Assembly: GCF_004345265.1 (NCBI RefSeq)
Contig: NZ_SLUM01000002.1
Span: 1-64,000, forward strand
DNA: 64,000 bases
Direction of reading: 5' to 3'
Source of the DNA: Allofournierella massiliensis
GTDB lineage: Bacteria; Bacillota; Clostridia; Oscillospirales; Ruminococcaceae
Every line of letters starts with the position of its first letter. Positions within the stretch are counted from its first letter, which is position 1. Below are positions 1-64,000 of this stretch, in pieces. Position numbers and translations under genes: made by a program. The notes beneath the pieces were generated by a model, which saw only the letters and a list, made by a program, of their open reading frames with translations, searched no databases and had not been told where the DNA came from.

Positions 1-79
1 GCAAGTGATCCTGTGGGACCATATTTTCCAAACTTACAAATTCCAGCTGTCCTCGATTTTCTGCGTTCTTTACCAGCAT
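1..79 (-). CDS. Transposase, N-terminal fragment cut by window edge (IS1182-like)
   Basis: Reading the minus strand from an ATG at 79 gives 26 codons that run off the window. The segment contains QLEFVSLENMVPQDHL, which resembles the start of IS1182-family transposases, where a short sequence ending in LVP-DHL precedes the catalytic core. A G-rich ribosome site (GGGGGG) lies seven bases upstream and a TATAAT box at 97-102. Only this N-terminal piece is visible, so integrity and family cannot be confirmed. A two-way terminator at 127-154 separates it from the gntR operon. The family call rests on motif memory alone. Confidence 0.55.
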   Translation of the reverse strand, partial: MLVKNAENRGQLEFVSLENMVPQDHL

Positions 80-126
80 TTTTATCCCCCCACACTATTA
101 TACCGCTTTCTTTTCCTCAATACGAG

Positions 127-154
127 AAAAAGGCCACCTTTCGGTGACCTTTTT
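127..154. terminator. Bidirectional intrinsic terminator
   Basis: Stem AAAAAGGCCACC / GGTGACCTTTTT with a short TTTC loop. It carries a T tract in both directions, so it can stop transcripts leaving the gntR operon on the minus strand and anything arriving on the plus strand. Confidence 0.75.
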
Positions 155-164
155 CGACAGGCTG

Positions 165-203
165 ACACCCTGAACCCGTTTTCACGGGATCAGGGTGTTT
201 TTC
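165..203 (+). terminator. Hairpin with T tract after the gntR stop
   Basis: ACACCCTGA-CCCG / CGGG-TCAGGGTGT stem with a TTTC A loop, followed on the plus strand by TTTTT. On the minus strand it is the first hairpin after gntR but lacks a T tract, so the 127-154 hairpin is the better stop for that operon. Confidence 0.55.
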
Positions 204-891
204 ATTGAATCAACTGGAAGTGTTCCGCCAGCGCGGCGCGGCCCAGAGAAGTGTCGTTGGTTTGAATCGCCTTCAGAATCCGGCGGTGGGTATCCAGCAG
301 AGGGGTGCGGGTGGCCTCGTCCAGCTGGGCAAGCGTCTCCCGCCGGTAAAGATCCCCCTGGCTGGAAAGTGCCTCCATGATCGCGGCGATGAGTTGATTC
401 TCCCCCGCCTCGATCAAGCTCCGGTGAAACCGGCTCTCGGCCTGCTCCAACTGACCCGGCTCCTGCGCCTGCTCCATTGCCTGCACCGCCTGTTCCATTT
501 CCAGCAGCGGCTGCGGGGGTGCAAGGCGCACTGCCCGTTCATAAGCCGCCGCCTCCAGACTTTCGCGCAGGGTAAGAAATTCCCCCCGGTCGCTCTGGCG
601 AAGCAGAAGCATCATGGAAAGAATGGAGGAGAACCCTTGCCCTGCCTCGTTCACAAGAAAACTGCCCTGCCCATGCACACTGCGCACAAAGCCCATGTTT
701 TCCAGCTGGCGCAGCGCCTCCCGCACCGAGTTACGGCTAAGCCCCAGCTCCGCCATCAGGCTGCGTTCCGAGGGCAGCTTTGCCCCCAGCGTCAGCTTTC
801 CCTCCAGAATCTGCCCCTTCAGATATTCCAGCACCAGATCATACGTACGAACCGTGGATTTTTCCTCATCTGCCGGCGGCTTCGTTTTCAT
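202..891 (-). CDS. GntR-family (FadR subfamily) transcriptional regulator
   Basis: A 229-residue protein. A winged helix-turn-helix fills residues about 16-80, with the family signature LPSERSLMAELGLSRNSVRE at 39-58. A C-terminal all-helical FCD effector domain follows, including a FHRSLIEAGEN segment typical of the ligand or metal pocket. FadR-subfamily members bind TNGTNNNACNA operators and answer to organic acids. It is the last gene of the lrgA operon; its start overlaps the upstream gene by 26 bases and has GGAGGGG eight bases before the ATG. A perfect operator of the right type covers the operon start point, so autoregulation and control of lrgAB are likely. The effector is unknown; pyruvate or lactate is a guess from the lrgAB context. 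Confidence 0.88.
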   Translation of the reverse strand: MKTKPPADEEKSTVRTYDLVLEYLKGQILEGKLTLGAKLPSERSLMAELGLSRNSVREALRQLENMGFVRSVHGQGSFLVNEAGQGFSSILSMMLLLRQSDRGEFLTLRESLEAAAYERAVRLAPPQPLLEMEQAVQAMEQAQEPGQLEQAESRFHRSLIEAGENQLIAAIMEALSSQGDLYRRETLAQLDEATRTPLLDTHRRILKAIQTNDTSLGRAALAEHFQLIQ

Positions 892-1474
892 CCAGCAATC
901 CCCTCCAGCGCAGATAGTTGAGAATCATTTCCACACAGCCATCCACACCAAGGATGCCGCTGTCCAGGCAGAGCTCGTAGCCCTCGGCCTGACCCCACTG
1001 CTCACCGGTGAAATACTTGTGGAACTCGGTTCGCTCCTCGTCCACTTCCTGCATGCGCACCGCTGCTTTTTTCAGCGAGATATTCTCCAGCTGAGCGATA
1101 CGCTGGCAGCGAATTTCGGGATCAGCATGGATAAACACACTCACGGCGTTTGCATCCGGGCGGAAGATCACGTTGCCGCACCGGCCAATCAGCACGCCGC
1201 TGTGATCCTGCATCAATGCGCGGATCCGGCGGAATACCGTTTCGCTTGTTACGGCTGGTTCCTCATTCATGGCAATGGCATAGAGCAGGCTGTTCACCGG
1301 GCGTTCTTCATAAAAAGACTTGACCTCGCTGTAATCCGGCGTGCTGCGGGCAATGGTCATCAGCTTTTCCTTGTCGTAAAAATCCACGCCAAGGCGTTCC
1401 GCCAGTTTCGCGCCCACCAGCCGGCCGCTGCTTCCGTATTGACGACCTACCGCCACAATCAATGGTTGTTTCAT
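866..1474 (-). CDS. Cytidylate kinase-like family protein
   Basis: A 202-residue protein beginning with a nucleotide-binding segment GRQYGSSGRLVGAKLAERLG (residues 10-29), the modified P loop of the cytidylate kinase-like family, and containing a VLIGRCGNVIF strand later. Standard Cmk is about 220 residues and has a different insert, so this is the paralogous family common in Clostridia, whose substrate is not established. It lies between lrgB and gntR, 18 bases after lrgB, with GGAGGGG before the ATG. The linkage suggests a role in sensing or using the substrate moved by LrgAB, but nothing in the sequence shows which. Confidence 0.75.
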   Translation of the reverse strand: MKQPLIVAVGRQYGSSGRLVGAKLAERLGVDFYDKEKLMTIARSTPDYSEVKSFYEERPVNSLLYAIAMNEEPAVTSETVFRRIRALMQDHSGVLIGRCGNVIFRPDANAVSVFIHADPEIRCQRIAQLENISLKKAAVRMQEVDEERTEFHKYFTGEQWGQAEGYELCLDSGILGVDGCVEMILNYLRWRGLLDENEAAGR

Positions 1475-1492
1475 GGTTATCCCCTCCGCATG

Positions 1493-2185
1493 TTACATGA
1501 ATTGCGCAAACACCGAGGCGCCTACCACAGTGAGCAGGCCTGCCACCGCAATGGCCAGACTGCTCATGGCGCCTTCCACCGCGCCCAGCTCCATGGCTCT
1601 GGCGGTGCCGATGGCATGGGCGGAATTGCCCAGCGCCAGACCCTTCGCCACAGGCTCCTGGATGCGGAACAGCTTGAACACGCCATCCGCGATCACATTG
1701 CCCAGAATACCGGTAATGATGATGGAGGCCACGGTAATGGTGACAATGCCGCCCAGCTCCTGCGATACACCCATACCAATGGCCGTGGTGATGGACTTGG
1801 GCAACAGCGTCACATACAGCTCGTGATCCAGCCCGAACAGCTTTGCGCAGACCAGAACGCCCAGAAGGCTGGCCAGAATGCCGGACACAATGCCACAGAC
1901 CACCGCCTTCAGATTCTCTTTCAACAGGCTCAGCTGCTCATACAGGGGAACCGCCAGGCAGACCGTGGCGGGAGTGAGCAGGTAGGCCAGATACTGCCCG
2001 CTGGCGTTATAGCTCTGATAGTCCACGCCAAGCACCAGATTCACACCGATCACACAGATCACCGCGATCAGCAGCGGGTTAAGCACTGCAAGCCGGAACT
2101 TCTTTTTCAGCACAAGGCCCAGCTCATAGGCCAGCAGGCTGACTGCCGCGCCATAGAACATGGACGAAGCAAAAAACTCACGCAT
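1493..2185 (-). CDS. lrgB: LrgB/CidB-family membrane protein
   Basis: A 230-residue integral membrane protein with about six to seven hydrophobic segments. The family signature region PKSITTAIGMGVSQELGG and the later GNSAHAIGTARAMELG are clearly present. LrgB pairs with LrgA. The pair was first described as antiholin-like regulators of autolysis; in Bacillus the homologous PftAB pair moves pyruvate. The start overlaps lrgA by eight bases, so translation is coupled. It acts in the cytoplasmic membrane. With a FadR-type regulator in the operon, an organic-acid transport role is more likely here than lysis control, though that is inference. Confidence 0.9.
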   Translation of the reverse strand: MREFFASSMFYGAAVSLLAYELGLVLKKKFRLAVLNPLLIAVICVIGVNLVLGVDYQSYNASGQYLAYLLTPATVCLAVPLYEQLSLLKENLKAVVCGIVSGILASLLGVLVCAKLFGLDHELYVTLLPKSITTAIGMGVSQELGGIVTITVASIIITGILGNVIADGVFKLFRIQEPVAKGLALGNSAHAIGTARAMELGAVEGAMSSLAIAVAGLLTVVGASVFAQFM

Positions 2186-2540
2186 CCTTCTTCCCCCTTC
2201 CCCTTCGGATCACAAACTGGGTTGCCCGGCCGGTGACCGCCATCACCAGAACCGTGGTGAACACAACGGTAATCACCACCGGCCAGAACACCGGTGCAAG
2301 GCTGGGCCAGGCATCGGTAAGGCCCACCGCCGCGGGAATAAACATAACCGGCATGATCTCGATGAGAAACAGCGCCGCTTCCCGCACCTGGCTCACCCGA
2401 AGCAGACCGGTGCACAACAGCACCAACAGAATAACCAGTCCGTAAACACTGGCCGGGATCGGCAGCGGGATGACCGCTTTCAGCACCTCGCCCACAAAGG
2501 AGATGGCGAGAATGCGGGCCGTTTGTTTTAAAAACTTCAT
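2178..2540 (-). CDS. lrgA: LrgA/CidA-family membrane protein
   Basis: A 120-residue protein with four hydrophobic helices and the family signature PLPIPASVYGLVILLVLL, followed by a VMFIPAAVGL helix. It forms a membrane complex with LrgB encoded next. It is the first gene of the operon. The leader is about 50 bases and contains the FadR-type operator at its 5' end. The length matches the family (110-150 residues). The C-terminus is basic (RRGRGKK) and probably cytoplasmic. Confidence 0.9.
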   Translation of the reverse strand: MKFLKQTARILAISFVGEVLKAVIPLPIPASVYGLVILLVLLCTGLLRVSQVREAALFLIEIMPVMFIPAAVGLTDAWPSLAPVFWPVVITVVFTTVLVMAVTGRATQFVIRRGRGKKDA

Positions 2541-2568
2541 TCTACTTCCCCACTTTATTCAGGCATTG

Positions 2569-2591
2569 CGCAACTGGTAGGACCAGTTGCG
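2569..2591. promoter_or_regulatory. FadR/GntR-type operator over the lrgA transcription start
   Basis: Perfect inverted repeat CGCAACTGGT-AGG-ACCAGTTGCG, ten-base arms and a three-base spacer. Its core TGGTAGGACCA matches the FadR-subfamily consensus TNGTNNNACNA. It begins seven bases downstream of the -10 box, so bound repressor would cover the start point. Confidence 0.85.
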
Positions 2592-2597
2592 TTTTTG

Positions 2598-2626
2598 ATT
2601 ATACGGCGGTGGGACGGCCTTGTCAA
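2598..2626 (-). promoter_or_regulatory. Consensus promoter for the lrgA-lrgB-cmk-like-gntR operon
   Basis: Minus strand: TTGACA (2621-2626), 17-base spacer, TATAAT (2598-2603). Both boxes match the sigma-70/sigma-A consensus exactly, so unregulated expression would be strong. This fits a need for the adjoining operator. Confidence 0.9.
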
Positions 2627-2632
2627 GACAGG

Positions 2633-2680
2633 CAAAAACAGAAAACCGCCCACGGAGAGATTTTCTTCTCCGCAGGCGGT
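2633..2680 (-). terminator. Intrinsic terminator after the tautomerase gene
   Basis: On the minus strand ACCGCC-GCGGAG / CTCCGT-GGCGGT hairpin followed by TTTTCTGTTTTTG. It ends the GH13-tautomerase transcript just before the lrgA promoter. Confidence 0.8.
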
Positions 2681-2709
2681 CCATCCACTTTTATTCAAAT
2701 GGTCGGCAA

Positions 2710-3051
2710 TCAGAAATTACTGCCGTTCCAGCCCCAGAATTCCGTTTCCGCATATTTCACATAGATGCGGTCCGGCTGTACATCCAGTGTACTTTCCAGA
2801 ATTTCAGTGATCCGGCTGGTCAGATCGTCGTATGCGTCATAACGGGCGCCACCGTACAGGCTCACCTCTGCCAGTGCCGCCGGAGCGTCGCTGCCGGCAA
2901 ACCACAGATGCGCATCGCCGGTGAAATTCAGCATCAGCCAGTTTTCGTTTTTACCGGGCAGAATCTCGATGGCACGGCCCAGCTGGGTTTTCAGCATCTC
3001 TTCGGTATTATCCGGGATGGAAGCGTTGGTCACGATATGGATATAAGGCAT
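2710..3051 (-). CDS. MIF-like tautomerase family protein
   Basis: A 113-residue protein starting Met-Pro-Tyr. In the tautomerase/MIF superfamily the proline exposed after Met removal is the catalytic base, and the sequence PYIHIVTNASIP fits that N-terminus. The length matches the MIF branch (about 115) rather than the 60-residue 4-oxalocrotonate tautomerases. It probably forms a trimer in the cytoplasm; the physiological substrate is unknown. It follows the GH13 gene by 40 bases on the same strand and shares its terminator, so it is probably co-transcribed. No functional link to the glycosidase is evident. Confidence 0.8.
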   Translation of the reverse strand: MPYIHIVTNASIPDNTEEMLKTQLGRAIEILPGKNENWLMLNFTGDAHLWFAGSDAPAALAEVSLYGGARYDAYDDLTSRITEILESTLDVQPDRIYVKYAETEFWGWNGSNF

Positions 3052-3091
3052 GTGGGTTATTCCTTTCTGGTTATGAAATCAAGCGGAATGC

Positions 3092-4399
3092 TTACTCGGT
3101 GCGCCAGTAGGCCACGCTGTACGGCGGCATCTGGCTGCCGCCGCCAAAGTCGTGGTCTGTGCCGGTGATCAGATCCACCGCACGGCCTGCCTGAGCATCG
3201 AAATGGGCAGTGTAGGTGTCGCCGGAGGCATTCACCGCCACCAGAACCCGCTCATTCTCAAATTTGCGTTCAAAGATAATCTGGTGGTTGGTCAGCATCA
3301 CATTGCGGTAGCTGCCGTAGCACAGGGCCTTGCTTGCCTTGTGCGCAGTCGCCAGTTTGGCAATCCATTCCGTAAGCTCATTTTCCTGAGGCAGCTCGAT
3401 GGCCGGGCGCAGAGCGGCATCACCGTCGCTCTTTTTGCCCTCGATGCCCCACTCGCTGCCATAGTATACCGCCGGAGTGCCGGGCATACCGAACAGAAGG
3501 CCATAGGCCGGGCGCAGGTGCTCTTTGTTCTGCAAAATGCTGGCGATGCGCTCCACGTCGTGGTTGTCCAAAAAAGCCAGCAGGTGCTTGCCCTTGTAGA
3601 GGGTCCACTGTTCGGGGCCGAACTGGCGGGCCAGGCTGTGGCCGATCTCGAACATATTCATGCAGTTGAAGCTGGAATACAGCCCCTTGTAGCACTCATA
3701 GTTGGTGACGGAATGGCACATCTCGTCGTTCATCCAGCGGTTGTAGTCCCCGTGCAGGGTCTCGCCCATCAGCGCAAAATCCGCCTTCAGACCGGCAGTA
3801 AAGCTGCGCAGCTGCTTTAAGAACTCCGGAGCCAGACTGTAAGCCACGTCCAGACGCAGACCGTCGATGTCGAACTGCTCCACCCAGCCGCGGATGGAAC
3901 GGAACAGATAATCCACCACCGCCGGGTTGTGCAGATTCAGCTTGACCAGCTCGTTGTGTCCTTCCCAGCCTTCATACCAGAATCCGTCGTTGTATTCGGT
4001 GTTGCCATCGAAGCTGACGTGGAACCAGTCTTTGTAGGGGCTGTCCCACTTTTTCTCCCGCACGTCCTGGAAGGCCCAGAAGCCCCGGCCCACGTGGTTG
4101 AACACGCCGTCCAGCATGACGCGCAGACCAGCCTCATGCAGCGCCGCGCAAACCTTTGCAAAGTCCTCATTGGTACCCAGGCGGCAATCTACCCGGGTCA
4201 TATCGCGGGTATCGTAGCCATGCCGGTCACTCTCAAACAACGGGTTGAACAGCACGGTATCTGCCCCAAGAGCTTTGATGTGCTCCACCCAGTCCAGCAC
4301 CCGGAGAATCCTGTGTTCCTGCACCCCGTCGTTCTCCGCGGGCGCACCGCACAGGCCCAACGGATAGATCTGGTAAATCACTGCTTCGTCAAACCACAT
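3092..4399 (-). CDS. GH13 alpha-amylase-family glycosidase (maltodextrin-acting)
   Basis: A 435-residue cytoplasmic enzyme without a signal peptide. The four GH13 blocks are visible: DGVFNH (97-102), GLRLDVA with nucleophile Asp184, MGET with acid Glu213, and FLDNHD with Asp281. The compact size and absence of an N-terminal starch-binding domain suggest a cyclomaltodextrinase or maltodextrin glucosidase type rather than a secreted amylase. A short beta-sandwich domain C fills residues after about 350. AAAGGAG lies nine bases before the ATG. It heads a two-gene transcript with the tautomerase gene. Exact linkage specificity cannot be read from the sequence. Confidence 0.88.
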   Translation of the reverse strand: MWFDEAVIYQIYPLGLCGAPAENDGVQEHRILRVLDWVEHIKALGADTVLFNPLFESDRHGYDTRDMTRVDCRLGTNEDFAKVCAALHEAGLRVMLDGVFNHVGRGFWAFQDVREKKWDSPYKDWFHVSFDGNTEYNDGFWYEGWEGHNELVKLNLHNPAVVDYLFRSIRGWVEQFDIDGLRLDVAYSLAPEFLKQLRSFTAGLKADFALMGETLHGDYNRWMNDEMCHSVTNYECYKGLYSSFNCMNMFEIGHSLARQFGPEQWTLYKGKHLLAFLDNHDVERIASILQNKEHLRPAYGLLFGMPGTPAVYYGSEWGIEGKKSDGDAALRPAIELPQENELTEWIAKLATAHKASKALCYGSYRNVMLTNHQIIFERKFENERVLVAVNASGDTYTAHFDAQAGRAVDLITGTDHDFGGGSQMPPYSVAYWRTE

Positions 4400-4446
4400 A
4401 TCGCGTTCTCTCCTTTATGCCCAAAAGGCATCCGTTTCTGCTTTCC

Positions 4447-4455
4447 AGTATACCA
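4447..4455 (-). promoter_or_regulatory. Extended -10 promoter for the GH13 gene
   Basis: Minus strand TGG-TATACT (extended -10), about 48 bases before the GH13 start. No good -35 box is present at 16-18 bases. Confidence 0.45.
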
Positions 4456-4475
4456 TAGATTTGCCTAAAATTACA

Positions 4476-4515
4476 CAAAAAACGCGCACAGAGCGAAAAC
4501 TCTGTGCGCATTTTG
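4476..4515. terminator. Bidirectional terminator after the AI-2E permease gene
   Basis: GCGCACAGAG / CTCTGTGCGC hairpin (4484-4493 with 4500-4509), flanked by A and T tracts on either side. On the minus strand it lies immediately after the stop at 4517. Confidence 0.8.
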
Positions 4516-4516
4516 T

Positions 4517-5683
4517 TTATTGGTTTTCCGGGAGCGTTTCCTCGCCGGGAGCAGCCGCTTCCGGCTCCAGGGGTTCACCGTTTGCGGTAATGCCCTTGGC
4601 CTTCAGCCGGTCAGCCAAAAAGTCGCTGGTGAGCGAATAGAGCACCGCGAAGGTGGGCACGCCCACCACCATACCGGCAAAGCCAAACAGGCCGCCGCCC
4701 ACGATGATGGCCACCAGCACCCAGATGGCGGAAAGGCCGGTGGAATCGCCCAGGATCTTGGGACCCAGGATGTTGCCGTCGAACTGCTGGAGCGCCAGCA
4801 CAAAGATGGCGAACTTGATGGCATCGATGGGACTTGCCATCAGCAGAATCATAACACTGGGAATCGCACCAATGAAGGGGCCAAAGAAAGGAATCACATT
4901 GGTCACACCCACGATCACGCTGATCAGCAGAGTGAAGGGCATCCCCAGCACACTCATTCCCACAAAACAGATCACACCAATGATGGCGCTGTCGATAATT
5001 TTTCCGGTGATAAAGCCGCTGAACACCTGGTTGGCATGGCTGCAGACCGTAAGCACCCGCCGGGCCTTGGGCAACGGCAGAAAGGCATAGGTAATCTTGT
5101 GCAGCTGGCCCAGCAGCTTGTGCTTGTCCATCAGCATGTAGACCGAAGCGATGAGGGCCGTGAGGGCGCTTACTACGCCGTTGCCCACCGCCATGCCGTA
5201 GTTGAGAATCTCCGGCATAAATCTTGTAGCCAGCTGGGTTGCCTGATTCATCAGATCCGCATAAGAGACCAGCATGCCGGAAGTGATCTCCGGATCAATG
5301 TTCAGCCGGTTTCCCCAGTTGTTCACCACTCCATTCAGATTGTCCAGATAGCCGGAAGCATTGTTGATGAGCATGGTTACGCTTTGTACCAGCTGCGGGA
5401 TCACGAAGCTCAGCAGCAGCACCAGAACCGCCACCGCCAACAGGTAGCTGATGAGAATGCTCAGTATCCGCCGTCCGCCCAGCTTCTGTTCAAACCAGCG
5501 CACCGGCGCATCCAGCAGGTAAGCAATCACAAAGCCCCAGATAAATGGTGCCAGCACATCCATTACGGTTTTCAAGGCACCGTGGACCAGGTCCAGGTTG
5601 GACATGGCCAGATAAAAGGTAATTCCGATCAGAACCACCGCCAGGTTGGAAAAGAAGCGGTGATTCGGCCGCCATTTATTCAC
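4517..5683 (-). CDS. AI-2E family transporter
   Basis: A 388-residue membrane protein with about eight hydrophobic segments. The family hallmarks are the paired N-terminal helices, the central long polar stretch, and the C-terminal LGPKILGDSTGLSAIWVLVA region. The family was named for autoinducer-2 export, but many members act as Na+/H+ antiporters or exporters of unknown substrates. The start is GTG with GGAGG eight bases upstream. The C-terminal 30 residues are Glu/Pro-rich and probably cytoplasmic. No neighbour suggests the substrate. It ends directly at a two-way terminator. Confidence 0.85.
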   Translation of the reverse strand: MNKWRPNHRFFSNLAVVLIGITFYLAMSNLDLVHGALKTVMDVLAPFIWGFVIAYLLDAPVRWFEQKLGGRRILSILISYLLAVAVLVLLLSFVIPQLVQSVTMLINNASGYLDNLNGVVNNWGNRLNIDPEITSGMLVSYADLMNQATQLATRFMPEILNYGMAVGNGVVSALTALIASVYMLMDKHKLLGQLHKITYAFLPLPKARRVLTVCSHANQVFSGFITGKIIDSAIIGVICFVGMSVLGMPFTLLISVIVGVTNVIPFFGPFIGAIPSVMILLMASPIDAIKFAIFVLALQQFDGNILGPKILGDSTGLSAIWVLVAIIVGGGLFGFAGMVVGVPTFAVLYSLTSDFLADRLKAKGITANGEPLEPEAAAPGEETLPENQ

Positions 5684-5734
5684 ACTGTTTCCTCCGTTAA
5701 AATCGATTCCTCATTGTTTCACTTCTGCCGGGAT

Positions 5735-6277
5735 TCACAGCATCCGCCGCAAACGGGGCTGCATTTTGAGCACGTACACGTGCAGCAGATTGTTCAGCGC
5801 CGCGTCGTAGATCCAGAAGCAGGCATTGCCCATGACCAAAAGCGCCGCCAGCATCCACCGTGCCGTCTGAGCGAATTCATCCACCAGGCTCGGCATCGGA
5901 AAAACGAACAGCAGAACGCTATACATTGCCAGCACCGCACCGTTAAAGAATGCCACCTTCACCAGCGCCTGCAGCGCCTTACCGGGAATTCTCTGGATGT
6001 ACGCTTTTAGAAGCGGATAACACCCGAAGAAGAAGACGAAGATCGCCGCCATCTCCTTATCCGGCACAAAAAGCACCGAAAGCACACTGATGGCCCCGTA
6101 GCTCACCCAAGCCAGCCGCATTCCGCATTCCACGGCCACCGGCATCAGCAGAAGGCCGCTCATGGCCGGAGCACAGAAGGTGGCAAAGGGAATGATGCTG
6201 CCGCTGAGCATCAGCACAATGGAAAGTCCGCACATCACACCGCACAAAGCGACCCGACCGCTTTGCCGCCTGCGCAT
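5735..6277 (-). CDS. Hypothetical membrane protein
   Basis: I chose the ATG at 6277 because the J-domain gene upstream ends at 6279 and an AGGGG site lies about eleven bases before this ATG. The resulting 180-residue protein starts MRRRQSGRVALCGVMCGLS and has five to six hydrophobic helices with little soluble sequence. Its overall look is like the small S-component or DUF-type membrane proteins of Clostridia that start with basic residues, but no motif is decisive. It is tightly linked to the DnaJ-domain gene. The function is not assigned. Confidence 0.7.
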   Translation of the reverse strand: MRRRQSGRVALCGVMCGLSIVLMLSGSIIPFATFCAPAMSGLLLMPVAVECGMRLAWVSYGAISVLSVLFVPDKEMAAIFVFFFGCYPLLKAYIQRIPGKALQALVKVAFFNGAVLAMYSVLLFVFPMPSLVDEFAQTARWMLAALLVMGNACFWIYDAALNNLLHVYVLKMQPRLRRML

Positions 6278-6278
6278 C

Positions 6279-6929
6279 TCAGCAGCACCCCTGCCCGCCG
6301 CAGCTGCAGCAAAGATCCATGCAATACATGGCCATGCACATATCGCAGCAGCTGCAGCCCACCGCATTGGCCTGCGCGCCGCCATAGGGTCCATAGGGGT
6401 TACCGGACATCTGGCCCTGAGCGCTGCTCTGCAGATTGTGCAGGGCAGCCGCATATTCCCGGTTGCCGGGATCCAGCCGGCAGGCCTGCTGGAAATAACG
6501 AAGGGCCTCGTTCATCCAGCCCTTGTAATAGTAGGCACTGCCCATCAAAAAGTTCCACTCGGCACTGGCGAGACCGTTGGGAATGCTCTGCAGCTGAGCC
6601 AGCGCCTCGTCCGCCCGGCCTGCACGAATCAGAGCACGGATCTCCGGATAGCTGCCGGTCGCGCCCTGGGGACCGCCGTTCTGCTGCTGGCCGGGATTCT
6701 GATTGCCATAGGGGTTCTGCGCGTTGCTACCGGCGGTACCGGTGCGCAGCTCGCTCATTACCGTATCAAACGCCTCGTTGATCTGGTTCATCTTGCGTTC
6801 GGCGTCCTCCCGCAGGGGGCCTGCCTCGTAATTCTCCGGGTTATACTTTTGCGCCAGCGCCCGGTAGGCCGCCTTTACTTCCTCTTCGCTTGCGCCCCGC
6901 GCAAGGCCTAATACCTGATATGCGTCCAT
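6279..6929 (-). CDS. J-domain (DnaJ-like) protein with Cys-rich tail
   Basis: A 216-residue protein. Residues 1-70 form a J domain (MDAYQVLGLARGASEEEVKA...YRALAQKYNPEN). The usual HPD tripeptide is replaced by YNPEN, so stimulation of Hsp70 may be altered. A Gly/Gln/Asn-rich linker at about 80-105 is followed by TPR-like helices (GRADEALAQLQSIP, WMNEALRYFQQACRLDPGNREYAAALHNLQ). The last 25 residues hold a cysteine cluster (CSCCDMCMAMYC...CCSCGGQGCC), suggestive of metal binding or membrane association. The gene is followed one base later by a membrane protein gene. Confidence 0.8.
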   Translation of the reverse strand: MDAYQVLGLARGASEEEVKAAYRALAQKYNPENYEAGPLREDAERKMNQINEAFDTVMSELRTGTAGSNAQNPYGNQNPGQQQNGGPQGATGSYPEIRALIRAGRADEALAQLQSIPNGLASAEWNFLMGSAYYYKGWMNEALRYFQQACRLDPGNREYAAALHNLQSSAQGQMSGNPYGPYGGAQANAVGCSCCDMCMAMYCMDLCCSCGGQGCC

Positions 6930-6949
6930 TTCTTTTCTCCTTCTCCCAT

Positions 6950-7816
6950 TCAGTTCAAACCGCCGCGCCGTGCGCCGCGGGCCGGCATTCCCGCCCGCTG
7001 GATGCTGCCGGGAATGCCAAGAAAAATAATATTATCCAAAATAGGGCGGTTCAGCCGCAGCTCCAGCAGATTATAGCAGCGGGCCACCTCGCCCGCTGCC
7101 AGCCTGCACTGCAGCCTGGCCTGCTCCACGGCCTGTTCTTTGCTCAGGCCGTTTTGCACGAACACATTGTACCGGTGCTTTTCCCGGTCCTCTTCATAGT
7201 CCTCCGCCGCGTCCAGCCAATAGAGAATCTTGCCCAGAAACAGACCCAATCGGCGCAGCACACGTTCCTGCTCCGGTGTTTCGGCGCAGGCGGCCAGAAT
7301 CTGAGCCGTCATATTCCCGGTGGGCTCGGCTGCTTCGTCATAAAAGGTGGTCTGCTTTTTCTCCACCTGCTGCTGCAGCTCGGTCTGCCGCGCCAGCTCC
7401 GCGTCGATTGCGGGGTAGGCTGCCGCCGCCCGCTTGTAGGCTCGCCGCAGCAAAAGCCGTAGTGCACGGGCCGCCAGCCGCTTGAAAGAGGTCTCGTCCG
7501 CCTCGTCATCCACCAGCTTGTACCAGCTGAGCAGCACCAGCCCCGCAGCCGCCAGCCGCAGGCCCTGGGTACCCTTCTGCATACAGCGTTTCTGCAGAGG
7601 ATTGGCGATGCACCGTTCCCGGCAGGGGCTGCCGGTCTCGCCGGAAAGGCCGTCGGCCAGAAGCGCCACTGTGACCAGATCGTAGTTCAGCAGCATCCGG
7701 GGCAAAAAGCCGTAATCTGCCTTAAGCTGCTTGCACAGCCCGCAGTACATGGCCCGGTAGCTCTCGAACTCCTTCACTTTCATCTCCGGTTTCTCCGGGG
7801 TGACATATCCGAACAT
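6950..7816 (-). CDS. DUF5685-like protein
   Basis: I place the start at the ATG at 7816, giving 288 residues beginning MFGYVTPEKPEMKVKEFESYRAM; upstream codons look non-coding and AAAGGAAACGG precedes this ATG. Conserved-looking cysteines occur in YCGLCKQL and in CRERCIANPLQKRC, which could bind a metal or cluster. A helical region contains DDEADE and YWLDAAEDYEEDREKHRYN, reminiscent of metal-binding helices. The protein matches my memory of DUF5685, a Clostridia family of unknown role. It lies 20 bases upstream of the J-domain gene, so the three genes to 5735 probably form an operon. Confidence 0.65.
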   Translation of the reverse strand: MFGYVTPEKPEMKVKEFESYRAMYCGLCKQLKADYGFLPRMLLNYDLVTVALLADGLSGETGSPCRERCIANPLQKRCMQKGTQGLRLAAAGLVLLSWYKLVDDEADETSFKRLAARALRLLLRRAYKRAAAAYPAIDAELARQTELQQQVEKKQTTFYDEAAEPTGNMTAQILAACAETPEQERVLRRLGLFLGKILYWLDAAEDYEEDREKHRYNVFVQNGLSKEQAVEQARLQCRLAAGEVARCYNLLELRLNRPILDNIIFLGIPGSIQRAGMPARGARRGGLN

Positions 7817-7991
7817 CCTGCCGTTTCCTTTCCGCGTTTTGTGTGGAATCCTGGGCAAATATTTTGGCAGCACCGCATGCTCCCCTATTCTGGAATTATG
7901 CGGTATTGCACTAGGTTATCATACAATATTTTATCGCGCTTTACAACGAGAATGCGCCGTTTCCCGACAAAGTTCCAAAAAAATTTACAAA

Positions 7992-8017
7992 GAAAAACCC
8001 CGGATCTGGCCGGGGTT
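7992..8017 (-). terminator. Intrinsic terminator after the deacetylase gene
   Basis: AACCCCGG / CCGGGGTT hairpin with a TTTTTCTTT tract on the minus strand, 44 bases after the stop at 8061. Confidence 0.85.
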
Positions 8018-8060
8018 AAGAACAGGCGGCGAAACACTGACTGCTCCGCCCCTTCTGTTT

Positions 8061-8867
8061 TCAAATCTGCTGATCCAGTTCGCTGATGCCGCAAAACCGG
8101 TAGCCGTTTTCCGAAAACCAGTCAATGATATCCGGTAATGCCTTCACCGTATTTTTCGTGGCTTTGGTATCGTGCATCAGCACCACGCAGGTGGTCTTTC
8201 CTTCCGCTTCATTCACCACATTTTCATAGATTGTCCCGGCACTGGGGTGACCTCCCGCCGCATCTTCCGCGCAGACGTTCCAGTCCACATACCGGTAGCC
8301 CTTTTCCTCCGCCTGTTCCTTCAGAGCTTTCATGATCCCGCTGCCACCATATTTGTGGCTCACCGTGTTGGTGCTGCCGCCGGGAAACCGCAGCCAATGG
8401 ATGGTATCCAGATTCACATAGGGTTCAATGGTCTGGCGCAGCTGCTTGATGTCTGCCCAAAAGGCGGTGGTGCTTTCGTAAATGGTCTTGTAGCTGTGGC
8501 TATAGCTGTGAAGGCCGATCTGGTGCCCCTCCTCGGTCATGCGCTGCAGCAGCGGAAGATATTTCTGGTTGTTCTCGGCCCCCACCACAAAAAACGTGGC
8601 GCACACGCCCTTTTCCTTTAAGATATCCAGCACCGATTCTGTGGTGGCGCTGGGGCCGTCGTCAAAGGTCAGAAATACCCGCTTTTCCTGTTCTGGTGTT
8701 TCGCTTTGCCCCGCTGCCGCCGGAACCACCGGCACGTTGGTCAGGTCCGCATTGCTGCATACCGCACTCTGCCCGGCAGCCCAGAGCATTGCCCCGGCCA
8801 CTGCCGCGCAGCATACCCCCCATGCTGTCAGCCAGAAAATGCGCTTTCGTTTCATGGATGCTTTCAT
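8061..8867 (-). CDS. Polysaccharide deacetylase (NodB domain, PdaA/PgdA-like)
   Basis: A 268-residue exported enzyme. Residues 7-32 form an uncleaved signal anchor after a basic MKASMKRKR start. The NodB domain shows TFDDGPS with catalytic and metal Asp at 69-70, the metal-binding pair His120 and His124 in LHSYSH, the RFPGGS block near 160, DWNVCAEDA, and LMHDT near the end. It removes N-acetyl groups from peptidoglycan or another surface glycan outside the membrane. GAGGGG lies seven bases before the ATG. It is divergent from rmuC and transcribed alone. Confidence 0.9.
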   Translation of the reverse strand: MKASMKRKRIFWLTAWGVCCAAVAGAMLWAAGQSAVCSNADLTNVPVVPAAAGQSETPEQEKRVFLTFDDGPSATTESVLDILKEKGVCATFFVVGAENNQKYLPLLQRMTEEGHQIGLHSYSHSYKTIYESTTAFWADIKQLRQTIEPYVNLDTIHWLRFPGGSTNTVSHKYGGSGIMKALKEQAEEKGYRYVDWNVCAEDAAGGHPSAGTIYENVVNEAEGKTTCVVLMHDTKATKNTVKALPDIIDWFSENGYRFCGISELDQQI

Positions 8868-8891
8868 ATCCGATCCCCTCGTTTTCCATTG

Positions 8892-8920
8892 TTGATTTGC
8901 CTCGGCAAACCTTTTATACT
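8892..8920 (+). promoter_or_regulatory. Promoter of rmuC
   Basis: TTGATT (8892-8897), 17-base spacer, TATACT (8915-8920), about 50 bases before the rmuC ATG. Confidence 0.7.
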
Positions 8921-8972
8921 TATAGCTATGAAGTTCGGGGATGGGTTATCCCCTTTTTTGAAGGAGAAAAAT

Positions 8973-10157
8973 ATGGAAATCGCAACCCTTATATTGGCCG
9001 CCCTGGCCTGTATCTTCAGTCTGCTGGCTCTGCTGCGCCGCCCGCCGCAGAGCGATTTGTCCGGGGAGGATCTGGAAAAGGTTCGGCAGGATCTGCTGGC
9101 GGAAATCCGCCAGACCCGCCAGGAGCTGAGCGGCCGTGTAATGGCCGGCATGCAGGCGGGCGCCAACCAGACTGAGCAGAAGCTGGAAAGCATTCGCACC
9201 ACCATGGAGGTCCGGCTGAACTCCATGCAGGCCAGCAACGACCGGCGCCTGAACGAGATGCGGCAGACTGTGGACGAAAAGCTGCAGAAAACGCTGGAGG
9301 ACAAGCTGCAGAAGAGCTTTGGTCTGGTGAGTCAGCAGCTGGAAATGGTCTACAAGGGGCTGGGCGAGATGCGCACTCTGGCTGCCGGAGTGGGCGATTT
9401 GAAGAAGGTTCTGAGCAATGTTAAAACCCGGGGCATTCTGGGCGAGATTCAGCTGGGGGCCATTTTGAACGAGATTCTGGCCCCGGAGCAGTTTGCAGAG
9501 AACGTGGCCACTGTGCCCGGAAGTTCCGAGCGGGTGGAATTCGCTCTGCGGCTGCCCGGTGACGGAGACGGCCAGGTATGGCTGCCCATCGACGCCAAGT
9601 TTCCCTCGGACGCTTATTCCGCCCTGCTGGCCGCCTACGATCTGGGAGACCGGGCCGCAGTGGAGACTGCCGCCAAGGAGCTGGACAAACGCATCCGCAG
9701 CTTCGGCAAGGACATTCACGACAAATACATTGCTCCGCCTCACACCACCGACTTCGGCGTGATGTTCCTGCCGGTGGAAGGTCTTTACGCCGAGGTGGTG
9801 CGCCGCGGCATTGCCGAGCGGCTGCAGCGGGAATACAAAATCGTAGTGGCCGGCCCTACCACCATGGCCGCGCTGCTGAACAGCCTGCAGATGGGCTTCC
9901 GCACCCTGGCGATTCAGAAGCGGTCCAGCGAGGTCTGGAAGGTGCTTGCCAGCGTGAAAGCGGAGTTTGACACCTTTGGCCAGGCGCTGGCTCAGGCACA
10001 GAACCGGCTGAATCAGGCCAGCCATGAGCTGGAAAATCTGGTAGGCGTGCGCACCCGTCAGATTCAGCGCAAGCTGCGTCAGGTGACTGAACTTCCGGCA
10101 GACAGCGATGTCGCTGCCATGCTCGGCCAAGACAGCCTGGAAGAAAATGAAAGTTAA
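8973..10157 (+). CDS. rmuC: DNA recombination protein RmuC
   Basis: A 394-residue protein from the ATG at 8973 with GAAGGAG eight bases upstream; upstream in-frame codons overlap the divergent promoter region. It has one N-terminal transmembrane helix (residues 2-20), a long coiled coil to about 140, then the conserved RmuC domain with LGEIQLGAILNEIL, LPIDAKFPSDAY and a VMFLPVEGLYAEV segment. RmuC limits inversion and other recombination between short inverted repeats and carries a predicted nuclease-like fold. The length is normal for the family. It appears monocistronic; a tRNA promoter begins five bases after its stop. Confidence 0.92.
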   Translation: MEIATLILAALACIFSLLALLRRPPQSDLSGEDLEKVRQDLLAEIRQTRQELSGRVMAGMQAGANQTEQKLESIRTTMEVRLNSMQASNDRRLNEMRQTVDEKLQKTLEDKLQKSFGLVSQQLEMVYKGLGEMRTLAAGVGDLKKVLSNVKTRGILGEIQLGAILNEILAPEQFAENVATVPGSSERVEFALRLPGDGDGQVWLPIDAKFPSDAYSALLAAYDLGDRAAVETAAKELDKRIRSFGKDIHDKYIAPPHTTDFGVMFLPVEGLYAEVVRRGIAERLQREYKIVVAGPTTMAALLNSLQMGFRTLAIQKRSSEVWKVLASVKAEFDTFGQALAQAQNRLNQASHELENLVGVRTRQIQRKLRQVTELPADSDVAAMLGQDSLEENES

Positions 10158-10161
10158 GTAT

Positions 10162-10190
10162 TGACTTTTTGCTGTAAACCTGATAAACTA
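10162..10190 (+). promoter_or_regulatory. Promoter of tRNA-Leu
   Basis: TTGACT (10162-10167), 17-base spacer, TAAACT (10185-10190), ending 32 bases before the tRNA. Confidence 0.75.
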
Positions 10191-10222
10191 TCTCTTGCGG
10201 TCGCAATCGGCCGCAGGATTAT

Positions 10223-10309
<87 letters not shown>

Positions 10310-10366
10310 GTTGCTTATCAGCCCAGTTGGCAAACAGTTGTTGATTGCCTTTGGTTGTAAGCGTTG

Positions 10367-10400
10367 AAAAGAGCTCCGGGAAACCGGAGCTCTTTTCTTT
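10367..10400 (+). terminator. Terminator after tRNA-Leu
   Basis: AAAAGAGCTCCGG / CCGGAGCTCTTTT hairpin with GAAA loop, followed by CTTTTCC. It can work in both directions. Confidence 0.85.
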
Positions 10401-10419
10401 TCCTGAACCATTATACGCA

Positions 10420-10467
10420 AACAGACAGAGCGCCCGGAGGAATTTCTCCCCGGGCGCTCTGTCTGTT
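10420..10467 (-). terminator. Long perfect hairpin after the GH35 gene
   Basis: An 18-base perfect stem: AACAGACAGAGCGCCCGG pairs with its complement at 10450-10467, with a 12-base loop. It is 32 bases after the stop of the GH35 gene; the minus-strand flank has only a short T run. Confidence 0.65.
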
Positions 10468-10498
10468 ATTTCGGAAGGAAGTTTCCAGAAGTTGTCTC

Positions 10499-12658
10499 TC
10501 ACATGCAAGATTCATCACACGGGAATGTCTGCCGCTGAATTGAAGCTGCTCCTTCCAGCTGCAGCTCGATTCTGTCCCGCGGGATGGGGCATTCCAGATA
10601 CACCGGATGATCCTTGTCAAGAGCAGAAACCACCAGCGTAATTTTCTGCCCCTGTTCAATCTGCTTGCGGAACCGTTTCAGGCCAATTTCCCAATGCTGG
10701 TCGTAATTGAACCAGTCAGCCATCAGGGTATCGCCGCAGTAAAGCTGCGCCACATTTCCGACAAGCCGGAATGCAACGCGGCAATCCTCACAGGCAGAGA
10801 AAATATCCCGGGGAACATGCAGGACATACTCTTTGGCAGGCTGTGCAGAGAACAGATAGTCGTCCCCTTCCATCGGGTGATGCGCCGGCATTTCTTCGAG
10901 CCGGATTCCTATGCAGTTCCCGGAAGCCGTTGCCCGATCCACCGTATAGTTCTGCCCGTCGCACGCAAGGACTGTATCATGGCAGAAGAACACCCGACCA
11001 TTCATTTTCCACAGCGACTCCGCCTGTTGCTGGGTCAGCAGATACAGCTCGGTTTTCTCATTTCCTTTGCAGGCGGTAAATGCCGGAGTCTGCCCCTCAT
11101 TGGCCACAAGCAACGTTTCTCCGTCGGCATTCTGCCCTGTCAGATGCGCCCCTTCCCCTGCAGCCAGTTTGCCCCGGCACGCAATGCCGTCGGGGACAAA
11201 GAAGTAGTAACGGGTTACTCCATCCGCCTTCTCATAGCAGATGGGCTGTGCCAGCAGATACTCCACCCGGATCAGTCCATACTCCCTCTTCATGGGGAAC
11301 ATGGCCGAAACTCCGGATGGAACATCCAGGCGGGGAATGCCGCAGGAGCCCTGTGCCGTGTGCACTGTAATCTCGGCGTTTTCGATAGGATCGTACGGCA
11401 CAAGGCGCTGATGGTTGTTTACGAACAGATATCCACCGCCTTCGGGATGAATGCGAACCGACACCTTGCGATCAATCTGCCCGCCGGTCTTTTCGCAGAA
11501 GAAAGGCTGTGCAGCGGCAAATTCTTCCGCATAATCGGCCAGGAAAAGGTGAAGCAGCCGCAGGCGGTGGTAAGACCGCCGCAAGAAGCCGTATTCCGAA
11601 ATGGGCGCCTGAAAGTCGTAGCTGGAAATGGGGCAATTGTTCGGGTATCCGGTAGAGCGGCTTTCCTGATAACGTCCCTGCGGATTGCGCCCACCGTGAT
11701 ACATATAATATCCCAGCACATTTACCCACTGTGCCAGATGCATCAGCCCAATGAAATAGGCATCCCGATCCGAAATGATCGGCCGCCGGTGCTCGTACAC
11801 CTGCACCCCGCAGCCAAGCTCACAGGTTGCATACGGAAAATCGTCATAGGGAAGCTCTTCCCATACAACATCCTTAAGGATATCGACATCGATTCCCTTG
11901 TCGATTTTTTCGCTGCTGATGCAAAAGCGGTTGTGCACCGGAAGAGGCTGCGTGTTCTGTACCCAGGGTCGCTCGGGATAACGACCGAACATGGGCAGAA
12001 GATCCCCTTTCAGGCTGCCATTTGGCGGCCATGCGGTAATGGTGTACAGCGGCAGACGAAATCCGACTTCAACGGCCATTTTGCGCAGACTGGGAATGTA
12101 ATCCCGATCCTTGCCGCCGTATTCATTTTCCAGCTGAATGCCGATAACGACCGAGCCATTCTGATAAAAGAAATCCTTCACCTGCTCGTAATAGGCGCGG
12201 TACAGATTCCGCACCTTTTCCAGATATTCCGGGCTGGATGTGCGCTTGTCCTGCCGCTCCTGAATAAACTCCGGGAAACCGCCGTACACAACCTCGCCGT
12301 GGCACCAGGGGCCAATGCGCAGCAGAACCAGCATTTCGTTTTTCTCACACAGGCTGAGGAATTTGCGGATGTCTCTGTCACCGGCAAAATTGAATTCCCC
12401 TTCCCGCTCTTCGTGCAGAATCCAGAACAGGTAGGTGGAGATTACCGTTACTCCGCCAGCCTTCATCTTCCGGATCTCGTCTTCCCAGCATTCCTGCGGA
12501 CAGCGGCTAAAATGGAATTCGCCAACCACCGGAGCAATGGGTTTTCCTGCCCGTTCCAGATAAAGATTCGTTGCAACAAGATCCGATTCCACCTCTGACA
12601 GAGAAAGATGATGGGAATTCAGCGGTTTGAATCGCTGACACTCAAAATGGATGTTCAT
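10499..12658 (-). CDS. GH35 beta-galactosidase
   Basis: A 719-residue enzyme without a signal peptide. The N-terminal (beta/alpha)8 barrel shows the GH35 features FHFSRCPQECWEDEIRKMKA, a RIGPWCHGEV block, and GIQLENEYGG, whose Glu pair region contains the acid/base residue. Beta-sandwich domains fill the C-terminal half. GH35 enzymes cleave terminal beta-galactose from oligosaccharides or glycans. The cytoplasmic location suggests it works on imported oligosaccharides. GGGGAGGA precedes the ATG. The gene stands alone between its own terminator and a 505-base intergenic gap; no transporter or regulator neighbours it. Confidence 0.85.
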   Translation of the reverse strand: MNIHFECQRFKPLNSHHLSLSEVESDLVATNLYLERAGKPIAPVVGEFHFSRCPQECWEDEIRKMKAGGVTVISTYLFWILHEEREGEFNFAGDRDIRKFLSLCEKNEMLVLLRIGPWCHGEVVYGGFPEFIQERQDKRTSSPEYLEKVRNLYRAYYEQVKDFFYQNGSVVIGIQLENEYGGKDRDYIPSLRKMAVEVGFRLPLYTITAWPPNGSLKGDLLPMFGRYPERPWVQNTQPLPVHNRFCISSEKIDKGIDVDILKDVVWEELPYDDFPYATCELGCGVQVYEHRRPIISDRDAYFIGLMHLAQWVNVLGYYMYHGGRNPQGRYQESRSTGYPNNCPISSYDFQAPISEYGFLRRSYHRLRLLHLFLADYAEEFAAAQPFFCEKTGGQIDRKVSVRIHPEGGGYLFVNNHQRLVPYDPIENAEITVHTAQGSCGIPRLDVPSGVSAMFPMKREYGLIRVEYLLAQPICYEKADGVTRYYFFVPDGIACRGKLAAGEGAHLTGQNADGETLLVANEGQTPAFTACKGNEKTELYLLTQQQAESLWKMNGRVFFCHDTVLACDGQNYTVDRATASGNCIGIRLEEMPAHHPMEGDDYLFSAQPAKEYVLHVPRDIFSACEDCRVAFRLVGNVAQLYCGDTLMADWFNYDQHWEIGLKRFRKQIEQGQKITLVVSALDKDHPVYLECPIPRDRIELQLEGAASIQRQTFPCDESCM

Positions 12659-13163
12659 TTTTTCGTCCTCCCCTAAGGCACGATCCTTGCATTTATGCGA
12701 AGCACGCCCCGCATTTTCGAACTAATTCTAGCAAATCAACCGGTACAGTTCCATAGGCTCTTTTTGTCTTTTATCGTCATTAAAATCCTTTTTGGGATTT
12801 TCTGTTTTCCCTTGAAAAAACTCCCCCTGCAGTTTTTTTGGGGAGCCCTCGCGCAGCAGACGGTTTTCTCTGCAAATATGTGATCGACCCCATCCCCCAT
12901 TGATTCAAAGAAAGCGCCGGGTCAGCGCAGATTGCGGCAAGCAAAAGATCAGCCGTGAAAGAACAGTTTCCGGAATTGAAAACAGTCATCCGATCTACCC
13001 GCCCACGCCGAACTGTAACGACTTTTGTTGTTTTCTCACTTAAAGAGGAATATAATGGCATTATATCCATATCCGGGAAATCTCTTCCTGCTTGCGGTTT
13101 TGGAAGGAAGAGCGGAAATCTTTGTGCCTTTTCTTGCGGGCACATCACAGGAGGAATTACGAG
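12659..13163. other. Intergenic region without a convincing gene
   Basis: 505 bases between the divergent GH35 and lipoprotein genes. It contains a possible TAGAAT -10 box for the GH35 gene (minus strand, 12725-12730) and a clear plus-strand promoter near its right end. The open frames inside lack ribosome sites and protein-like composition, so I call no gene. Confidence 0.6.
13028..13056 (+). promoter_or_regulatory. Promoter of the collagen-like lipoprotein gene
   Basis: TTGTTT (13028-13033), 17-base spacer, TATAAT (13051-13056), about 100 bases before the ATG. Confidence 0.7.
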
Positions 13164-14030
13164 ATGAAACGAATGCTGATTATTTTATCCGCACTTATGA
13201 TATTACTGAGCGGATGTACATCTGCTCCCGTACAACAGGCCCCCGCAATAGAAATGCGGGTTTCCGAGGGCTGGATTGAATACACCAGCGACGGACAGAC
13301 CTGGATCCAGCTTGTCGCTCTTGACGAGCTGAAGGGTCAGGATGGGCAGGATGGACAAGATGGAAGCAGTGGGCAGAATTCCCAATCCACAGATACGACT
13401 ACTTCTGATGTGACCGTTATACAGGGCGAAAAAGGCGACAAGGGCGATAAAGGCAAGCCCGGCGCTGCGGGCCCGGCCGGTGCACAGGGAGAAAAGGGCG
13501 ATACCGGTGCGCAGGGGCCTGCCGGTGAAACCATCGTTATCACACCACAGCCCACCAGTGCCCCCAGTGATCTGCAGCTGGAAAGTCTGAGCATCGGCGG
13601 AAAGCCGTTTGTGGGTACCAGCGGAGACTATGTAGTTCTTGTGGCCTGCTTCTCCCCTTCCGACTCTACTCCCGCATTTGAATGGAACTGCAGCGGTGGA
13701 GAAATTCTGGGCAACACGGAGACCGTGCTGTTTGTGGCCCCGCCCAACGAAGGATTTACAGACAAAACCTACACCATCACCGTAACTGCCGGCGGAAAAA
13801 CCGCTTCCAAAGATATTGTGGTAAAAGGGCGACCGCTGCCCACCGAAGCTCCAACTCCGGCGCCTACCGAAGCTCCGTTGCGCACCCTGGCTCCGACGCC
13901 TCTGCCCACAGCTGCACCCACACCAGCACCTACTCCTGCACCCACTGCTGCACCCACTGCTGCACCCACTGCTGTACCTACCCCAGAGCCTACCCCAGTC
14001 CCCACAGAAGTCCCCTCTCCCCGTTGGTAA
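13164..14030 (+). CDS. Lipoprotein with collagen-like repeats and proline-rich tail
   Basis: The start at 13164 follows CAGGAGG and gives 288 residues. The signal peptide ends in a lipobox LLSGC (Cys18), so the protein should be lipid-anchored outside the membrane. Two short runs of Gly-X-Y triplets follow: GQDGQDGQDG around residue 60 and GEKGDKGDKGKPGAAGPAG with GEKGDTGAQGPAGE around 95-130. A beta-rich domain of about 80 residues follows, resembling an immunoglobulin-like fold (FEWNCSGGEILGN...YTITVTAGGKTASKDIVV). The last 65 residues are a Pro/Thr/Ala repeat (variants of PTAAPTPAP), probably spanning the wall. The function is unknown; adhesion or wall display is inference. Confidence 0.85.
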   Translation: MKRMLIILSALMILLSGCTSAPVQQAPAIEMRVSEGWIEYTSDGQTWIQLVALDELKGQDGQDGQDGSSGQNSQSTDTTTSDVTVIQGEKGDKGDKGKPGAAGPAGAQGEKGDTGAQGPAGETIVITPQPTSAPSDLQLESLSIGGKPFVGTSGDYVVLVACFSPSDSTPAFEWNCSGGEILGNTETVLFVAPPNEGFTDKTYTITVTAGGKTASKDIVVKGRPLPTEAPTPAPTEAPLRTLAPTPLPTAAPTPAPTPAPTAAPTAAPTAVPTPEPTPVPTEVPSPRW

Positions 14031-14106
14031 AACAGCTTTCTTGTGCAAAAACGCAGAAGAAGCAAAAGGCTCTGCACACAAAAATCTTTTCCAGACATGT
14101 CCGCCT

Positions 14107-14136
14107 TTGGCTTTTTTCGGAAAAAAGTGCTATACT
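14107..14136 (+). promoter_or_regulatory. Promoter of the carD-like gene
   Basis: TTGGCT (14107-14112), 18-base spacer, TATACT (14131-14136). The 150-base leader contains a CCTGCCCG / CGGGCAGG hairpin and the imperfect TTGCTGCTGAT / ATCAGCGGCAA hairpin. Confidence 0.6.
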
Positions 14137-14289
14137 ATAATTAAAGAAATATTGCTCGCCCTGCCCGCAACGGAAAGCCCGGTTACGGGCAGGGTGCAGG
14201 CATTTTCCCGCGCTTTGCTGCTGATGAATCAGCGGCAAGGCGCTTTCTTACAGGCAAAAATCACACGGGCTTGAACTGCGAGGTGGAAC

Positions 14290-14796
14290 ATGTATCAAAT
14301 CGGGCAATATATCGTTTATGGCAGCACCGGTGTATGCCGGGTGGAAGGACTGGTGGAAAAGCCTCCTCTTGGGCTTTATTATGTTTTAAAGCCCCTGTAC
14401 GAAAGCGGAACCATTTATACTCCTGCGGAACACCCCAAAGTGTTCATGCGGCCGGTCATCAGTCGTGAGGATGCAGAAGCTCTGATCGACCAGATCCCCG
14501 GGATTGTCGTCCAGCCGGACCGCACCAAAAATCTGCAGGAACTGCGGGAACATTACCGCACTGCCACTTGCAGCCATAACTGCGCCGATTTGATCCGACT
14601 GACCATGTCGATCTACGCCAAAAAGAAGGAACAGGAACAGATGGGCCGCCGCTTCGGCCAGGTGGACGAGCGCTTCATGAAGCAGGCGGAGAGCATCCTG
14701 TTTGGTGAATTCGCAGTGGCGCTTGGTATTCCCCGGGAGGAAGTTCACGATTATATTTCCCGCCGGGTGGAGTGTCTGCGGGCTGTTCAGGTTTAA
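14290..14796 (+). CDS. CarD-family transcriptional regulator
   Basis: A 168-residue protein. The N-terminal RNA-polymerase-interaction domain (YQIGQYIVYGSTGVCRVEGL, residues 2-21) is the CarD/CdnL/TRCF-RID signature. The C-terminal part is helical, with LRLTMSIYAKKKEQEQMGRRFGQVDERFMKQAE typical of the CarD C-terminal domain. CarD proteins bind the RNA polymerase beta subunit and stabilise open promoter complexes. The leader is unusually long and structured, and a strong terminator follows the gene, so it is monocistronic. The length is normal for the family. Confidence 0.88.
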   Translation: MYQIGQYIVYGSTGVCRVEGLVEKPPLGLYYVLKPLYESGTIYTPAEHPKVFMRPVISREDAEALIDQIPGIVVQPDRTKNLQELREHYRTATCSHNCADLIRLTMSIYAKKKEQEQMGRRFGQVDERFMKQAESILFGEFAVALGIPREEVHDYISRRVECLRAVQV

Positions 14797-14803
14797 TTTT
14801 TTG

Positions 14804-14855
14804 TGAGCCGCACTTGCATTTTGACCAAGGAGTCGATGCAAATGCGGCTCTTTTT
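14804..14855 (+). terminator. Terminator of the carD-like gene
   Basis: GAGCCGCA-TTGCAT / ATGCAA-TGCGGCTC stem with TTTTT at 14851-14855. Confidence 0.85.
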
Positions 14856-14899
14856 CTACTTTTCATAAAACATGTTCATCATTCCGCCAGAATTTTGTA

Positions 14900-14934
14900 C
14901 AATTGTTTGTTTAATTTATCAATTGAAACAATTG
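14900..14934. promoter_or_regulatory. Inverted repeat overlapping a promoter (candidate operator)
   Basis: CAATTGTTT (14900-14908) and AAACAATTG (14926-14934) form nine-base arms; a third CAATTG lies at 14920-14925. The right arm overlaps the -35 box of the next promoter, a position suited to repression. Confidence 0.5.
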
Positions 14935-14951
14935 CGCAAAATATTTATACT
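14923..14951 (+). promoter_or_regulatory. Promoter of the 47-residue protein gene
   Basis: TTGAAA (14923-14928), 17-base spacer, TATACT (14946-14951), about 50 bases before the ATG at 15005, in an AT-rich stretch. Confidence 0.75.
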
Positions 14952-15004
14952 ATATACTATCAAATCAACCACTGAACAACAGATTTTAGAAGGGGGTGTA
15001 CGGA

Positions 15005-15148
15005 ATGAGCGAACCTACCGCACGTGAACTGTTGGTTCAGCTGACCCAGGAGGCAGAACGTCTCCGGCTGTTGGATTTGGCCGATCGCTGCCGTTCTTTG
15101 GATGAACTGAAGGACTGCCTGCGCGCCATGCTGAAAGGCGTTGTTTGA
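15005..15148 (+). CDS. Small protein of 47 residues, function unknown
   Basis: ATG at 15005 preceded by AGAAGGGGG and ending TGA at 15148. The product begins MSEPTARELLVQLTQEAE and consists almost entirely of a predicted amphipathic helix pair rich in Leu, Arg, Glu and Asp, with two cysteines (DRCRSLDELKDCL). It has a good promoter, a candidate operator, its own ribosome site and a terminator 40 bases downstream, so it is a complete transcription unit despite its size. The size and helical character fit a small regulatory or adaptor protein. I do not recognise the family. Confidence 0.65.
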   Translation: MSEPTARELLVQLTQEAERLRLLDLADRCRSLDELKDCLRAMLKGVV

Positions 15149-15187
15149 TTATATCGTTTCTTTTGCTCTCTATCATCTCTACATAGC

Positions 15188-15222
15188 GAAAGCCCCGGGC
15201 CATTGGCCCGGGGCTTTCCTTT
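15188..15222. terminator. Bidirectional terminator
   Basis: GAAAGCCCCGGGCC / GGCCCGGGGCTTTC hairpin with CCTTTTTG flanks; it stops both the small-protein gene and the convergent GGDEF-EAL gene. Confidence 0.85.
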
Positions 15223-15229
15223 TGTCTTT

Positions 15230-17566
15230 TTATTCCGATTTTTGTGATCTGTCAGACGCTTTTTTCAGATAACGCTGTGCAAATTCCTCCGGCGGAATGG
15301 GGCAACTGTAGAAGAAGCCCTGACCGTACTCACAGCCGATGGAATGAACAAATTCCTCGTCCTGCTGCACCTCCACGCCCTCGGCAACGGTGGTAATCTG
15401 CAGATCCTTTGCCAGCTTGACCACATTTTTCAACGCCAGCTTGTTCTTTTCCTTTTTGTCCGGCGCGCTTTCCAGCAGGAAATCCTTATCGAATTTCACC
15501 TCGTCCACCTGAATCCCCGCCAGCACGTTCAGGGAAGAATAACCGCTGCCGAAATCGTCCAGCGACAGGCGGAAGCCTTTTTCGTGCAGCTGAGCCAGCG
15601 TTTTGTTCATCTGCTCGATGTTTTCAATGGCCAGCCCTTCCAGAATTTCCAGTTGGATGTATCCATGGGGAATGTGATAGCGATCCATTACCGCGCACAG
15701 ACGCTCCACATAGTCCGACTGATAGAACAGCAGCCGGGACTGATTCACCGAAATGCAAATCGGCTCATAGCCGGCATCCATCCACTCCCGCAGCTGGCGG
15801 CAGGTTCTGTCCACCATATACAGATCCAGACGGGCACAGAACCCGTTTTTCTCAAACGCCGGGATAAACTCGTTGGGATAAACCAGCGTTTCATCCGGCC
15901 GAATCCAGCGCACAAGAGCCTCGGCGCCTTCCACCTGACCATTCTCCAGCCGCACCTTGGGCTGGAGGAACAGCTGAAACTCCTGTTTCGCCAGCGCGCT
16001 CTGCATGCTGCTTTCGATGCTGTTCTGGAAGTTTTCCTTCCGGTGCATGGCCCGGTCGTAAAATGCCAGCACATTCTGGTATTTTTTCACTGCATGCTTC
16101 TGGGCAAATTCCGCCTTGTGCAGAAGATCCCGCACCAGTTCCTCCGGCGGGGCGCTCTCCTGTACCATTGCGGCGCCCGCATACAGAATAACGGGGTAGC
16201 TCACATTCAGCTCCTGGGCGATGGTTCCCGCCTGCTCCATGATTGCCTCCACGCGGGCGCGAACCTGCTCCTCCTGGCTGGAATGCAAAAGCAGATAGAA
16301 CTGATCCGCATTGGAGCGACAGAAGCACTCCTTCTCCCCTATCATCTGCCGCAGCAGGGCTGCCAGCTTTTTCAGCACCTGATCCGCCTGTGCCTTGCCC
16401 AGAATCTCGTTGATGTACTGGAACTGACGGATATTCATGGTAATGAGCGCATAGTTGCTGTCCTCTGCCAGAAGATCCTCTGCACATTGCGTGAACTTTT
16501 CAAAATTATAGGTGCCGGTCAGCCGGTCGTAGTAGGCCAGCTTCATAAGCTCTTTGTTGCTGCCCCACATGGCCCACCGCACATAATACAACAGGCCCAG
16601 GCAAAGCAGGATGATCATTCCGCTGAGCACATTGGACGTGATCAGAATGGAATAGATCGGGCTTTTGCCGGAATTGATCGTATCGGCATAGCACAGATAC
16701 CAGCCATTCATACCAAATGGCTGCATATAAACCGTTTGCTCCTTGCCCTCCAGCTGAATGGTAAAATGCAACGCCTCATTATTTTCCATCTGCTGCAGCG
16801 CCGACTGAGCCACCTGCTCATCCACACCGGCCTGACTGAGAAAATTCTCCGTGCCCTGCGGTGCCAGCGGAGTGCTTTCCGAGGCAGCAATGATGCGGCC
16901 ACTCTGATCCACCCACACCACATCCAGCTTGCTCTGAGAAACTGAAGGCTGCGTGAAGATTTTCTGAAAGGCACTCAGATCCTTGGATGCAGCCACCACA
17001 CCGGTCACGCTTCCGTTGGCCGCCTGTACCGGTGCGGCATACATGATCAGCTGTTGCTGCATTCCTTCATCGTAATATACCTGCGACGCGGATTTTTTAC
17101 CCTGCAGCGCATAATTGATCAGCTGCTGCACTTCCGGCTCCAGCGCCTCCATTGGGATATTCTCTTCCAGAGTACCATCTGCCCGTACCCGGCTCTGCAT
17201 ACCGGTTCGGGTGTAGTAGCCCATGCGCAGGAAGGAATTATCCTGGCGGGCATCCTGCAGATCCATCGCAAAATCGCGAAATTCCTCGCTGGATTTTCCC
17301 TGCATGTATTCCGCCATGATCTGCAGCGCTTCCCGGTCGGTCCCCATTCGATTGCGCATCTCAAGCCAGTATTCATTCATGGAGGTCTGCAGCTGTGTGT
17401 TATAAGATTTCCGGTTCGCCTGCTGAATGGATGCAATGCCCATACAGGAAACCACAATCAGTGAAATACCGATCAGCACCGTGGAAAGGGTAATCTGCAA
17501 GAAGCGCTGATGCATCCGGGGCCTGGACGCCCGTTTTTCTGCTTTATTTCGTTTTAAAAGCGCCAT
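15230..17566 (-). CDS. Membrane sensor c-di-GMP phosphodiesterase (degenerate GGDEF plus EAL)
   Basis: A 778-residue protein. Transmembrane helix 1 is at about 23-46. An extracellular Cache-like sensor (50-300) includes FLRMGYYTRTGMQSRVRADG, and helix 2 is near 303-328. A GGDEF-type domain starts at YDRLTGTYNFEKF, but its signature is SNADQF instead of GGDEF, so cyclase activity is unlikely. The C-terminal EAL domain has GAEALVRW, LDDFGSGYSSLN and AEGVEVQQDEEF, the residues expected of an active c-di-GMP phosphodiesterase. The protein most likely degrades c-di-GMP in answer to an external small molecule. It is transcribed alone, convergent with the small-protein gene. Confidence 0.9.
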   Translation of the reverse strand: MALLKRNKAEKRASRPRMHQRFLQITLSTVLIGISLIVVSCMGIASIQQANRKSYNTQLQTSMNEYWLEMRNRMGTDREALQIMAEYMQGKSSEEFRDFAMDLQDARQDNSFLRMGYYTRTGMQSRVRADGTLEENIPMEALEPEVQQLINYALQGKKSASQVYYDEGMQQQLIMYAAPVQAANGSVTGVVAASKDLSAFQKIFTQPSVSQSKLDVVWVDQSGRIIAASESTPLAPQGTENFLSQAGVDEQVAQSALQQMENNEALHFTIQLEGKEQTVYMQPFGMNGWYLCYADTINSGKSPIYSILITSNVLSGMIILLCLGLLYYVRWAMWGSNKELMKLAYYDRLTGTYNFEKFTQCAEDLLAEDSNYALITMNIRQFQYINEILGKAQADQVLKKLAALLRQMIGEKECFCRSNADQFYLLLHSSQEEQVRARVEAIMEQAGTIAQELNVSYPVILYAGAAMVQESAPPEELVRDLLHKAEFAQKHAVKKYQNVLAFYDRAMHRKENFQNSIESSMQSALAKQEFQLFLQPKVRLENGQVEGAEALVRWIRPDETLVYPNEFIPAFEKNGFCARLDLYMVDRTCRQLREWMDAGYEPICISVNQSRLLFYQSDYVERLCAVMDRYHIPHGYIQLEILEGLAIENIEQMNKTLAQLHEKGFRLSLDDFGSGYSSLNVLAGIQVDEVKFDKDFLLESAPDKKEKNKLALKNVVKLAKDLQITTVAEGVEVQQDEEFVHSIGCEYGQGFFYSCPIPPEEFAQRYLKKASDRSQKSE

Positions 17567-17773
17567 CTCCCGCCTCCTCTCCCGGCTTTTTGGGATAAAA
17601 ATCCAGATGGTTCTATTTTACCGCATCCGGCACATTTCCCGCAAGAGTGTTCCTGCCATCCTGGCGAACCTTGCAGAATTTTGCCGGATATTTTTCTTTT
17701 ATTATATAAGGTATCCCATATCTGCGCAACGCAGGCGCAGCAAAAAAAGATTCAATTTTTTTAAGTTTTCCTC

Positions 17774-17801
17774 TTGACAATTCCCGGATTCTTGCTAAAA
17801 T
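17774..17801 (+). promoter_or_regulatory. Promoter of the acpP-acc-fab operon
   Basis: TTGACA (17774-17779), 16-base spacer, extended -10 TGC-TAAAAT ending at 17801. It drives acpP and probably the whole cluster to fabZ. Confidence 0.75.
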
Positions 17802-17814
17802 GTACTTAAATAAT

Positions 17815-17840
17815 TTTAGCTAAATTATTTTAATTAAAAT
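17815..17840. promoter_or_regulatory. Twin AT-rich palindromes, candidate FabT-type operator
   Basis: TTTAGCTAAA (17815-17824) and ATTTTAATTAAAAT (17827-17840) are perfect palindromes beginning about 14 bases after the -10 box. A MarR-type regulator resembling FabT lies at the far end of the same cluster. Such regulators bind AT-rich palindromes near fab promoters, so this is the likeliest binding site. Confidence 0.55.
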
Positions 17841-17906
17841 TATAAAACCATTTTTCGACACATTTCAACACATCAAAAAATAACCCAAGAAAGTGAGAGT
17901 TTTATC

Positions 17907-18131
17907 ATGTTTGAGAAAGTACGCGACATCATTGTGGACACCCTGAGCTGCGACGCTGACAAAGTTACCATGGAGGCCACCCTGGCCGACGATCTGGGCG
18001 CTGACAGCCTGGACGCTGTTGAGCTGAACATGGCTCTGGAGGACAACCTGGGCGTTGCCATCTCCGACGAGGAACTGGCCAACATGAAGACCGTTGGCGA
18101 CATTGTGAATTACCTGGAGGCCAACGCCTGA
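17907..18131 (+). CDS. acpP: Acyl carrier protein
   Basis: A 74-residue acidic four-helix protein. The DSL motif in [20 protein letters not shown] places the phosphopantetheine attachment at Ser34. AcpP carries the growing acyl chain for every fatty-acid enzyme encoded downstream. It is the first gene of the cluster and is followed by a terminator-like hairpin before accB, which would give more acpP than downstream transcript. This matches the high cellular need for ACP. The length and composition are normal. Confidence 0.96.
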
Positions 18132-18193
18132 TTTTTGCGGCGTAAGGCAAGGCGCCCCTTCACCGGCGCTTTGCATCAGCTCTGGCAGGGGCG

Positions 18194-18231
18194 GCCGGGA
18201 AGGCGGCGATCCGCCGTTCCGGCTGCTTTTT
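18194..18231 (+). terminator. Internal attenuating hairpin between acpP and accB
   Basis: GCCGG-AA-GGCGG / CCGCC-TT-CCGGC stem with a CGAT loop, followed by TGCTTTTTG. It probably ends part of the transcripts after acpP; the 183-base gap has no other promoter that I can see. Confidence 0.65.
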
Positions 18232-18314
18232 GCCGGAGCTGATTTTCTTTCGGCACCGGGGCACGCATTGCGCGTCCCCTGCCGCCTATCACGATTTATA
18301 AGGAGGTTCCCGGC

Positions 18315-18758
18315 ATGACCTTGGAACAAATCACCAGCCTGCTGAAGGCGTTTGACGAAAGCTCCGCCAGCCGTTTGAAGTACACCTGCGGCGAGGAGCA
18401 GATCACTTTGGAAAAAGCAGTCGCCCAGAGCGCCGTTGTTTGTGCGCCGGTCGTGGAGGCTGCCCCTGTTGCTGCCGCTCAGCCCGCAGCCGCACCCGCC
18501 GCTGCTGCCCCTGCTGCCGGGGCCACCATCGACGCTCCTCTGGTGGGCACCTTCTATGTGGCCAGCGCCCCGGGCGAAGCACCCTTTGTGAAGCCCGGCG
18601 ACACTGTGCACAAGGGTCAGACCATCGGTCTGATCGAAGCTATGAAGATGATCAACGAGATCCCCGCTCCCTGCGACTGCGTGATCGAAAGCCTGGTCGC
18701 GCAGGACGGCGCTCTGGTGGGCTTTGGCGATCCGCTGTTCCAGATCCGGGAGCTGTGA
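18315..18758 (+). CDS. accB: Biotin carboxyl carrier protein of acetyl-CoA carboxylase
   Basis: A 147-residue protein. The N-terminal 45 residues are helical. An Ala/Pro-rich linker (about 46-70) leads to the biotinyl domain, with EAMKM placing the biotin on Lys111. It carries carboxybiotin from AccC to AccAD in malonyl-CoA synthesis, the first committed step of fatty-acid formation. AAGGAGG lies before the ATG. It is the first gene after the attenuating hairpin and is three bases from accC. Confidence 0.96.
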   Translation: MTLEQITSLLKAFDESSASRLKYTCGEEQITLEKAVAQSAVVCAPVVEAAPVAAAQPAAAPAAAAPAAGATIDAPLVGTFYVASAPGEAPFVKPGDTVHKGQTIGLIEAMKMINEIPAPCDCVIESLVAQDGALVGFGDPLFQIREL

Positions 18759-18761
18759 GCC

Positions 18762-20156
<1,395 letters not shown>

Positions 20157-21044
20157 ATGCTGAACGAACGATTTTCTGACCGGCGTCAGCGGCTGCTGCG
20201 CCTGAAGGTAATGCGGGAGGGCGGACGTCTGCCCTCCTCCAGCCGCATTGACGCGCCGGCCATTTTCGAGCAGTGCCCTGCCTGCGGCGAAGCCGTGAGC
20301 AAGCGGCAGTGGGCCGATCAGCTGTACGTCTGCCCCCACTGTGGCCATCACCGGCCCATCGGCGCATACCAGCGACTGGCTCTCACGCTGGATTCCGGCA
20401 CCTTCCAGGAATTGAACGACGGCCTGTGCGGCGATAACCCCCTTGATTTTGAGGGTTATGACGCCAAGCTGGAGGGCCTGCGCCGCCGCACCGGACTGTC
20501 TGAGGCGGTGGTCACCGCCAAGGGACGCATCGGCGGCTGGCCCGCTGTTGTGGCTGTAATGGACGGCCGCTTCCTGATGGGCAGCATGGGCGTTGCGGTG
20601 GGTGAAAAGGTGGCGCTGGCCGCCGACACCGCCCGCAAGGCAAAGCTGCCTCTGGTGATCTTCTGCGCTTCCGGCGGCGCCCGGATGCAGGAAGGCATCC
20701 TCTCCCTGATGCAGATGGCCAAGACCGCCGAAGCCATCACCCGCTTTCAGCAGGCGGGCGGGCTGTACATTGCCTGCCTGACCCATCCCACCACCGGCGG
20801 CGTGACCGCCAGCTTTGCTTCCCTGGGTGACATCACCCTGGCCGAGCCCAAGGCCCTGATCGGCTTTGCCGGTCCCCGCGTGATCGAGCAGACCATCGGT
20901 CAGAAGCTGCCGGAGGGCTTCCAGCGCTCCGAGTATCTGGAGGAGCACGGCTTTGTGGACGCGGTGGTTCCCCGCGGTCGGATGAAATCCACATTGATGC
21001 AGCTGCTTCGGCTGCACGCCAAAGGAGGTGCCAGCCGTGGCTGA
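20157..21044 (+). CDS. accD: Acetyl-CoA carboxylase carboxyltransferase subunit beta
   Basis: A 295-residue protein. The N-terminal zinc ribbon is CPAC (40-43) and CPHC (59-62), followed by the crotonase-like carboxyltransferase fold with FMGGSMG-type loops (here FLMGSMGVAVGEK) and FCASGGARMQEG. It transfers carboxyl from biotin to acetyl-CoA together with AccA. Its ATG immediately follows the accC stop. Its last eight bases overlap the accA GTG start. Confidence 0.95.
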   Translation: MLNERFSDRRQRLLRLKVMREGGRLPSSSRIDAPAIFEQCPACGEAVSKRQWADQLYVCPHCGHHRPIGAYQRLALTLDSGTFQELNDGLCGDNPLDFEGYDAKLEGLRRRTGLSEAVVTAKGRIGGWPAVVAVMDGRFLMGSMGVAVGEKVALAADTARKAKLPLVIFCASGGARMQEGILSLMQMAKTAEAITRFQQAGGLYIACLTHPTTGGVTASFASLGDITLAEPKALIGFAGPRVIEQTIGQKLPEGFQRSEYLEEHGFVDAVVPRGRMKSTLMQLLRLHAKGGASRG

Positions 21045-21861
21045 ACTGCATACCCCCGCTGAAAAGGTGGCGCTGGCCCGGCATTCGGGCCGCCCCGGTA
21101 CGGCGGATTACATCAAGGCCCTGTTCACCGATTTCTTTGAGCAGAAGGGCGACCGGCTGTGCGGCGAGGACGCGGGCATTCTGGGCGGCATCGCCATGTT
21201 TCATGGCCGCCCGGTCACAGTGATCGGCCACCGCAAGGGCCGCAATCTGGAGGAAAACACCCGCTGCAACTTCGGCATGCCCAGCCCGGAGGGCTACCGC
21301 AAGGCCCAGCGGCTGATGCGCCAGGCAGACAAGTTCGGCCGGCCAATCATCACCTTCATCGACACCCCCGGCGCCTACCCCGGTCTGGAGGCCGAGGCCC
21401 ACGGTCAGGGCGAGGCCATTGCCCGCAGCCTGGCTGTGATGAGTGAGCTGAGCGTGCCCCTGATCGCGGTGGTTACCGGCGAGGGCGGCAGTGGCGGCGC
21501 GCTGGCGCTGGCCATGGGCAACACGGTGCTGATGCTGGAAAACGCCATCTACTCGGTGCTTTCCCCCGAGGGCTTTGCCAGCATTCTGTGGAAGGATTCC
21601 ACCCGCAGCGCCGAAGCCTGTGACGTGATGAAGCTCACCGCACAGGATCTGGAGCAGCTGGGCGTGATCGACGGGATCATTCCCGAACCGCCGGAAGGCG
21701 CACACGCCAACCCCGCCGCTGTGTTTGACGCGGTGGACGCGGCCCTGCAGAAGGCCCTGCGCCAGGCGGACCGCATTTCCGATCCGGCGGCTCACCGGCA
21801 CAAAAAATTCAGAACCATGGGTTCCGCATTCCTGCAAGAGCCCGGAAAGGACCTTTTCTGA
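21037..21861 (+). CDS. accA: Acetyl-CoA carboxylase carboxyltransferase subunit alpha
   Basis: I choose the GTG at 21037 because AAGGAGG ends eight bases upstream; an in-frame GTG at 21028 lies inside that ribosome site. The product has 274 residues, shorter than the E. coli protein (about 319) because the N-terminal helices are reduced, as is common in Clostridia. The carboxyltransferase core shows FIDTPGAYPGLEAEAHGQGEA and GEGGSGGALAL. It forms the alpha2beta2 carboxyltransferase with AccD. The end overlaps the fabH start by one base (TGATG). Confidence 0.94.
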   Translation: MAELHTPAEKVALARHSGRPGTADYIKALFTDFFEQKGDRLCGEDAGILGGIAMFHGRPVTVIGHRKGRNLEENTRCNFGMPSPEGYRKAQRLMRQADKFGRPIITFIDTPGAYPGLEAEAHGQGEAIARSLAVMSELSVPLIAVVTGEGGSGGALALAMGNTVLMLENAIYSVLSPEGFASILWKDSTRSAEACDVMKLTAQDLEQLGVIDGIIPEPPEGAHANPAAVFDAVDAALQKALRQADRISDPAAHRHKKFRTMGSAFLQEPGKDLF

Positions 21862-22805
21862 TGACGGGACTGGAAATTCTGGGCACCGGGCGCTGCCTGC
21901 CGCAGCGCTGTGTGACCAACGACGATATGGCCCGCATGGTGGACACCAGCGACGAGTGGATCTCCACCCGTACCGGCATCCGCCAGCGGTATTTCTGCGG
22001 GGAAGATGAGGGCGTTGTGAGCCTTTCCGCAGGGGCAGCCCGCAAGGCGCTGGAGAAGGCCGGCGTAAGCGCGGATCAGCTGGGACTGATCCTGACCGCC
22101 ACCTTCACCCCGGACAGCTTCACCCCCTCGGTGGCCTGCCAGGTTCATGAGGCGCTGGGCTGCACCGCCGCCATCCCCTGCTTTGATTTGAACGCCGCCT
22201 GCACCGGCTTCATCTACGCGCTGGAAACCGCCCGCTCTCTTCTGATGGCGGGCAGTGCCGGAGAATACGCTCTGGTCATCGGCGCGGAGTGCATCTCCCG
22301 CGTACTGGATATGGCGGACCGCTCCACCTGCGTGCTGTTCGGCGACGGCGCGGCCGCCGCTGTGGTGCATCTGGCGGATGTTCCCTACGCCTGCGTACTG
22401 AGCGGCCGGGGCGAGGCGGCCGGGCTGCATGCCAACAGCCTTCTGCCCGGCCAGAACCGCACCCTGTTCATGGACGGACGGGCGATTTTCCGCTTCGCGG
22501 TGGACATCATCCCCAAGTGTCTGAACCAGCTGTTCGAGAAGAGCGGCACCAGTCTGGAGCAGGTGGACCATGTGGTCTGCCATCAGGCCAACAGCCGCAT
22601 CATCGACCATGTGGTGAAAAAGCTGGGCGCACCGGCGGACAAATTTTACAAGAACATGCATCGCTACGGCAACACTTCCGCCGCCAGCATTCCCCTCGCT
22701 CTGGACGAGATGCTGGAATCCGGCGTGATCCGGCCCGGTCAGACCGTGGCCTGTGTGGGCTTTGGCGCGGGGCTGACCTGGGGCGCGGTACTGCTGCGTT
22801 TCTAA
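21861..22805 (+). CDS. fabH: Beta-ketoacyl-ACP synthase III
   Basis: A 314-residue thiolase-fold enzyme. The catalytic Cys114 lies in NAACTGFIYAL, the His in VCHQANSRI, and the Asn in YGNTSAASIP. It starts chains by condensing acetyl-CoA (or branched acyl-CoA) with malonyl-ACP. The N-terminal sequence and TRTGIRQR loop match the family. It follows accA with a TGATG overlap and is 33 bases before fabK. Primer preference cannot be read from sequence. Confidence 0.95.
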   Translation: MTGLEILGTGRCLPQRCVTNDDMARMVDTSDEWISTRTGIRQRYFCGEDEGVVSLSAGAARKALEKAGVSADQLGLILTATFTPDSFTPSVACQVHEALGCTAAIPCFDLNAACTGFIYALETARSLLMAGSAGEYALVIGAECISRVLDMADRSTCVLFGDGAAAAVVHLADVPYACVLSGRGEAAGLHANSLLPGQNRTLFMDGRAIFRFAVDIIPKCLNQLFEKSGTSLEQVDHVVCHQANSRIIDHVVKKLGAPADKFYKNMHRYGNTSAASIPLALDEMLESGVIRPGQTVACVGFGAGLTWGAVLLRF

Positions 22806-22838
22806 GCAAAGCCCCTCTGATAAAAAAGGAGTAACAAT

Positions 22839-23777
22839 ATGCGTTTGAACGAGATTCTCGGAACCGAATTTCCCTTCATCCAGGGCGGTATGGCCAACAT
22901 CGCTACCGGCACCTTCGCCGCAGCGGTTTCCAACGCGGGTGCGCTGGGCCTGATCGGCGCGGGCGGCATGACCGCCGACATGCTGCGGGAGCAGATCCAC
23001 ATCTGCCGCAGCCTGACCGACAAGCCCTTCGGCGTGAACATCATGCTGATGAACCCGGATGCTGAGAAGATGGCTCACATCGTGGTGGAGGAAAAGGTTC
23101 CCGTTGTGACCACCGGTGCAGGCAACCCCGGCGCTTACGTTCCCATGTGGAAGGAAGCGGGCATCAAGGTGTTCCCCGTTGTGCCTGCCGTTGTGCTGGC
23201 CCGCCGCATGGCCGGTCTGGGTGTGGACGGCATCATTGCCGAGGGCACCGAGAGCGGCGGCCATGTGGGCGAGATGACCACCATGGCTCTGGTGCCTCAG
23301 GTGGTGGATGCCATGAAGGAGTACAACCTGCCCGTGATCGCCGCCGGCGGCATCGCTGACGGCCGCCAGCTGCTGGCTGCCTTTGCGCTGGGCGCCTGCG
23401 GCGCACAGCTGGGCACCTGCCTGCTGGTGAGTGAGGAGTGCCCCATTCACGAAAACTACAAGAACGCCGTGCTCAAGGCCAAGGACAACGACACCGTGGT
23501 CACCGGACGCATCGCCGGTACCCCCGTGCGTATCCTGAAGAACAAGATGGCCCGCAGCTACGTGGCTCAGGAGAAGGCCGGCGCCGACAAGATGGAGCTG
23601 GAAAAGTACACTCTGGGCTCTCTGCGCCGTGCTGTATTCGAGGGCGACACCGACACCGGCAGCCTGATGGCCGGTCAGGTGGCGGGCATGCTGCATGAAA
23701 TCCGCCCCCTGCGCACCATTTTTGAAGAGCTGAACAACGGCTGCATCGAGCGGCTGCATCAGCTGGAACAGGAGTAA
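22839..23777 (+). CDS. fabK: Enoyl-ACP reductase II (FMN-dependent FabK)
   Basis: A 312-residue flavin TIM-barrel protein. The N-terminal block FPFIQGGMANIATGTFAAAVS, the VTTGAGNPG loop, EGTESGGHVGEMTTMAL and the AAGGIADGRQ phosphate-binding strand are FabK/NMO hallmarks. FabK performs the last reduction in chain elongation and replaces FabI. Position directly after fabH in a fab cluster favours the FabK role over nitronate oxidation. AAGGAG lies before the ATG. No FabI gene appears in the window. Confidence 0.9.
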   Translation: MRLNEILGTEFPFIQGGMANIATGTFAAAVSNAGALGLIGAGGMTADMLREQIHICRSLTDKPFGVNIMLMNPDAEKMAHIVVEEKVPVVTTGAGNPGAYVPMWKEAGIKVFPVVPAVVLARRMAGLGVDGIIAEGTESGGHVGEMTTMALVPQVVDAMKEYNLPVIAAGGIADGRQLLAAFALGACGAQLGTCLLVSEECPIHENYKNAVLKAKDNDTVVTGRIAGTPVRILKNKMARSYVAQEKAGADKMELEKYTLGSLRRAVFEGDTDTGSLMAGQVAGMLHEIRPLRTIFEELNNGCIERLHQLEQE

Positions 23778-23781
23778 GTTT

Positions 23782-24858
23782 ATGCAGGCTGTAACCATCC
23801 GCGGCCGCACGCTGCAGCTGCCCATTCTGCAGGGCGGCATGGGTGTGGGCGTTTCCCTGGGCGGTCTGGCCGGTGCCGTGGCTGCCTGCGGCGGCATGGG
23901 CACCATCAGCACCGCAGTGGCCGGTTTCAACGAGCCGGATTTCGACCGCGACCCGAACGGAGCCAACCTGCGTGCTCTGGAAAAGGAAATCAAAAAGGCC
24001 AAAGAGCTGGCCGGCGGTCTGGGCATGGTGGCCATCAATGCAATGGTTGCCACCACCCAGTACGCGGACAGCATCCGCACTGCCCTCAGGGCAGGTGTGG
24101 ACGCAGTGGTCTGCGGCGCGGGCCTGGCGGTGGATCTTCCCGCCATTGCCGGTGACGCAGACGTGGCGCTGGCCCCCATTGTATCCAGCTCCCGTGCTGC
24201 GGCCACCCTGTGCAAGCTGTGGTACAAACGCTTCGGCGTTCTGCCCGACTTCATGGTGGTGGAGGGCCCCCTGGCGGGCGGTCATCTGGGCTTTGAGGAG
24301 CAGGACGTGAAAAACGGTTCTGCTCAGTGCCTGGAGACGCTGGTTCCGGCCATCACCGAGCAGCTGCGCCCCTTTGAGGAGCTGGCAGGCCGCCCCATTC
24401 CGCTGTTTGCGGCGGGCGGTGTTTACACCGGCGAGGATGCGGCCCGGCTGGAACAGCTGGGTGCGGCGGGTGTGCAGCTGGCCACCCGGTTCATCGGCAC
24501 CTACGAGTGCGATGCCTCCCCTGCCTACAAGCAGGCCATGCTGGATGCAAAGCCGGAGGACGTGCGCATCGTGCACAGCCCGGTGGGCATGCCCGGCCGG
24601 GCGCTGAACAGTCCGCTGATTCAGCGGCTGGCTGCAGGCGAGACCTTCCCGCCCAAACGCTGCGTAAACTGCCTGGTCCCCTGCAAAAAAGCCGATACCA
24701 TCTACTGCATTGCCAATGCGCTGATTGAAGCAGTGCGCGGCAACTGGCAGGAGGGACTTTTCTTCTGCGGCGCCAATGTGGGCCGCATGACCAAACTGGT
24801 TCATGTGCGGGAGCTGATGGATGAGCTTGCCGCCGAATGGAGGAAACAGACACAATGA
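23782..24858 (+). CDS. FabK-like / nitronate monooxygenase family flavoprotein
   Basis: A 358-residue TIM-barrel flavoprotein: LPILQGGMGVGVSLGGLAGAV, VCGAGLAVDLP, VEGPLAGGHLGF and FAAGGVYTGEDAARL. It belongs to the same superfamily as FabK but is longer and carries a C-terminal CVNCLVPCKKADTIYC segment. Those closely spaced cysteines are absent from FabK and could bind a metal or a cluster. It lies four bases after fabK and overlaps fabD by ATGA, so it is fully embedded in the operon. The reaction is unproven: it could be a second enoyl reductase, a desaturation-related enzyme, or a nitronate oxidase. Confidence 0.8.
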   Translation: MQAVTIRGRTLQLPILQGGMGVGVSLGGLAGAVAACGGMGTISTAVAGFNEPDFDRDPNGANLRALEKEIKKAKELAGGLGMVAINAMVATTQYADSIRTALRAGVDAVVCGAGLAVDLPAIAGDADVALAPIVSSSRAAATLCKLWYKRFGVLPDFMVVEGPLAGGHLGFEEQDVKNGSAQCLETLVPAITEQLRPFEELAGRPIPLFAAGGVYTGEDAARLEQLGAAGVQLATRFIGTYECDASPAYKQAMLDAKPEDVRIVHSPVGMPGRALNSPLIQRLAAGETFPPKRCVNCLVPCKKADTIYCIANALIEAVRGNWQEGLFFCGANVGRMTKLVHVRELMDELAAEWRKQTQ

Positions 24859-25799
24859 AACTTGCGATTTTGTATGCCGGTCAGGGCGCTCAGCACGCCG
24901 GGATGGGCAAAGATCTTTACGAGAGTGAACCCTTGTTCCGCGCCGCGCTGGATGCCGCGGACGCTTCGGTGGATTTCGATCTGAAGCAGCTGTGCTTTGA
25001 GGGGCCGGACGAGACCCTGAGCCAGACCCAGTTCACCCAGCCCTGCATGGTAGCCTTCGCCGCCGGCCTGACCGCCGTGCTGAAGGATAAGGGCATCGAG
25101 CCTGCCGCTGTGGCGGGCCTGAGCCTGGGCGAGTATTCCGCCCTGTGCTGCGCCGGTGTGTTCGACGCAGCCACCGCCGTTTCCCTGGCTGCCTTCCGCG
25201 GCAAGGCCATGGAGCAGGCCGTAACCGGCCGCCCCTGCGGCATGGCCGCTATTCTGGGTCTGGACCGTGAGGCGCTGGGCGCCGCCTGCGCCCAGGCCGC
25301 TCAGACCACCGGCGGTGTGGTGGAGATTGCCAACTACAACTGCCCCGGCCAGATGGCCATTGCGGGCGACCAGGCCGCTGTGGATGCCGCCTGTGAGGCT
25401 GCCAAGGACGCCGGTGCAAAGCGCTGCGTGCCCCTGAAGGTCTCCGGCCCCTTCCACACCTCGCTGATGGCTCCCGCCGGTGACGCGCTGCGGGAGAAGT
25501 TCAAGGAGGTCTCCTTCGGCGAGATGAGCTGCCCCGTGTACTTCAACTGCCTGGGCGGCCCCAAGGCCGACAGCGACACCATCCCCGCTCTGCTGGAGAA
25601 GCAGGTGCAGTCCAGCGTATACATGGAGGACATCATCCGCCGCATGGCCGAGGACGGCGTGGACGCATTTTTGGAAGTAGGCCCCGGCAAGACGCTGGCC
25701 GGCCTTGTGAAGAAGACCGTGAAGGGCGCTGCTGTTCGCTCGGTGGAAACCGCTGAGGATCTGGCCGCCGCCCTGGAATGGCTGAAAGGAGAAGCCTGA
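24855..25799 (+). CDS. fabD: Malonyl-CoA:ACP transacylase
   Basis: The start at 24855 (ATGA overlap with the preceding stop, GGAGG upstream) gives 314 residues starting MKLAILYAGQGAQHAGMGKD. The nucleophile Ser90 is in AGLSLGEYSAL, where the common GHSLGE has Leu for His. The partner His is in SGPFHTSLM near 199, and the QTQFTQPCMVA block is present. It loads malonyl groups onto AcpP. It is followed by fabG with a TGATG overlap. Confidence 0.94.
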   Translation: MKLAILYAGQGAQHAGMGKDLYESEPLFRAALDAADASVDFDLKQLCFEGPDETLSQTQFTQPCMVAFAAGLTAVLKDKGIEPAAVAGLSLGEYSALCCAGVFDAATAVSLAAFRGKAMEQAVTGRPCGMAAILGLDREALGAACAQAAQTTGGVVEIANYNCPGQMAIAGDQAAVDAACEAAKDAGAKRCVPLKVSGPFHTSLMAPAGDALREKFKEVSFGEMSCPVYFNCLGGPKADSDTIPALLEKQVQSSVYMEDIIRRMAEDGVDAFLEVGPGKTLAGLVKKTVKGAAVRSVETAEDLAAALEWLKGEA

Positions 25800-26539
25800 T
25801 GGAAGCAAAACAGAGTGCACTGGTAACCGGCGGCAGCCGGGGTATCGGCCGGGCCATCTGCCTGGCCCTGGCCGCACAGGGTGTGAACGTGGCCGTGAAC
25901 TACGCGGGCAGCGCCGCTGCCGCCGAGGCAGTGGCCGAGGAGTGCCGCGCCCTGGGTGTGGAGGCCTTTGCCATTCAGGGCAACGTGGCCTGCGAGGCTG
26001 ACGCCCAGAACCTGATTGCCCAGACCGTGGAGCGCTTCGGCCGCATCGACGTGCTGGTGAACAATGCGGGCATCACCCGCGACAACCTGATGATGCGCAT
26101 GAGCGAAGAGGACTTCGACGCGGTGCTCGCCACCAACCTGAAGGGCGCCTTCCACTGCATGAAGGCCGCCTGCCGCCCCATGATGAAGCAGCGCAGCGGC
26201 CGCATCGTGAACGTTTCCAGCATCGTGGGCGTGCGCGGCAACGCAGGCCAGGCCAACTATGCGGCCAGCAAGGCCGGTCTGATCGGCATGAGCAAGAGCC
26301 TGGCCAAGGAGCTGGCTGCCCGCGGCGTGACCGTGAACTGCGTAGCCCCCGGCTTCATTGAGACCGATATGACCGACGTGCTGCCCCAGGCCGTGAAGGA
26401 GAAGCTGCTGAGCGAAATTCCCATGGCTCACCTGGGCAAGCCCGAAGATGTGGCCGCCGCTGTGGCGTTCCTGGCCAGCCCCGCCGCCGGTTATGTGACC
26501 GGTCAGGTGCTGTGCGTGGACGGCGGCATGGCTGTTTAA
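25799..26539 (+). CDS. fabG: 3-oxoacyl-ACP reductase
   Basis: A 246-residue short-chain dehydrogenase. The NADP loop GGSRGIGRAI lies at 11-20. The catalytic Ser is in VNVSSIVG, and Tyr and Lys in NYAASKAGLIGMSKSL. The C-terminal sequence GYVTGQVLCVDGGMAV is the family end. It reduces beta-ketoacyl-ACP with NADPH. The start overlaps the fabD stop (TGATG) and AAAGGAG lies upstream. Confidence 0.95.
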   Translation: MEAKQSALVTGGSRGIGRAICLALAAQGVNVAVNYAGSAAAAEAVAEECRALGVEAFAIQGNVACEADAQNLIAQTVERFGRIDVLVNNAGITRDNLMMRMSEEDFDAVLATNLKGAFHCMKAACRPMMKQRSGRIVNVSSIVGVRGNAGQANYAASKAGLIGMSKSLAKELAARGVTVNCVAPGFIETDMTDVLPQAVKEKLLSEIPMAHLGKPEDVAAAVAFLASPAAGYVTGQVLCVDGGMAV

Positions 26540-26568
26540 AAGCCCTGAATTGAAGGAGGAGCTTACAA

Positions 26569-27810
26569 ATGGATAAACGACGCGTTGTAATCACCGGCAT
26601 GGGCGCGGTGACTCCCCTGGGCCTGACCCTGGAGGAAAGCTGGTCCGCTGTAAAGGCCGACACCTGCGGCATCGGCCCCATTACCCAGTACGACACCACC
26701 AACCAGAAGGTAAAGCTGGCGGGCGAGGTGCGCGGCTTTAACCCCGAGCAGTACATCGACAAGCGCGAGGTGCGCAAGACCGACCGCTTCGTACAGTTCG
26801 CTCTGGCCAGCGCCGCCCAGGCCATGGAGCACAGCGGCCTGGTGATGGAAAATGAGAACAGCCAGCGCTGCGGCGTGGTATTCGCCAGCGGCATCGGCGG
26901 TTTCTCCACCGTTCAGAACGAATGCCTGAAGGGCAATGAAAAGGGCTACGACCGCGTGAGCCCCTACTTCATCCCCATGGCCATCTCCAACATGGCGGCG
27001 GGCAACATTGCCATCCGCTTCGGCTTCCACGGTATGTGCACCTGCCCGGTAACCGCCTGTGCCTCCGGCACCAACGCGGTGGGCGATGCCTTCCGGCAGA
27101 TCCGCGACGGTTACGCCGACGTGATTCTGGCCGGCGGCAGCGAAGCCACCATCACCTCTCTGGCGGTGGGCGGCTTCACCTCCCTGCATGCTCTGCACAC
27201 CGGCAGCGACCCCAAGCGCGCTTCCATCCCCTTCGATAAGGAGCGTTCCGGCTTCGTGATGGGCGAGGGTGCGGCCGCTCTGGTGCTGGAGGAGTACGAG
27301 CACGCCAAGGCCCGCGGCGCCAACATTCTGGCCGAGGTTGTGGGCTACGGCTGCACCTGCGACGCGCACCACATCACCGCTCCCCTGCCGGACGGCTCCG
27401 GCGCGGCGGGTGCCATGACCCAGGCTCTGGCCGACGCAGGCGTGAATGCCGCCAGCGTGGATTACATCAACGCCCACGGCACCTCCACCGCCATGAACGA
27501 CGCGGGCGAGACCGCTGCCGTGAAGCTGGCCTTCGGCGAGCATGCCAAGGAGCTGGCCATCAGCTCCACCAAGTCCATGACCGGCCATCTGCTGGGCGCT
27601 TCCGGCGCTGTTGAAGCTGCCTTCACCGCCATGGCCCTGCACGACGGCTTCATTCCCGCCACCCTGGGCTACCAGGTGCCGGACGAGGCCTGCGATCTGG
27701 ACGTTGTTCCCAACCATGGCCGCGAGGCTTCCATCCGGTACGCCATGTCCAACTCTCTGGGCTTCGGCGGCCACAACGCAAGCATCCTGTTGAAGAAGTG
27801 GGAGGAGTAA
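26569..27810 (+). CDS. fabF: Beta-ketoacyl-ACP synthase II
   Basis: A 413-residue thiolase-fold condensing enzyme with the KAS I/II triad: Cys164 in [10 protein letters not shown], His in [11 protein letters not shown], and His in [12 protein letters not shown]. It elongates acyl-ACP with malonyl-ACP. The length is normal. GAAGGAGG lies before the ATG, and fabZ follows four bases after its stop. Confidence 0.95.
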
Positions 27811-27814
27811 AGCA

Positions 27815-28240
27815 ATGACTTTGAATTCCAACGAGATCATGGAGGTTCTGCCCCATCGTTTCCCCTTCCAGCTGGTGGACCGCATCACCGAATGCGTACC
27901 CGGCCAGATGGCGGTGGGCCGCAAGTGCGTGACCGTGAACGAGCAGTTCTTCTGCGGTCACTTTCCTCAGAAGCATGTGATGCCCGGCGTGCTCATCATT
28001 GAAGCTCTGGCCCAGGTGGGCGCGGTGGCTATTCTGACCGAAGAGGAGAACAAGGGCAAGATCGTGCTGTTCGGCGGTATCAAGAACGCCCGCTTCAAGC
28101 GGCAGGTTGTTCCCGGTGACGTGCTGGAGCTCAAATGTGAGCTGACTGCACGCCGCGGTCCGGTGGGCTTCGGCAAGGCGGTTGCCACCGTGGACGGCCA
28201 GATTGCCGCCATGGGCGAGCTGACCTTCGCCATCAGTTGA
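27815..28240 (+). CDS. fabZ: 3-hydroxyacyl-ACP dehydratase
   Basis: A 141-residue hot-dog fold protein. [13 protein letters not shown] near the start, catalytic His49 in [14 protein letters not shown] and Glu63 in IIEALAQVG define FabZ. It removes water from 3-hydroxyacyl-ACP, making the substrate for the enoyl reductase. It is the last structural gene of the operon; a perfect hairpin follows. Confidence 0.95.
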
Positions 28241-28247
28241 TTTGCTG

Positions 28248-28290
28248 CAACACCGCACAATTTTGAACGGACGTGAATTGTGCGGTGTTG
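28248..28290 (+). terminator. Perfect hairpin at the end of the fab operon
   Basis: CAACACCGCACAATT / AATTGTGCGGTGTTG, a perfect 15-base stem with a 13-base loop, right after fabZ. It lacks a T tract, so termination may be partial. Its right arm overlaps the -35 box of the fabT-like gene. Confidence 0.6.
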
Positions 28291-28316
28291 CCTTAACAGA
28301 CGCATCTTGGTATAAT
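28288..28316 (+). promoter_or_regulatory. Promoter of the fabT-like gene
   Basis: TTGCCT (28288-28293), 17-base spacer, TATAAT (28311-28316), 85 bases before the ATG. Confidence 0.6.
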
Positions 28317-28400
28317 ATTATCACCGCAGCAGGCATACGGTTTTTTCACACCGTCCCATGCTCTTTTGCCTGGGCCGCGTAGTCAAGGAGGATCGAACGA

Positions 28401-28874
28401 ATGCTGGAGCAAGCATTTGCAGATGTGTATTCGAAATTCAAATTACATTTCTATCAGAAGGTGTTCAGTCGTTTCCAGTCCCGGGAAGCCAGCCTGACCA
28501 CGGTGGAGACCTTCTGCATGGAGATTATCCAGGCGCTGGGGAAACCCACCATCAATGAATTTGCCAGCTTTGTGCAGATCTCCCCGCCCAATGCGGCCTA
28601 CAAGGTCAACAGCCTGATCAAAAAAGGCTACCTGAAAAAGGTGCAGTCGGAAAATGACCGCCGGGAGTATTTTCTGGTGGTAACTCAAAAATACGAGGAT
28701 TACTACAACATCAGTTACAGCTATCTGTCCACCGTGATGAGCCGGATTAAGGATCGGTTCTCCCCGGAAGATGTGGCCAAGATCGAGGAGATGCTCACCA
28801 TTATCTCCGATGAACTGATGCCGGAAATCCCGCTGAAATCGCCCAACGCCAGCCATTACGCCCCAGAGGCGTGA
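28401..28874 (+). CDS. MarR-family regulator, probable FabT-like fatty-acid repressor
   Basis: A 157-residue winged helix protein. The helix-turn-helix is TINEFASFVQISPPNAAYKVNSL shown in part as FVQISPPNAAYKVN, followed by the wing KKVQSENDRREYFLVVT. MarR proteins next to fab clusters in Gram-positive bacteria are FabT-like repressors that use acyl-ACP as corepressor. Its own promoter lies in the fabZ intergenic region and a terminator follows. AAGGAGG precedes the ATG. The AT-rich palindromes after the acpP promoter are the likely target. The FabT role is inferred from position and family. Confidence 0.8.
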   Translation: MLEQAFADVYSKFKLHFYQKVFSRFQSREASLTTVETFCMEIIQALGKPTINEFASFVQISPPNAAYKVNSLIKKGYLKKVQSENDRREYFLVVTQKYEDYYNISYSYLSTVMSRIKDRFSPEDVAKIEEMLTIISDELMPEIPLKSPNASHYAPEA

Positions 28875-28888
28875 TTCGACTGACCGTC

Positions 28889-28939
28889 AAGCCCTTTATT
28901 GCCCGGCAGGCCGATGCCCGCCGGCAGTAAGGGCTTTTT
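28889..28939 (+). terminator. Terminator of the fabT-like gene
   Basis: AAGCCCTT-ATTGCC / GGCA-TAAGGGCTT stem enclosing a CGGC-rich inner hairpin, followed by TTTTTG. Confidence 0.8.
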
Positions 28940-29027
28940 GTGCTTGTTTGCCTGCCTGTCCGGCACGGCCTGAGCACCACCGCGCGGAACCCCTGCGCAT
29001 ATCATTCCTATCCTGGAGGGACCCCTC

Positions 29028-30590
29028 ATGAGCGTTACGTTAAAACAGGCGCTGGTACTGCCCAGCTTGCGCCAGGCCACCCTACTGGCCGGCTTCGACA
29101 ATCTGGACCGGCCCATCACCTCGGTGAACGTGCTGGAATACATCGGCACGGAAACCCTGCACCAGCAGAATGAAACAGCGGGCCGGTTTGCCGGCGGCGA
29201 GCTGGTTCTCACCTGCTTTTCTTCCATCCCCACCAATGTGAACGCCCAGTGCGAATGTCTTCGCGCTCTGGCCCAGGTGGGACAGGCCGGTCTGGTGCTG
29301 TATTATGTGGGCACCGTGATGCCCCAGGTGGACCCCGCGCTGGTAACGCTTGCGCAGGAGCTGGATTTTCCGCTGCTGGTAATGCCGCCCCGCATGGAAC
29401 TGCGCTACAGCGAAGTAATCGGCGACGTGATGGATGCCATCCTGCGGGATCAGGCGGACAACACTCATCTTCTGGGAGATATTCTGGAGCACATGACCCT
29501 GCTGCCGGAGCACCAGCGCACGGTGGACACCGTGCTTCAGCTGCTCAGTGACCGGCTGCGAGCCACCGTGCTTTTGCTGGACAGCACCGGCCAGCTGCTG
29601 GGCGCCTGCGCCTGGCCCCGGGGTTCCCAGACAGATATGACCGACCTGCTGATTCAGGCACGTCAGGGCAACGCAGACCAGTGCTGCCGCCTGACCATCG
29701 ACCCCGGCGACGCGGCCCCCATGGAGCTGTGCCTGCTGAAGGCGGGCCAGCCGCTGAGCAACGAGGTGCAGCAGCAGGCCCAGGACGTGATGCAGCTGGC
29801 GCTGAATCTGTGGAGCCTGAAGCATGCCGAATTGGCCATTGAAGAGCTGGTACGGGCCATCCTTCGGGATGAGCCCATCAAGATGCGCCGTCTGGCCGCT
29901 CTGTTCCGGCTGAATGTGGCCTCCATCCACTGCATGTGGATGCTCAGCCCGCTGGATCCCGCCTGCCGGGAGGAGTTTCTGCGCCGGGTGCCCACCATTG
30001 CGTCCCAGCTGCTGGAGCCCCACTGTCAGGCAGCCATTGCGGGCAGCTATCAGGACTTTGTGATTGTGCTGGCGGACAACGGCGTGTTCGGCCCCGAGGG
30101 CGAGGCGCTGGCGGCCCGGCTGGACGAACAGTTGAAATCCGAAGGTCTGGGCGCCAGCTTTGTGTGCTGCCAGGGCCTGGAAAACACCGCTCAGGTGCGC
30201 GCTGCCTTCCTGCGCAGCAGCGAGGGGCTGCCCAGTGCACAGACCATCTGGCCCACCCGTACCGTGCACACGCTGGGTGAGATTGATTTTGCGCTGCACT
30301 GCAAAAACGATCTGGTGCAGGACGAGGCCAGTGTGACCCGCTGCCGGGCAGTGCTTGCTCCGCTGCACAGCTCCTCCGAGGAACTTCCTCTGGTGGATAC
30401 GCTGGCGGTCTATCTGCTGGATGCGGATCAGAACATTGCCCGCTGTGCGCAACAGCTGTTTCTGCACAAAAACACGGTGAAATACCGTTACCAGCAGATC
30501 ACTCACCGGCTGGGCCACACCCCGGACAAGCTGCCTGAGCTCACCGCCCTGTATGAAGCGGTGGCACTGTACCGGCTGCTGGAAAAGTAA
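29028..30590 (+). CDS. PucR-family transcriptional regulator
   Basis: A 520-residue protein. The N-terminal PucR-like domain (residues 1-125; KQALVLPSLRQATLLAGFDNLDRPI) precedes a GGDEF-like, PAS-sized middle region. A C-terminal helix-turn-helix of the HTH_30 type follows, recognisable in NIARCAQQLFLHKNTVKYRY and HRLG. PucR-family activators control purine, amino-acid or organic-acid catabolic genes. The neighbours (fabT-like gene upstream, PAP2 gene downstream) do not reveal its target. GGAGGG lies before the ATG, and a strong terminator follows the gene. Confidence 0.85.
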   Translation: MSVTLKQALVLPSLRQATLLAGFDNLDRPITSVNVLEYIGTETLHQQNETAGRFAGGELVLTCFSSIPTNVNAQCECLRALAQVGQAGLVLYYVGTVMPQVDPALVTLAQELDFPLLVMPPRMELRYSEVIGDVMDAILRDQADNTHLLGDILEHMTLLPEHQRTVDTVLQLLSDRLRATVLLLDSTGQLLGACAWPRGSQTDMTDLLIQARQGNADQCCRLTIDPGDAAPMELCLLKAGQPLSNEVQQQAQDVMQLALNLWSLKHAELAIEELVRAILRDEPIKMRRLAALFRLNVASIHCMWMLSPLDPACREEFLRRVPTIASQLLEPHCQAAIAGSYQDFVIVLADNGVFGPEGEALAARLDEQLKSEGLGASFVCCQGLENTAQVRAAFLRSSEGLPSAQTIWPTRTVHTLGEIDFALHCKNDLVQDEASVTRCRAVLAPLHSSSEELPLVDTLAVYLLDADQNIARCAQQLFLHKNTVKYRYQQITHRLGHTPDKLPELTALYEAVALYRLLEK

Positions 30591-30605
30591 TGGAATCTGA
30601 CCTTT

Positions 30606-30632
30606 GCGGGCGGCTTCGAGCCGCCCGTTTTT
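30606..30632 (+). terminator. Terminator of the pucR-like gene
   Basis: GGGCGGCT-TCG-AGCCGCCC stem followed by GTTTTT. Confidence 0.9.
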
Positions 30633-30689
30633 CGTGATTCATTTGCTGCAATTCATGCAACCGGTGCTTTGTTTTTCGACACGGTGTGC

Positions 30690-30695
30690 TATAAT
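30690..30695 (+). promoter_or_regulatory. Extended -10 box before the PAP2 gene
   Basis: TGC-TATAAT, 61 bases before the ATG; the TTTGTT 16 bases upstream is a weak -35 element. Confidence 0.5.
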
Positions 30696-30756
30696 AGGAA
30701 CGTTCGCCGGCTTTTTGCTGGCCGCTTTGATTTTATAATTTGTGAGGTAACTGCCC

Positions 30757-31422
30757 ATGCATTCCGCCCTTTCCTGGCTGCGTAAAAACCCGCATGCCTG
30801 GCTGATGGGGTACTGGGCATTCTATCTGTTCGGCTTCTTCAGCCTGGAACAGCTGGACCCGGAATACACCATCATCCATTGCTTCATCGACGACTGGATT
30901 CCCTTCAACGAGTGGTTCGTAATCCCCTACTGCCTGTGGTATCTGTGGATGCCCGGCACCATGCTGTATCTGTTTTTCAAGGACAAAACCGATTACTGCC
31001 GCCTGTGCTTCATCATGTTTGTGGGCATGACCCTGGCCATGCTGACCTATCTGGTCTGGCCCAACGGCCTTGACCTGCGTGAGCCCATCCAGCGGCAGAA
31101 CGTTCTGTGCCAGCTGGTGGAGCTGCTGCGCAGCATCGACACGCCCACCAACGTCTGCCCCTCCATCCACATTTCCAGCACTGCTTCCATTGCCATTGTG
31201 GGGCTGCGCTGCAAACAGTTCCGGGGCAATCTGCCGGTGAAGGCGCTGATCTGGACCATGACCATTCTGATCACCCTGTCCACCCTGTTTTTGCGCCAGC
31301 ATTCGGTGATCGATGTGGTGGCCGGTGCGGCGCTGAGTCTGGTACTGATGATTCCCGCCTACCGGATCAACTGGGAAAAGCTCTTCCCGGAAATTGCTCC
31401 GTCTGCAAACAGTGCAGCCTGA
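30757..31422 (+). CDS. PAP2-type phosphatase / lipid transferase membrane protein
   Basis: A 221-residue protein with about six membrane segments. The PAP2 motifs are CPSIHISST (motif 2, with the catalytic His) and STLFLRQHSVIDVVAGAAL (motif 3, RQHxxxD with the nucleophilic His). The first Lys/Arg motif is not canonical, as in the inositol-phosphorylceramide-synthase-like branch. Members remove or transfer phosphate-linked head groups of membrane lipids. It stands alone between its promoter and a terminator. The substrate is unknown; undecaprenyl or phosphatidyl substrates are both possible. Confidence 0.8.
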   Translation: MHSALSWLRKNPHAWLMGYWAFYLFGFFSLEQLDPEYTIIHCFIDDWIPFNEWFVIPYCLWYLWMPGTMLYLFFKDKTDYCRLCFIMFVGMTLAMLTYLVWPNGLDLREPIQRQNVLCQLVELLRSIDTPTNVCPSIHISSTASIAIVGLRCKQFRGNLPVKALIWTMTILITLSTLFLRQHSVIDVVAGAALSLVLMIPAYRINWEKLFPEIAPSANSAA

Positions 31423-31454
31423 AAGCCGGTGCGGTACAACACAATTTTTTGAAA

Positions 31455-31479
31455 GCGAGGGGGCTTCCCCTCGCTTTTT
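31455..31479 (+). terminator. Terminator of the PAP2 gene
   Basis: GCGAGGGG / CCCCTCGC stem with GCTT loop and TTTTT tail. Confidence 0.9.
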
Positions 31480-31536
31480 CTTTGCACACAGCGCTGTATT
31501 CTGGCGAATTGCGTGCATTTTTGTGTAAATTGCCCC

Positions 31537-31565
31537 TTGTTTCCTGTTTGTTCTGTGAATATGAT
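31537..31565 (+). promoter_or_regulatory. Promoter of the HD-domain gene
   Basis: TTGTTT (31537-31542), 17-base spacer, TATGAT (31560-31565). Confidence 0.65.
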
Positions 31566-31623
31566 AATAATAGAACAGGGTGCGAAGTATTTTCGCCGCC
31601 CATCAGAAAGGAGCGTGTTTCCA

Positions 31624-32124
31624 ATGCACCAAACCATCGAATCGCTGCTGCTGGCCCACGGGCGTGCCATTTTGAATTCCCCGGGAATGCAGATGGAGCA
31701 GCAGTTCATTCAGCACGGCTCTGTGACCTGCTTCGACCATTCGCTTGCCGTGGCGTATCTGAGCCTGTGGATCGTTCTGCGGCTGGGCCTTCGTCTGGAT
31801 CTGCGCAGCCTGGTGCGCGGCGCTTTGCTGCACGACTACTTTTTGTACGACTGGCACGAAAAGGACGCCAGCCACCGCTGGCATGGTTTCCATCACGCCC
31901 GCCGTGCGTTGGAAAACGCCAGCCGGGATTTTGAGCTGAACTGCATTGAGCAGGATATCATTGAAAAACACATGTTCCCGCTGAACTTCACACCACCCCG
32001 CTTTGCGGAAAGTGTTGTGGTCACCTGCGCAGACAAAATCTGCGCCTGCTTTGAGGTGTTTTCCATCCTGCTCTACCGCCCGGACTTTTCCCGTCTGGGT
32101 CTTGCCAGCGCAAACAGCAACTGA
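31624..32124 (+). CDS. HD-domain phosphohydrolase
   Basis: The start at 31624 follows AAGGAGCG and gives 166 residues. The HD superfamily residues appear as FDHSLAVAYLSL (first His), RGALLHDYFLYDW (HD pair), FHHARRAL and a later CADKICA (final Asp). Such proteins are metal-dependent phosphohydrolases acting on nucleotides or phosphodiesters. The small single-domain size fits a housekeeping HD protein of unknown substrate. It is monocistronic, with its own promoter and a perfect terminator. Confidence 0.82.
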   Translation: MHQTIESLLLAHGRAILNSPGMQMEQQFIQHGSVTCFDHSLAVAYLSLWIVLRLGLRLDLRSLVRGALLHDYFLYDWHEKDASHRWHGFHHARRALENASRDFELNCIEQDIIEKHMFPLNFTPPRFAESVVVTCADKICACFEVFSILLYRPDFSRLGLASANSN

Positions 32125-32168
32125 AAACAGCTGCCCCGGAGCAAAAAAGCTCCGGGGCAGCTGTTTTT
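32125..32168 (+). terminator. Terminator of the HD-domain gene
   Basis: AAAACAGCTGCCCCGGAGC / GCTCCGGGGCAGCTGTTTT perfect stem with an AAAAAA loop; strong in both directions. Confidence 0.92.
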
Positions 32169-32223
32169 CTTAATTCCTTGCAATCTTCTGTGAATTGTTT
32201 TCAAATTATTCACAATTACCCCA

Positions 32224-32252
32224 TTGACAGAAGATGTCAAAAGGGTTACAAT
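32224..32252 (+). promoter_or_regulatory. Strong promoter of a candidate non-coding RNA
   Basis: TTGACA (32224-32229), 17-base spacer, TACAAT (32247-32252). No gene with a ribosome site follows for 250 bases. Confidence 0.8.
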
Positions 32253-32258
32253 TTAGTT

Positions 32259-32420
32259 GCAAGAAAGTTACACCCCCTTTTTCATGTGTTGTGAGACGTC
32301 TCCGGTTCATCTCCTCCTTCCGCCCCCCTAGCGGTTCTTTGATCCGGCTGCGCAGGGCGTCTCGAAATTCCTGTGGCAAGCTCCACCGCTTTTCCTGTGG
32401 CGGTGGAGTTTGTTTTTTGT
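32259..32420 (+). ncRNA. Candidate small RNA or leader attenuator (about 160 nt)
   Basis: A consensus-like promoter at 32224-32252 is followed by about 160 bases without a credible gene and then an intrinsic terminator: CTCCACCGC (32381-32389) / GCGGTGGAG (32400-32408) and TTTGTTTTTTG. Inside, GAGACG and CGTCTC (near 32293 and 32358) can close a long hairpin whose loop holds the C-rich segment CTCCTCCTTCCG, complementary to Shine-Dalgarno sequences. The unit could be a free regulatory RNA. It could also be a leader that reads into the exporter gene at 32509 when the terminator is bypassed, but that gene has its own promoter. Confidence 0.6.
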
Positions 32421-32431
32421 GTGTTTTTCTC

Positions 32432-32460
32432 TTGTGCTGCCGCATGGCAAACGGTATGAT
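32432..32460 (+). promoter_or_regulatory. Promoter of the exporter-like gene
   Basis: TTGTGC (32432-32437), 17-base spacer, TATGAT (32455-32460), 48 bases before the ATG. Confidence 0.6.
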
Positions 32461-32508
32461 AAAGCCAAGGGGGCTTTTTGCCCGCAAAACACAAAAGGAG
32501 CGTTTGCC

Positions 32509-33510
32509 ATGTCTGCTGCACTTTCCCGGCTGGCCCCGCTGCGGGTCGCAAAATTTGCCTTGGGCGGCCTGCTTGCCAGCCTTCTGGCGTCGCTGTTCGG
32601 GCTTTCTTACAACACATCCGCAGGGGTAATTGCCATTTTAAGCATTCAGACCACCCGCAAGCAGACCTTTGCACTGGTGGCCCGGCGCTTTGCCGCTTTT
32701 TTTGCCGCCATGCTTCTGGCCTTTGGCTGCTTTTCCCTTCTGGGGTATCATCTGGCCGCCTTCGGGCTGTTCCTTCTTCTGTTTGCGGCCTTCTGCCAGT
32801 GGTTTGGCCTGCAGGAAGCTCTGGTAATGAACACCGTGCTGGTGCTGCACCTGTATGCGGAACGTACCATCAACCTGTTCTGGCTGCGCAATGAGCTGCT
32901 TCTGCTGCTGACCGGTGCCGGAGTCGGCATTCTGGTAAACCTGTACATGCCCGGTGCGGCAAAAGCCATTCGCCGGAACCAGGCTCAGGTGGAACAGGCT
33001 TTCCGGGATATTCTTCAGCGAATGGCAGACCGGCTGCTGACCCGCAGCAAACAGGACTATTCCGACAGCTGCTTTGCCCCGCTGGAACAGCAGCTGGAAG
33101 GGCTGGCCCTGCGTGCCCGGGAAAATCAGGGCAATGCGCTGCTCAGCGACCAGTGGTATTTCGTAAACTATGTGACCATGCGCCAGCATCAGCTGACGGT
33201 GCTGCGCCGCATTTACGACAACATCCACCGGCTGGATCAGGTGCCGGAGCAGGCGCTGAGCATTGCTGCTCTGCTGGAGAACATCAGCCGCTCGTTCCAC
33301 GAGCACAACAACGCCGCCGCCCTTCTGGAACAGCTGCACGGTATGCAGACTGCCATGCGCGACGAACCGCTTCCCCAGAGCCGTGCCGAGTTTGAAAACC
33401 GGGCGCTGCTTTATCGGATTCTCTATGATCTTGAAGATTTTCTGCAGCTGAAGGCGAACTTTTCCGCCTCTCTCACCGATCAGGAACGCAGCCGTTTCTG
33501 GAGCAATTGA
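32509..33510 (+). CDS. Aromatic acid exporter family (FUSC-like) membrane protein
   Basis: The start at 32509 has AAAAGGAG ten bases upstream; a longer frame from 32410 would begin inside the upstream terminator. The 333-residue product has a short basic N-terminus, about six hydrophobic segments in residues 10-150 (LRVAKFALGGLLASLLASLFGLSYNTSAGVIAIL region), and a long soluble helical C-terminal half. This matches the aromatic-acid-exporter / DUF939 architecture of Firmicutes. The natural substrate is unknown. A candidate RNA with a terminator precedes its promoter. Confidence 0.75.
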   Translation: MSAALSRLAPLRVAKFALGGLLASLLASLFGLSYNTSAGVIAILSIQTTRKQTFALVARRFAAFFAAMLLAFGCFSLLGYHLAAFGLFLLLFAAFCQWFGLQEALVMNTVLVLHLYAERTINLFWLRNELLLLLTGAGVGILVNLYMPGAAKAIRRNQAQVEQAFRDILQRMADRLLTRSKQDYSDSCFAPLEQQLEGLALRARENQGNALLSDQWYFVNYVTMRQHQLTVLRRIYDNIHRLDQVPEQALSIAALLENISRSFHEHNNAAALLEQLHGMQTAMRDEPLPQSRAEFENRALLYRILYDLEDFLQLKANFSASLTDQERSRFWSN

Positions 33511-33819
33511 ATCGATTTTTTCATGGAATTTGGTGCAATTCCACCAAGATAAGTCATACTTCGCCCCGTTCTTTGACAAATTGCCAATTTTCCTGCCCTG
33601 CGGTTTGAAAAAGTTTGGCGGCGGTGCATTTTGTATTTTACGGCCAAATGTGATACACTTTTAAAAACCACCCGGCACGCAGGGCCAATGGCGCAAAGCT
33701 TTGTGCAAATTTGTGCCGCAAAAGCCCGCGTTGTTCTTGTTAGAAAGGCGATTCTGCCTTATAATAGAAGGAACGAAGCGTTTTGCTGGAGAATTGTAAT
33801 TGCAAAGGAGACAAGGAAT
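33511..33819. other. Upstream region of guaB with two promoters
   Basis: 309 bases with no gene. Candidate promoters are TTGTAT-17-TACACT (33631-33659) and TTGTTA-17-TATAAT (33737-33765). A GGAATT / AATTCC hairpin near 33525-33545 may end the upstream gene. I see no purine riboswitch core. Confidence 0.5.
33737..33765 (+). promoter_or_regulatory. Main promoter of guaB
   Basis: TTGTTA (33737-33742), 17-base spacer, TATAAT (33760-33765), 54 bases before the ATG. Confidence 0.7.
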
Positions 33820-35322
33820 ATGGCTTATTATTTTGAGGAACCTTCCCGCACGTTTGGCGAGTACCTGCTGGTACCCGGTTACTCTTCCTCCGCCTGTGTA
33901 CCGGACGCTGTGAACCTGAAAACACCTCTGGTTAAGTATCGCAAAGGCGAGGAGGAATGCCCCCTCACCATGAACATCCCCATGGTAAGCGCCATCATGC
34001 AGTCGGTTTCCGGCGATCGCCTGGCCATTGCGCTGGCAAAGCAGGGCGGCGTATCCTTTATTTACGGTTCTCAGTCTGTGGAAGACGAGGCAGCCATGGT
34101 TGCCCGCGTTAAGAGCTACAAGAAGGGTTTTGTAACCAGCGACTCTAATCTGAAGCCCGCCGCTACCCTGGCGGACGTTCTGGAGCTGAAGGAAAAGACC
34201 GGCCACTCCACCGTTGCCATCACCGAGGATGGCACCCCCAACGGCAAGCTGCTGGGCATCGTGGCCAGCCGTGACTACCGTGTCAGCCGTATGTCCATGG
34301 ATGAGCCCGTGGCCAACTTCATGACTCCTATGGAAAAGCTGGTCTACGCACCGGAGACCACCACCCTGAAGGAAGCCAACGACATCATCTGGGACAACAA
34401 GATCAATTCCCTGCCTCTGGTGGACGCTGAAGGCCATCTGAAGTACATGGTCTTCCGCAAGGACTACGACAGCCACAAGGAAAACGTGAACGAGCTGCTG
34501 GACGCCAACAAGAGCTATGTGGTGGGCGCCGGTATCAATACCCGTGACTACGCCGAGCGTGTTCCCGCTCTGATCGAGGCCGGTGTGGACGTGCTGTGCA
34601 TCGACTCCTCCGAGGGCTTCTCCGAGTGGCAGAGCCGCACCATCGCCTGGATCCGTGAGCGCTACGGCGACAAGGTGAAGGTTGGCGCCGGCAACGTGGT
34701 TGACCGCGAAGGCTTCCGTTTCCTGGCTCAGGCCGGCGCGGACTTCATCAAGGTCGGCATCGGCGGCGGTTCCATCTGCATCACCCGCGAGACCAAGGGC
34801 ATCGGCCGTGGTCAGGCCACTGCCGTAATCGAGGTTGCTGCGGCTCGCGACGAGTACTACAAGGAGACCGGCATCTACATTCCCATCTGCTCCGACGGCG
34901 GCATCGTGCACGACTATCACATGACCCTGGCTCTGGCCATGGGCGCCGACTTCGTGATGCTGGGCCGTTACTTCGCCCGCTTCGACGAGAGCCCCACCAA
35001 CAAGCTGCGCATCAACGGCAGCTATGTGAAGGAGTACTGGGGCGAGGGTTCCAACCGCGCCCGCAACTGGCAGCGTTACGATCTGGGCGGTGCCACCAAG
35101 CTGAGCTTTGAGGAAGGCGTGGACAGCTACGTTCCCTACGCCGGCAGCCTGGCCGACGGTGTGGGCACTACCCTGTACAAGATCCGCAGCACCATGTGCA
35201 ACTGCGGCGCTCTGACCATTCCCGAGCTGCAGGAGAAGGCCCGCCTGACTGTGGTTTCCTCCACCAGCATTGTGGAGGGCGGCAGCCACGACGTTATCCT
35301 GAAGAACAACCCCAACAACTAA
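33820..35322 (+). CDS. guaB: IMP dehydrogenase
   Basis: The start at 33820 follows AAAGGAG and gives 500 residues. The TIM barrel is interrupted by two CBS domains at about 105-225. The catalytic Cys320 sits in [12 protein letters not shown], and the flap region has an Arg-Tyr pair (WQRYDLGG). It oxidises IMP to XMP with NAD+, the rate-limiting step of guanine nucleotide synthesis. The N-terminus starts [20 protein letters not shown], a form of GuaB seen in many Clostridia. It is monocistronic with a strong terminator. Confidence 0.95.
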
Positions 35323-35334
35323 GCTGAACAAACG

Positions 35335-35369
35335 AACAGGGCACCCGCCATGGCGGGTGCCCTGTTTTT
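35335..35369. terminator. Bidirectional terminator between guaB and the DUF1015 gene
   Basis: AACAGGGCACCCGCCA / TGGCGGGTGCCCTGTT perfect stem with TTTC tail; serves guaB and faces the convergent ser operon. Confidence 0.9.
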
Positions 35370-35439
35370 CGTTTCTCACTTATTCCACATTCCCTTATGA
35401 ATTACGCGGCTCAAAAATCCGAGCGGCGCGTTTCGCCGA

Positions 35440-36753
35440 TCACGGCATAATACGGCGGGCCTCCATATAATAACGCTTGTCCTGCGCACGGCCCATGGAA
35501 AAAGTTTTTCGGGGCAGAACGCCATCCAGCACCACGCCCCGGAACAGATCCTCCTTGCGGAACTCCGGCAGCACGAAGCCGATGCTCTGGGCGCCGGCGC
35601 AAAGGTTGCACAGCGTCTCTTCCCCGTGGATGTAATCCGGTTTTGCTCCCTGCCAGTGAGGCAGGCAATCATCCAGAAAGGCCTGTAACGCCGCCACCGG
35701 CAGCGCCCAGCGTCCATTGGGCTTAATGCAAAGCCAGCCGGTTTTCTCCCCGGCCACCCAGCGGACGGCCCAGGGATCTTCCTTTGCCGGTACCTGCTCC
35801 AGAAGCTGTGCCTGTGCTCCCTGTGCGGTAAAATAATTTACCGCATCCTGCAGAACCGTTTGCGGATTTACCCCCGCCACAAGACGGTGAATGGGTTCAA
35901 TCTCCAAGCTTTCATCCTGAAGATTCACCACCTCGGCCAGCGCCCAGCGGGCCGGATGCTCCAGCCGCTGTTGCGGGGTAAGGGTCTCGCGAATCTGCTC
36001 CCACCGGGCCCGGGCGGCTGCCATGGAATGGTTGCCGTCGCCGGTGGCAAACTGCAGAGCCGGGGCATCCGCCGGAGCGCCATAACGTTTGCTCGAATGT
36101 TCCGGTGCAGCCAGCGCCTCCAGCGCCTGTTGGATTTTCTCGGTGAGCGCCCCCTCCGGGATAAACCAACCGGTCAGCTGACCGCCTCCCAGCATGAGCG
36201 GTGTATCGTAGACTTGTTCCAGTTCATTGCAAACGGCCGCCACCGGCTCAATCACCGACTGCTGCGGGTCATCAATCAGAAGCAGGATGTGGGGCAACTC
36301 CAGCGTGGCCGCCTCCCGCACCGCCAGCCGGGCGGGAATACGCTGGGGCACCGTGCGCTCAGTGGGGCGAATCGGAGAGTTGGAGCCCTCCCGGTAATCG
36401 TAGGCTTCCAGATCCACCGCCATCATCAGACCCCAGCGGGGAGCGGTCACGCCTTCCATCTGGCGGCGTACCAGCATCATCCCGGGTGCGGTGGGCCGGA
36501 GCAGGCCGTTTGTCTGATATTCCTCCATGGTTCGGCCGATTGCTTTGATTCGCTCGGGTGCATCCGTCTCTTCCAGCCAGATCTCCGGCAGGGTCAGCCG
36601 CAAAGTGGAAGGGGCATCCCCTACCAGCTCCTGAACCTTGCACCAGTAATCCGGCTGAGAGGTGTATTGATCGCAGGCCACCACTGCCCATTTTTCCAGA
36701 TCAATCTCCGGGGCGGGCAACAGCATGGCCGCAGGTTTTGTGCATCGCTGCAT
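35440..36753 (-). CDS. DUF1015-family protein
   Basis: A 437-residue protein with the family landmarks WAVVACDQYTSQPDYW near the start, a central ATGDGNHSMAAARARWEQI block whose Asp-Gly-Asn-His tetrad looks catalytic, and YIHGEETLCNLC. The function is unknown; fold predictions in the literature suggest an enzyme. It lies 25 bases after serA and shares the operon with serC and serA, an order seen repeatedly in Clostridia. That argues for a role linked to serine metabolism. AAAGGAG lies before the ATG. Confidence 0.85.
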   Translation of the reverse strand: MQRCTKPAAMLLPAPEIDLEKWAVVACDQYTSQPDYWCKVQELVGDAPSTLRLTLPEIWLEETDAPERIKAIGRTMEEYQTNGLLRPTAPGMMLVRRQMEGVTAPRWGLMMAVDLEAYDYREGSNSPIRPTERTVPQRIPARLAVREAATLELPHILLLIDDPQQSVIEPVAAVCNELEQVYDTPLMLGGGQLTGWFIPEGALTEKIQQALEALAAPEHSSKRYGAPADAPALQFATGDGNHSMAAARARWEQIRETLTPQQRLEHPARWALAEVVNLQDESLEIEPIHRLVAGVNPQTVLQDAVNYFTAQGAQAQLLEQVPAKEDPWAVRWVAGEKTGWLCIKPNGRWALPVAALQAFLDDCLPHWQGAKPDYIHGEETLCNLCAGAQSIGFVLPEFRKEDLFRGVVLDGVLPRKTFSMGRAQDKRYYMEARRIMP

Positions 36754-36778
36754 GGTCGTGTTCTCCTTTCCCCACCCG

Positions 36779-37918
36779 TCAAATCAGGCGTACTCGCAGA
36801 ACACCGGGCTGTGCGGCAAGCTGCTCCAGCTGCTGGGGGGTGGGTTCGGTTTCCAGATCAGCCAGCAGGCAGCACCGTTCTCCCTTTTGGGCGGCGGCGC
36901 GGGCCAGCACCTTCCAGGGTGCCAGCAGCTGCTCTTCCTCCAGATTTTCGCCCAGCACGCAAAGACGGGGACCTGCAGTTTTTGCGCCCAGCGTGCAATC
37001 CGGGTAATTCACCGCATTGCGAAGGGTGCCTTCCTCCAGAAAAGCCTTCAGCTGATCCACTGCCATGCAGGCGCAATTGTCCTCCGATTCCTCGGTGGAA
37101 GCCCCCAGATGGGGAATCACCAGTGCGCCGGGCAGGTGGACCACTGCCGGGTTGGGGAAATCCGAAACATAGCGGCGCACAATCCCCTGCTCCATGGCTT
37201 GAGCCAGCGCCTCGTCGTCCACCAGTTTATCCCGGGAGAAGTTCAGCAGCACCGTACCGGGCTTCATTTTTGCGAACACCGCCCCATTGATCATCTGACG
37301 GGTGGCATCGTTCAACGGCAGGTGCAGCGTAATGTAATCGCAGGTTTCATAAATCTCGTCGGGGCCTTCCAGCAGGTGAACCTCCTGGGCCAAGCCGGGG
37401 ATGGTGCCGTCGCCCTCCGGCAGGGTGTAGGCCCAGACCTCCATGCCCAGAGCAAGAGCGGCGTTCGCCACCTTTACTCCGATGTGGCCCAGACCGATGA
37501 TTCCCAGACGCTTGCCCTGAATCTCACCACCGGCAAACTGCTTTTTGGCTTTTTCGGTGTCCTTGGCGATGTCCGGGTCGGCCTGATTGGCGCGAACCCA
37601 CTCCACGCCGCCCACCACGTCACGGGCGGCCAGCAGCATTCCTGCCAGCACCAGTTCTTTCACGCCGTTGGCATTGGCGCCGGGGGTATTGAACACCACG
37701 GTGCCCTGTTTTGCCAGCGCGTCCAACGGAATGTTATTCACACCGGCTCCCGCCCGGGCCACGGCCAGTAACCCGGCAGGTGCTGTCATGGCGTGCATGT
37801 CGGCGCTGCGCACCAGCGCCAGCTGAGCTTCCTCCAGCGGGGCATCCAGCTGATATCCCGCGCCGAATCGTTCCAGTCCCACCTTGGCAATGGGGTTCAG
37901 GCATGTTACCTTTGTCAT
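36779..37918 (-). CDS. serA: D-3-phosphoglycerate dehydrogenase
   Basis: A 379-residue D-2-hydroxyacid dehydrogenase. The substrate-binding RAGAGVNNIPLD, NAD loop GLGHIGVKVANAALALGMEV, catalytic Arg region FSRDKLVDDEAL and His in IPHLGASTEESE are all present. The C-terminal 70 residues form a short ACT-like domain, the feedback module of the short SerA type. It catalyses the first step of serine synthesis from glycerate-3-phosphate. It is placed between serC and the DUF1015 gene. Confidence 0.92.
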   Translation of the reverse strand: MTKVTCLNPIAKVGLERFGAGYQLDAPLEEAQLALVRSADMHAMTAPAGLLAVARAGAGVNNIPLDALAKQGTVVFNTPGANANGVKELVLAGMLLAARDVVGGVEWVRANQADPDIAKDTEKAKKQFAGGEIQGKRLGIIGLGHIGVKVANAALALGMEVWAYTLPEGDGTIPGLAQEVHLLEGPDEIYETCDYITLHLPLNDATRQMINGAVFAKMKPGTVLLNFSRDKLVDDEALAQAMEQGIVRRYVSDFPNPAVVHLPGALVIPHLGASTEESEDNCACMAVDQLKAFLEEGTLRNAVNYPDCTLGAKTAGPRLCVLGENLEEEQLLAPWKVLARAAAQKGERCCLLADLETEPTPQQLEQLAAQPGVLRVRLI

Positions 37919-37933
37919 CGTTTCCGCCCCCCC

Positions 37934-39016
37934 TTAGCCGTTCTCGGTCTCAAACTGCTTCATGAAGTCCACCAGCGTCTGCACGCCTGCCAGCGGCATG
38001 GCGTTGTAGATGGAGGCGCGCATACCGCCCACGGTGCGGTGACCCTTCAGATTCACCAGGCCCTTGGCGGCCGCTTCCTTCACAAATTTTGCATCCAGAT
38101 CCTTGTCGCCGGTCACAAAGGGAACGTTCATCAACGAACGATCCTTTTTGTCCACCGTGCCCCGGAACAGGCGGCTCTCATCCAGGAAATCATACAGCAG
38201 CTTTGCCTTTTCCAGGTTGCGCTGCTGCATCCCCTCCAGGCCACCCTGGGCTTTAATCCACTGGAACACCTTTCCGCAGATATAGATGCCGTAGCAGGGA
38301 GGTGTATTGTACAAAGAATTGTTGTCCGCATGGATTTTGTACTGCAGCATGGTGGGCACAAAAGCCGGAACCTCCTCCGGGATCAGATCCTCCCGGATGA
38401 TAACCACCACCACGCCCGCCGGGCCGATGTTCTTCTGCGCTCCGGCGAAGATCAGCCCATAACGGCTCACATCCACCGGTTCGGACAAGAAGCAGGAGGA
38501 CTGGTCCGCCACCAGCGGCTTGCCCTTGGTGTTGGGCAGGGTCTTGTATTTGGTGCCGTAGATGGTGTTGTTCTCGCAGATATATACGTAATCCGCATCC
38601 GGCGAAACCGGCAGATCGGTGCAATCCGGGATATAGGCGAAGGTGCGATCCTCACTGGTGGCCAGCTTGTTGGCCTTGCCGTATTTTCCGCCCTCCGCAA
38701 AAGCTTTCTTCGCCCACTGGCCGGTGACGATGTAATCCGCCACGCCGTTTTTCATCAGGTTCATGGGCACCATGGCAAACTGCTGGGATGCGCCGCCCTG
38801 CAAAAACAACACCTTGTAATTGCCCGGCAATGCCAGCAGATCCATCAGATCCTGCTGGGCCTGATCCAGAATGTTCTGAAAGGAACTGGATCGATGGCTC
38901 ATCTCCATTACGCTCATGCCGCAGCCCTGATAGTCCAGCATTTCCGCAGAAGACTGGCGCAGCACCTCCTCGGGAAGCATCGCCGGTCCGGCGGAAAAGT
39001 TGTACACTCTGCTCAT
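37934..39016 (-). CDS. serC: Phosphoserine aminotransferase
   Basis: A 360-residue fold-type I PLP enzyme. The N-terminus VYNFSAGPAMLPEEVL and the PLP lysine in FAGAQKNIGPAG are SerC signatures. It converts phosphohydroxypyruvate plus glutamate to phosphoserine. It is the first gene of the serC-serA-DUF1015 operon. The leader has a candidate promoter TTGTTA-17-TAATGT about 100 bases upstream. No serB is present in the window. Confidence 0.95.
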   Translation of the reverse strand: MSRVYNFSAGPAMLPEEVLRQSSAEMLDYQGCGMSVMEMSHRSSSFQNILDQAQQDLMDLLALPGNYKVLFLQGGASQQFAMVPMNLMKNGVADYIVTGQWAKKAFAEGGKYGKANKLATSEDRTFAYIPDCTDLPVSPDADYVYICENNTIYGTKYKTLPNTKGKPLVADQSSCFLSEPVDVSRYGLIFAGAQKNIGPAGVVVVIIREDLIPEEVPAFVPTMLQYKIHADNNSLYNTPPCYGIYICGKVFQWIKAQGGLEGMQQRNLEKAKLLYDFLDESRLFRGTVDKKDRSLMNVPFVTGDKDLDAKFVKEAAAKGLVNLKGHRTVGGMRASIYNAMPLAGVQTLVDFMKQFETENG

Positions 39017-39090
39017 TCTCGATCCACTCCTTTTGTTTCAGATTTGCCAGCAACGGGCAGCATTCTTTGTCGCCGCATCAATTCATTGCT

Positions 39091-39300
39091 TTAGCTTACT
39101 AAATACATTATCACATCGGAATGGAAATAACAACTGCCGTTTTTCACAACTTTAACGGTCGATCCTTTGGAACTGTCCGTCATATAGCCAATTGTGTGTG
39201 CTGTACAAATACACTCTTGTGTTTTTCGCCCTGGAATAAACAAGGCGCCCTCATGCAGCATCACTACAAAGCCAGTGGGCTCTGAAAAAGCATCCTGCAC
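39091..39300 (-). CDS. Possible small protein or gene remnant
   Basis: An open frame of 69 codons with a GTG start and no good ribosome site, in a stretch visibly less GC-rich than its neighbours. The product has protein-like composition (GFVVMLHEGALFIPGRKTQE, YFHSDVIMYLVS) but no family I recognise. It fills the 330-base gap before serC and may be a remnant or part of the serC leader. I give it low weight. Confidence 0.25.
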   Translation of the reverse strand: MQDAFSEPTGFVVMLHEGALFIPGRKTQECICTAHTIGYMTDSSKGSTVKVVKNGSCYFHSDVIMYLVS

Positions 39301-39345
39301 AAAAGCGCCTTATCGTAACATTTATTGTATCGTGGAATGCGTGGC

Positions 39346-40095
39346 TTAGAGAATCAACTCTGCCTCAAAGCAACATTTTCCCTCACGGGTGCCGGATACA
39401 TACCAGCCTTTTTCCGTGCTGCCCCGCTGGACCTGAAAGTGCTCGCCCGCCGGGACCTCATTGTGGTAGCTGATGCTGATGCGGCGAACCGGCCGCTGCT
39501 GCAGCTGTTCCAGCGGCAGTGCATCGCAGGCGATGTCTGCGTAGCGGGTATTGTTCAGGTGGCCGTTGATGTCGCAGAAGGTATAGTAGGCAGCAGCCTG
39601 GCCCACCTGCTCCACCTCCCGGGGCCGTTCGATGGTCATGTCCAGCTGCTCTTCCACATCGGCTCCAAAGGGAAGATTCTGAAAGGCTTCAGGCGGGCGG
39701 CGGATGATACGGCGGGCCTGCGGGTCCACCAGAACCCATCGGCTGTCGGTCAGACCCAGCGTGTTGCCCTGCTCATCCTTTGCCACAGTCACACGCTTAT
39801 AGGTAGCCCGTTTGCAGTTTTCCGGCCTGGTGGTCAGGGTGATAACCTCGCCGCAGCGGGGAACCCGCTCCCACTGAAGGGCCATTTTCGCCATGAGAAA
39901 AATCGCATTGTTCTTTTCGTAAAATTCCTGATTCAGCCCGATTGCCTCGCAGTGATCGGTGGAAAGCTGCTGCACCATACGCAGAAATGCGCCGGGCATC
40001 AGGTATCCATTCAGATCGCAATCGGTGTCCTTCACCCGAAAGGTCTGGGTGTAGGTAGTCAGCTCCTGCATTTTCTTTTTCGCCTTCTTTTGCAT
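39346..40095 (-). CDS. Acyl-ACP thioesterase
   Basis: The start at 40095 follows AAAAGGAAA; longer frames run back through the promoter. The product has 249 residues and two hot-dog repeats. The first contains VKDTDCDLNGYLMPGAFLRM and the second DINGHLNNTRYADIACDALP, where the Asn and His of NGHLNNTRY are active-site residues of FatA/FatB-like bacterial thioesterases. It releases free fatty acids from acyl-ACP. It works on products of the fab cluster 11 kb upstream. An extended -10 promoter precedes it. Confidence 0.88.
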   Translation of the reverse strand: MQKKAKKKMQELTTYTQTFRVKDTDCDLNGYLMPGAFLRMVQQLSTDHCEAIGLNQEFYEKNNAIFLMAKMALQWERVPRCGEVITLTTRPENCKRATYKRVTVAKDEQGNTLGLTDSRWVLVDPQARRIIRRPPEAFQNLPFGADVEEQLDMTIERPREVEQVGQAAAYYTFCDINGHLNNTRYADIACDALPLEQLQQRPVRRISISYHNEVPAGEHFQVQRGSTEKGWYVSGTREGKCCFEAELIL

Positions 40096-40110
40096 TGAAA
40101 TTTCCTTTTT

Positions 40111-40119
40111 ATTATAGCA
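40111..40119 (-). promoter_or_regulatory. Extended -10 promoter of the thioesterase gene
   Basis: Minus strand TGC-TATAAT (40111-40119), 15 bases before the ATG at 40095; no recognisable -35 box. Confidence 0.5.
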
Positions 40120-40159
40120 CAAATTTCCGCCAGATAGGCCGCTGTTTTTACTCGGCGGC

Positions 40160-40188
40160 TTGCCGTTGCTTTCCCCGCGTGCTATACT
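40160..40188 (+). promoter_or_regulatory. Promoter of a small membrane protein gene
   Basis: TTGCCG (40160-40165), 17-base spacer, TATACT (40183-40188), divergent from the thioesterase promoter. Confidence 0.65.
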
Positions 40189-40253
40189 AAAGAAGACCTG
40201 TTCTGACAAACATTCGGACCCGGTTTCCGGGCCGATAAAAGGAGGCATATGCA

Positions 40254-40562
40254 ATGGTGCAAAAGCCCTGGGGGGCCGGTTCCCTGTCGGTTCCCCTCTG
40301 TCTTTTGGGTGTCCTGTTTTCCTGCAATCTTCCCGGCGGCTTCTGCCTGGGCGATGCGATCTTTTCTCTGGCGGGCCTTTCCGCCTGGTCTGCCGGCAGC
40401 AGCGGCCTGCACTATCCCCCCTACGCGGCGATTCTTCTGTTTGTACCTGCCGCGGTGCTGGGCTGGCGTTTTTCCAGCCATCGGCTGGCCGGTTGGGGCA
40501 AATGGGTCTCGACCCTGATTCTCGCCTTCCTTGCGCTCAGCCTGCTGTTCTGGGTTCTTTGA
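40254..40562 (+). CDS. Small hypothetical membrane protein (102 residues)
   Basis: AAAAGGAGG ends eight bases before the ATG at 40254; a second ATG at 40249 in another frame is only three bases from the site and gives no membrane pattern. The product has three hydrophobic segments: residues 10-27, 58-72 and 84-102, the last ending the protein (TLILAFLALSLLFWVL). Its own promoter and a two-way terminator make it an independent unit. The family is not recognised. It may be a small permease-like or lipid-associated protein, but this is only a guess. Confidence 0.6.
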   Translation: MVQKPWGAGSLSVPLCLLGVLFSCNLPGGFCLGDAIFSLAGLSAWSAGSSGLHYPPYAAILLFVPAAVLGWRFSSHRLAGWGKWVSTLILAFLALSLLFWVL

Positions 40563-40582
40563 GCCCGGTTTTGTGACATGAT

Positions 40583-40632
40583 AAAAAAGCCTGTTCCCCT
40601 TCCGGAAATCCGGAATCGGGAACAGGCTTTTT
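40583..40632. terminator. Bidirectional terminator between the small membrane protein and potD
   Basis: AAAAAGCCTGTTCCC / GGGAACAGGCTTTTT with an inner TTCCGG / CCGGAA hairpin; A and T tracts on both sides. Confidence 0.88.
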
Positions 40633-40640
40633 AATTTTGA

Positions 40641-41888
40641 TTAATACATCTGACGGCGCTTTTTGCGGGCACGACGGCGCCACACGTTGAACACCGTCAT
40701 GGCGATGGCCACCAGCAGGAACACCGGAACCAGCCACTGGTTGCCGGTATCGTCGAAGCTCTTCATCTGGCTCCAGGCCATATCCATGGCGCTGTTCAGC
40801 TCATCCGAGATAACGCTGGGATACTCGCTGCGCTCGATCAGCTCCGGATCGGGATACATCAGCTCACTGTCCCGCAGTTCGGCGGGCAGCAGCTCACGCA
40901 CTGCCTCCACCGGGGAGGTATACTGGACGAACAGCGTGTTCTGCAGCGCCACATCCACCTCGCACATGTAGTTGATGAACATCTCCGCCGCTTCCTGGTT
41001 CTGGCTGGAAGCAGGAATGCACATGGCGTCCACGCACTGCAGAGTGCCCTCCTCGGGAATGAACATGCCCAGGCTGGGGTTCTCGGCAATCATGGTCAGG
41101 CCGTCGCCGGTGTAGTAGGGGGCCAGCGCAGCCTCGCCGCCCTCCATCTTGTCGAACACCTCATCCATCACATAGGCCTGCACCAGAGGCTTCTGCTCCT
41201 GCAGCTTGACCAGAGCATCGTCGATGTCCTGAGTGCTGGTGGGATTCATGCTGCGGCCAAGGGTCTTGAGGGCCATGGCAAAGCAGTCGCGGCTGTTGTT
41301 GAACTGCAGAATCTGGCCGGTGTAGCGGGGATCCCACAGCAGGTTCCAGCCCTGCTCCAGATCCGCTTCATCCACCATATCCTTGTTGTAGGTGATGCCC
41401 ACCATACACCACATGTAAGGCACGCTGTACACATTGCCCGGGTCGTATTCCTTATCCAGATACAGCTCGGAAATGCCTGCCAGATTGGGAATGTTCTCCT
41501 TGTTCAGGGGCAGCAGCATCCCTTCGTTGGCCATCTTGCCCAGCATGTAGTCGCTGGGGAAGATCACATCGTAGCTGGCGCCGCCGCTTTTCAGCTTGGC
41601 GTACATGCTTTCGTTGGTGTCGAAGGTGGTGTAATTGACCTTGATGCCGGTCAGCTCTTCAAAGGCGGAGATTACATCCACGCTTTCATCCGAGCCGTCC
41701 GAGATATAAAGGCCCCAGTTGTAAACATTCAGGGAGACGTTCTGCCCCTTGAACCGGGTCCAGTCGTAGTCAGCGCTGACCGAGATATCCTCGGTGACCT
41801 GAATCTTGTCCTCCGCCGCAAAGGTGGGAAGGGCAAGACTTCCGGCCGCCAGCACCAGGGTCAGCAGCAGGCTGATTACTTTTTTCAT
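40641..41888 (-). CDS. potD: Polyamine ABC transporter substrate-binding protein with C-terminal membrane anchor
   Basis: I place the start at 41888 (MKKVISLLLT) because GGGGAGG abuts an earlier in-frame ATG with no spacing. The 415-residue product has a cleavable signal peptide ending near TFAAED. The PotD core follows, with LNVYNWGLYISDGSDESV, FEELTGIKVNYTTFDTNESMYAK and a DVIFPSDYMLGKM pocket segment. There is no lipobox cysteine. Instead the last 35 residues are a hydrophobic helix (LVPVFLLVAIAMTVFNVW) and a basic tail (RRRARKKRRQ). This would tether the binder by a C-terminal transmembrane helix. It is last in the potABCD operon. Confidence 0.9.
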   Translation of the reverse strand: MKKVISLLLTLVLAAGSLALPTFAAEDKIQVTEDISVSADYDWTRFKGQNVSLNVYNWGLYISDGSDESVDVISAFEELTGIKVNYTTFDTNESMYAKLKSGGASYDVIFPSDYMLGKMANEGMLLPLNKENIPNLAGISELYLDKEYDPGNVYSVPYMWCMVGITYNKDMVDEADLEQGWNLLWDPRYTGQILQFNNSRDCFAMALKTLGRSMNPTSTQDIDDALVKLQEQKPLVQAYVMDEVFDKMEGGEAALAPYYTGDGLTMIAENPSLGMFIPEEGTLQCVDAMCIPASSQNQEAAEMFINYMCEVDVALQNTLFVQYTSPVEAVRELLPAELRDSELMYPDPELIERSEYPSVISDELNSAMDMAWSQMKSFDDTGNQWLVPVFLLVAIAMTVFNVWRRRARKKRRQMY

Positions 41889-41904
41889 CGCTCGCATCCT
41901 CCCC

Positions 41905-42765
41905 TTATTCTTTGATCCGCTTTTTGCGGTAGCTGCGGCTTTCCAGTGCGTTGCTCACCAGGATGATGCACAGAATGGCCACGAACATGATGGTGGACAG
42001 AGCGTTGATCTCCGGGCTGACCTTTTTGCGGGTCATGCTGTAGATGGCAATGGGCAGCGTCTGCAGCGTGCCGCAGCTGAAGTAAGAGATGATGAAATCA
42101 TCGATGGAGTAGGTCAGGCTGATCAGGAAGGCGGAGAGGATGGCGGGCATCAGCTCCGGCAGGACCACCTTGAAGAAAGCCTGACGGGGATTGCAGCCCA
42201 GATCCAGCGCCGCCTCATACATGCGCACGTCCATGCGGCGCAGCTTGGGCGCCACATTGAAAATCACGTAGGGCACGCAGAAGGTGATGTGGGCGATGAG
42301 CAGGGTGCCGAAGCCGAAGATGTTCTCCGGCAGGAATTTCAGAAAGCCGGGCACCGACGGATTGGAGTTCAGCCAATGGGCGATGTTCACATACACCACG
42401 AACAGCATCATCAGCGAAACACCGGTGATGATCTCCGGGTTGACCACCGGCAGGTAGCTCACGGTATTGATCACACCCTGGGTGCGTTTTTTCATACCGC
42501 TGATACCAATGGAGGCCATCACGCCCAGAATAGTGGCCACGGTGGCGGCCAGGAAAGCCACCACCAGGCTGAGCCACAGGGCTTCCAGAATCATTTCGTT
42601 GTGCAGCAGGCTCTGGTACCACTTCAGGGTGAAGCCGGTGAACAGGGTGCGGCTTTTGCTCTCGTTGAAGCTGAACACCATCATCACCGCGATGGGCACA
42701 TACAGGAACGAGAAAATCAGGCACAGATAAACCTTTTGCAGGGCGGCCAAATGTTGCTTTTTCAT
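41905..42765 (-). CDS. potC: Polyamine ABC transporter permease PotC
   Basis: A 286-residue permease with six membrane helices. The EAA-type coupling loop is visible as YEAALDLGCNPRQAFFKVVLPELMPA shown here by EAALDLGCNPRQAFFKV. It pairs with PotB to form the channel. The start overlaps the potB stop (ATGA). The N-terminal MKKQHLAALQKV is cytoplasmic. Confidence 0.92.
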   Translation of the reverse strand: MKKQHLAALQKVYLCLIFSFLYVPIAVMMVFSFNESKSRTLFTGFTLKWYQSLLHNEMILEALWLSLVVAFLAATVATILGVMASIGISGMKKRTQGVINTVSYLPVVNPEIITGVSLMMLFVVYVNIAHWLNSNPSVPGFLKFLPENIFGFGTLLIAHITFCVPYVIFNVAPKLRRMDVRMYEAALDLGCNPRQAFFKVVLPELMPAILSAFLISLTYSIDDFIISYFSCGTLQTLPIAIYSMTRKKVSPEINALSTIMFVAILCIILVSNALESRSYRKKRIKE

Positions 42766-43577
42766 TACACCACGCCCTCCATATCCTCGTCGTCAAAGCC
42801 GTTGGTGAAGCTCATGCACAGCAGCACGATCACCATCAGCACCAGACTGAGCGCACTGCCCAGGTTGTAGTTGTAGCTGTTGCCCAGGAACTGCAGCTCA
42901 ATCAGGTCACCGATGAGCATGTTGGAGCCACCGCCCAGCATCCGGCTGATGATAAAGGTGGAAACGCTGGGTACGAACACCATGGTGATGCCGGTGGCGA
43001 TACCGGGGGCGGACAGAGGAATCAGCACCTTGGTCAGGGTCTTGAACATACCTGCGCCCAGATCCTGTGCGGCCTCGATGACGCTGTTGTCGATCTTGGT
43101 CATGGCGGTGTACAGCGGCAGAATCATGTAGGGCAAGAAGTTATACACCATGCCCAGCACAACCGCGCCGCTGGTGTAGATCATCTGGAAGGGTCCGATG
43201 CCGAAGAAGCCCAGAATCCGGTTGATGATGCCGTTGTTCTCCAGAAGGCTCATCCAGGCGTAGGTGCGCAGCAGAAAGTTCATCCACATGGGCAGCATGA
43301 CCAGCATAAGGAAAATCTTCTGCTTGGCCGCACGCTGGCGGGAGAGAAAATAGCTGACCGGGAAGCTGAGCACCAGGCAGATCACGGTGGCTTCCGCCGC
43401 CAGCAGCAGACTGCGCACGAATACCGTGCTGTACTGCCCGATGATCATCAGGTTTTCCAGGGTAAAGTTGCCTGCCTTGTCGGTAAAGGCGAAATAAGTG
43501 ACGATGGCCAGCGGCACCAGGATGAACACAACCATCCACACCAGGTAAGGCGCGGCCAGTTTACGGTTCTTGATCAT
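42765..43577 (-). CDS. potB: Polyamine ABC transporter permease PotB
   Basis: A 270-residue six-helix permease. The coupling loop is EAAQDLGAGMFKTLTKVLIP, typical of PotB. It follows potA by four bases and overlaps potC by four. Together with PotC it moves spermidine or putrescine delivered by PotD, energised by PotA. Confidence 0.92.
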   Translation of the reverse strand: MIKNRKLAAPYLVWMVVFILVPLAIVTYFAFTDKAGNFTLENLMIIGQYSTVFVRSLLLAAEATVICLVLSFPVSYFLSRQRAAKQKIFLMLVMLPMWMNFLLRTYAWMSLLENNGIINRILGFFGIGPFQMIYTSGAVVLGMVYNFLPYMILPLYTAMTKIDNSVIEAAQDLGAGMFKTLTKVLIPLSAPGIATGITMVFVPSVSTFIISRMLGGGSNMLIGDLIELQFLGNSYNYNLGSALSLVLMVIVLLCMSFTNGFDDEDMEGVV

Positions 43578-43581
43578 GGCC

Positions 43582-44622
43582 TTAACCCTCCGTGCGGGTC
43601 ATAATGTGGATCTCATCCGGCCCGATGCACATGCCGATCAGCTCGCCGGGAGCGCTGGCCTGGGTGGAATGGATAATCCACTCATAGCCGGCCTGCTCCA
43701 CCCGCATCTCGTAGTGAACGCCCTTGAAGATCACTTCCTTGACCACGCCGGTGAGCTGGCCTTGAATGGCGGGCACCACCTGGATGTCCTCCGGGCGGAT
43801 GACCACCTGCACCAGCTCGTTGTGGGCAAAGCCCTTGTCCACGCAGGCAAACTCATTGCCGGCAAATTCCACACAGAAGTCCCGCAGCATAATGCCGTCG
43901 ATGATATTGCTCTCGCCGATGAAGGAGGCTACAAAGGCGTTCTCCGGCTCGTTGTAGATATCGATGGGGCTGCCGATCTGCTGGATGTTGCCGTCCTTCA
44001 TGACCACCACCGTATCGGACATGGTGAGGGCCTCTTCCTGGTCGTGGGTAACATAAATGAAGGTGATGTTCATGGCCTGCTGCAGCCGCTTGAGCTCCAG
44101 CTGCATCTCCTTGCGCAGCTTCAGGTCCAGCGCGCCGAGAGGCTCGTCCAGCAAAAGCACCCGGGGATGATTCACCAAGCCGCGAGCGATGGCCACACGC
44201 TGCTGCTGACCGCCGGACAGGTTGGTGGTGTCGCGGCGCTCGAAGCCCTTCAGGCCCACCACTTCCAGCATTTCCAGCACGCGGCTGCGGATTTCCTTCT
44301 CGTCCATCTTCTTCAGCCGCAGGCCGAAGGCCACGTTCTCGTACACATTCAGGTGCGGGAACAGGGCGTATTTCTGGAACACGGTGTTCACCTGGCGCTT
44401 GTAGGGCGGCAGATTGGTGATGTCCTGCCCGTCAAAAAAAACATTGCCGGAGCTCGGCTGGACAAATCCGCCAATGACTCGGAGGGTCGTTGTCTTGCCG
44501 CAGCCGGAAGGGCCCAGGAAGGTAACGAACTCCTTGTCGTGAATGTCCAGCGAGAGACCGTTGAGCACGTTCTCCCCGTCGAAGCCAACAACAATGTTCT
44601 GCAGTGATACGATCTTACTCAT
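43582..44622 (-). CDS. potA: Polyamine ABC transporter ATP-binding protein
   Basis: The start at 44622 follows AAAGGGGG; the upstream in-frame codons belong to the leader. The 346-residue product has Walker [11 protein letters not shown], signature [15 protein letters not shown], Walker [13 protein letters not shown] and a C-terminal TOBE regulatory domain (about 240-346). It hydrolyses ATP for PotBC. It is the first gene of potABCD. Its ribosome site lies at the base of a helix in the long leader. Confidence 0.93.
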
Positions 44623-44811
44623 TGTTTTATGATTCCCCCTTTGCGGAATTTCGCCGTGGTTTGCATACACAGGCGGCGCACATGGTACCACCCCGCAAAA
44701 GGTTTGTTACACCAGCCAAAACCCTGTTGGTTTTGGCGGTTGCAGCGGTACGTCCAGCGCCTATATGCCCGGCAAAAGAGCGCACTTCCCCCTTATAGAG
44801 TGCCGGGCACA
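44623..44811 (-). promoter_or_regulatory. Structured 190-nt leader of potABCD, candidate translational switch
   Basis: On the minus strand the leader holds three helices: TGCCCGGCA (44801-44809) with TGCCGGGCA (44766-44774), GCCAAAACC (44729-44737) with GGTTTTGGC (44715-44723), and CCTTTTGCGG (44693-44702) with CCGCAAAGG (44638-44646, one bulge). The last helix includes part of the AAAGGGGG ribosome site of potA, so it could block initiation. No terminator is present. Regulation by polyamine binding is inferred from the genes controlled. Confidence 0.55.
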
Positions 44812-44817
44812 ACTGCT

Positions 44818-44846
44818 ACTATACAAGCTGGACCTGGCAATGTCAA
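44818..44846 (-). promoter_or_regulatory. Promoter of potABCD
   Basis: Minus strand TTGACA (44841-44846), 17-base spacer, TATAGT (44818-44823). Confidence 0.85.
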
Positions 44847-44866
44847 GCAGTTTTTCAAAAAATGCA

Positions 44867-44912
44867 GAAAAACGCTGGATTTCCTTGCCTGCAAGCGGAA
44901 ATCCAGCGTTTT
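44867..44912. terminator. Terminator after larC
   Basis: AAAAACGCTGGATTTCC / GGAAATCCAGCGTTTT stem (44868-44912) with T tract on the minus strand; it also insulates the divergently placed pot promoter. Confidence 0.85.
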
Positions 44913-44992
44913 ACCCGTTTATTTTTGGTTTACTCTTTCATCCTTGCGTTTTCTTTTATTCACAAGGATTTTTCTCAGGTTTTACACAGGGT

Positions 44993-46429
44993 TCAGCCCT
45001 GCTTTTTGAAGGCCTTGCGGGCGGCGCGCTCCACCTTGGCAAGCTCCACCCCGGCCTGTGCGGCGGCGGCAGCCATATCGACGTATTCCACCTTGCACTT
45101 TTTTACCCCGTAGCCGGTCCCCTGCTTGACGCGGACGACCCCGTACTTGGTCTTCACCGGCACCATGCGGGTGGTGAGCACGCTGCGATCCATCACGCTG
45201 GCGCGAACGCCCCAGGTGGTGGTGTGGCGCAGCATCAGCTGGGTGAGTTTATCCCGCTGGGGCGCATGACACAGGCAGCAGAGCATCACCGCCGGGCGGC
45301 TCTTTTTCATCTGGATGGGCACCGTGTACACATCCAGCGCGCCCTCTTCCAGCAGCAGCTCCGAAGCGTAGCCAATGGCCTCGCCGGTCATATCGTCCAG
45401 ATTGCAGCGCAGTTCCACAATCTGGTCGCTCTCCTGCTGTGCCTGGCTGGCATCGCTGCCCCAGAACACCCGCAGCACGTTGGCGGCTTCAAAATCCTTG
45501 TTGCCCACACCGATGCCCACCTTTTCGGTGACCATGACCGGCATGGAGCCAAAGGACTGAGCAAAGGTCTTGAGCAATGCCGCGCCGGTGGGGGTGCACA
45601 GCTCCCCACGAATGGAACCGGTGTAGGCGGGAACTCCCTGCAGAATATAGGCTGTGGCAGGCGCAGGCACCGGCAGAATACCGTGGGCGCAGCGCACCTG
45701 ACAGCTGCCCAGATGTACCGGGCTGACAACAATCTTTTCCGGCGCCAGCATGTGCATCAGCAGGCAGACAGCGGTCACATCCGCCACAGCATCCAGCGCA
45801 CCTACTTCGTGGAAATGAACCTGGTCCACCGGGCAGCCGTGGGCAGCGCTTTCTGCCTGCGCAATGGCGTAGTAAACCTGCAGCGCCTGCTCCTTTACCT
45901 CCGGGGGCAAAGCAGTTTCCTGAATGGTATGTTCCACCCAGGCCATGGTGGCGTGATGATGGTGCTCATGGCCATGGTCGTGTTCATGGGGATGGTCGTG
46001 GCCGTGCTCGTGCATATGGTCATGACTATGCTCATGATGATCGTGGTCATGCTCATGTTCATGTTCGTGATCATGCTCATGAGGATGCTCGTGTACGTGA
46101 TCATGGGGATGCTCATGGTCATGATGGTGGTCGTGTTCATGCGCATGCTCGTGGGGATGGTCATGAACGGCCGGAGCTGCATGCACCTCCGGATGAACCG
46201 GGCCATGATCGTGGCTGTGCTCCTCTTCCCCGTTCACCAGAACCTGCACATGCAGGCCCTGCACACCGCACTTCTGCGCCGGGGTTGCCTTGACCTGTAC
46301 CCCGGGCAGCAACCGGTTCATCTGCTCCAGAAATGCCTGCTGCTCCTCCGGGCTCAGCAAATCCAGCAGCGCAGCGGTGAGCATATCCCCCGCCGCACCC
46401 ATGGCACATTCGATGTATAAGGTTTTCAT
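44993..46429 (-). CDS. larC: Nickel-pincer cofactor nickel insertase LarC, single fused ORF with His-rich insert
   Basis: I place the start at the ATG at 46429, overlapping the larB stop (TGATG) with GGGAGG nine bases upstream. The 478-residue product begins MKTLYIECAMGAAGDM, the LarC N-terminal signature. Residues about 69-159 are a His/Asp/Glu-rich stretch made of HDH and HEH repeats, a plausible nickel store. The second half has PVDQVHFHEVGALDAVADV, the HEVG metal site, and TPTGAALLKTFA. LarC inserts nickel into the pyridinium bisthiocarboxylate cofactor. In Lactiplantibacillus the gene needs a programmed frameshift; here both halves lie in one frame. Confidence 0.93.
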   Translation of the reverse strand: MKTLYIECAMGAAGDMLTAALLDLLSPEEQQAFLEQMNRLLPGVQVKATPAQKCGVQGLHVQVLVNGEEEHSHDHGPVHPEVHAAPAVHDHPHEHAHEHDHHHDHEHPHDHVHEHPHEHDHEHEHEHDHDHHEHSHDHMHEHGHDHPHEHDHGHEHHHHATMAWVEHTIQETALPPEVKEQALQVYYAIAQAESAAHGCPVDQVHFHEVGALDAVADVTAVCLLMHMLAPEKIVVSPVHLGSCQVRCAHGILPVPAPATAYILQGVPAYTGSIRGELCTPTGAALLKTFAQSFGSMPVMVTEKVGIGVGNKDFEAANVLRVFWGSDASQAQQESDQIVELRCNLDDMTGEAIGYASELLLEEGALDVYTVPIQMKKSRPAVMLCCLCHAPQRDKLTQLMLRHTTTWGVRASVMDRSVLTTRMVPVKTKYGVVRVKQGTGYGVKKCKVEYVDMAAAAAQAGVELAKVERAARKAFKKQG

Positions 46430-47187
46430 CACGCATTTCCTCCCATGTGATTGATCATGCTGGCCAGATAGCCTGCACCGAATCCGTTGTCGATGTTCAC
46501 CACGCTCACCCCGCTGGCGCAGGAGTTAAGCATGGACAGCAGCGCCGACAGGCCGCCAAAGTTGGCCCCATAGCCTACGCTGGTGGGCACTGCGATCACC
46601 GGGCAGTCCACGAGACCGCCCACCACGCTGGCCAGTGCGCCCTCCATGCCTGCCACGGCAATCACCACACGGGCCTGCATCAGCACATCCAGCTTGGACA
46701 GCAGCCGGTGCAGCCCGGCCACGCCCACATCATACAGCCGCTCCACCTTATTGCCCATGGCGATGGCGGTGCGGGCAGCCTCCTCGCAGACCGCCATATC
46801 ACTGGTACCTCCGGAGACCACGGCAATGTAGCCGGGTGCGGTGATTTTTCCGGTGGGGTGCACGATACCCAACCGGGACATGGGGTCGTAGTCCATCGGA
46901 TGGCGCTGCGCCACATAATCCGCCGACTGCTGATTCATGCGGGTCACGATGATGTCGGTGGCATCCCGGCTTTCCATGGCTGTGAGGATGCCGTCGATCT
47001 GCTCGGCGGTCTTGCCCGCGCCGTAGATTACTTCCTGCGCGCCCTGACGCAGGCCCCGGTGGTGGTCCACCTTGGCATAGCCCAGGTCCTGAAAAGGTTG
47101 CAGCTTCATCTGAAGCAGCGCCTGCTCGGGCGTGAGCGCTCCCTGCTGCACCTGTTCCAGCAGGGCCAGCATTTCCTGTTTTTCCAT
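46429..47187 (-). CDS. larB: Nickel-pincer cofactor biosynthesis protein LarB
   Basis: The start at 47187 follows GGGAGGAATA; a much longer frame extends back across larE and is rejected. The 252-residue product has an AIR-carboxylase-like domain with VVSGGTSDMAVCEEAARTA and a phosphate-binding end SALLSMLNSCASGVSVVNID. LarB carboxylates nicotinic acid adenine dinucleotide and releases AMP, giving the precursor for LarE. It lies two bases after larE and overlaps larC. Confidence 0.94.
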   Translation of the reverse strand: MEKQEMLALLEQVQQGALTPEQALLQMKLQPFQDLGYAKVDHHRGLRQGAQEVIYGAGKTAEQIDGILTAMESRDATDIIVTRMNQQSADYVAQRHPMDYDPMSRLGIVHPTGKITAPGYIAVVSGGTSDMAVCEEAARTAIAMGNKVERLYDVGVAGLHRLLSKLDVLMQARVVIAVAGMEGALASVVGGLVDCPVIAVPTSVGYGANFGGLSALLSMLNSCASGVSVVNIDNGFGAGYLASMINHMGGNA

Positions 47188-47189
47188 TG

Positions 47190-47942
47190 TTATTCCTCCC
47201 CTCGGGGTTCCAGATCCAATACGACCGCCGCAAACTGCGGCTTCAATGCCTTCACAAGCTCTTTCCGCTGCTCCAGCGCCTTGCTGAACTGGGCGTCGGG
47301 CAGCTGCAGCTTGGCTGTGTCGCCTACGCAGCGCACCCGAAAATCGGAAAAGCCCAGCCGGAACAGCTCGTTTTCCGCCGCTTCCACCCGCTGCAACGCC
47401 TCGGTGGTAATGGCAGTACCGGTGGGAATGCGGGTGGCAAGGCAGGCATAGGCGGGCTTGTTCCAGGTGAACAGGCCCAGTTCCCGGGATGCCTGCCGCA
47501 CCTGGGCCTTGGTCACGCCGCACAGCCGCAGCGGACTGTAGACCCGCATCTCTTCCAGAGCCCGCATGCCGGGGCGGTCGGATGCATCATCCGAGGCATT
47601 GGTTCCGTCGATAATCTCTTCGAAGCCGTCCGCTTTGGCAGCGGCCAGAATCGCTCCGAACACCTGCTTTTTGCAGTAATAGCAACGCAGCGGACCGTTC
47701 TGCCGCACGTTTTCGTCCGCCAGTGGCTGGGCGGGCAGTACCTTCAGTTCCACCCCCTGTTCTTCGCACAGGCGGCGGGCATGCTCCAGCTCAAAGCGGG
47801 GCTGAAAGGGGCTGTCCACAAAATAGGGCTGAATCCGGCAGCCACAGCGCACGGCCTCGGCCAGCAGATAGGCGGAATCCACGCCGCCGGAAAAGCCTAA
47901 AGCCAGACGGGGATGCCGGGTAAAGAACTCCTGCAGTGTCAT
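47190..47942 (-). CDS. larE: ATP-dependent sulfur transferase LarE, three-cysteine type
   Basis: A 250-residue PP-loop enzyme: SGGVDS at 18-23 binds ATP. Cysteines occur at 87 and 90 (RCYYC) and at 167 (YACLATR). Members with this CxxC plus third Cys set are reported to hold a [4Fe-4S] cluster, whereas the Lactiplantibacillus enzyme sacrifices a single Cys. LarE adds sulfur to the cofactor precursor made by LarB. It is the first lar gene and follows the nickel-type transporter genes by 48 bases. Confidence 0.92.
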   Translation of the reverse strand: MTLQEFFTRHPRLALGFSGGVDSAYLLAEAVRCGCRIQPYFVDSPFQPRFELEHARRLCEEQGVELKVLPAQPLADENVRQNGPLRCYYCKKQVFGAILAAAKADGFEEIIDGTNASDDASDRPGMRALEEMRVYSPLRLCGVTKAQVRQASRELGLFTWNKPAYACLATRIPTGTAITTEALQRVEAAENELFRLGFSDFRVRCVGDTAKLQLPDAQFSKALEQRKELVKALKPQFAAVVLDLEPRGEE

Positions 47943-47990
47943 GTGGGTGGTTTCTCCTTATTCTTTATTATACATCGTTTGAAACGGGTT

Positions 47991-48587
47991 TCACAGCTCG
48001 ATCCGGCGGGTACACACCCGGTCCAGCAGGGGGGCGGAGTGGCTTACGGCCACCAGTCCAATGCCGCGGCGTGTGGTTTCCTCCACCAGAAAGCTCCACA
48101 GCTGTGCCTGGGTTGCCAGATCCAGCATGGCGCTGAGTTCATCCGCCAGCACAAATCGGGTGGCAGGACCCAGTGCCCGGGCGATGCAGAACCGCTGCAG
48201 TTCACCGCCGGACAGCTCTGCCGGATAACGGCTGAGCCATTCCGGCTGGATGCCCAGCGCCTGAACCAGCCGTTCTTCCGGCTCCCCTGCCTCCCGCAGG
48301 GTTTTCCCTAACGTCAGGCGGGGGTCCACCACCTGCTCCGGATGCTGCCAGATCAGCTGCACCGGGCAGTAGCCCCGATAGCTGGCAAGAGACTTGCCGT
48401 CCAGCAACACCTGGCCGGACTGGGGCTTCTCGTAGCCCGCCAGCAGCTTGCACAGGGTGGTCTTACCCCGTCCACTGGGGGCGAAAATACCCACTCGCTC
48501 GCCGCCTTCCACCCGCAGGGACAGGTTCTGCAGCACGCTTCTCCCGCAAGGATAGGTAAAGCAGAGATTCTTTGCTTCCAGCGTCAT
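47991..48587 (-). CDS. nikE: Nickel/peptide ABC transporter ATP-binding protein (NikE-like)
   Basis: A 198-residue ATPase, short for the family (about 260), because the C-terminal oligopeptide domain is missing. Walker A is APSGRGKTT, the signature LSGGELQRFCIARAL, and Walker B VLADEL. It pairs with NikD. It overlaps nikD by four bases and lies 48 bases upstream of larE. The nickel assignment is contextual, since the NikDE and OppDF families are hard to separate by sequence. Confidence 0.8.
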   Translation of the reverse strand: MTLEAKNLCFTYPCGRSVLQNLSLRVEGGERVGIFAPSGRGKTTLCKLLAGYEKPQSGQVLLDGKSLASYRGYCPVQLIWQHPEQVVDPRLTLGKTLREAGEPEERLVQALGIQPEWLSRYPAELSGGELQRFCIARALGPATRFVLADELSAMLDLATQAQLWSFLVEETTRRGIGLVAVSHSAPLLDRVCTRRIEL

Positions 48588-49525
48588 AGCTGTTCTCCTT
48601 CCGGGTGCAGGCAGCGCACATAGCCTGCACCCCGTTTTTCATAGGCGACCGCACCCTCATGACATTCCGGCCCCGCCTTGGGGCAGCGTGGTGCGAAAGC
48701 ACAACCTGCCGGCAGCTGGCCCACCGGCTGAGTACCAGGCAGCGGAACAAAGCCATGGTTGGGGCTGGCCTGCCAGAGGGCCTGCGTATACGGGTGCTGC
48801 AGCAACTCCTTTGCTGCAAAGCTGGCCGCCGGAGCCTCCTCTACCGCTGCGCCCGCATAGAGCACGATCACCCGGTCCGCCACTTCCAGTGCGGCCTCCA
48901 GATCGTGGGTAATCAGCAGCACGCCCGCGCCTGCCTGGGCCAGCTCCTTAAAGTGGCCCAGCACCCGCCGGGCCGCTTCGGGATGCAGGCCGGGGGTGGG
49001 CTCGTCCGCCACCACCAGCTTCGGGGTGTGCTGTACCGCGGTGGCGATCAGCACCCGCCGGGCCATGCCGCCGGACAGCTGAAAGGGATACATTTTTTCC
49101 ACCTCAGAACCAAGCCCGTAACGCCGCAGCGCCGCCGAAGCCTTTTGTGCATCGCCTTTTTCTCCCTTTACCTGCTCCCCCACCTGCATCAGCGGGTCCA
49201 GGTAGGACACATTCTGGGGAACCAGTACAATTTCATGTCCCCGCAGTTTCCCGGCCAGCCGGTCGTCCAGCGGCTGGTCCCGGTAGAGTACCTGCCCGCC
49301 CACCTGGGCATTGTGAGGCAGGATACCCAGCAGCCGATGGGCCAGCAGGCTCTTTCCGCTTCCGGAAGCACCGACCACCGCCACCAGCTCGCCTTCATCC
49401 AGCGAAAAGCTCAGATCCCGCACGCCGGGCAGCGTCACCCGCCGGAAGCCCTTTGCATACCGGGAAAAGGAAACGGTGAGCCCCTGCACCTGCAGCAGCG
49501 GGGCTTTTTGTCTGTTTTCTTCCAT
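48584..49525 (-). CDS. nikD: Nickel/peptide ABC transporter ATP-binding protein (NikD-like)
   Basis: The start at 49525 overlaps the nikC stop (TAATG). The 313-residue product has Walker A VGASGSGKSLLA, signature QLSGGMARRVLIA and Walker B LVVADEPTPGLHP. A C-terminal cysteine pair region follows (CAFAPRCPKAGPEC), typical of the oligopeptide/nickel ATPase C-terminal domain. It energises the NikBC channel. The downstream lar genes make nickel the most likely substrate. Confidence 0.82.
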   Translation of the reverse strand: MEENRQKAPLLQVQGLTVSFSRYAKGFRRVTLPGVRDLSFSLDEGELVAVVGASGSGKSLLAHRLLGILPHNAQVGGQVLYRDQPLDDRLAGKLRGHEIVLVPQNVSYLDPLMQVGEQVKGEKGDAQKASAALRRYGLGSEVEKMYPFQLSGGMARRVLIATAVQHTPKLVVADEPTPGLHPEAARRVLGHFKELAQAGAGVLLITHDLEAALEVADRVIVLYAGAAVEEAPAASFAAKELLQHPYTQALWQASPNHGFVPLPGTQPVGQLPAGCAFAPRCPKAGPECHEGAVAYEKRGAGYVRCLHPEGEQL

Positions 49526-50370
49526 TATGCCGCCTCCTGTTCCGCGTTCACTGACCAAAGCGCGGCCAGGCTTTTGCCCGCCAGCTCAAACAGCAGCACC
49601 ACCGCCACCAGACAGATGCCGGGCAACAGCGCCAGCCACCAGCGGCCGGTGGCTAGATACTGCATACTTTCCGAAAGAATCACGCCCACCGCGGGCTGTT
49701 CGCTGGTCAGACCGAAGCCCAGGAAGGTCACACTGGCCTCGTGGAGGATAGCGTGGGGAAACAGCAGCACCAGCCCGGTGAAGAACTGGGGCAGCACGCC
49801 GGGCAGAATGTGCCGGACCGCGATGGCTGCCGGGGATGCTCCCAGCTTGCGGGCCACTTGCACATAGCCGCTCTGCCGCAGCTGCATCACCTCACCCCGG
49901 ATCAGCCGTGCAAGGCTCATCCAGTGGATGGCCACGATGCCGATGGTCACACCCCAGAACCCACGTCCGCAGGCGCAGGAAATAAGCACCAGCAGCAGAA
50001 TGTGAGGAATTCCCATAAACAGATCAATCAGCCAGGTGAGGGCGCTGTCTGCCCAGCGGCCCAGCAATGCGGCGCTCACGCCCGCCGCCAGCGCCACCAC
50101 TGCGCTCACCGCTGCGGTAACCACACCGATGCGGATGCTCAAAGAAAGTCCGCTCAGGGTGCGGGTAAGCATATCCCGGCCCATCCAGTCCGTACCGAAC
50201 AGATATTCGGCACAGGGCGCCAGATTCTTGCGCGTGAAATCTGTGGCAAGGGCCTGCTCCCGGCATGCCATGCCGGCGATCATAACCGCCAGCAGAATTG
50301 CAGCGGCAAAAACCAGCCGGATCAGCGCAGCGGTTCGGGGCTGGCGTAAATTGTTCAAAATCCGCTTCAT
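49525..50370 (-). CDS. nikC: Nickel/peptide ABC transporter permease (NikC-like)
   Basis: A 281-residue permease with a conserved start (LNNLRQPRTAALIRLVFAAAI) and five to six helices. GTDWMGRDMLTRTLSGLSLS and the coupling loop RGEVMQLRQSGYVQVARKLG are the family blocks. It forms the channel with NikB. It overlaps nikB by four bases at its start. Confidence 0.82.
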   Translation of the reverse strand: MKRILNNLRQPRTAALIRLVFAAAILLAVMIAGMACREQALATDFTRKNLAPCAEYLFGTDWMGRDMLTRTLSGLSLSIRIGVVTAAVSAVVALAAGVSAALLGRWADSALTWLIDLFMGIPHILLLVLISCACGRGFWGVTIGIVAIHWMSLARLIRGEVMQLRQSGYVQVARKLGASPAAIAVRHILPGVLPQFFTGLVLLFPHAILHEASVTFLGFGLTSEQPAVGVILSESMQYLATGRWWLALLPGICLVAVVLLFELAGKSLAALWSVNAEQEAA

Positions 50371-51362
50371 GTCCTGCCCGCCCCCTTTCGGATGCGGGGG
50401 TCCACCAGACCATACAGGCAGTCCGCCGCGAAGTTTGCACCGAAGACCATGGCGCTGCAGATTACCGTGATGCCCAGCAACAGCGGAAGATCTCCGCCAA
50501 GGCCTGCCGTCACTGTAGCCTGACCAAGGCCCGGATAGGAGAACACCTCTTCCACCAGCACCGAGCTGCCCAACAGCTCACCCAGGCTGGCAAACTGCAG
50601 GGTGATGGCAGGCAGCAGCACATGCCGCAGCACATGGCGCAGCAGAATGCCCTTCCCGCTCTCACCTCTGGCCCGGGCGAACAGCACAAAATCCGACTCC
50701 AGCGCCTGAATGGTCTTCTGCCGGGTGTGCAGGCAGACCGATGCGGTGCCGGTGATGCTGAGAGCCAGCGCCGGAAGGATTGCATGCCGCAGCCTGTCCG
50801 CCAGGGTAACGGCGGTGGCTTCCAGTCCGATGGGTACACTGAGGCCCACCGGCAAAAGTTTGAGCCAGACGCCGAAAATCATCAACAAGAGCAGTGCCAC
50901 CCAGAAGGCGGGCGTGCTGGCAATGATCATGGACCAGCCCCGAATCAGCTTGTCCGGCCAGCGGCCCTGCGTCGCTCCGGCCAGTACGCCCAGGCCGAAG
51001 CCCAGCAGACCGGAAATCACCCAGGCCAACACCAGCAGCCAGAGGGAATTTGCCAGCTTTGCGCCAATCACCGTAAGCACTGGCTGGCGGTAAAGCAGCG
51101 AGACACCGAAATCTCCCTGCAGCATTCCGCTCACCCAGGCTGCGAACCGTTCCAGGGACGGGGTATCCACACCCCAGTAGGCCTGAAGGCGCTCGATTTG
51201 CTCCGCGCTCATGCTGCCCATCGCCGCCTGGCCCACATTCTGCTGCAGCGGGTCGATGGGAGACAGGCTCAGCAGCACAAAGGCTGCCAGACTGGCGCAG
51301 AAGATCAGCAGCAGCATCCGGATCAGCTGCCTGACCGCCATGCGGGCCATTCGTTTTGCCAT
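50367..51362 (-). CDS. nikB: Nickel/peptide ABC transporter permease (NikB-like)
   Basis: A 331-residue permease beginning with a basic segment and a long hydrophobic helix (IRMLLLIFCASLAAFVLLSL). LSPIDPLQQNVG, a GDFGVSLLYRQPV block and the DFVLFARARGESGKGILLRH coupling loop are typical of DppB/NikB. AAAAAGGAGA lies ten bases before the ATG. It follows the binding-protein gene by 75 bases. Confidence 0.83.
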   Translation of the reverse strand: MAKRMARMAVRQLIRMLLLIFCASLAAFVLLSLSPIDPLQQNVGQAAMGSMSAEQIERLQAYWGVDTPSLERFAAWVSGMLQGDFGVSLLYRQPVLTVIGAKLANSLWLLVLAWVISGLLGFGLGVLAGATQGRWPDKLIRGWSMIIASTPAFWVALLLLMIFGVWLKLLPVGLSVPIGLEATAVTLADRLRHAILPALALSITGTASVCLHTRQKTIQALESDFVLFARARGESGKGILLRHVLRHVLLPAITLQFASLGELLGSSVLVEEVFSYPGLGQATVTAGLGGDLPLLLGITVICSAMVFGANFAADCLYGLVDPRIRKGAGRT

Positions 51363-51437
51363 AAAAACTTCTTCTCCTTTTTCCTAACGGGCAGCCGCAC
51401 TGCTCCGTTCAAAGCAATGCGGCCGCTTTGTCTTCGG

Positions 51438-53039
51438 TCAGGCCTGGTTCCAGGTCCACTGGTCCACGTTGTTCACCAGCGACCAGCCGTGGCCATGGGG
51501 ATGCAGCTTCTGCTGCGCCACTTCCAGATTCTGATTCACCCAGTACAGATGATCCACATTCACCATCCAGACCCAGGGCACGTCGTTCACGATCTCCTCC
51601 GACTGGGCCTGCTGCCACAGCGCGTAGGACTCTTCCAGATCGCTGCAGGCCAATGCCTGGTCCATCAGCTCATCCACCCGAGCATTGGCATAGGGAGAAT
51701 ACCGGGCCAGATCGCCCACCGTGTGGTAGATATTGTACATCTCCATGGGGCTGTGAGTTCCCCAGCCCCAGACCAGCGGAGTATTCTGAGCCCGGTCATA
51801 GGCGGTATCCCAGCCCACACCCTCGGTGCTGGTCTGGATGCCCAGCTCAGCCAGCTGGTTGGCCATGTCGGCCGCAAGTGCCTGGCGGGTGGAATCGCCC
51901 ATGGGGTACAGCAGGTTCAGACTGGCGGTCTGGCCGTCCTTCTCCCGCACGCCGTCACTGTCCCGCACGCCGTCGCTGTTTAGAACCCAGCCCGCTTCCT
52001 CCAGCAGAGCGGCGGCCTTCTGAGGATCGTAGGTCACCTCGTCCGCCTCAGAGTACCAGGGCATGCCGTCACACACACTGTAAGCCGGGGTGCCGTAGCC
52101 GTTCAGCACATTGTCGATCATTTCCTGCCGGTCAAAGCCGATATTGATGGCCTGACGCACCCGCACATCGGCGGTGAAATCATTGCCGATGCCGTTTTCC
52201 TCTGCTACCGCGGGCAGGTTGATACCCCGGTTATCCACGGTTTTCACCGCCAGCAGATCAAAGCCATCAATGGTCTGGTCGGTGTAGGAGGCGGCAGTGT
52301 AGGCCACATCCACCTGACCGGCCTTGGCGGCGGCAAAGGCAGCATCCTCGCTCATGAAGAGGATCACCACCTTTTTCATCTTCACTTCCTCGCCGTAATA
52401 GTCCGGGTTGGCTTCCAGAATCACCTGCTGGCCCTTGTCCCACTGCTTGAGGATGTAGCGGCCGGAACCGATGGGATTCTGGCCGTAGTCCGGGCCGTAG
52501 GCATGCTCCGGCACGATGCCCACCACGGCCATGGAATAGGGCCAGGTGGAATAGGGCCGGTTCATGTGAAATACCACGGTGGTATCATCCACCGCCTCGG
52601 CACTGTCCAGCATGGTGAAATCGTTCACGGTGCTCTCTGCCTTCACCGTATTATAAGTAAAGGCCACATCCGACGCAGTGAGGGGCTCGCCGTCGGTGAA
52701 CTTCACGTCATCCCGGATGATGACCGTCCAGGTCAGGCCATCCTCGCTGACCTGCATGTCGGTGGCAAGGTCATAGCCGATGCTCATATCCGCATTGGTA
52801 ACCACCAGTGTGCTCTGGATCAGCGGCTCGTGCACATGCTCGCCCGCTCCCCAGCCATAGGCCGGGTCAAAGCCGGATGCCGGTTCGGATTCCACATTCA
52901 TCGCCACCACCACGGTATCGGTCTGCTGCTGGCTGGCAGTGCTGGCCGAAGCTGTGGACTGGCTTACCTGACCGCAGCCCGCCGCGCCAATTGCCAGACA
53001 CAGGGCCATGATCGCCGCAAGGATCTTGGTTTTCTTCAT
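51438..53039 (-). CDS. nikA: Nickel/peptide ABC transporter substrate-binding lipoprotein (NikA-like)
   Basis: I choose the ATG at 53039; an earlier in-frame ATG six bases upstream has no room for the GAAAGGAA ribosome site. The 533-residue product has a signal peptide and lipobox AAGCGQ (Cys22), so it is lipid-anchored. The SBP_bac_5 fold is clear: GWGAGEHVHEPLIQSTLV, WTVIIRDDVKFTDGEPLTASDV, and GSGRYILKQWDKGQ. It delivers the ligand to NikBC. The larEBC genes at the end of the operon make nickel, possibly as a chelate, the likely ligand; peptides are the alternative. Confidence 0.82.
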   Translation of the reverse strand: MKKTKILAAIMALCLAIGAAGCGQVSQSTASASTASQQQTDTVVVAMNVESEPASGFDPAYGWGAGEHVHEPLIQSTLVVTNADMSIGYDLATDMQVSEDGLTWTVIIRDDVKFTDGEPLTASDVAFTYNTVKAESTVNDFTMLDSAEAVDDTTVVFHMNRPYSTWPYSMAVVGIVPEHAYGPDYGQNPIGSGRYILKQWDKGQQVILEANPDYYGEEVKMKKVVILFMSEDAAFAAAKAGQVDVAYTAASYTDQTIDGFDLLAVKTVDNRGINLPAVAEENGIGNDFTADVRVRQAINIGFDRQEMIDNVLNGYGTPAYSVCDGMPWYSEADEVTYDPQKAAALLEEAGWVLNSDGVRDSDGVREKDGQTASLNLLYPMGDSTRQALAADMANQLAELGIQTSTEGVGWDTAYDRAQNTPLVWGWGTHSPMEMYNIYHTVGDLARYSPYANARVDELMDQALACSDLEESYALWQQAQSEEIVNDVPWVWMVNVDHLYWVNQNLEVAQQKLHPHGHGWSLVNNVDQWTWNQA

Positions 53040-53093
53040 CGTCATTTCCTTTCTTTTGCTGAGCTTGCCGCGCAGACGCACCCCGGGCGGGCA

Positions 53094-53155
53094 CAAAAAA
53101 ACCACGCAGGCAAAGGGCCCCGGCCGAAAACCGCCGAAGCCTCATGCCTTCGTGG
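53094..53155 (-). terminator. Terminator in the nikA leader (candidate attenuator)
   Basis: Minus-strand stem CCACG-AGGCA (53145-53155) with TGCCT-CGTGG (53102-53112) followed by TTTTTTT (53094-53100). It lies between the promoter and the nikA start, so transcripts must read through it to express the whole nik-lar operon. Confidence 0.7.
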
Positions 53156-53175
53156 CATTGGTTCACTGTTGCAGA

Positions 53176-53205
53176 ATCATACGCTTCTCCTTCGTGAAGA
53201 AGCAA
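53176..53205 (-). promoter_or_regulatory. Promoter of the nik-lar operon
   Basis: Minus strand TTGCTT (53200-53205), 18-base spacer, TATGAT (53176-53181). The spacer contains a GCTTCT / AGAAGC hairpin partner sequence. Confidence 0.6.
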
Positions 53206-53443
53206 CAAAATGATATTAGCACAAATTCATTCTTCTGTAAAGGAGGGGAGGAAATGGAAGGCCTGGTTTCATCGGCTTCCGATTATGAAACCTTGATAAA
53301 GCGTCAACTCTCATCTAACACCAAAGGAATTCGGTAATTCATTCCATTCTTCTTTTGATCAAATCGTGCTATGGCTTTATTTATAAAGGTATGCTATGCT
53401 TAAAACAGGACGACGAATTCAATGTTGCAGGAGGTGTGACTTT
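53206..53443. other. Intergenic region, no gene seen
   Basis: About 240 bases between the nik promoter and the lipoprotein gene. Composition is AT-richer than the flanks. A possible plus-strand promoter is TTGATC-17-TATTTA near 53357. No open frame has a ribosome site. Confidence 0.5.
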
Positions 53444-53902
53444 ATGAAAAAGGTGGTAACGCTCGTTTTAGCTTTTGTGTTTGCTGTGTCCATGACTGGC
53501 TGCGCCCAAACCGTACACGTCGACTTTCCGTTTGACCCCGCCGATCTTGATTTCATTGAGATGTTCTACTTTTATACCCCGGCAGAAGCAGAGAAAAAAG
53601 TCATCACAGAGCAAGCAGACATGAAAGACCTTTATGACCGGCTGGAAGGCATCTCTCTGAAGGACAAGAAAACCGAGCCCGTTGCCGGAGGATCTGTGAC
53701 CAGCTTCCGGTTCCATTGCGCAGACGGTACAACTTATGAAGTAATCTATTCTTCAATTGCCGTAAAATCCGGAAGAATCAAAATGACCGGTGACGAAACA
53801 GATTATTTTACATCTGCTGATCTGGCTGCCTGCTGGAGCAACTATGACTATGAAGCAGTGACTGCCAGAGAAAACGAGCTTCCTGCATTATACGGCAAAT
53901 GA
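53444..53902 (+). CDS. Small lipoprotein of unknown function
   Basis: The start at 53444 follows CAGGAGG and gives 152 residues with signal MKKVVTLVLAFVFAVSMTGC and a lipobox Cys20. The mature part is a single small domain: VDFPFDPADLDFIEMFYFYTP, ITEQADMKDLYDRLEGISL, then alternating strands ending YSSIAVKSGRIKMTGDETDY. The pattern resembles small Gram-positive lipoproteins with a DUF-type beta domain, but I recognise no family. The gene is AT-richer than its neighbours. Confidence 0.75.
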   Translation: MKKVVTLVLAFVFAVSMTGCAQTVHVDFPFDPADLDFIEMFYFYTPAEAEKKVITEQADMKDLYDRLEGISLKDKKTEPVAGGSVTSFRFHCADGTTYEVIYSSIAVKSGRIKMTGDETDYFTSADLAACWSNYDYEAVTARENELPALYGK

Positions 53903-54003
53903 GGTCGCAGATAACGTTCAGCCTTCGTGCAAAACCTCAGGAATGGCACGCTGTTTGACTGGTCTCCTCGTCACGTTGGGATTAAAACACAAAACAAATA
54001 CAG

Positions 54004-54032
54004 AAAGGGCGTGCCGGAAGGCGCGCCCTTTT
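54004..54032 (+). terminator. Terminator between convergent genes
   Basis: AAAGGGCG-GCC / GGC-CGCCCTTTT hairpin with T tail, about 100 bases after the lipoprotein stop. Confidence 0.75.
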
Positions 54033-54064
54033 CTGGTTCTATTCTGATTTTGTCCTGCGCAAAA

Positions 54065-55723
54065 TCACTGGGTTTCCTGCTCAAACTGGAGATTATCGAA
54101 GCTGGTCAGCTCCTGGGCCTGGCTGGTGCGGGGGTAATATTCCACCTTCACCTGATCTCCCGGCTGAGTAATGGCCAGCTCGGCGGAAAGGCTGCCCTGC
54201 ACGCTGAACAGCAGCTCAGGATGCTCGTTCAGCACCAGATAATAGGTAGAGCCGCTGCTGTTGTACTCGCTGCCGATGCGCTGAACGGTACCGGTCAGGC
54301 TGGTAAGCTCGCTGTTCACATTGCCCACCATGGTGCTGCCGCCTGCACGCAGTGCCTTTTCATAGCTCAGGCGAGCCTCGTCGATGGTGTCGCCCACGCC
54401 CACGGTCTGATAGTCCTCCACCGATACATAGGCGTATTTCTTGATCAGACCTTCGTTGTCCTTCAGGGTCATGAAGTAGGTGGGCCGGCTGTTCAGATTG
54501 ACAATCAGCGGGAAGGCCGCCTGGTAGCCGTACTGCTGCACCTCGCCCTGAGCCGACTGCTGAGCCGCCGTCTCGGTGGCGCCGCTGATGCGGTACAGAT
54601 GCGGCTCCTTGGTGACCATGTCCACCATTACAAAACCGATGGCGCTCTCGTCGCCGCCCACACTGGTCAGGCCGGTGAACAGATAGCAGCTGCCGTCGTT
54701 GTAAATCAGGGTTTCGCCGGGGCTGGTACGGTACTTGTCCTTATCACTGAAGTTCAGGTAGCCATGCACGTACTCGCCCTTGTTGTTCAGCTGGGTTACA
54801 ATGAAATCCTCCGGCTGAACGCGATCTACCCAGTCGGGAAGCTCGTCAATGTTGTAACGCTGGCTTTCGCCGGTGGAGCAGTTGAGTACCACCGCGCCGG
54901 TGGCCTCCGGCAGCGAGAAGCCCCGCAGATACTTATAGGTAGTGATGACCCAGTAGGGCTGGCCGGAATCGTCCAGCTCAAAGCTGTAATCGGTCAGGCC
55001 GGTGAAGGGTGCGGCCGTGAAGCGGGCATAGAACATCAGGTTCTGCCACAGATAGGCGCACGGCTGGTATTTGATGGTGTAGCCGTCCACATACTGCACG
55101 TCCTGAGGATTGATGGCGGATACCACCACATAACCGGGAGTGCCTTCCAGATTGGTAAGCCATTTGAATACACCGGAATGGTAGGTGGGTACCGCCCAGA
55201 CCAGCTTTCCGTTCACCTGCTGCAGGGTGGGCTCGCCCAGCACCACCTGGCTGCCCAGGCTGGGACGCTCGCCCAGTTTTTTGTCCGCCAGCTTCTGAGC
55301 CATGGCCTTATCCACAATGGGCAGCTGGCTGGTATCGGTGGTGTCGAAGTCCTCAGCGAAGTCCATCTGAACCAGCTCCGGCATCTGATCCCGGAAGGCG
55401 TTCACCTGGAACAGAACGCTGGATCCGGCCCATACAATAAAGTACGCGCCCCAGAGCACTGCCACCAGAATCAGCGGCCAGCGGCTTCCGTTCTGGAAGC
55501 GTTCAAAACGCACACTGCCCGGCACGCCCTGTACCGGCCCCGGCTGTGCCACCACCCGGCCAATGCGGTCCAGAGTAAAGATGGCCACCAGCACCGTGAT
55601 CAGCACACAATACATAAATGCCGATTCCGGATAAAGAGGATTCAGGTTAGGGTGCTGAAACACCACATACAGTGCGAATACCAGCAACGTGGCCAGCACT
55701 GCCTTCAATTTCCAATGTTTCAT
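54065..55723 (-). CDS. Large hypothetical membrane protein (552 residues)
   Basis: Starts with AAAGGAACC upstream of the ATG at 55723. Three hydrophobic helices occur in the first 105 residues (LKAVLATLLVFALYVVF, FMYCVLITVLVAIFTL, WPLILVAVLWGAYFIVW). A long soluble, presumably extracytoplasmic region of about 440 residues follows, with repeated beta-rich segments: DKAMAQKLADKKLGE, GKLVWAVPTYHSGVFKW, YWVITTYKYLRGFS, YLFTGLTSVGGDESAIGFV. The last 70 residues look like an OB-type strand set (GTVQRIGSEYNSSGSTYYLV...GDQVKVEYYP). I do not recognise the family. Confidence 0.75.
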   Translation of the reverse strand: MKHWKLKAVLATLLVFALYVVFQHPNLNPLYPESAFMYCVLITVLVAIFTLDRIGRVVAQPGPVQGVPGSVRFERFQNGSRWPLILVAVLWGAYFIVWAGSSVLFQVNAFRDQMPELVQMDFAEDFDTTDTSQLPIVDKAMAQKLADKKLGERPSLGSQVVLGEPTLQQVNGKLVWAVPTYHSGVFKWLTNLEGTPGYVVVSAINPQDVQYVDGYTIKYQPCAYLWQNLMFYARFTAAPFTGLTDYSFELDDSGQPYWVITTYKYLRGFSLPEATGAVVLNCSTGESQRYNIDELPDWVDRVQPEDFIVTQLNNKGEYVHGYLNFSDKDKYRTSPGETLIYNDGSCYLFTGLTSVGGDESAIGFVMVDMVTKEPHLYRISGATETAAQQSAQGEVQQYGYQAAFPLIVNLNSRPTYFMTLKDNEGLIKKYAYVSVEDYQTVGVGDTIDEARLSYEKALRAGGSTMVGNVNSELTSLTGTVQRIGSEYNSSGSTYYLVLNEHPELLFSVQGSLSAELAITQPGDQVKVEYYPRTSQAQELTSFDNLQFEQETQ

Positions 55724-55833
55724 GGTTTCGGTTCCTTTCTCTCCTGTGCGGCTGCATGCCGCTGTTTACTGGTATTCTATCACTGATCCTGCCTGCTGCC
55801 AAGAAAGAAACGGTTAAAATTCCCCTGCACATA

Positions 55834-55869
55834 AAAACAGCCGGGAGAATCGCTTCGCCCGGATGTTTT
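55834..55869. terminator. Terminator after the 84-residue gene
   Basis: AAAACA-CCGGG / CCCGG-TGTTTT hairpin with a T tract on the minus strand (GCTGTTTTTATG), nine bases after the stop at 55879. Confidence 0.7.
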
Positions 55870-55878
55870 CACGCCTTA

Positions 55879-56133
55879 TTATTCACAGGGTTCCGGTTCG
55901 CAGCCGCCGCCCCGCTGATCCGGTGCGGGCTGGACCGCCTGCACCGAATCATCCTGAATCTTCTGTACCCCGCCGGGCAGGAGCATGGGATCCACCCAGG
56001 GCAGATACGCCCCAAACCCTTCGTCCGGGTCGGTCTGATGCTTTTTCCCGCCTTGTTTGCCGGGCTCGTTGCCCTGATCCACCTGCCCCACTGCGTTTTG
56101 TCCCTGATGATGAAAATTCATACCGCTTTCCAT
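55879..56133 (-). CDS. Small acidic Gly/Pro/Gln-rich protein, function unknown
   Basis: The ATG at 56133 gives 84 residues beginning MESGMNFHHQGQNAVGQVDQ; AAAAGGAGG lies 14 bases upstream, longer than usual. The middle has a compact segment DEGFGAYLPWVDPMLLPGG that looks conserved, and the tail QRGGGCEPEPCE ends with two cysteines. A terminator follows at once, so the unit is self-contained. It is convergent with nothing and is read from the tRNA-Pro side. I recognise no family. Confidence 0.5.
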   Translation of the reverse strand: MESGMNFHHQGQNAVGQVDQGNEPGKQGGKKHQTDPDEGFGAYLPWVDPMLLPGGVQKIQDDSVQAVQPAPDQRGGGCEPEPCE

Positions 56134-56291
56134 AGTTGATTTTATATCCTCCTTTTCAAGATTTGGCGCACGGAATGATCTTGGAATCCTGTTTTTTCTC
56201 TCCGCTTTTCGCCTTTTGCAGATAGTATGACCAATCAACTGTAAAATATTTGGAAAACTTTTGTAAAAAGGAGAAAACCGAAAATTCTCCG

Positions 56292-56320
56292 TTGACAAAA
56301 CAGGTTGCATGGGCTATAAT
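56292..56320 (+). promoter_or_regulatory. Consensus promoter of tRNA-Pro
   Basis: TTGACA (56292-56297), 17-base spacer, TATAAT (56315-56320). Confidence 0.92.
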
Positions 56321-56356
56321 AAACAACGTCGCCGGTGAGAACACCGGGCCAGACGT

Positions 56357-56433
56357 CCGGGTGTAGCGCAGTTTGGTAGCGCGCTTGAATGGGGTTCAAG
56401 AGGCCGTGAGTTCGACTCTCGCCACTCGGACCA
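56357..56433 (+). tRNA. tRNA-Pro (anticodon GGG)
   Basis: 77 bases with CCA encoded. The acceptor stem CCGGGTG pairs with CACTCGG (one G-U). The anticodon arm is CTTGA-ATGGGGT-TCAAG with anticodon GGG, and the T arm contains GTTCGAC T. Its 3' end faces the accessory island; I found no repeat of the 3' end elsewhere in the window. Confidence 0.95.
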
Positions 56434-56467
56434 AAAGCCATCAGCTGAAAAGCTGGTGGCTTTTTTG
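56433..56467 (+). terminator. Terminator of tRNA-Pro
   Basis: AAAAGCCATCAGCT / AGCTGGTGGCTTTTTT hairpin. Confidence 0.9.
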
Positions 56468-56875
56468 TTGCTGTAATGCGGATTTGCGGGCGGTTCCGAG
56501 CTTCGGAACCGCCCGCAAACCCTTTCTTTTTTCCTGGCCGTTTTGCTCCTGTCCTGGGGGACATAATGAATGGATTCATTGCGCTGTGCTGGTCTTGCGA
56601 TCAAAAATCCATAAAATGCGCCGCATCGCCAATACCACTGCCGATAGCACACACTTACATCGTAAAAGATGTCGCTGTCATGCTCAACATTATGCGTACA
56701 CCGGCATACGTGCTGGTAAAGGAAGGTCCTCCAAAACCTCATGTACTGATACGCCAATTCATATTTTTCAAAAGTCGTTTGATGACTGGCTGGAGAAGTT
56801 GCAGTTGTAGCGTAGGGCGTTAAATATTCAAAGAGCCGCCGTAGGCTCAAAGCTACGACGGCCTTCTCATATCGG
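56434..56875. other. Gene-poor stretch at the island border
   Basis: About 440 bases. It holds the tRNA terminator and a perfect 17-base hairpin (TTTGCGGGCGGTTCCGA at 56483-56499 with its complement at 56503-56519). Lower-GC sequence follows to 56830, whose frames lack ribosome sites and look like decayed coding DNA. I assign no gene. Confidence 0.5.
56828..56863 (-). terminator. Hairpin after the toxin-antitoxin genes
   Basis: GCCGTCGTAG / CTACGGCGGC stem (one mismatch) followed on the minus strand by TCTTTG, 13 bases beyond the full-length toxin end. Confidence 0.6.
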
Positions 56876-57166
56876 TTACTTTCCAAACAAATCACTATGA
56901 GTCCCTGTACGGGTCAAAGTCAATACCAGAACATCGTCCTCAACTCGCTAGACCAAGAGCCAATCAGGCAAAATGTGACATTCTCGATGGCCGACCCAGT
57001 TGCCGGTAAGTGCGTGATCTTTATTCTTTTCTGGTAGAGATTGTCCTGCAGCCAAAAGAGCAACGATCTGTTCCAGCAATTCGATTTTCAAGCCACGCTT
57101 GATTGCCAGCTTGTAGTCCTTTCGGAATTGCGTGGTGAACTTGACCATATATTTTGTCTGGCTCAT
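56876..57166 (-). pseudogene. YafQ/RelE-type toxin gene with in-frame amber stop
   Basis: Reading from the ATG at 57166 gives a YafQ-like sequence (KYMVKFTTQFRKDYKLAIKR, HALTGNWVGHRECHILPDWL). A TAG at 56948-56950 then interrupts it at codon 73. The same frame continues as RVEDDVLVLTLTRTGTHSDL and ends GK-TAA at 56876, exactly the expected YafQ C-terminus. The intact product would be 95 residues plus the interrupted codon, normal for YafQ. The stop removes the last strand with the catalytic His (THSDLF). The toxin is thus probably inactive, unless amber suppression or a sequencing error is involved. It overlaps the antitoxin gene by four bases. Confidence 0.88.
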
Positions 57167-57441
57167 TTTTTCAAATCCGCAAACAACTCATCCATATCGG
57201 TGTATCCCTTTACAGACGGATCCTTTGCGATCCTTTCCGCCTCCAGCATGGCTGCAATCGTTTCCTTGTTGGGCTGATTTAAACTAATCTCAAAAGGAAT
57301 CCCGCCCTCTCGAAGAGACTGCCGGACAAAGATGTTGAATGCGGTGGACAGGTTCATGCCGAGTTCAGCAAACAGCGCATCAGCCTGTGCTTTCAGTTCG
57401 GAATCCATACGAATACTAATATTGGTGGTAGAACCGGCCAT
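57163..57441 (-). CDS. RelB/DinJ-family antitoxin
   Basis: A 92-residue protein with an N-terminal ribbon-helix-helix (TTNISIRMDSELKAQADALF, then LGMNLSTAFNIFVRQSL) and the DinJ-type GGIPFEISL linker that wraps the toxin. It neutralises the YafQ-type toxin and represses its own promoter. The gene is intact although its toxin is interrupted. GAAGGAG lies before the ATG, and the promoter begins 30 bases upstream. Confidence 0.9.
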   Translation of the reverse strand: MAGSTTNISIRMDSELKAQADALFAELGMNLSTAFNIFVRQSLREGGIPFEISLNQPNKETIAAMLEAERIAKDPSVKGYTDMDELFADLKK

Positions 57442-57470
57442 AGAATCATCTCCTTCCTATTGGCACTTTT

Positions 57471-57499
57471 ATTATATGCCATTTGCACGAAGAAAGCAA
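57471..57499 (-). promoter_or_regulatory. Promoter of the toxin-antitoxin operon
   Basis: Minus strand TTGCTT (57494-57499), 17-base spacer, TATAAT (57471-57476). Confidence 0.75.
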
Positions 57500-57926
57500 T
57501 GCAATGCACGAAAATCTACAAACATTCCATACTGTTGCAGGAGATGCAGAAAAAGCCCTCACATCACACCTTGCGGCAAGGCAAGCAGACATTGCATCAG
57601 CACAAACAGCAGACCAAAACACAGCGTCTCCTGCGCAAAAGGTCAAAAGCAAGGACCGGAAAATGGCGCGGTGACAGAAACTCTGAATAAGCAGCTCTTC
57701 CTCAATCTCCCGTATGTGCTGAACAACTCAGAAAACACACCTGAACTTTCTATGAACAGCAAGGGAACGCAACGAAGTCAGGCGTTTGTGCTTCACTCAA
57801 TCTTCTGCACTCCTCGACATATCTCACCTGCTGAAAGCACCGATAGGCGCATAAGATAAGGGACAGGCAATCTTGATGCCTGTCCCTTTTCTTTACTCGA
57901 TACCAATATACCGATTTTGCCGGACT
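57500..57926. other. Gene-poor stretch between toxin-antitoxin and recombinase genes
   Basis: 427 bases. A plus-strand frame to 57674 encodes a polar peptide (AGDAEKALTSHLAARQADIA) that looks like a fragment of a real protein but has no ribosome site. A hairpin AAGGGACAGGCA / TGCCTGTCCCTT (57858-57888) ends the recombinase transcript. No complete gene is seen. Confidence 0.5.
57858..57892. terminator. Hairpin after the recombinase pair
   Basis: A 12-base perfect stem AAGGGACAGGCA / TGCCTGTCCCTT with an eight-base loop. The T-rich flank is on the plus strand; on the minus strand it lies 35 bases after the recombinase stop. Confidence 0.6.
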
Positions 57927-59597
57927 TTACGCAAACAGCTTCTTCTTTTCTCGAATTGTATAGACCGATGGATCTGCCAGCAGTGCATACCCATCGGATC
58001 TGCATCGAATATCTTCCTGCCACTTTTGACTCACACTCACATTATCCCCCTGGCAGCTGGTATGAGCCATGGGCTCTGTTTCAGCAACGATTAACTGCCA
58101 CCGGCTGTTAGCTGGCAAAGTCAGTTCGATGGCACATGCCGGCACCTCCGTCTCGCTGAACTCTTCGCCAGCCTGATACCGCAGCGGATGTGGATCATGA
58201 TACAGCGTACGGCTGACATGCTTCTGGAGACACATGTGATAGATTTCGCCGGGTGTGGCACCAATGGCCCCCGACCGCCGCATCTCCGACTTCTTCGCAT
58301 GGCCCATCTGCTGATACGCCTGTTTGGTATCCATGCCGCTCTCACAATATATCCAGGTACAGAAATTACGACGCAATGCATGACATGTAAGCATACTCAG
58401 CAAATAATTATCCTGGCACACCTCATCAAAACGATAAGGTCGGCTCTTCTTCAAGGCCTCCAAAATCCGCGGATCACGCAGAAGCTCAGGAATTTGCTCC
58501 GTAATATTGTTCATCGTACCGGACACCGTTTTTGCGTCCGTACAGTACTCCCCCGCCTGCACACTTCCACACATGAGCATCAAGGGAACGTTGCCATAAT
58601 CCCTTTCCAGCTCCTGCTGACGCTGCATCAGGATTTCTCCCAGTTCAACCGACAGCGGCACCACTCGATAGGACGACGTCGTTTTGGGAATTTCTGTTCG
58701 TGTGTTCGAACTGACGCCGAGCTGACCTGTAACACGCAAGTAATACATGGCGCCCTGCGAACCCTCCAGCCTGGCAATCGAACAAAACAGCAAACCTCCA
58801 TATTCACTGATCCGCAGCCCCGTGTCCGCCAATATACCGACCTGTCCCGACAGGATAGTCTCATCGCACACCTGCTTCAGTAAATTTCGCGGAATACTGC
58901 GGGCACTGTCAATATAAGACAGCAGCAGATCCTGCCGGGAAGGCTTACCCGCATAGCGCGTGGGCACGAGCGGTATATTATAGCCTTCCGTCGTCTTCAA
59001 ATCCCAGATCAGCAGATACAAGAGATTCAAGCGTTTTGCGCCCGATGGGGGAGCTTCTGTACCCGCCACCCAGTCAGATTTTTTGCGCGCAGTCCCCGCT
59101 GCGTTGCGGCAGATACGCTCCTGCAATGCACGATAAATTTCCGGCGTAAGAGATTCTGCCGTCGTTCCGCGCAATTCAGTGACCAAAATATCATACTGAC
59201 GCCGATAGTCATCGATTGTACGTTCGGCCCACTGCTGTTGATGAATCGAGAAGAACATCTCTTTATAGGACTCCGCCGCATCTCCCAGGTCATGGGTAGG
59301 CTCATAACGATTGCCGGCCGCCAACAATCCGGCCTGATACATCGCCTGAATCAACTCATTGGCAATGGCCGGAAAATGGTGCTCCTCAATGTCTGCCGGG
59401 TTTACTCCGTAAACAGGTTTATCCACCGGGCAATCGCTCTCACTGGCAAAAAGCTGGCGCTTGGTAATCACTTCACCGGTTTCGGGGTTGATGGGGCTTA
59501 TCAAGGCGCGGCACGGCGCCTTGGATGCTTTGCGACCCCTGGGGTAGGCCGTCCGTACACGGAAGCTGACCCCGCCATAATCAACTGTTTTTGTCAT
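57927..59597 (-). CDS. Tyrosine recombinase with complete catalytic set and C-terminal extension
   Basis: The start at 59597 overlaps the upstream gene stop (ATGA), with GGAGGGAAATCAA before it. The 556-residue product has an N-terminal arm/core-binding part to about 235. The catalytic domain carries Arg262 (ADTGLRISEYG), Lys305 (IPKTTSSYR), His406 and Arg409 (CHALRRNF), His433 (QMGHAKKSE) and a Tyr453 candidate nucleophile (GEIYHMC). That is the full tyrosine-recombinase set. An extra region of about 100 residues follows, rich in beta strands. The length exceeds typical integrases (about 380). It is coupled to a degenerate partner. Integration, excision or a programmed rearrangement are all possible roles. 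Confidence 0.85.
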   Translation of the reverse strand: MTKTVDYGGVSFRVRTAYPRGRKASKAPCRALISPINPETGEVITKRQLFASESDCPVDKPVYGVNPADIEEHHFPAIANELIQAMYQAGLLAAGNRYEPTHDLGDAAESYKEMFFSIHQQQWAERTIDDYRRQYDILVTELRGTTAESLTPEIYRALQERICRNAAGTARKKSDWVAGTEAPPSGAKRLNLLYLLIWDLKTTEGYNIPLVPTRYAGKPSRQDLLLSYIDSARSIPRNLLKQVCDETILSGQVGILADTGLRISEYGGLLFCSIARLEGSQGAMYYLRVTGQLGVSSNTRTEIPKTTSSYRVVPLSVELGEILMQRQQELERDYGNVPLMLMCGSVQAGEYCTDAKTVSGTMNNITEQIPELLRDPRILEALKKSRPYRFDEVCQDNYLLSMLTCHALRRNFCTWIYCESGMDTKQAYQQMGHAKKSEMRRSGAIGATPGEIYHMCLQKHVSRTLYHDPHPLRYQAGEEFSETEVPACAIELTLPANSRWQLIVAETEPMAHTSCQGDNVSVSQKWQEDIRCRSDGYALLADPSVYTIREKKKLFA

Positions 59598-61168
59598 TTG
59601 ATTTCCCTCCATTCCGCCTTTACGGCATAATCCGATATGATTTTCACCGTCTGTGGTCCTCCTGTGTCATTCTTAACCGCAAAGATATAGCGATTTGCTT
59701 TGCCGACCGCATCTTCAAAAGATGGACACCGCCGCAACCGCAGATAACGCGCCACAGCATACTCATCACTGAGGATATCCAGATAGGCTTCTTCATCTGT
59801 TTCACTTCGAGCGAGCCCGAACATGGCATGCAGCATCGGCAGGTCAGCACCACAGGTCTGGGCAAGGTACTGTGCATCCCGATAGAGCAGCTTGACACCA
59901 GCAACCTCTGCCTGCAGGTATACTGCTCCATTCTTCCGGGTACGCGGAATCGGACTTTCGGAAATTCCCGCCTTCGCCAAAAAATCACCGATCATCTCAT
60001 CCAGGTCTGCGGGGCCTACAATCGCACCATCCGGCGCCGGATCAGACAACCTCATCTGAGCAATCTGATGATTGCTATAACCTTGATTCCGCAGGTAATC
60101 GATGTACTCCAGCAAAATGGTGGCCGCCCACGGATAGAGGACCACCTTGCGCAGCCGCCTCAGCGGAAAGTCATTATTTGTGGGTCCGATCTGAGAATAC
60201 CGTTTATGCAATCTGCGCATAACGCTGGTGATTGTGATGACATAGCAGCTTTCGCCTCCTTCCAGAATCAGCTGCACGATGTCGCCAAAACGCTGGGCGC
60301 TGATTTCACAGGTTTCCATGCCGCAATAGATCATCGCCAGCACAAACATCAGATACTCGCGCCGCTCCACATTCTCAACTGCAAACAGTGCCGCCCTCTG
60401 ATCATCGTCCAGATGTGCACTGCGTACGCTGTTTACCAATGCGCTATTTTTGCCTTTGATCTTGGCAATCATATCCGCCAACTGAATGCCAGTCGCGCAA
60501 TCACCGTATCCGCTGCTCTCGATTGCAGCAAACAGCCCTTTATAGGCCCGTTTTGCATATCCGCGGTAGGATGCACTGGCCTTCTTCCGGGACAGAAGGT
60601 GGTTGACTTTGCAAATGAGCTGCGTCTGTGTGGTGCTATCCATATCACGCAAACGCATCTCCCCGATCACCGGCAGTACAAACGTACGGAGCGCCGACAT
60701 CATATGATTCCGGGCATCCGCCGTTTCGCCCAAAAACAATGCGTCTCCCGCATAATGTACATACTGCTCAATTGTCACATTGCCATACTCGATGTTGGCC
60801 TTCCAATAATGTGCAAACAGCAGCGCCGCCATGCGTTCGATCCGCGGCAGCAATTCCTTCTTCGCCCGCCTGGTTGCCTCCTGTGCAGTTTTGCCGCGGC
60901 AGCGCATCTCGTACTTGGCGTCGGGGTTTTCTTTTGCTTTCCGTTCGATTGCAGCAATGTCTGCCGCAATCATCTCTGCCAGGGCCGGCTGTTCCGCCGC
61001 GCGCTCTTTAAGCGCTGCCACAATCGTCGCATTTGTGTACGGGGCTCCCGTCTTCGGGTCGATCAACTGATAGATCGCATCCTGCTGCCCCTTCTGGTCG
61101 CGTGCTGGGCGGACATAAAACCGCTTTGTCCCACCCATGCAATCCGTGTCATTTTTTGATTTGGACAT
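59594..61168 (-). CDS. Degenerate tyrosine-recombinase-like protein
   Basis: A 524-residue protein. AAGGGA lies seven bases before the ATG at 61168. The N-terminal part has a charged helical region, and a core-binding-like part (YVHYAGDALFLGETADARNHMMSAL) is followed by a recombinase-like catalytic region. At the expected Arg it has IYCGMETCEISAQR, the His-x-x-Arg block is replaced by YRDAQYLAQTCG, and the last His region reads LHAMFGLARSETDEEAYLDI. A tyrosine may remain, but the Arg and His residues needed for catalysis are missing, so it is probably a non-catalytic partner. Its stop overlaps the start of the active recombinase. The fold assignment is moderate. Confidence 0.65.
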   Translation of the reverse strand: MSKSKNDTDCMGGTKRFYVRPARDQKGQQDAIYQLIDPKTGAPYTNATIVAALKERAAEQPALAEMIAADIAAIERKAKENPDAKYEMRCRGKTAQEATRRAKKELLPRIERMAALLFAHYWKANIEYGNVTIEQYVHYAGDALFLGETADARNHMMSALRTFVLPVIGEMRLRDMDSTTQTQLICKVNHLLSRKKASASYRGYAKRAYKGLFAAIESSGYGDCATGIQLADMIAKIKGKNSALVNSVRSAHLDDDQRAALFAVENVERREYLMFVLAMIYCGMETCEISAQRFGDIVQLILEGGESCYVITITSVMRRLHKRYSQIGPTNNDFPLRRLRKVVLYPWAATILLEYIDYLRNQGYSNHQIAQMRLSDPAPDGAIVGPADLDEMIGDFLAKAGISESPIPRTRKNGAVYLQAEVAGVKLLYRDAQYLAQTCGADLPMLHAMFGLARSETDEEAYLDILSDEYAVARYLRLRRCPSFEDAVGKANRYIFAVKNDTGGPQTVKIISDYAVKAEWREIK

Positions 61169-61273
61169 CCTCTCATCCCTTCTTTCGTTTTGTCTGTTGT
61201 GTGTAATTTAAGGTAGTAGTGATTAACGTCCCTCTTCAAGGACTATGCAGACCGCACCTGCATCCGCCTGTAT

Positions 61274-61440
61274 TCCGCAAAAACAAACAGCCATCCTGTA
61301 TGCTCCTTTCCGGCATTGCACCGGTCGGATCACAGAATGACTGTTTATCTCACAATATTTATATTAATAGCGCCAAAAGATCCCACTTCGAGTGGGCAAT
61401 TACGATTCGCCAAATTAGCACTCAGGTTGTGCTTTCTATG
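61274..61440 (-). ncRNA. Candidate structured RNA, unit A
   Basis: A promoter at 61446-61474 points into about 165 bases with no gene. The unit contains GCCCACT-CGA-AGTGGG (hairpin, 61382-61396) and ends in a long hairpin between 61285-61296 (minus GGATGGCTGTTT) and 61335-61346 (AAACAGTCATTC). An inner CCGG / CCGG helix precedes the GTTTGTTTTTG tail. Unit B, 410 bases away, has the same elements in the same order and spacing with diverged sequence. The conservation of structure and promoter position argues for a functional RNA. No known family is recognised. Confidence 0.6.
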
Positions 61441-61445
61441 TCCCT

Positions 61446-61474
61446 ATATTAACACACAGCATTTATTTTTGCAA
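61446..61474 (-). promoter_or_regulatory. Promoter of RNA unit A
   Basis: Minus strand TTGCAA (61469-61474), 17-base spacer, TAATAT (61446-61451), followed by AGGGACA. Confidence 0.65.
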
Positions 61475-61689
61475 CACTTTTTTATCAAATTTTTTTATTT
61501 ATTTTGCATTAAAAAAGTTCTTAGGTTTAAATTAAAAAACACAGAAATTTTCATTTTACAACATTCTTAGCTTCAAACAAAAAAAGAAACAATTCATTTA
61601 ATAAACCTTCAAATCAATACATCACAAAGAGAAAACCGCATGCTTCGATCTATAAAATTTTATAACAGAAAATTGTGAGTTATTTCTCA

Positions 61690-61837
61690 CATTGAACAAA
61701 AAGCCATCCCGCAACAGTCCGGCAATGCCGGCGCAATCACAGAATGGCTTTTTATCAGAAATAATCTTGTAAGCTCCAGAGGACGCACTTGGAGTGGGTA
61801 GTTTCGTTGCTCAAAATTCGCGTTGGATTCCTGTTTC
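61690..61837 (-). ncRNA. Candidate structured RNA, unit B
   Basis: Transcribed from a promoter at 61843-61871, starting near GGGAAACAGG. It has the hairpin CACT-CCA-AGTG (61786-61796) and then, 33 bases on, a terminal hairpin AAAAAGCCAT (61744-61753 on the minus strand) with ATGGCTTTTT (61698-61707). The terminal hairpin encloses a CCGGC-ATT-GCCGG helix and is followed by TTTTTGTTC. Shared words with unit A include GTGATnnG, GCATTGCCGG or TGCAATGCCGG, and GGATGGCT. Pairing in the terminal stem is kept in both units despite base changes, one mismatch excepted in A. Confidence 0.6.
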
Positions 61838-61842
61838 CCTTT

Positions 61843-61871
61843 ATGATATGAATTGCATCTGCAGATATCAA
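61843..61871 (-). promoter_or_regulatory. Promoter of RNA unit B
   Basis: Minus strand TTGATA (61866-61871), 17-base spacer, TATCAT (61843-61848), followed by AAAGGGAAA. Confidence 0.65.
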
Positions 61872-61874
61872 TCA

Positions 61875-61898
61875 ATCTTCTGAAAATTTTCAGAAGAT
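61875..61898. promoter_or_regulatory. Perfect 24-base palindrome beside the RNA unit B promoter
   Basis: ATCTTCTGAAAA / TTTTCAGAAGAT with no spacer. It overlaps the stop codon of the DUF6809-like gene and ends three bases upstream of the -35 box of unit B. It could be an operator, a recombinase site, or a loop-poor terminator for the upstream operon. Confidence 0.7.
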
Positions 61899-62189
61899 GT
61901 CATGTGCGGCTGCATCAATCCGCTTGCGGAGAATTTCCTGAACCTCCTGCATCAGCAGCAGTCCGGTGGAAAACCCGTATTGAAATGCATCGCTGCTTTC
62001 TGTATCGCAGACAATCAGTGTCTGTTCCAGCATCTGGTCCACCAGCGCCATATCCTCCTCGCTCAGATTGTTCCGCAGGTCTTTCAGGAGCTGTTCAATC
62101 TCCTTACCCGCCTGTTTGTGCCGACCGTTTCCTTCCATGTTGTTTTCACAGGGAAGCAACTCTCCCCGGTAGATTGCATCCAATACCAT
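61890..62189 (-). CDS. DUF6809-like small protein
   Basis: The start at 62189 has GGAGGG seven bases upstream; an in-frame GTG at 62210 overlaps the upstream stop. The 99-residue product begins MVLDAIYRGELLPCENNM, a pattern I associate with DUF6809 (a short helical domain starting with a Y-x-G-x-x-x-PCE motif). Later segments LSEEDMALVDQMLEQTLIVC and AFQYGFSTGLLLMQEV are amphipathic helices. The role is unknown. It follows the GHKL-nuclease gene by 17 bases, so the two are co-expressed and the protein could modulate that enzyme. Confidence 0.7.
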   Translation of the reverse strand: MVLDAIYRGELLPCENNMEGNGRHKQAGKEIEQLLKDLRNNLSEEDMALVDQMLEQTLIVCDTESSDAFQYGFSTGLLLMQEVQEILRKRIDAAAHDIF

Positions 62190-62206
62190 GCGGATTCCCT
62201 CCTTTA

Positions 62207-63748
62207 TCACAGAAGCTGCTTTTCTTTGTGGGTAGCAAGAGAGAAGTTGTAGGGCGCACTGGGCCGTCCGTCCGGGAAGTTGGGCGCGGGCAGGGTATTC
62301 AGAATGCGCACCATCTCCTGCAGTCTGTCAGAATAGCCGTTTGTCAGCAGGATTCCCCGGGTGGGCTGAATTCCCTCCAGAACCAGACCGTCCCAGTACA
62401 TCCGCAGCTGGTACAGATCCTTCGGTTCCGCCTTTCGAGTCTTCAGCTCATAGATATCGCATTTTCCATTTTCTCCTTTGTCCACCACATCCACGCGGGT
62501 ACCGGTGGGCCAAACACAAATTTCGCTGGTTACCTCATCCTCCGGGTTTGCTGCCTTGAGAATTTTCATCCACTTCTTTTTCAGTTCATCCTCGCTGAAT
62601 GTGGCGGCGTTTTTCTGCGGCGGGAACTCTGCCAGCGCTTCAAAGACCTTGTCCCAGTCCGGGTCGTTGCGGTCGATACCGGTCTTGTTATTCAGGGTGG
62701 CAAGAACACCACGGGGCAGCTCCGGCAGGATCAGCTCGCCCACAAAATCGTTGTAGCTGTTGTGCCGGGAAATGGGCGTGCCGTCTTCTTTGTGCCAGAT
62801 TTCCCCCAGCTGAGCGGTGGCAATCACCCGCTTGCCCAACCGGATATCGATGCCCTGCGTGGGCTGGGTTCCCTGATAGTAATACCGGGCCTTGCCGCCC
62901 AGTACCAGATGATCCCGCTTGGATTTATCGAGGGTACCGTGGACGTAAATCACCGGTACAATCTGGCCATCCAGTTCCACTTCCAGCTTTTCGGTGCGGG
63001 CCATCATCATGGGAACCTGGATAGGCGGAACCAGCATGCTGCTCTGGCCTACCGTTACCGCGATCTTGGCGCTGGGCTCCAGCGTGACCGGATCCAGTTC
63101 CAGATAGCCCCGGTACGCAACGCCCAGATGCTCGATCAGCCACAGCCGCAGAGTTGCCAGATCGCTGAGCTTCCGGTTGCCCTGCCGCTGCAGAGTGCGG
63201 GCAATGGCCATCGGCACCCGCACATAGATGACCGTGGAGGGATCGAGCCACTGAAGATTCAGGCCTTCGGGCAGCTGAAGATGGGTTTCCTCGGTTACAG
63301 TCATCTTCAGGTCAAAGGGGCCGCTTACTTTGTAATAAGGGCCGGGCTGGCTGCGGGTGTAGATGCACCAGTCACCGGTGCCGCCGGACAGACAGGCCAG
63401 TGCATTGTTGAGACCATATCCGTGCTCATTCAGGCGGCTGTTGGTCAGCGGAGCACTGCCCAGCTGAAGCGCATTGGTGAGTGCGGCAAGATCCATGCCA
63501 CAGCCCCAGTCGGCCACTGCCAGATGAATATAGTTCTTGTCCGCATCAGGTGCCAGCGCCACACAGATCCGGGCCTTTTCGCCCGCCAGTGCGGCGGCAA
63601 GAGCATCATCGCACCCCTCGAGGATACCCTGATGGAAGAGCATTCCCTGACGGGCCAGCCCGACAAAAGCCTTGCGGGTGATGTTGATGGCGATTTCGTG
63701 GCTTTCGTTGGTGCAAGCGGTGATGTTGTTCATGTTCTGGTTGTTCAT
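62207..63748 (-). CDS. GHKL (Hsp90/MORC-like) ATPase fused to a Cas4-like PD-(D/E)XK nuclease domain
   Basis: A 513-residue protein with GAGAGGA before the ATG at 63748. The GHKL Bergerat fold is shown by the N box GILEGCDDAL (Glu44, Asp47), the G1 box DWGCGMD (80-86) and the G2 box NEHGYGLNNAL (108-117). A transducer-like middle region extends to about 380. Residues about 408-475 hold GTRVDVVDKGENGKCDIYELK with D420, D431/E434 and K436, then QLRMYWDGLVLEG: the VD...(D/E)xK...QLxxY pattern of Cas4/Dna2-type nucleases. ATP-gated DNA cleavage is therefore plausible. Such ATPase-nuclease pairings occur in defence loci. No close named family is recognised. Confidence 0.8.
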   Translation of the reverse strand: MNNQNMNNITACTNESHEIAINITRKAFVGLARQGMLFHQGILEGCDDALAAALAGEKARICVALAPDADKNYIHLAVADWGCGMDLAALTNALQLGSAPLTNSRLNEHGYGLNNALACLSGGTGDWCIYTRSQPGPYYKVSGPFDLKMTVTEETHLQLPEGLNLQWLDPSTVIYVRVPMAIARTLQRQGNRKLSDLATLRLWLIEHLGVAYRGYLELDPVTLEPSAKIAVTVGQSSMLVPPIQVPMMMARTEKLEVELDGQIVPVIYVHGTLDKSKRDHLVLGGKARYYYQGTQPTQGIDIRLGKRVIATAQLGEIWHKEDGTPISRHNSYNDFVGELILPELPRGVLATLNNKTGIDRNDPDWDKVFEALAEFPPQKNAATFSEDELKKKWMKILKAANPEDEVTSEICVWPTGTRVDVVDKGENGKCDIYELKTRKAEPKDLYQLRMYWDGLVLEGIQPTRGILLTNGYSDRLQEMVRILNTLPAPNFPDGRPSAPYNFSLATHKEKQLL

Positions 63749-63807
63749 ATTGAATCCTCTCTTTCTTATTTATAAGGAATGTGGTTGGTTTACTGCCCTT
63801 TCCCGGC

Positions 63808-63836
63808 TTGTTTTGTTGCGGCCGGCATGTTATGAT
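63808..63836 (+). promoter_or_regulatory. Divergent promoter upstream of the GHKL gene
   Basis: TTGTTT (63808-63813), 17-base spacer, TATGAT (63831-63836), plus strand, pointing away from the GHKL gene. Confidence 0.7.
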
Positions 63837-63842
63837 GAGAGG

Positions 63843-63918
63843 GCAGATTGGATTGTTTTAACGTACGGTTCATTTTGCGTTTGCCGTGTCTGAGTTGCCG
63901 CTCAGATACGGCTTTTTT
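63843..63918 (+). ncRNA. Candidate very short RNA (about 75 nt)
   Basis: Between the promoter at 63808-63836 and a strong terminator (GCCGT-G-TCTGAG at 63883-63894 with CTCAGA-T-ACGGC at 63901-63912, then TTTTTT) there are only about 40 bases, with no usable gene. The unit would make a 75-nt RNA divergent from the GHKL operon. It could also be a decayed gene remnant. Confidence 0.5.
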
Positions 63919-63962
63919 CGTGTGGGGAAAGCAATCTTTATCACGGCCAGCAGGCAGGGACA

Positions 63963-64000
63963 ATGACCGAACTGCCTGCTTCGGTGATCCGGGATGTTGT
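63963..64000 (+). CDS. Possible gene start cut by window edge
   Basis: An ATG at 63963 opens a frame reading MTELPASVIRDV before the window ends; CAGGCAGGGA lies upstream as a weak ribosome site. Too little is visible for a family call. Confidence 0.25.
   Translation, partial: MTELPASVIRDV

Follow-up and report, generated by a model that had tools for sequence, protein, structure and literature searches.

A candidate family of attenuator-like leader RNAs preceding unrelated genes in Gemmiger-like gut bacteria

Results and discussion

Two tandem units and the reading proposed for them

Within the window (the whole 64,000-nt stretch of Allofournierella massiliensis DNA analysed here), two related units, A and B, stand in tandem on the minus strand, with B upstream of A. 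Judged from sequence, we give a probability of about 0.6 to the reading that they are members of a 5′ leader RNA family acting as transcription attenuators; the candidate leaders form a new family, found so far in three genera, of a kind that is already known. In the proposed arrangement a sigma-70-type promoter would be followed by a short 5′ tail, a first hairpin (H1) with a CGnAAnUnCY loop, a linker and an intrinsic terminator (T2). By default RNA polymerase would halt at T2 and leave an RNA of 130–165 nt as the only product, and the downstream gene would be expressed only upon read-through of T2, for which recognition of H1 by a signal or factor is the presumed trigger; in the window, A would control the Rec1–Rec2 operon. 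Below we document the family itself, how it is structured and conserved, and where it stands before several unrelated genes; termination, read-through and regulation we infer from these sequences.

Unit A (61279..61444, minus strand) is a leader of ~166 nt that runs from a presumed start at GGGACA through the whole U-tract, and unit B (61696..61840, minus strand) is one of ~145 nt. They are diverged homologues, with 69% identity over the aligned part (E 4.7e-5 and 4.2e-5 in two blastn runs), and no other match of the A/B region in its own genome is more than a short word (21 bp or less). The first-pass annotation had described two related minus-strand units with 17-bp promoter spacers, a GGGA start region and a terminal hairpin with a CCGG helix and U-rich tail, all of which are borne out. 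The promoter boxes, also on the minus strand, are TTGCAA-17-TAATAT for A (61446..61474; 8/12 consensus bases, read from the sequence) and TTGATA-17-TATCAT for B (61843..61871; box scan). The promoter of A is the weakest call, since a second, displaced box pair also scores 8/12 in a mechanical scan. Five of the six other B copies have TATAAT instead of TATCAT as the −10 box (TTGATA-17-TATAAT), and across all 16 members of the family the boxes score 8–12 of 12. The 251 bp separating the end of B from the start of A (61697-61445) have a G+C content of 22.7% and no evident gene.

Alignment of 11 representatives (alignment A6) and pair counts place H1 at 61381..61420 in A, with the loop CGTAATTGCC at 61395-61404, and at 61784..61823 in B, with the loop CGAAACTACC at 61797-61806. 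T2 of A (61279..61349; fold and covariation) consists of AAACAG...CTGTTT arms around an inner CCGG helix, followed by the U-tract; T2 of B (61696..61756; fold) has the arms AAAAAGCC...GGCTTTTT. Folded alone, the two terminators reach −35.5 (A) and −34.1 kcal/mol (B). As whole units, A folds with a z of −4.2 against shuffles (0/200 equal it) and B with a z of −2.5 (5/200 equal it).

Members in related genomes

Covariance searches of 396 genomes of the family yielded 16 members, spread over 7 genomes from three genera (Gemmiger, Fournierella and a third), and the relatives in named records are Gemmiger An50, An87 and An120 and Candidatus Fournierella merdipullorum. The genome of the window (G000) has one A and one B; G001 has one A and two B; G002 has one A, three B and two C; G006 has a B, G102 a D, G399 a D and an E, and G339 an F. 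By DNA search of 100 relatives, clear B copies were confined to the same genus (G001, G002, G006). A first model (R1, from seven B and three A copies) detected the two C copies of G002 and the D of G102 among 198 genomes; a second (R2, 13 sequences) detected D and E in G399 and F in G339 among the 396 family genomes, and nothing new was accepted with it among 394 genomes of the order. Unit A scores 122.5 bits with R2 and 109.8 with R3, a third model built from 11 representatives, and unit B 147 and 133 bits, respectively.

With R3 the 16 members score 98–134 bits against 44 bits for the best rejected match. Scores of this kind are partly so by construction, since these members also went into the models; C and D were detected before they entered any model (with R1), and E and F likewise (with R2). 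R3 matches at E 0.01 or better occur in 33 of the 396 genomes, of which seven were accepted. We inspected 23 of the 26 others (the inspected matches leave out G048, G120, G284 and four further matches in G218): 22 lacked H1, being plain terminators or other sequence, and the remaining one, in G014 (L118), is a T2 remnant identical to that of Gemmiger An120 (L086). The stored weak matches from the R1, R2 and order-wide searches were likewise rejected on inspection, and reverse-strand matches on accepted members were dropped, T2 being palindromic. Among other sequences, G001:C11:34565-34776 (L072), in a genome that also has true leaders, holds an almost perfect inverted repeat whose arms are T2-like (CCATTCTGTGATT ... 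AATCACAGAATGG); it has a T-run and lacks H1.

That models below ~45 bits do match plain terminators is what would be expected if A and B were ordinary intrinsic terminators and promoters of no common ancestry, alike by chance or composition. Against this stand the distance of the accepted members from the best rejected match and the H1 loop that members share, and we regard chance likeness as very unlikely, to the point of being negligible, given the score gap with R3, the structure statistics of alignment A6 and the constant spacing to start codons described below.

Catalogues and collections gave no name to these RNAs, in agreement with the first-pass view that the units are unlike known families. 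At the gathering threshold, Rfam matched only two tRNAs in the whole window. Relaxed scans of A and B in the window, of C, D, E and F, and of B from L030 and L033 gave sub-threshold matches only: one snoRNA model and one microRNA model in the A/B region, four matches in L057-L059, all away from the leaders, and in L030 and L033 a microRNA model over T2 of B, with others elsewhere. The A/B region had no match in the plasmid and phage collections, nor had C in the plasmid collection or D in the phage collection. A scan of viral contigs with four leader patterns gave two matches, both to the first pattern and both in sequence without an R3 match. No account of these leaders was found in the literature searched, including the accessible parts of PMC11109978, PMC8632094, PMC12691694 and PMC3369931.

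Conserved anatomy and covariation

In alignment A6 the units share one order: H1, a variable linker, and T2 with the conserved 5′ arm AAAnAGyCAy. H1 is ~13 bp long, and its loop is CGnAAnUnCY in 15/16 members, the exception being the B of L032 (CGAAGCTACC). With the 11 representatives, 87.1% of cells are paired, as opposed to 39–50% for slid versions of the structure, and 12 of 31 pairs carry changes on both sides. Four of five structure measures were equalled by 0/500 shuffles and the fifth (further pair types) by 121, counts that are not probabilities, since shuffles do not preserve relatedness. For H1 alone, the covariation score was equalled by 0/500 shuffles, the number of both-side-changed cells by 1/500 and the paired percentage by 3/500; two measures are weak (pairs with both-side changes, 81/500; further pair types, 308/500). 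Two H1 positions are unpaired in 8/11 and 6/11 sequences, and in the A copies compared 3 of the 13 model pairs of H1 are non-standard.

The first-pass annotation had seen A and B as paralogous structured RNAs under selection, with an outer terminator stem altered on both sides, and had pointed to a covariance-model search. That search recovered covarying homologues from related genomes, and in the outer T2 stem both sides do differ, with AU replaced by CG in A and by GC in E. The small CACT/AGTG hairpin of the same annotation fared less well: it folds locally in A, yet shows no covariation on the 11-sequence alignment, where it is 80.3% paired (equalled by 311/500 shuffles; score equalled by 378/500). 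The helix that comparison supports differs from this hairpin; it is longer, and its 3′ arm contains CACTC.

Nine members were folded, and their T2 energies range from −26 to −43 kcal/mol. In truncated folds of nine members, the 5′ arm of T2 is partly paired (mean 0.2–0.61), and no antiterminator (alternative) fold common to members was found in these folds. A U-tract follows directly upon H1 in C, D, E and F, so that H1 is a possible first terminator there; H1 of A and B has no long U-tract.

Placement before unrelated genes

A Shine–Dalgarno sequence and ATG (SD-ATG) follow T2 in 12/16 members, all within 111 nt in a search extending to 140 nt. The distance from U-tract to ATG is 34–35 nt in seven members (three B, in L030, L033 and L034, two C and two D), 28 nt in F, 71 nt in E and 111 nt in the three A copies. 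The open reading frame after F has 3 codons only, and F may be a remnant. The genes so led are unrelated, of at least three kinds: Rec1 (A and E), a DUF1281-like gene (B and D) and a gene for a CxxCxxCC protein (C; family match at E 9.5e-4, under the cut-off). The name DUF1281-like is tentative, since the protein matches Pfam DUF1281_C at E 0.11 only; those led by B and by D are 35% identical. On one contig of G399, E precedes Rec1 and D precedes a DUF1281-like gene 7.7 kb away. In L030, L033 and L034, the B-led DUF1281-like gene lies near what we take to be a kdpABC potassium-pump operon.

The 34–35 nt of B, C and D include the SD, and a second promoter would have no evident space there, so either transcription of the gene should pass through T2 or T2 is leaky; a gene that would thus depend on reading past a terminator is, by its layout, an instance of the logic of attenuation. 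The generic attenuator layout (promoter and intrinsic terminator, with a start codon 28–35 nt after the U-tract) is seen in 8/16 members, counting F with its ORF of 3 codons only. At 71 nt (E) and 111 nt (A), the gap could possibly hold a second promoter.

No SD-ATG lies within 140 nt in four of the 16 members, unit B of the window among them. The next element after B is A in L029, L032 and the window; in L031, other DNA follows. Window B apparently has no gene of its own, and leads the DUF1281-like gene in sister genomes. These four B copies without a nearby start codon would suit free-standing small regulatory RNAs, with T2 as their proper 3′ end, the neighbouring genes incidental and the H1 loop as the functional part that binds a target or protein; so would the promoter boxes, the very strong terminator, and the sequence conservation of the 5′ arm of T2 and of the H1 loop. 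A constant 34–35 nt between U-tract and ATG before the unrelated genes of B, C and D would be unexpected for independent small-RNA genes, and we consider such genes unlikely, if the most serious of the rival readings. The first-pass annotation had called A and B non-coding RNA units. Their being structured RNA stands, and stand-alone genes are less likely than leader or attenuator RNAs, because the genes that members directly precede belong to three or more unrelated families, with the start codon mostly 34–35 nt away. Units A and B are thus probably not free-standing RNAs, and A probably lies within the leader of the Rec1–Rec2 operon.

The Rec1–Rec2 operon and its surroundings

The first gene of the A-led operon, Rec1 (524 aa; 59594..61168, minus strand), starts at the ATG 111 nt after the U-tract of A, and its end is overlapped by Rec2 (561 aa; 57927..59612, minus strand), which is phage-integrase-like: it matches PF00589 at E 1.2e-5 with 25.5 bits (curated cut-off 27.1), and Rec2 of the E-led operon matches at E 1.1e-4, slightly under the curated cut-off. 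No credible relative of Rec1 was found in Pfam, NCBIfam or PADLOC, none by sequence among solved structures (PDB) at E up to 1, and none in viral contigs. Since Rec1 itself matches nothing, the word recombinase is applied to it by its pairing with Rec2.

A Rec1 homologue, 41% identical and with a leader of its own (E), occurs in Candidatus Fournierella merdipullorum. A collection of 84,980 species holds eight Rec1 loci, with a full leader in three (L079, L080, L081), only the T2 remnant in L086 and no leader in L082 and L083; L084 and L085 hold the C-terminal part of Rec1 only, and their leader status is left out of the count. Rec1 is also without a leader in L041, the second Rec1–Rec2 copy of the window's own genome, and DUF1281-like genes without an accepted leader occur in L107-L109. 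The leader is not obligatory for Rec1 or for DUF1281-like genes.

This patchy, multi-copy distribution, and the position of seven copies near Rec1 (three A, the B upstream of each, and E), would also be expected of a mobile or recombining promoter–terminator cassette without regulation, that is, of leftover module ends shuffled among loci, with terminators insulating inserted genes. Homology between loci breaks off at 61698 and 61863, near the ends of unit B, and a T2-only remnant exists, as such shuffling would predict. Covariation despite divergence, together with the conserved H1 loop, points instead to selection on the RNA and not to recent copying, and we find an unregulated cassette distinctly improbable.

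In both the window and G399, the leader-led Rec1–Rec2 operon adjoins a tRNA-Pro(ggg) gene (56357-56433, plus strand, and L076:4557-4633) whose 3′ end faces Rec2. In a search for an attachment repeat of the 3′ part of this tRNA, the matches listed for the whole of contig C2 of the window's genome include none longer than 14 bp other than the gene and the palindrome downstream of it, and those in L076 and L081 do not exceed 12 bp. As a separate observation, contig C19 of the same genome has a 51-bp perfect direct repeat of the 3′ part of a tRNA-Ala (54114-54164 and 73845-73895; L096, L097) enclosing ~19.8 kb with GHKL, DUF6809-like, Rec1 and Rec2 genes; the repeat bounding this segment is suggestive of an integrative element whose attachment sites can be recognised.

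Integron attC sites carry the core motifs RYYYAAC and GTTRRRY at the ends of their hairpins. The units could in principle be recombination sites of this sort, which would fold as single-stranded DNA and serve the integrase-like protein linked to them: the operon behind A and E includes an integrase-like gene and lies beside tRNA-Pro, the shape of the hairpin is conserved while its sequence varies, and variable DNA lies behind unit B. Both core motifs together occur in 0/16 members; RYYYAAC is absent from the 5′ part of T2 in 16/16, and there is a lone GTTRRRY match, in the B of L031. The B copies of L030, L033 and L034, as well as C and D, lead other genes, and the spacing of promoter and SD is conserved, all of which makes a folded-DNA site a remote prospect.

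Upstream of B, a DUF6809 gene (61890-62210, minus strand) is paired with a gene for a GHKL-type ATPase with a NucS-like C-terminus (62207-63748, minus strand; HATPase_c E 0.014, NucS_C E 7.9e-4, both under curated cut-offs). The pair has no PADLOC match and is present in three copies in its own genome (the others 97% and 84% identical), with differing downstream DNA. A check for linkage of the RNAs to the recombinases or the GHKL gene had been suggested at first pass. Linkage to the Rec1–Rec2 operon holds for A, and for E in another genus; linkage to the GHKL gene does not, as only the window copy of the pair has B behind it and the two other copies have no such RNA. Elsewhere in the neighbourhood, two small overlapping genes at 56948-57441 (minus strand) resemble what we take to be a YafQ/DinJ toxin–antitoxin pair, and a further terminator-like inverted repeat with a T-run lies upstream of the GHKL gene (63880-63930).

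A possible antitermination regulon

A bolder extension of the attenuator reading, which we offer only tentatively and consider doubtful, is that one factor other than a NusG paralogue reads the CGnAAnUnCY loop and opens the terminators of both the accessory genes and the integrase operon in elements of Gemmiger-like gut bacteria, which would couple mobility to a signal and constitute a new antitermination regulon. The usual answer to how an integrase is silenced and activated in chromosomal elements is repressors and promoters; if true, a leader RNA shared by an integrase-containing operon and accessory genes would be an answer given after initiation. As the RNA (~150 nt, models R2 and R3, a conserved loop) and its target genes are both defined, the design of reporter assays and pull-downs could start immediately. 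Were it merely a terminator cassette, its interest would be local.

Comparison with known systems

A close layout is that of the leaders controlled by LoaP, a NusG paralogue, in the dfn and mln operons of Bacillus velezensis, where, in the portion of PMC12691694 available, a small RNA hairpin precedes an intrinsic terminator and the gene is read after antitermination. The A/B family has the same order of hairpin and intrinsic terminator, a likeness at the level of layout; going by the same portion, the dfn leader template is 417 nt long, as against 130–165 nt here (PMC12691694). LoaP-type control is unsupported, a PF02357 search giving a single NusG-domain protein in each of the seven leader-bearing genomes (G000, G001, G002, G006, G102, G399 and G339, of which G399 is 83% and G339 75% complete); the same search does detect a second NusG-domain protein in G014, which has the T2 remnant only.

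Leaders of ANTAR antitermination systems (eut, nas, ami) likewise place leader hairpins upstream of an intrinsic terminator, and carry two small hairpins with hexaloops having A1 and G4, as described in the accessible part of PMC3369931. One ANTAR protein is encoded in 6/7 leader-bearing genomes, so that such antitermination is possible in principle. An A1/G4 hexaloop on a stem of at least 4 bp occurs in 0/16 leaders. With a 3-bp stem, at least one occurs in 9/16 (shuffle means 0.3–0.8 per leader), located in the 3′ arm of T2 in 8/9 and in H1 for the B of L032, with more than one in F only. The conserved dual pair of A1/G4 hexaloops upstream of T2 is absent, and ANTAR-type control is unsupported.

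Riboswitches and the cis-regulatory leaders of Rfam resemble the A/B family in having a structured leader and then a terminator before the start codon. They differ in that the family has no Rfam match at threshold among the leaders scanned, its H1 is small and simple, and the genes it leads have no evident common pathway.

A last parallel is with the put RNAs of phage HK022, a set of paralogous RNAs that lie close to promoters in a single mobile element and act on terminators. The put elements are not themselves known to be directly followed by a terminator and start codon, as most of the leaders described here are; the likeness lies in paralogous RNAs placed near promoters, with an action on terminators that is proposed for the A/B family.
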